DNA of 11,876 bases from Thermoleophilia bacterium (GTDB lineage: Bacteria > Actinomycetota > Thermoleophilia > RBG-16-64-13): contig JAFGIH010000310.1 of assembly GCA_016929985.1 (NCBI GenBank), forward strand, positions 1-11,876, written 5' to 3'. The position numbers were made by a program, and so were the translations under genes. Numbering within the stretch: the first letter of the stretch is position 1; each line of letters begins with the position of its first letter. The notes beneath the pieces are model-generated. The model had not been told where the DNA came from. It was given only the letters and a program-made list of their open reading frames with translations, and made no database searches. Positions 1 through 11,876 of the stretch are shown here, piece by piece.

Positions 1-398
1 GAGCGGGAGTCTTCGACCGGCTCCGGGAAATGGAGTATCCCGTAATAGCCTTCAATGCAGCTGCCCGCACAGATCGCTTGGATTCGTCTGGCGAGCTCGG
101 TTTCGTCAATTGCCGGAGTGCCGCCTGGTGGGCCATGCGGGAGATGTTGGACCCGGCTGCCTCCTACCCGATCGAGCTACCGCCCGACGACCTCTTGATC
201 GGGGATCTCACCGCGCCCAAGTGGCGGGTGACCTCTGGAGGCCGGATCCAGGTGGAGTCCAAGGACGATATCCGCAAACGTCTGGGGCGATCGACCGACT
301 CGGCCGACGCGGTGGTCCAGGCTTTCTGGACACCCGAGATCGAGCCGGAGGACGAGCTCCTGGTCTACGAGGACCGGGTGGTCATAAGCAACTTCTAG
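1..398 (+). CDS. Phage terminase large subunit, C-terminal nuclease part (5' partial)
   Basis: The reading frame is open from the window edge (phase begins at base 3), so the true start lies upstream; about 131 residues are present. Terminase large subunits are the packaging motor: an ATPase drives DNA into the prohead and a C-terminal RNase H-like nuclease cuts the concatemer. What is visible fits the end of the nuclease domain: an opening AGVFDRLRE segment, then a strand reading YPVIAFN, then GFVNCRSAAWWAMREML, and near the end RKRLGRSTDSADAVVQAFW, where the Asp of the STDSADA stretch matches the usual late catalytic acidic residue. The stop (396-398) is part of the SD region of the portal gene, 8 bases before its start, the usual terminase-portal neighbourhood. 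The ATPase motifs are outside the window, so the call rests on the C-terminal motifs and gene order. Confidence 0.85.
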   Translation, partial: AGVFDRLREMEYPVIAFNAAARTDRLDSSGELGFVNCRSAAWWAMREMLDPAASYPIELPPDDLLIGDLTAPKWRVTSGGRIQVESKDDIRKRLGRSTDSADAVVQAFWTPEIEPEDELLVYEDRVVISNF

Positions 399-406
399 GA
401 GGTCCC

Positions 407-2023
407 GTGGGGCTCTTTGACCGACTCAGACTGAGGGAGAGCGACGGATACCGGGCGCTCTCTGAGGAGAACCGCGAAGCCCTGGACAGTCTCGAGTTCT
501 TCCAGGAGCGCATGGCGGAGCTGGAGCTGGCGCTGGAGGACCTGAACTGGGTCCGGCTCAGCTTCGAGTCCGAACAGGAGTTCAGCCGCGACGGGCTGAA
601 GCGGATCGTGGCGCTCTCGCGCCTGATGTTCTTGAAGAATCCTTTGATCAACCGGGCCGTCACCCTGCAGGCCATGTATGTGTGGGGCCAGGGTATCTCC
701 ATCGAAGCCAAGCATCCCGCCGTAGACGCGGCGGTGCAGGCCTTCCTAGACGACGAGAAGAACAAGGCGGAGTTGACCGGCCACCAGGCCCGGACGCTCA
801 AGGAGCAGGACCTGCAGACGGAGGGGAACCTGTTCTTCGTCTTCTTTTGTCACCGCTACACCGGCCGGGTCCGGGTACGGACCATCCCGCTGGATGAGAT
901 CGAAGAGATCATCACCAGTCCTGATGACCGGAAGGAGCCCTGGTACTACAAGCGGGTATGGTCGTCGGTGGAACTGGACTATGGCTCCGGAGCCGTCACG
1001 GTCCGGGCCAGCCAGACGGTCTACTATCCGGACTGGCGCTACAACCCCACGCCCAAACCGGACAAAATCGGCGGGCACCCGGTCATGTGGGACACCCCGG
1101 TCTACCACGTCAAGGTGGGCGGGCTCTCCGGTATGCGCTTCGGCGTTCCAGAGACTTACTCGGGCCTGGACTGGGCCCGGGCCTACAAGGAGTTCCTGGA
1201 GGACTGGGCCACCATCGTCAGGGCCTACTCGCGCTTCGCCTTCAACCTCACCACCAAGGGCGGCAAGAAGGGACTGGCAGCCGCCAAGGCCAAGCTGGGC
1301 ACCACGGCCGGCACCTCGAGGGCCGATACCAACCCGCCGCCGGTGGCCGGCGCGGTGTTCGCCGCTGGTGACGGGCGGACACTGGAGCCGATCAGGACGG
1401 CTGGTGCCACCACTAAGGCCGAGGACGGCCGCCGCATGCTGCTCATGGTGGCGGCGGCGACGGGGCTGCCCGAGACCTTCTTCGGCGACATTCAGGGCGG
1501 GACGCTGGCCACGGCCAAGTCTCTCGACCGGCCCACCGAGCTCAAGTTCAGCGACCGCCAAGAGCTGTGGATCAGTATCCACCAGGCGATTCTTAACTAC
1601 GTCATCGATAAGCGGGCTCTGGCGGTAGCCTACCGTGACCTCCAGGGCGTCTACGTCATCGACGATGAGGGCGACGACGGCCGGGTGGTATTGACGACCA
1701 GGGACCCCGAGACGGGCGACCCCATCGACCGCCATATCGACATCGACTTCCCCAGCATCCTGGAGCACGACAAGGCTGCGGATGTGGACGCTATCGTCAG
1801 GGCCGCCACCCTGGACGGCAAGGCTCCCGCCGGCACGATGGATCCCAAGACGGTCTCGCGCCTGCTCCTGACCGCGCTGGGCCAGGACGACATCGACGAT
1901 CTCTTGGACGAAATCTTCCCCGAGGACGAGGAAGGCCAGGTCACGCCCGAGGCAGAGGCGGCCTTCATCGAGGCGGTGCGGGACTTGCGCGCGCTGGTGG
2001 AGAGCAGTGAGCGAGCTTCTTGA
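407..2023 (+). CDS. Phage portal protein
   Basis: A 538-residue protein, normal for portals, which form the dodecameric DNA channel at one capsid vertex and dock the terminase. I chose GTG 407 because AGGAGGT at 397-403 lies just upstream and the resulting N-terminus MGLFDRLRLRE is typical of portals; the frame is open further upstream, but that part only overlaps the terminase. Visible features: a charged helical N-terminus (about 15-50), a conserved region around FLKNPLINRAV with a YVWGQG segment, a long mixed alpha/beta body, then LEPIRTAGATTKAEDGR (from about 326) followed by GLPETFFGD (353-361) and TLATAKSLDRPTELKF, the stem/clip-to-wing region seen in many siphovirus portals. The C-terminus is acidic and helical (IDDLLDEIFPEDEEG onwards). 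It overlaps the next gene by 17 bases, so translation is probably coupled. I cannot assign a named portal subfamily. Confidence 0.9.
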   Translation: MGLFDRLRLRESDGYRALSEENREALDSLEFFQERMAELELALEDLNWVRLSFESEQEFSRDGLKRIVALSRLMFLKNPLINRAVTLQAMYVWGQGISIEAKHPAVDAAVQAFLDDEKNKAELTGHQARTLKEQDLQTEGNLFFVFFCHRYTGRVRVRTIPLDEIEEIITSPDDRKEPWYYKRVWSSVELDYGSGAVTVRASQTVYYPDWRYNPTPKPDKIGGHPVMWDTPVYHVKVGGLSGMRFGVPETYSGLDWARAYKEFLEDWATIVRAYSRFAFNLTTKGGKKGLAAAKAKLGTTAGTSRADTNPPPVAGAVFAAGDGRTLEPIRTAGATTKAEDGRRMLLMVAAATGLPETFFGDIQGGTLATAKSLDRPTELKFSDRQELWISIHQAILNYVIDKRALAVAYRDLQGVYVIDDEGDDGRVVLTTRDPETGDPIDRHIDIDFPSILEHDKAADVDAIVRAATLDGKAPAGTMDPKTVSRLLLTALGQDDIDDLLDEIFPEDEEGQVTPEAEAAFIEAVRDLRALVESSERAS

Positions 2024-2837
2024 GGTCCTTAAGCGTCTCGACGCCGCGGCGGTCCGAGCGCGCAAAGAGCGGCAACTAGCCTCAGCCGTCAAGACGGCCG
2101 AGCGGGCGCTGGCTAAGGCGTTCGCGAAGCAGGGGCGGGAGTTCCTGCAGGGGTTCGCCCGACTGGAAGCCCAATTCCCGGTCAGCGAGGCGGCGCTTGT
2201 AGAGCGGACGGCCCGCCGGCTGGACTGGGAGCGGTACTTCACCGCCGCGGAGTTGGCTACGCTCCTACTGTTCGAGGTGCCCCTCAGCCGCTTGATGCAG
2301 GCGGCGCTGCTGATCGGGGCCCGGCTGGCGATCGCGGACCTCAAGATCGACTACAGCTTCGCCCTGGAGAACCCCCGGGCGGTCGCGTTTCTGAAGGACC
2401 GGGCGGCTGCTCGGGTGACCATGATAAACCAAGCGACTCGCTCCAGCCTGAACACGCTGCTTACCAAGGCCATGGACGATGGTTGGAGCTATGGTAAGAC
2501 CGCCAAGGCCATCCGCGAGCAGTTCGAGGGCTTTGCTGGACGCATGCCGCAGAAGCACATCCAGTCGCGGGCCCACCTGGTGGCGGTGCAGGAGGCCGGG
2601 GAGGCTTACGAGCACGGCAACCTAGCGGTGGGTCAAGAACTGCAGGCGGCCGGGCTCCAGATGGAGAAGTCATGGCTCACCGTGGGGGATGACCGGGTGA
2701 GTGAGCAATGCCAGATGGACGAGGCGGCGGGCTGGATCCCGCTCGATGATGTGTTCCCCAGCGGCAACGACTGCCCGCCCGGGCACGTGGCTTGCCGATG
2801 CTGTGCGCTTTACCAGAGGAAGTCGGACAGCGGATAG
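2007..2837 (+). CDS. Minor head protein, Mu gpF-like (phage head morphogenesis)
   Basis: A 276-residue protein starting with GTG 2007 inside the end of the portal gene, with GGAG-type SD bases at about 1999-2003. The first 110 residues are mainly helical and charged. The C-terminal third carries the MuF signature: SWLTVGDDRVSEQC (222-235), then GWIPLDDVF, then PPGHVACRC (257-265), with Cys and His residues spaced like a small metal-binding or structural knuckle. Proteins of this family are minor head components of phages such as Mu and SPP1, made in few copies, bound near the portal and in some phages ejected with the DNA. Its place between portal and prohead protease is the standard one. Length is typical for a stand-alone MuF protein, and no toxin domain is fused to it. 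It ends 8 bases before the next start. Confidence 0.87.
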   Translation: MSELLEVLKRLDAAAVRARKERQLASAVKTAERALAKAFAKQGREFLQGFARLEAQFPVSEAALVERTARRLDWERYFTAAELATLLLFEVPLSRLMQAALLIGARLAIADLKIDYSFALENPRAVAFLKDRAAARVTMINQATRSSLNTLLTKAMDDGWSYGKTAKAIREQFEGFAGRMPQKHIQSRAHLVAVQEAGEAYEHGNLAVGQELQAAGLQMEKSWLTVGDDRVSEQCQMDEAAGWIPLDDVFPSGNDCPPGHVACRCCALYQRKSDSG

Positions 2838-2845
2838 GAGGTCAG

Positions 2846-4003
2846 ATGAACGAAATGCAACGCGCGGTGCTCACGGCGCTCCTTGAGGCTGACGTGTCTC
2901 CGGAGGACCTGAGCGAAATCGCAGCGGCCATCGCCGGAAAGGGGGAGGCCACCAAGACGGCTGGGAGTGAGAGTGTCTCCGAGTCTGAACTCTGCGGCGA
3001 CTTCATCCCCCTGGTGGAGAAGGCGGTCCGCAAAGACGGCACCATCCAGGTCAAGGTGATACAGCCGGGCCTGGGCTCCAGCGGCTACTACCCGCCCGAG
3101 GTCCTGGAGCGTGACGGGCCGCGCGTGTTCGCCAAGGGTCTCAAGATGTTCTGCGACCACCAGACCATGAGCGAGGAGGCGGAGCGGCCTGAGGGCTCGA
3201 TTAGGAACCTGATGGGCGAGCTCATCTCTGACGCCCGCTGGGAAGCGAAGGCTCCGGCCGGCCCGGGCCTCTATGCCGACGCCCAGGTGTTCGACGCCTG
3301 GAAGCCGTTGGTGGAGGAATTGGCGCCCCACATCGGCGTGTCCATCCGGGCGTCCGGCCGCGCTAAGTCCGGCGAGGTGGAGGGCAAACGTGTACCCATA
3401 ATCGAGGAGCTCGTTAGCGCCAAGAGCGTGGACTTCGTGACCATGCCGGGCGCCGGCGGGCAGATCATGACCCTGTTCGAAGCAGCGCGATCGCGCGCTC
3501 AAAACGTCACCGTGGGAGGTGAAGTAGACGTGGATGAAAAGCAACTGCAAGAGGCCGTGGCAGCGCGCGAGGCTGCCGAAACCAAGCTGAACGAGGCGAC
3601 TGACAAGGTCACCGCTCTGGAGGCCGAGAAGACCACGCTCTCCGAGAAGGTCGCCCGCCTGGAAGAGGGCGAGATCCTGCGCGAGGCCAAGGCTTATGTG
3701 GCCGAGACTCTCTCCTCGGAGCTGCCGGAGATGACCAAGCAGCGTCTGGTCGAGACTCTCTCCAAGAACCCGCCCGTCAAGGACGGCGCCCTGGACAAGG
3801 AGAGCTTCAGCGAGGCCATCGAGAAGGCCCAGACCGAGGAGATCAAGTATCTGGTGGCCATGAGCGAGTCCGGCCGCATCAAGGGCATGGGCTCCAGCGG
3901 CGAGACGGACACCACCACGACCGACCGTGAGGCTCTCGTGGAGAGCTTCGAGCGGACCGGCATGACCCACGAACAGGCGGTCATCGCCGCCCAAGGACGC
4001 TAG
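2846..4003 (+). CDS. Prohead serine protease fused to capsid scaffold
   Basis: A 385-residue protein with two parts. Residues about 50-220 look like the herpes-assemblin/HK97-type prohead protease: a beta-strand IQVKVIQPGLGSSGYY, then MFCDHQT with candidate catalytic His105, RPEGSIRNLMGEL, HIGVSIRASG with candidate nucleophile Ser166, and SVDFVTMPGAGG. Residues about 229-310 are a charged heptad-rich coiled coil (VTALEAEKTTLSEKVARLEE), the scaffold part, followed by a flexible Ser/Thr-rich region and a short helical C-terminus. In such fusions the scaffold domain guides capsid assembly and the protease then clears it. ATG 2846 is chosen because AGGAGGT (2836-2842) precedes it by three bases; the frame is open further upstream (an in-frame ATG lies at 2792), but that only overlaps the MuF gene. 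The role follows from motifs and position directly before decoration and capsid genes. Confidence 0.88.
   Translation: MNEMQRAVLTALLEADVSPEDLSEIAAAIAGKGEATKTAGSESVSESELCGDFIPLVEKAVRKDGTIQVKVIQPGLGSSGYYPPEVLERDGPRVFAKGLKMFCDHQTMSEEAERPEGSIRNLMGELISDARWEAKAPAGPGLYADAQVFDAWKPLVEELAPHIGVSIRASGRAKSGEVEGKRVPIIEELVSAKSVDFVTMPGAGGQIMTLFEAARSRAQNVTVGGEVDVDEKQLQEAVAAREAAETKLNEATDKVTALEAEKTTLSEKVARLEEGEILREAKAYVAETLSSELPEMTKQRLVETLSKNPPVKDGALDKESFSEAIEKAQTEEIKYLVAMSESGRIKGMGSSGETDTTTTDREALVESFERTGMTHEQAVIAAQGR
3515..3522 (+). promoter_or_regulatory. Internal ribosome binding site for the nested scaffold
   Basis: GGAGGTGA lies inside the protease/scaffold gene, seven bases before an in-frame GTG at 3530. 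It pairs without mismatch with the anti-SD sequence. An ATG at 3534 is out of frame and gives only a short peptide of 18 codons, so the GTG is the sensible start. Confidence 0.6.
3530..4003 (+). CDS. Candidate nested scaffold protein from an internal start
   Basis: An in-frame GTG at 3530 would give a 157-residue protein identical to the scaffold half of the protease/scaffold gene. It is preceded by GGAGGTGA (3515-3522), a full 8-base match to the anti-SD end of 16S rRNA, ending seven bases before the GTG. The start falls exactly at the border between the protease domain, which ends near residue 220, and the coiled coil, which begins at residue 229. Phage lambda makes its scaffold Nu3 from an internal start in the protease gene C in the same way. 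The site is directly seen; its use is inferred. The Gly-Gly-Glu residues encoded by the SD could be coincidental. Confidence 0.6.
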   Translation: MDEKQLQEAVAAREAAETKLNEATDKVTALEAEKTTLSEKVARLEEGEILREAKAYVAETLSSELPEMTKQRLVETLSKNPPVKDGALDKESFSEAIEKAQTEEIKYLVAMSESGRIKGMGSSGETDTTTTDREALVESFERTGMTHEQAVIAAQGR

Positions 4004-4012
4004 ACCCAGGCA

Positions 4013-4028
4013 GCCGCAACCAAGCGGC
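4013..4028 (+). other. Small hairpin before the decoration gene
   Basis: GCCGC (4013-4017) and GCGGC (4024-4028) form a five-base-pair stem with an AACCAA loop in the 43-base gap between the scaffold and decoration genes. No T-run follows, so it is not a terminator. It ends two bases before the AAAGGA SD (4030-4035) and could protect or expose the 5' end of the decoration message. The stem is short and may be chance in GC-rich DNA. Confidence 0.3.
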
Positions 4029-4046
4029 GAAAGGACGGTATGCAAA

Positions 4047-4814
4047 ATGGCTAACAACAAAGTCTTTACGGACGGCTACCAGCTGTCCGTGGTGGTCACC
4101 GACCCGGCAGCCCCGGACGCCGGCGACCCGGTGCGCTACGGTCTCTTGACCGGCGTGGCCCTCACCGACGAGGGCGGGGGCGGTAACGCCGCGACCGAGA
4201 CCACAGTCGACTTCGGTCCGGGCGTCTGGGACCTGTCTGTGGTCGATGAGGTGGGGGGCGGCATCGCCGTAGGTGACGCGCTCTTCTACGACGATGCCCT
4301 CGATGGGATCACCAACGATCCTTCCGGCAACTACTTCTTCGGTTTCGCCAACGAGGCCGTAGGTATCGGTCTTACTGCCACCATCATGGTCATCCACGTC
4401 CCGGCTCCGGGCTCCGGTACGCTGGGCGCGGGTACCATCGCGACGGCCAACCTGGCGGCGGGCATCCTGTCGGCCGATGTGAACGGCCGCGCCAAGATGG
4501 CAGCCGGCTACTTCACCGCGGCTGCAGTCACGGACAAGTTCGCGGTCGACACGGTGACGGGGCGCGAGATAGCGACCGGCGTCGTCAACGTCGCTCTGGC
4601 AGCCGGGACCAATTCGGGCGTGGACGTTGCTCTGGTCGGCATGGCAGCGGGAGATGAGATCGTCAGCGTGTTGTCGTTCACGACTGCTGCTGCAATCGCC
4701 ACCGTGGCCGATCGCACGGCGGAGTATGCGGCCGGCACGGATGAACTGACCAAGGCCGCGGGCACCGACGAGACCAACAACCAGCTCCTCATCATCTGGA
4801 TCGACAAGACCTGA
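4047..4814 (+). CDS. Capsid decoration (cement) protein, DUF2190-like, with extra C-terminal domain
   Basis: A 255-residue protein. Residues 1-118 resemble DUF2190-type decoration proteins: a beta-rich small barrel with DAGDPVRYGLLTGVAL near the start, then DFGPGVWDLSV, then AVGDALFYDDALDGIT, and a closing strand TATIMVIHVP. Such proteins bind the outside of the mature capsid and stabilise it against internal pressure. After a Gly/Ala/Pro linker (119-135) comes ATANLAAGILSADVNGRAKM and a second beta-rich domain (about 155-255) that ends LLIIWIDKT; this part probably projects from the capsid surface. ATG 4047 has AAAGGA at 4030-4035. The gene ends with two in-frame stops, TGA then TAG, and a strong terminator follows. 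Position between scaffold and major capsid genes supports the role. The C-terminal domain is not recognised. Confidence 0.8.
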   Translation: MANNKVFTDGYQLSVVVTDPAAPDAGDPVRYGLLTGVALTDEGGGGNAATETTVDFGPGVWDLSVVDEVGGGIAVGDALFYDDALDGITNDPSGNYFFGFANEAVGIGLTATIMVIHVPAPGSGTLGAGTIATANLAAGILSADVNGRAKMAAGYFTAAAVTDKFAVDTVTGREIATGVVNVALAAGTNSGVDVALVGMAAGDEIVSVLSFTTAAAIATVADRTAEYAAGTDELTKAAGTDETNNQLLIIWIDKT

Positions 4815-4833
4815 TAGCCGGGTCTGCCTAAGT

Positions 4834-4848
4834 CCCCTTCTTAAGGGG
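4834..4848 (+). promoter_or_regulatory. Possible anti-terminator hairpin competing with the capsid-upstream terminator
   Basis: CCCCTT (4834-4839) can pair with AAGGGG (4843-4848) around a three-base CTT loop. The same AAGGGG is the outer part of the left arm of the terminator stem, so the two folds exclude each other. The six-base-pair hairpin is far weaker than the 13-base-pair terminator, so it would only matter during transcription or with a bound factor. The repeat of CCCCTT on both sides of AAGGGG is directly visible; a switching role is inference. Confidence 0.35.
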
Positions 4849-4877
4849 CGTCTCCCAAAGCGGAGACGCCCCTTTTT
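4843..4877 (+). terminator. Strong intrinsic terminator between decoration and capsid genes
   Basis: AAGGGGCGTCTCC (4843-4855) pairs perfectly over 13 bases with GGAGACGCCCCTT (4862-4874) around a CAAAGC loop, and a T-run covers 4873-4877. This is a textbook Rho-independent terminator. It lies inside what looks like one operon, only 35 bases before the capsid start, with no obvious promoter after it. It could tune the amount of downstream transcript, stabilise the 3' end of the decoration message, or be passed by phage antitermination. Confidence 0.88.
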
Positions 4878-4912
4878 GCACCCCAAACCCCAGCCCAGGA
4901 AGGAGCAGCAAC

Positions 4913-6073
4913 ATGGGCGAGTTTTTGCAGTTGTACGAAAGCTGGGCGGGCTACAAGCCCGTCTCGGCAGTGCCCTTGAGCGAGGCCAAGATCAAGACCA
5001 CGCTCGACCTCCTCACCAACGCCCGCAAGGTGCCGACGCACCGCTGGCGCTATGAGCTGCAGGAGGCCATCACCACCTCCGACTTCCCGCAGCTCTTCGG
5101 GCAGGTGCTCGACCGCCAGCTGCTGGGACGCTACCGGGCGGTGACGCCCGAGTGGCGGAGCTACCTCCCCACCGGCACCCTGCCCGACTTCCGGGTCGTG
5201 CAACTGCACAAGGTGCAGGGCAACGACACCCGTCTTGACCGCGTGGCCGAGAAGGGCGAGTATCCGCTCGCGCCGATGGCCGAGGCCTCCTACAACCGGC
5301 AGGTGTTCAAGTACGGCCGTCAGTTCGACGTCTCCTGGGAGTCGCTCATAAACGACGCCCTGGGCGCCATGAGCGACATCGAAGAGCGGTTCGCGGAAGC
5401 GGCTCTGCTCTCCGAGGCCTGGCAAGCTACCGGGCTGTATTGCTCGGCGGCCGGTCCCAACGTCGGCCTGTTCGGCGCTCCGATCGCCGACGTCGACGGT
5501 CAGAACGTCACCAACCAGGGCGTGCTGCCGCTCAGCATCCAGAACCTGGAGACCACGCTCGCCCTCATGGCTGCTCAGACCGACGTCAACGGGCGTCCGC
5601 TGGGCATCCGCGGCGTTCATCTGGTTGTCACCCCGGCCCGCGAGATGCGCGCCCGGGCCATCCTCACCAGCGCGTTCGTCCAGCAGGTCGACACCACCGG
5701 CGGCGGTACAGTGGCGGCTCAGACCTACGTGCCTCTGCCGACCGCGAACGTTCTGCCGCAGGTAGGCCTGCAGCTGCACGTCGACCCCAACCTGCCCATC
5801 ATGGACCTGACCGGCAACAACAACGGCACCTGGTATGTGTTCGCTCAGGCGCAGTCCAACACGGCCAAGGCCGCGCAGATGGACTTCCTGGCCGGGCACA
5901 CCAGCCCCGAGATCTGCATGAAGGCCTCGAATAAGGTCTCCAGCGGCGGCGGGGTCATCAGTCCGTTCGAAGGCGACTTCGAGACCGATGACGTCTTCTA
6001 CCGGGTACGGCACTGCTTCGGCGGCTGCCGACTCGACCCCCGGTACGCATACGCTCAGGTGAGCGCAGCCTGA
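4913..6073 (+). CDS. Major capsid protein, HK97 fold
   Basis: A 386-residue protein starting at ATG 4913 behind AAGGAG (4900-4905, seven-base spacing), one of the best-spaced SD sites here, as expected for the most abundant virion protein. It forms the icosahedral shell. The N-terminal arm (1-50) is helical; TTSDFPQLFGQVLDRQLLGRY (54-74) enters the core; DFRVVQL (92-98) and the charged stretch to about 120 would be the E-loop; YGRQFDVSWESLINDALGAM (134-153) is a signature of Mu gpT-like and related HK97-fold capsids, marking the P-domain spine helix. The remainder is mixed alpha/beta with a Gly-rich segment near 346. Its length suits this group, and the protease gene just upstream agrees with proteolytic head maturation, though a long cleaved delta domain is not evident. 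Its stop shares one base with the next start (TGATG). Confidence 0.9.
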   Translation: MGEFLQLYESWAGYKPVSAVPLSEAKIKTTLDLLTNARKVPTHRWRYELQEAITTSDFPQLFGQVLDRQLLGRYRAVTPEWRSYLPTGTLPDFRVVQLHKVQGNDTRLDRVAEKGEYPLAPMAEASYNRQVFKYGRQFDVSWESLINDALGAMSDIEERFAEAALLSEAWQATGLYCSAAGPNVGLFGAPIADVDGQNVTNQGVLPLSIQNLETTLALMAAQTDVNGRPLGIRGVHLVVTPAREMRARAILTSAFVQQVDTTGGGTVAAQTYVPLPTANVLPQVGLQLHVDPNLPIMDLTGNNNGTWYVFAQAQSNTAKAAQMDFLAGHTSPEICMKASNKVSSGGGVISPFEGDFETDDVFYRVRHCFGGCRLDPRYAYAQVSAA

Positions 6074-6360
6074 TGGCCGCGGAGCTTCCATATCCGGTTA
6101 GCGTGGAGGCTTACTACCTGGCGGCTGTTCTCGAGGAACTCCAGGGACTCCGGGCCGACCTCGCGTCGGCCCGGCCCCTGCTGGCCCCGACAGAGCTGGT
6201 CGAGTTGCGTGAGCCCGTTGTCGAGCTTCGCGAGCCGGAGATATCCCCGGTAGAGGCGGAGGTCAAAGAGGCGATCGTGGAGGCGGTCAAGAAGGCCGAG
6301 CCCGCGGCGAAGCCGAAGCCGGCCAAGAAGACCGCGGCGAAACCACGAGCCAAGAAGTAA
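6073..6360 (+). CDS. Small protein with histone-H1-like Lys/Ala/Pro tail
   Basis: A 95-residue protein of unknown function whose ATG overlaps the capsid stop by one base (TGATG), so it is probably translated by ribosomes finishing the capsid gene. The N-terminus (11-35) is a short amphipathic helix with LAAVLEELQGLRADL. Residues 43-56 are a perfect-frame double heptad, VELREPV then VELREPE. The last third, from about 73, is almost only Lys, Ala and Pro with one Arg, like the tail of histone H1 or bacterial AlgP-type proteins, and should be disordered and bind nucleic acid or an acidic partner. Its place between capsid and connector suggests a head or neck role. I do not recognise a family; a DNA-binding role is a guess from composition. 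Confidence 0.7.
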   Translation: MAAELPYPVSVEAYYLAAVLEELQGLRADLASARPLLAPTELVELREPVVELREPEISPVEAEVKEAIVEAVKKAEPAAKPKPAKKTAAKPRAKK

Positions 6361-6363
6361 GCC

Positions 6364-6753
6364 ATGGCCGACTTCACTTACGACCTCACCACCGATGCCG
6401 GCAAGGTGCGCCTGCTGATCCCGGATACTTCCGCGAGCGCGTATGTGTTCAACGACGACGAGATCGATGCGTTCCTCAGTCTGGAGGACGGTGTGCGGCG
6501 CGCGGCCGCCTTGGCCCTTGAGACCATCGCGAGCTCCCAGGCTCTCACCTTGAAGGTGATCAAGATTCTGGATCTGCAGACCGATGGCGCCAAGACAGCC
6601 GAGGCTCTCATGAAACGGGCCTCCGAGCTGCGTGCGCAGGCTCTGGAGGCAGACGCGGAAGAGGAAGACGGTGGATTTGAGGTGATCGAGATGGTGCCCA
6701 ACACCTTTGCTCACCGTGAATACATCCGCAACGAGATGCTGAGGGGCTTGTGA
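6364..6753 (+). CDS. Head-tail connector protein (gp6/gp15-like adaptor)
   Basis: A 129-residue, mainly helical protein. The N-terminus TYDLTTDAGKVRLLIPDT followed by FNDDEIDAFLSLEDGVRRAAALALETIA is the hallmark of the adaptor family related to HK97 gp6 and SPP1 gp15, which forms a ring below the portal and links it to the head-closure protein. The mid-part LKVIKILDLQTDG is also common in these proteins. The ATG is three bases after the preceding stop; no clear SD is seen, so translation is likely coupled. It ends in a GTGA overlap with the next gene. Length is normal for the family. The acidic run EADAEEEDGG near 98-107 forms the linker to the C-terminal part. Confidence 0.82.
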   Translation: MADFTYDLTTDAGKVRLLIPDTSASAYVFNDDEIDAFLSLEDGVRRAAALALETIASSQALTLKVIKILDLQTDGAKTAEALMKRASELRAQALEADAEEEDGGFEVIEMVPNTFAHREYIRNEMLRGL

Positions 6754-7145
6754 GAGTTCAGACCATCACCGCCCCCTCTCTGCTCGTGGCGCTTGCGGCT
6801 CTGTTCGACCAGACCTGCACCGTGCAGAAGAACACGCCGACGGCGGACGCCGTCGGTCAGATGGCGGACGCCTGGACGGACCTTGCCGGGCACGTCAACC
6901 TACCCTGCCGGGTGGCCCCAGTCCCCGCGGACCGCGACCGCCGGCCCAGAGTAGACATGACCGTGACCACCATATCCCACATCGTGTGCCTGCCCGGAGC
7001 CTATCCCGGCATCACCACAACCCCCGTGCCTCCCGTGACAGCTATGCGGGTGGTGTATAGCGGGGCCAACTACCAGATTGTGAACGTCATCCGCGACTCG
7101 GAGCTGCTCATGACTGAGCTTGAGGTAGAGCAGGTGACGACGTGA
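6750..7145 (+). CDS. Head-closure / head-tail joining protein (SPP1 gp16-like)
   Basis: A 131-residue protein starting with GTG 6750 inside the previous stop (GTGA), with GAGGGG at 6741-6746. After an N-terminal helix (residues 7-19) it is beta-rich: DQTCTVQKNTPTADAVGQ, then DAWTDLAGHVNLPCRVAPV, and near the end YSGANYQIVNVIRDSE. This is the pattern of small beta-barrel head-tail joining proteins (HK97 gp7/SPP1 gp16 type), which plug the connector and hold the DNA in the filled head. Neighbouring genes on both sides are neck proteins, which supports the call. The sequence is divergent enough that the exact family cannot be fixed by eye. It ends in a second GTGA overlap. Confidence 0.72.
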   Translation: MRVQTITAPSLLVALAALFDQTCTVQKNTPTADAVGQMADAWTDLAGHVNLPCRVAPVPADRDRRPRVDMTVTTISHIVCLPGAYPGITTTPVPPVTAMRVVYSGANYQIVNVIRDSELLMTELEVEQVTT

Positions 7146-7570
7146 TAGCGGCCAAACTGGTGGGCGGGGCGGGTCTTGCGGCCAAGTTCCGCAAGCTGGA
7201 AGGGGCCGCCCAAACCAAGGTGCTGGAGACTGCTCTCGTGGCTGGCGCACTGCTCGTGCAGAACGAGTGGAAGATCCGGGCGCCCTACCGCACCGGCACC
7301 TACCGTCGAAGCATCCACATCGGCGGCCACACCGGGCTCGCCTCCGACTTCAAGGGTGACGACCTCGGACCCCAGCAGGCCGGACCCCAGCAGGCACGGG
7401 TCATCATCGGCACCAATATCACCGACCCGCCGTATCCCATCTTCCTGGAGCGCGGCACGTCTCGGATGACGGCGCGGCCCTCGGCCGGTCCGGCCTTCGA
7501 CGCCAAGAAGGCCGCCGCCCTGCAAGAGGTCGGAGATGCTATGCGCGAGCAACTGGAGAAGCTGACATGA
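7142..7570 (+). CDS. HK97 gp10-like neck/tail completion protein
   Basis: A 142-residue protein starting with GTG 7142 in a GTGA overlap, with AGGTGA at 7132-7137. The signature of the HK97 gp10 family is clear: VQNEWKIRAPYRTGTYRRSIH (39-59), then ARVIIGTN and PPYPIFLERGTSRMTARPSAGPAFD (96-120). Members sit at the head-tail interface of siphoviruses and help complete or join the tail; their exact role varies. Length is typical. An odd feature is a tandem GPQQA pair at residues 76-85, encoded by a 15-base direct duplication in the loop between the two conserved blocks. It overlaps the next gene by ATGA. I am sure of the family, less of the precise role. Confidence 0.85.
   Translation: MIAAKLVGGAGLAAKFRKLEGAAQTKVLETALVAGALLVQNEWKIRAPYRTGTYRRSIHIGGHTGLASDFKGDDLGPQQAGPQQARVIIGTNITDPPYPIFLERGTSRMTARPSAGPAFDAKKAAALQEVGDAMREQLEKLT
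7367..7396 (+). repeat. 15-base in-frame tandem duplication (GPQQA twice)
   Basis: GGACCCCAGCAGGCC (7367-7381) is followed directly by GGACCCCAGCAGGCA (7382-7396), fourteen of fifteen bases identical. The unit starts on a codon border and adds five residues to the gp10-like protein. Near identity, including codon choice, suggests a recent slippage event. Confidence 0.9.
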
Positions 7571-7944
7571 GCTTCGAGGCCGCTCTCAACACCTATCTGA
7601 AGGCCCACGCCGGACTCTCCGCCCTGGTCGGTGCTCGTATCTACCCGGACCTCATGCCGGAGGGCACGTCGAGTGACTGCGTCACCTGGCAGGTGGTGGG
7701 CGGGCGCGAGCTTCACATCGCCAACTACGTCGAGCCGACCCTGCTGATTAAAAGCTACTCCAAGTCGCGCCTCAGTACCGTGGCCATCGATGACCAGGTG
7801 CGCTCGGCGCTCGAGACCTATCACGGCATGATCGGCGACTATCACGTGCGGGTGATGACCGATCTGGGCCCCGACGACTACGAGCAAGACACCGGCTGGC
7901 GGGTGCGAATGCGCTACGCCAGACCGTTCTACAGACACTCCTAA
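7567..7944 (+). CDS. Tail terminator / tail completion protein (DUF3168-like)
   Basis: A 125-residue protein beginning at ATG 7567 in an ATGA overlap. The start FEAALNTYLKAHAGLSALVGARIYPDLMPEG is the typical opening of DUF3168-type tail completion proteins: a helix, then the LVG-RIYP turn, then strands such as CVTWQVVGG. These alpha/beta proteins form a hexameric ring that caps the tail tube when the tape-measure length is reached and joins it to the head. The later part has a helix (TVAIDDQVRSALETYH) and two strands ending VRMRYARPFY, as in the family. Position right after the gp10-like gene and before the tube gene is standard. An intrinsic terminator follows four bases after the stop. Confidence 0.85.
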   Translation: MSFEAALNTYLKAHAGLSALVGARIYPDLMPEGTSSDCVTWQVVGGRELHIANYVEPTLLIKSYSKSRLSTVAIDDQVRSALETYHGMIGDYHVRVMTDLGPDDYEQDTGWRVRMRYARPFYRHS

Positions 7945-7948
7945 CGCG

Positions 7949-7972
7949 AGGCCGCCAAGTAGCGGCCTTTTT
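7949..7972 (+). terminator. Intrinsic terminator after the tail terminator gene
   Basis: AGGCCGC (7949-7955) pairs with GCGGCCT (7962-7968) around a CAAGTA loop, and five T follow (7968-7972). The stem is all Watson-Crick. It closes the neck-gene block 25 bases before the next start, with no visible promoter between, so readthrough or antitermination must supply the tail genes. Confidence 0.82.
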
Positions 7973-7996
7973 CATGCACCGAAAGCGAGGTGACTC

Positions 7997-8197
7997 ATGC
8001 GCTTCGAGCACAAGAACGGCCCCGGCACTGTGGTGAAGATCGGCACCCGCCGCTTCCCCATGCCCTACGAGACGGACGACCCGAAGGAGATTCGTCTGCT
8101 TCGCAAGAATCCCCGCGTCTCCGAGGCCAAGAAACCCAAACCCACCCCCAAGGTTCCGCTTGCGGAAGTGGTGGATGAGAAGAAGAAGGAGGTGTAA
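7997..8197 (+). CDS. Small protein of unknown function before the tail tube
   Basis: A 66-residue protein with ATG 7997 behind GAGGTGA (7987-7993). The first 43 residues form a compact motif: FEHKNGPGTVVKIGTRRFPM followed by YETDDPKEIRLLRKNPRVSE, which reads like two or three short strands and a helix. The rest is a Lys/Pro-rich, probably disordered tail. Short proteins of this style occur near tail tube genes in several phages, but I cannot name a function. The end of the gene carries the SD of the tail tube gene (AGGAGGTG, 8187-8194), so the two are likely made together. It may be a minor tail or neck component, by position only. Confidence 0.7.
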   Translation: MRFEHKNGPGTVVKIGTRRFPMPYETDDPKEIRLLRKNPRVSEAKKPKPTPKVPLAEVVDEKKKEV

Positions 8198-8203
8198 CCC
8201 AGC

Positions 8204-9565
8204 ATGATTGCTTCCAACCGCTACAACCTGCAGATGGCTATCCAGCCCGGACGCGGTATCTATCCTACGGCACCCGACTTCTTCTTCGAGTGCCCCGGTA
8301 CCGGTCTTGTGCCTCGGCCGACCATCTCGCGTCTTGAGATATGCGACGGCCGCTTGTGGAGTCCATCGCTCAAGAAGGTGACCTACATCGAGACCGGCGG
8401 GCAAGTGGACCTGATCGCGCAACCGGAGGGACTCGGCGCCTTGCTCTATGGGATGCTCGGTGCTATCGACAGCACCCCGGGCGCGCCCGACGAGCACGTC
8501 ATCACCCCGGCGACCGATCTCTCGGACTTCCCCTATTTCATCGTGTGGCAGTTCATGGACGATGAGTGGCGCGTGTTCAAGGATTGCCAGATCGTAGGCG
8601 GCGAGTTTACCGTCTCGACCGACTCCACCTGGGCGCTCATTCGCCCGACCATCATCGGCATGGCTCCGATGGAGTACGGCTCCGATCTGGGCGAGGATGA
8701 GGCCACCGAGGAGACCGAGCATTTCCACTGGCTGGACGCTGGCGGATATCACTTCATCGGTGGTGACTACACCAATGCCTACATGCCCGACCTGCCCGCG
8801 AGTCTAGATGATGTGAAGACCGTGCTGGCAGCGTTCAAGACCGCCTACAACGCTCACTGCGCCGTTGCGACCGGGCTTCACCATCAGGCGGCCGATGCTG
8901 TAAACGTGCTGGCCTACGGTACGCCCATCGCGGACGAAGCGGCGGCCATCGCGGCCTGCACCGAGATCCGCACCGACAGCATTGCTCACAACGCCGACGA
9001 CGCCACTCACTACTTCGCCGACGTTCTGAACGATATCGTTCATGCCAACCCCACTACCACGGCCACCTGCATCACGTTCTTGCAGGAGCTGTTGGGGTCG
9101 GTCAACTCCCCGGGCTGCTACAACCGGCACCTCGGAGCCAAGGCAGGCTCGCGTTCGCTCACGGTGAGTATCGACATGGCCGCTCAGCCCATTCAGGGTG
9201 AGGCAGTCGTGCCCTACATCATCAAGCGCAAGCGCGGAAGCATCAACGTGGCCGTCGACCTTCTGTTGGGAGACTTCGAGCTCGTCAACCTGGCGCTGTT
9301 CGGAGATCCCAACCCGGCCGCCGGGACCGAGATGACGACCGACATCCAGCACCTGAGTCTGTACAACAAGTTCATTGCTCAGGCCGATGAAGAGTGGTCG
9401 GTGGCCTTCGACGTTCCTCAGTTCGACATCGACCCCGAGCCTCTGTACGGCGTTACCGGCAATCCGGCCGGCGACGAGATCATCCGCTCCATCGGCGGGG
9501 AAGCCTCCGGCGACGAGGGCGAAGAGATCACCATCACGCTCAAGAACACGACCGCGGGCTACTAA
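8204..9565 (+). CDS. Major tail tube protein with inserted helical repeat domain
   Basis: A 453-residue protein with a full SD, AGGAGGTG (8187-8194), nine bases before ATG 8204. The N-terminal 185 residues and C-terminal 140 residues fit a siphovirus tail tube protein: a beta-rich core with SLKKVTYIETGGQVDL, WQFMDDEWRVFKDCQIVGGEFTV-type strands, a SRSLTVSIDMAAQPIQGEAVV segment and SINVAVDLLLGDFELV. Tube proteins stack as hexameric rings to form the DNA channel of the tail. The middle (about 190-312) is different: it is helical, Ala/His-rich and carries two copies of H-x3-D-x2-N (227-234 and 269-276). This insertion makes the protein larger than many tube proteins and should project outward from the ring. 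Position between tail terminator and chaperone genes supports the role strongly. Confidence 0.82.
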   Translation: MIASNRYNLQMAIQPGRGIYPTAPDFFFECPGTGLVPRPTISRLEICDGRLWSPSLKKVTYIETGGQVDLIAQPEGLGALLYGMLGAIDSTPGAPDEHVITPATDLSDFPYFIVWQFMDDEWRVFKDCQIVGGEFTVSTDSTWALIRPTIIGMAPMEYGSDLGEDEATEETEHFHWLDAGGYHFIGGDYTNAYMPDLPASLDDVKTVLAAFKTAYNAHCAVATGLHHQAADAVNVLAYGTPIADEAAAIAACTEIRTDSIAHNADDATHYFADVLNDIVHANPTTTATCITFLQELLGSVNSPGCYNRHLGAKAGSRSLTVSIDMAAQPIQGEAVVPYIIKRKRGSINVAVDLLLGDFELVNLALFGDPNPAAGTEMTTDIQHLSLYNKFIAQADEEWSVAFDVPQFDIDPEPLYGVTGNPAGDEIIRSIGGEASGDEGEEITITLKNTTAGY

Positions 9566-9594
9566 GCCCCCTTCTCAATTTGTCCCCGGACGAA

Positions 9595-9648
9595 CCCGGC
9601 CGTCTCCCTCCCAGGTGCGGCCGGGCCGGGGCACCCTAACCTGGGAGG
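9595..9648 (+). promoter_or_regulatory. Predicted H-type RNA pseudoknot sequestering the chaperone SD
   Basis: In the 87-base gap after the tail tube gene, stem 1 pairs CCCGGCCG (9595-9602) with CGGCCGGG (9618-9625), eight perfect pairs. Its 15-base loop contains CCTCCCAGGT (9607-9616), which pairs perfectly over ten bases with ACCTGGGAGG (9639-9648). The crossing order gives an H-type pseudoknot with a four-base loop 1, a one-base junction and a 13-base loop 3. The last arm contains the whole SD of the chaperone gene (GGAGG, 9644-9648; ATG at 9653), so translation would be blocked when folded. No T-run follows, so it is not a terminator. The base pairs are directly visible; folding and regulation are inference. 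Confidence 0.6.
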
Positions 9649-9652
9649 AACC

Positions 9653-10093
9653 ATGACAGAGAAGATCAAGGTGGCCGAGTATCACAACCGGCCCATCGTG
9701 GAGTTGGAACTGCCCGGCGGCGAGGTCCTGAAACTCCGTCAACCGCTCGAGCAAGACTACTTCCGCTGGCAGGACGTCACACAAGAGCACCGGAGGCGGG
9801 TCACCGACTACGGCGAGGAACTGGCGAAGCGGGCCGCCAAAAGGGCTGAAGAGACCGGCGACCCCGACGAGGGTAAGGCCCTTCTCAGAGAGGAATCGGC
9901 CGAGGAACGTATCCCAGTCGAGGTCACGGTACGTTATCTGCTGGCTTCGCGCCTGGCGATCTTCATCGAGCCGGAACAGACCCCGGAGCGTCTGCTCGAC
10001 GTGCTCGGCCCCGACATCATCCATGAACTGCTCCAACGGATCGACGCCATCATCGGCGGTGATGCGGCAAAAAAACGCCTAGCCGGGAACTGA
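9653..10093 (+). CDS. Tail assembly chaperone, zero-frame product (gpG-like)
   Basis: A 146-residue protein starting at ATG 9653 behind GGAGG (9644-9648). It is helical and charged, with VELELPGGEVLKLRQPLEQDYFRW near the start and a C-terminal segment LLQRIDAIIGG just before the slippery site. Genes in this position, between tail tube and tape measure, encode the lambda gpG-like chaperone that coats the tape measure and recruits tube subunits; it is not part of the finished tail. The short product ends six codons after a run of seven A, reading AAKKRLAGN before the TGA. Its sequence is not diagnostic by itself, but position, length and the frameshift that follows make the call firm. Its SD lies in a strong predicted RNA fold. 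Confidence 0.85.
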   Translation: MTEKIKVAEYHNRPIVELELPGGEVLKLRQPLEQDYFRWQDVTQEHRRRVTDYGEELAKRAAKRAEETGDPDEGKALLREESAEERIPVEVTVRYLLASRLAIFIEPEQTPERLLDVLGPDIIHELLQRIDAIIGGDAAKKRLAGN

Positions 10094-10431
10094 CCGGCCG
10101 CGACCTAGACCTGTATTACACTGAGCTCGCCTACTGGTATGGGCGGGGGGCTTGGGAGTTCCCCGATGCGCCCCGGGCTTGGGTCTCCAAGATGGCCCGC
10201 TATCTGCCCTATCACCGCGACCGAACGGTGCTCATGTTGGCTCGGGCCATCGCTTTGGCTATGACGGGCAAATTCGAGCCTGAGTATCAACCGGAGACTG
10301 GGACATCCACCGACCCCGAGACGGTCAGGAATACCGCGTTTCGCAAGCTGGACTCTGTTCGGGACAGACATCGGGGCGTGATCGGGAAGTACCGCAAGAA
10401 GAAGAGGGAGAGCTTTGGCACTAGGCGGTGA
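9653..10431 (+). CDS. Tail assembly chaperone, -1 frameshift fusion (gpGT-like)
   Basis: Ribosomes that slip back one base on A AAA AAA (10069-10075) continue in the -1 frame to the TGA at 10429-10431, giving join(9653..10075,10075..10431), a 259-residue fusion. The added 118 residues start TPSRELTGRDLDLYYTELAYW and include WVSKMARYLPYHRDRTVLMLARAIA, an aromatic and basic helical region typical of the T part of chaperone pairs, and a strongly basic end (KYRKKKRES). In lambda the G to GT ratio is set by the slip and the T part binds the tape measure. The -1 frame has an ATG at 10192 but no convincing SD, and the coding signal runs unbroken from the slippery site, so frameshift is the better explanation. 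Confidence 0.85.
10069..10098 (+). other. Programmed -1 ribosomal frameshift site with downstream hairpin
   Basis: The heptamer A AAA AAA (10069-10075) is in the right phase for simultaneous slippage of two Lys codons. Six bases after it, GCCGG (10082-10086) and CCGGC (10094-10098) form a five-base-pair stem with a seven-base loop that contains the zero-frame stop. Spacing and structure are as expected for a stimulator, although the stem is short and no pseudoknot partner for the loop is evident. Confidence 0.83.
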
Positions 10432-11876
10432 GATAGAGCGTCTGTATATCCTGTTCGATGCCGACGGGCGACCCTACGTCAAGGGACTGCGCGCCCTGGA
10501 GATGGCTACTCACACTTCGGGCGGCCGCATGGTTTCGGCCTGGAGCAAGTACGGCGGGGCCTCGGGGAAGGCTGTAGCGGCCGGGCTGGCCGTGGGGACT
10601 GTTGCTCTTGCCGCCTTCGGGGCGTTGGTCGTTAAGACCGGCGTCAAGTTCGAGGAGTTGGAACACACCATCCGAAAGGGCACCGGGGCCACCGGCAAAG
10701 CTCTCGAAGGTCTCACCGACTCGGCTAAGAAGGTCTACGCCGTCGTGGAACAGAGTTCGGCCGACGTGGCTACCGTCGTCGCCGACCTCAACACCCGTCT
10801 GGGCGCGACCGGTGAGCACCTGGAGAAGCTCGCCAAACAGATGATCGACCTCTCCGATGTCTCCGGTGAAGTCCCGGCGGCGCTGGTGGCGGCCACCACG
10901 CGGGCGTTCGGCGACTGGTCGATCGCCACTGAAAAGCAATCTGAGGCGCTGGACTGGATGTGGAAGGTCTCGCAGAGCACCGGGATCGGGGTGACGCAAC
11001 TCTCGCAGAAGGTGGTACAGGCCGGGGCTCCGCTTCGGGAGCTGGGCTTCGACTTCGAGACAGCCACCACCATGATGGGCCAGTTCGAGCGGGAGGGTGT
11101 CAACGCTGAAGCCATCCTGGGTTCTCTCAAGATCGGTCTCGCCCGCATGGCCAGCGAGGGGTTCACCAACGCTGAAGACGCCCTTGCTGAACTCATGCGG
11201 CGCATCAAAGAGGCGCCTGAAGGCCTGGATGCCGTCAGCATGGCCATGGAGATCTTCGGCTCGCGCGCCGCCGCCGACTTCACCCTGGCCGTCCGCGAGG
11301 AACGCTTCGAGTTTGACGAGCTGCTCAATTCTCTTCGCTCCTCCCCTGAGACCATCGCCGCTGCCGAGTCTGCCACCGAGACGCTTGGCGACAAGTGGAA
11401 GACCACGCTCCACAAGATGGAGCTGCAGCTGGAGCCGCTCGGCACGCGAGTGCTCGAATACTTAAACAGCGCCTTCGATCAGATGAGCGAGACGGCCGAG
11501 AAAGAGGGCTGGGGGGTTGCCGTCGGTCAGATAGTCGGAGATGCCATCGGAGAGGCTGCCAAGTTCGCCATGGCGGAGGCTGGGCCGTTCCTCATCGAGG
11601 TGGGCTGGCGCTTCGCGACTGGAGCTGTCGAGGGCACCGCCCGCGGCACACTCCAGATGTTGGGCCTTGATCCTTACGGGGATTACAGCACCGATCTGGA
11701 GCGCTGGGAGAACTACATCCGCGAGCAGATGCGCGAGTACACAGCCTATGGCTCTGTTGAGGGCTTCCGGCTGGCTATGGGGGACCTCAACAACGCCATC
11801 CAGACCGAGGGGCTGTTGGAAGGCTTGTACCTGGGCCGCCCGAAGACCGCCGACGAGATGATGGAACTGGCCCGGC
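10415..11876 (+). CDS. Tail tape measure protein, N-terminal part (3' partial)
   Basis: The frame is open from TTG 10415 to the window end, about 487 residues, with the 3' end outside. TTG is chosen because GAGGGAG (10404-10410) lies four bases upstream and the resulting start MALGGEIERLYILFDADGRP matches the usual opening of tape measures; the first ATG (10502) would remove 29 residues. Residues about 53-73 are hydrophobic (AGLAVGTVALAAFGALVV), a segment tape measures often carry there. A TP901-type tape measure core follows: FEELEHTIRKGTGATGKAL, then long helices, LDWMWKVSQSTGIGV and MEIFGSRAAADF. The protein sets tail length and may help DNA entry. It overlaps the chaperone -1 frame by 17 bases. 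The gene continues well past the edge, since tape measures are usually much longer. Confidence 0.9.
   Translation, partial: MALGGEIERLYILFDADGRPYVKGLRALEMATHTSGGRMVSAWSKYGGASGKAVAAGLAVGTVALAAFGALVVKTGVKFEELEHTIRKGTGATGKALEGLTDSAKKVYAVVEQSSADVATVVADLNTRLGATGEHLEKLAKQMIDLSDVSGEVPAALVAATTRAFGDWSIATEKQSEALDWMWKVSQSTGIGVTQLSQKVVQAGAPLRELGFDFETATTMMGQFEREGVNAEAILGSLKIGLARMASEGFTNAEDALAELMRRIKEAPEGLDAVSMAMEIFGSRAAADFTLAVREERFEFDELLNSLRSSPETIAAAESATETLGDKWKTTLHKMELQLEPLGTRVLEYLNSAFDQMSETAEKEGWGVAVGQIVGDAIGEAAKFAMAEAGPFLIEVGWRFATGAVEGTARGTLQMLGLDPYGDYSTDLERWENYIREQMREYTAYGSVEGFRLAMGDLNNAIQTEGLLEGLYLGRPKTADEMMELAR

Follow-up and report, generated by a model that had tools for sequence, protein, structure and literature searches.

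In the window (the whole analysed stretch, 11,876 nucleotides), the gap that separates the genes for the tail tube and the tail assembly chaperone contains an H-type pseudoknot whose second stem takes in the Shine-Dalgarno sequence (SD) of the chaperone gene. This pseudoknot is real, and it is not a one-off: the element is far wider than the window phage, comparable folds made of quite different letters occurring at this junction in many phages of soil bacteria. The reading that we favour, with a probability of about two in three, is that the pseudoknot acts in cis in the late mRNA, where pairing of its loop with the ribosome-binding site (RBS) would hold synthesis of the chaperone below that of the tube protein.

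The genes at the junction (summarized in Table 1) are separated by 87 nt. PF18906, a tail tube family, is precomputed on three of the tube relatives obtained by protein search, and the tube gene stands after a tail-completion-like gene, from which one small ORF separates it, and ahead of the tape measure gene. The chaperone relatives were likewise found by protein search. For the chaperone product, PHROG gave no match and Pfam none above the cut-off, and its identity was deduced from its place between the tube and tape measure genes and from the frameshift site. The 3' end of the gene carries the slippery sequence GCAAAAAAAC, and a −1 shift leading to 10431 would represent a typical G/GT frameshift. 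The residues AAKK are present at the chaperone C-terminus in 10/10 rows of alignment A2 and absent from the chaperones of L005, L012 and L036/L039. Within the tube protein, a histidine-bearing part of roughly 120 residues (~187-310) is absent from the tube of G257, which aligns at residues 2-186 and 311-451. The same part matches six places in a single 595-aa frame of G006 and, judging from these alignments, may be an inserted domain that is repeated elsewhere.

Table 1. Features of the tube-chaperone junction in the window, and S2 arms of its relatives
Feature	Position	Strand	Basis or partner
Tail tube (major tail protein) gene, 453 aa	8204..9565	+	ORF; 33 relatives; gene order
Tube stop codon	9563-9565	+	ORF
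Outer stem 5' arm, CCCCGG	9584..9589	+	Minimum-energy folds; partner 9626-9631
S1 5' arm, CCCGGCCG	9595-9602 (9603 with wobble)	+	8 Watson-Crick pairs plus U9603.G9617; covariation
L1, 3 nt	9604..9606	+	Wobble pair counted
S2 5' arm, CCTCCCAGGT, anti-SD in the S1 hairpin loop	9607-9616	+	10 bp with 9639-9648
S1 3' arm, CGGCCGGG	9618-9625 (from 9617 with wobble)	+	Pairs with 9595-9602
L3, 13 nt, with outer stem 3' arm (9626-9631) and recurring CACCCTA	9626..9638	+	Sequence comparison
S2 3' arm, ACCTGGGAGG, holds the chaperone SD	9639-9648	+	Pairs with 9607-9616
Tail assembly chaperone gene, 146 aa, G-type product	9653..10093	+	ORF; 9 relatives; ATG at 9653
Slippery GCAAAAAAAC and −1-frame extension (GT-type product)	10064..10431	+	AAKK at chaperone C-terminus
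S2 arms in L002 and L010, CCTCCAGGT/ACCTGGAGG			
S2 arms in L003, CCTCCAGGG/CCCTGGAGG			
S2 arms in L036, TCTCCTCGGTT/AACCGAGGAGA			
S2 arms in L005, GCCCTCCA/TGGAGGGC			

Two perfect stems, S1 (8 bp; 9 bp with the U.G pair) and S2 (10 bp), cross in H-type order with loops of 4, 1 and 13 nt (3, 0 and 13 nt if U9603.G9617 is counted), and the SD, GGGAGG, lies inside S2. An earlier note on this DNA had described this arrangement, which we could reproduce to the nucleotide; 29 nt intervene between the stop codon and S1. Absent from the earlier note is an outer stem (9584-9589/9626-9631) that makes S1 longer.

A search of the whole window for two perfect stems, each of at least 7 bp, that cross in H-type order within a span of 70 nt gave only this knot and a version with a shifted S1 sharing the same S2. 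The inverted repeat of S2 was found in 0 of 200 whole-window shuffles. The earlier note had also called for a comparison with shuffled sequence, and here none of 300 dinucleotide shuffles of the gap reached the energy of the whole window knot. With S1 held fixed and the downstream part alone shuffled, the window gave p ~0.012, a modest excess for a single gap, and conservation is therefore the stronger evidence for the knot.

In order to follow the junction in related phages, DNA was drawn from IMG/VR, GTDB and further genomes, the protein relatives being mostly metagenomic. A readable tube-chaperone gap was available for eight members of the clade (the window, L001, L002, L003, L005, L010, L012 and L036, the last corresponding to G257); L004 and L006, which end within the tube gene, and L007 and L008, whose match covers part of the tube only, were left out. 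In all eight gaps, that of the window included, the two stems cross and the second contains the SD, the loop of an S1-type hairpin being complementary to the chaperone SD while the letters of the stems differ. The loss of both stems from homologous gaps, by which the earlier note was prepared to be judged, is thus seen in none of the eight. Shuffles reached the observed value in 0/300 cases for the window, L001, L002, L005, L010 and L012 and in 1/300 for L003, and for L036 the conditional test with S1 fixed gave p 0.001. The conditional test was weak for L001 (p 0.041-0.055), L005 (0.048-0.054) and L012 (about 0.046-0.047). The knot is retained in L012, whose tube is 73% identical and whose chaperone is divergent. 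A CACCCTA-like sequence in L3 is kept across much of the clade, though it lies outside both stems. Among outgroup tubes, the next gene follows after ~9 nt in G271, overlaps in G748 and begins after ~24 nt in G679 (start uncertain), so that the gaps of G271, G748 and probably G679 have no room for the knot; the junctions of G423 and G539 (next gene unsettled) and of G278 and G445 stand outside this comparison.

Covariation, which the earlier note had proposed as a check, was found in both stems: in S1 from the four rows of A8, and in S1 and S2 from swap tests, in which, as in the shuffle tests, kinship is ignored. MAFFT misplaces S1 or S2 in some short-gap rows; the column counts use the four rows (A8) and concern S1 and the outer stem only, the remaining rows being compared by swap tests. 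In A8, 96.2% of the cells of S1 and the outer stem pair, versus 35-54% in slid versions, and the covariation score of 0.282 was reached in 5/500 shuffles (0 to 0.077 in slid versions). Both partners had changed in two S1 pairs, with four pair types seen at one of these; this count of two was matched by 263/500 shuffles. The four outer-stem pairs counted in A8 are invariant and hence give the outer stem no covariation support. In the swap tests on the clade (n=8), the S1 arms paired with their own partners at a mean of −24.0 kcal/mol versus −8.2 with those of others (0/20000 permutations as good), and the loop with its own downstream region at −20.1 versus −13.5 (1/20000). The own partner was the single best, ties allowed, in 7/8 cases for S1 and 4/8 for loop and downstream region.

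The same junction was then inspected in cultured phages, for which 30 records were picked by hand for diversity, neither at random nor by their RNA (8 of 40 listed rows, 15 of 60, 3 of 20, and 4 by accession). The JustBecause stretch falls short of the tail genes, which leaves 29 junctions after the major tail gene. The gap is shorter than 45 nt in eight of these (Methanoculleus virus, assigned from gene order alone, lambda, Giles, phiC31, Morrissey, phiT46-1, Typha and Javan36) and at least 45 nt in 21. A hairpin whose loop pairs over 7-13 bp downstream was found in 17 of the 21 (p up to 0.051, S1 fixed): TM4, Slimphazie, Boilgate, Fionnbharth, Olga, RedFox, Jamun, DirtyBubble, Didgeridoo, Glenn, AppleCider, CheeseTouch, Emalyn, SunnyD, Banquo, EvenBluerMoon and Sarge. 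The hosts of these phages belong to Mycobacterium, Arthrobacter, Microbacterium, Gordonia and Curtobacterium, and S1 is 12-16 bp long. MalagasyRose, also counted among the 18 cultured elements considered below, has a weak form only (6 bp), and the junctions of Erenyeager, Staphylococcus phage 77 and ReT1v-2, all with gaps of at least 45 nt, revealed no such element. As to the genes concerned, the CheeseTouch gap sits after a small gene overlapping the end of the tail gene, and a small annotated gene separates the knot from the chaperone in EvenBluerMoon and Sarge; the next gene has no chaperone annotation in ReT1v-2 and phage 77 and is called hypothetical in TM4 and Slimphazie.

Control gaps taken from part of the fetched records had S2 of at least 7 bp at p <0.05 in 0/28 cases, these controls being imperfectly matched (7/28 without a qualifying hairpin, others with weak hairpins or small loops). 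Two control gaps had 7 bp, with p 0.06 and 0.47; p-values for gaps without any S2 (0 bp) were disregarded. In the eight clade and 18 cultured elements taken together, the loop had a match at p up to 0.05 downstream in 23/26 and upstream in 1/26, the elements without such a downstream match being L001, SunnyD and MalagasyRose. Swap tests on the cultured elements (n=18) gave 0/20000 permutations as good both for S1 and for loop and downstream region, and the own partner was best in 17/18 and 7/18 cases, respectively; the low value for loop and downstream region is due to the loop types that related phages share.

DNA similar to the TM4 gap occurs in 253 mycobacteriophage records, 42 of them matching over at least 80% of its length, and 10/12 among the matches listed have no annotation under the match. 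In this gap (L093 1206-1314) and its relatives, three similar CCAGG-type stretches are able to pair with one loop.

The loops of cultured phages can often pair at two places, near the hairpin (site A) and at the chaperone RBS (site B, defined by construction as the last 22 nt before the chaperone start). DirtyBubble, for example, carries GGCTCCCG both beside the hairpin and within AAAGGCTCCCGCCATG, and in EvenBluerMoon and Sarge site B lies beyond the small annotated gene. At the 0.05 level (n=18), site A was significant in 15 elements, site B in 13 and both in 11, and for A as well as for B the own partners beat those of others (0/20000 permutations as good in each case). In 4/18 elements (Slimphazie, Glenn, AppleCider and MalagasyRose) the RBS partner does not exceed 6 bp and falls short of significance, and in three of them (Slimphazie, Glenn and AppleCider) site A alone pairs well; for the RBS partner of Banquo p was 0.07. 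Since site B is poor in these four elements, RBS masking is not the sole universal role, and pairing near the hairpin may be the older function. The proposal of the earlier note that an SD-masking regulator is present thus holds as regards a conserved, covarying pseudoknot that pairs with the chaperone SD, but it does not extend to those relatives whose loop pairs near the hairpin instead of with the SD.

The two sites also allow a bolder interpretation, which is possible although we would not count on it: a new and widespread RNA switch of phages, in which the loop would choose between a decoy (A) and the chaperone RBS (B). With A and B alike in sequence and pairing about equally strongly, the A/B ratio would set the fraction of open RBSs, buffered against conditions, and thereby a tube-to-chaperone set-point; loop, A and B would change together between lineages, and in the window's clade the outer S1 stem would serve as the decoy.

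As regards the favoured reading, repression of the chaperone through loop-RBS pairing, we infer that the element acts on translation, that it acts downward and that its purpose is the tube-to-chaperone ratio. The GC-rich S1 hairpin would expose a loop that can pair with the chaperone gene's ribosome-binding region, and S2 would exclude 30S subunits, so that chaperone output stays well below that of the abundant tube protein. Full shut-off would be prevented by a competitor, the outer S1 stem in the window and site A in many cultured relatives, the likely outcome being partial masking, that is a set-point instead of complete shut-off. A bound protein or ligand might take part, and is required by no evidence presented here.

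The S2 duplex of the window has −19.5 kcal/mol versus −10.2 for the SD with the 16S tail, and S2, once formed, should therefore keep 30S subunits off. The nested minimum-energy fold with the outer stem (9584-9652) has −37.0 kcal/mol and leaves most of the SD unpaired, while the raw stacks of the knot sum to −46.7 before loop penalties, which suggests that the two states may be close in energy. The full S1 (about 15 bp) with an L3 of 7 nt looks strained, and both this and the stable nested fold speak against the scheme.

It has long been asked how siphophages balance their supply of tube, chaperone and tape measure; the aspect that has been studied well is the frameshift determining the ratio of G to GT. 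The amounts are known to be unequal in lambda, whose tail has about 192 tube subunits while gpG and gpGT are absent from the virion (accessible text of PMC5009743). Loop-RBS pairing, if it acts as we propose, would place a second control between the tube and chaperone genes, a junction common in sequenced actinophages. It also suggests that hairpins labelled as terminators on phage maps are worth checking for pairing of the loop with an RBS.

A role at the mRNA end or in transcription appears unlikely, although several cultured phages speak for it. Here S1, with its loop paired to the nearby site, would form a compact knot that pauses or terminates RNA polymerase, or protects the 3' end of the abundant tube message, and RBS masking would be a later addition in the window's clade. 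Slimphazie, Glenn and AppleCider, with site A and no good site B, fit this explanation, as do the terminator-like hairpins at the junction of Erenyeager and Staphylococcus phage 77. In cluster O mycobacteriophages a stem-loop right of the major tail gene, thus in the same place of the late operon and with a similar stem length (12 bp), has been published as a likely terminator followed by TTTCT; the accessible text of PMC4351075 mentions no loop-RBS pairing, and the comparison is by description only. Against such a role, S1 is followed in the window by CCGGGGCA, and at least 4 T in the 8 nt after S1 occur in only 3/18 cultured elements. Moreover, a plain terminator needs no match between loop and RBS, yet 13/18 loops have one at p up to 0.05. 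An intrinsic terminator alone was rejected for the window, where the GC hairpin is present but has no U tract.

Autoregulation is to be regarded as similarly improbable; here the knot would be bound by the tube protein, the chaperone or some other protein of phage or host, with a change in RBS access, as in the case of S15 at rpsO. The architecture resembles that of protein-bound leaders, and the L3 sequence conserved outside the stems would suit a binding site of this kind. On the other hand, the stem sequences diverge greatly from one lineage to another, and in L012 the knot persists although the chaperone is divergent.

That the stems arose by chance in GC-rich DNA, or are inverted repeats acting as DNA (operators, for example), is most improbable: the knot stretch is ~80% G+C in the window and the single-gap p-values with S1 fixed are modest, but both stems are kept with changed letters, the permutation tests, the downstream/upstream asymmetry and the control gaps all oppose chance, and an operator would preserve letters, whereas here complementarity is preserved instead. 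Stimulators of readthrough or frameshifting need a fixed short spacer, whereas anything from 3 to 64 nt separates the tube stop from S1 across the 26 elements (29 nt in the window), and a part in stop-codon readthrough or frameshifting of the tube gene was rejected as scarcely credible. The location of the pseudoknot downstream of the tube stop would suit such a part, as would the second major tail product that Listeria phages make via +1 frameshifting (accessible text of PMC5009743).

The element is apparently undescribed, SD-masking pseudoknots being well known as a kind. Searches against Rfam 15 gave no matches at gathering score in the window, L001, L002, L003, L005, L010 and L012, and no matches in L090, L093, L094, L096, L097, L098, L099 and L103 (15 sources in all). 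The leader knot of T4 gene 32 is a protein-nucleation site upstream of the RBS. Our element has in common with it that a phage mRNA pseudoknot is tied to translational control, but here the knot includes or abuts the RBS. With H-type SD-masking riboswitches such as SAM/SAH (accessible text of PMC7367207) and preQ1, our element shares the fold. Their second stem likewise holds the SD in its 3' strand. In contrast to these riboswitches, no conserved ligand pocket was recognised in our element, the sequence of S1 is free to vary and there is no Rfam match. The mycobacterial rpsO leader, in which a leader pseudoknot controls translation (accessible text of PMC8470358), is comparable as a pseudoknot in a 5' leader acting on translation, whereas the present one lies between two genes of a phage late operon, frequently has a pair of partner sites in competition and has no link to S15. 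Identity with the rpsO/S15 leader was rejected, the downstream gene being the phage chaperone and not rpsO.

The SAS and ESAS of cluster K and EF phages are likewise conserved features at phage translation starts; the SAS is a fixed 13-bp sequence, and RNA pairing received little support in the authors' work on the ESAS (accessible text of PMC3203893 and PMC7302621). The TM4 element, in contrast to the SAS, has another sequence, and its relatives covary. The cluster K Start Associated Sequence (13 bp, GGGATAGGAGCCC, at the start codon) was rejected as a candidate, the RBSs of TM4 and the window differing from it by eye. In the accessible literature on pseudoknots and stem-loops with tail chaperones, tail tubes and mycobacteriophages, from which subscription papers are mostly absent, the element is not described. 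This is in line with the earlier note, which knew of no regulator at this junction, the one exception being the presumed terminator of cluster O (accessible text of PMC4351075).

Further copies were sought with RNA models and sequence patterns. An RNA model built from four members recovered L010 (E 1.3e-6) and L012 (E 0.0014) and did not recover L001 and L005. On 25 loci it matched, besides the members, L061 (0.00025), which lacks an anti-SD loop, and, at 0.014, the opposite strand of L036. On 399 genomes, five had a match at E up to 0.01; one of these is the known locus of G257, and the other four, which resemble terminators or chance matches, were rejected. Searching viral contigs and cultured phages with single sequences for close relatives gave nothing useful. 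A pattern search with the window S2 returned one contig (L027), whose palindromic match lacks a following start and was rejected. A scan for the L3-SD pattern yielded 35 stretches, among which the knot is present in L016, L017 and L079 only, all known tube/chaperone contigs. The first S2 pattern scan yielded 14 stretches, two of them known tube/chaperone contigs and one, L024, with a knot before an HNH gene; no convincing S1 was seen in the remaining 11.

The L024 knot (minus strand, start codon at 4333) is of the same kind, with S1 of 12 bp, S2 of 9 bp and L3 of 4 nt. It precedes an HNH endonuclease gene near the terminase genes, and the conditional test gave 10/2000 shuffles, which indicates that the design also occurs away from the tail junction. 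The matching part of L061 (13245-13281) consists of a promoter-like TTGACA stretch and a mini hairpin followed by GGGGCACCCTAACCTGGAGG, the L3-SD wording of the clade, and has no anti-SD loop. The 'pseudoknot RNA' annotated in Giles (L094 4908-4975) was rejected: it is a long hairpin inside the start of gp17, and it does not lie at the stop of gp15, the gene taken as the major tail gene. Terminator-like hairpins with a loop that also matches the SD of a small gene following them occur upstream of the tube gene in L036, before the start at 1310, and in L041/L038 (minus strand), before the start at 294; these hairpins are possibly a second use of the same design.
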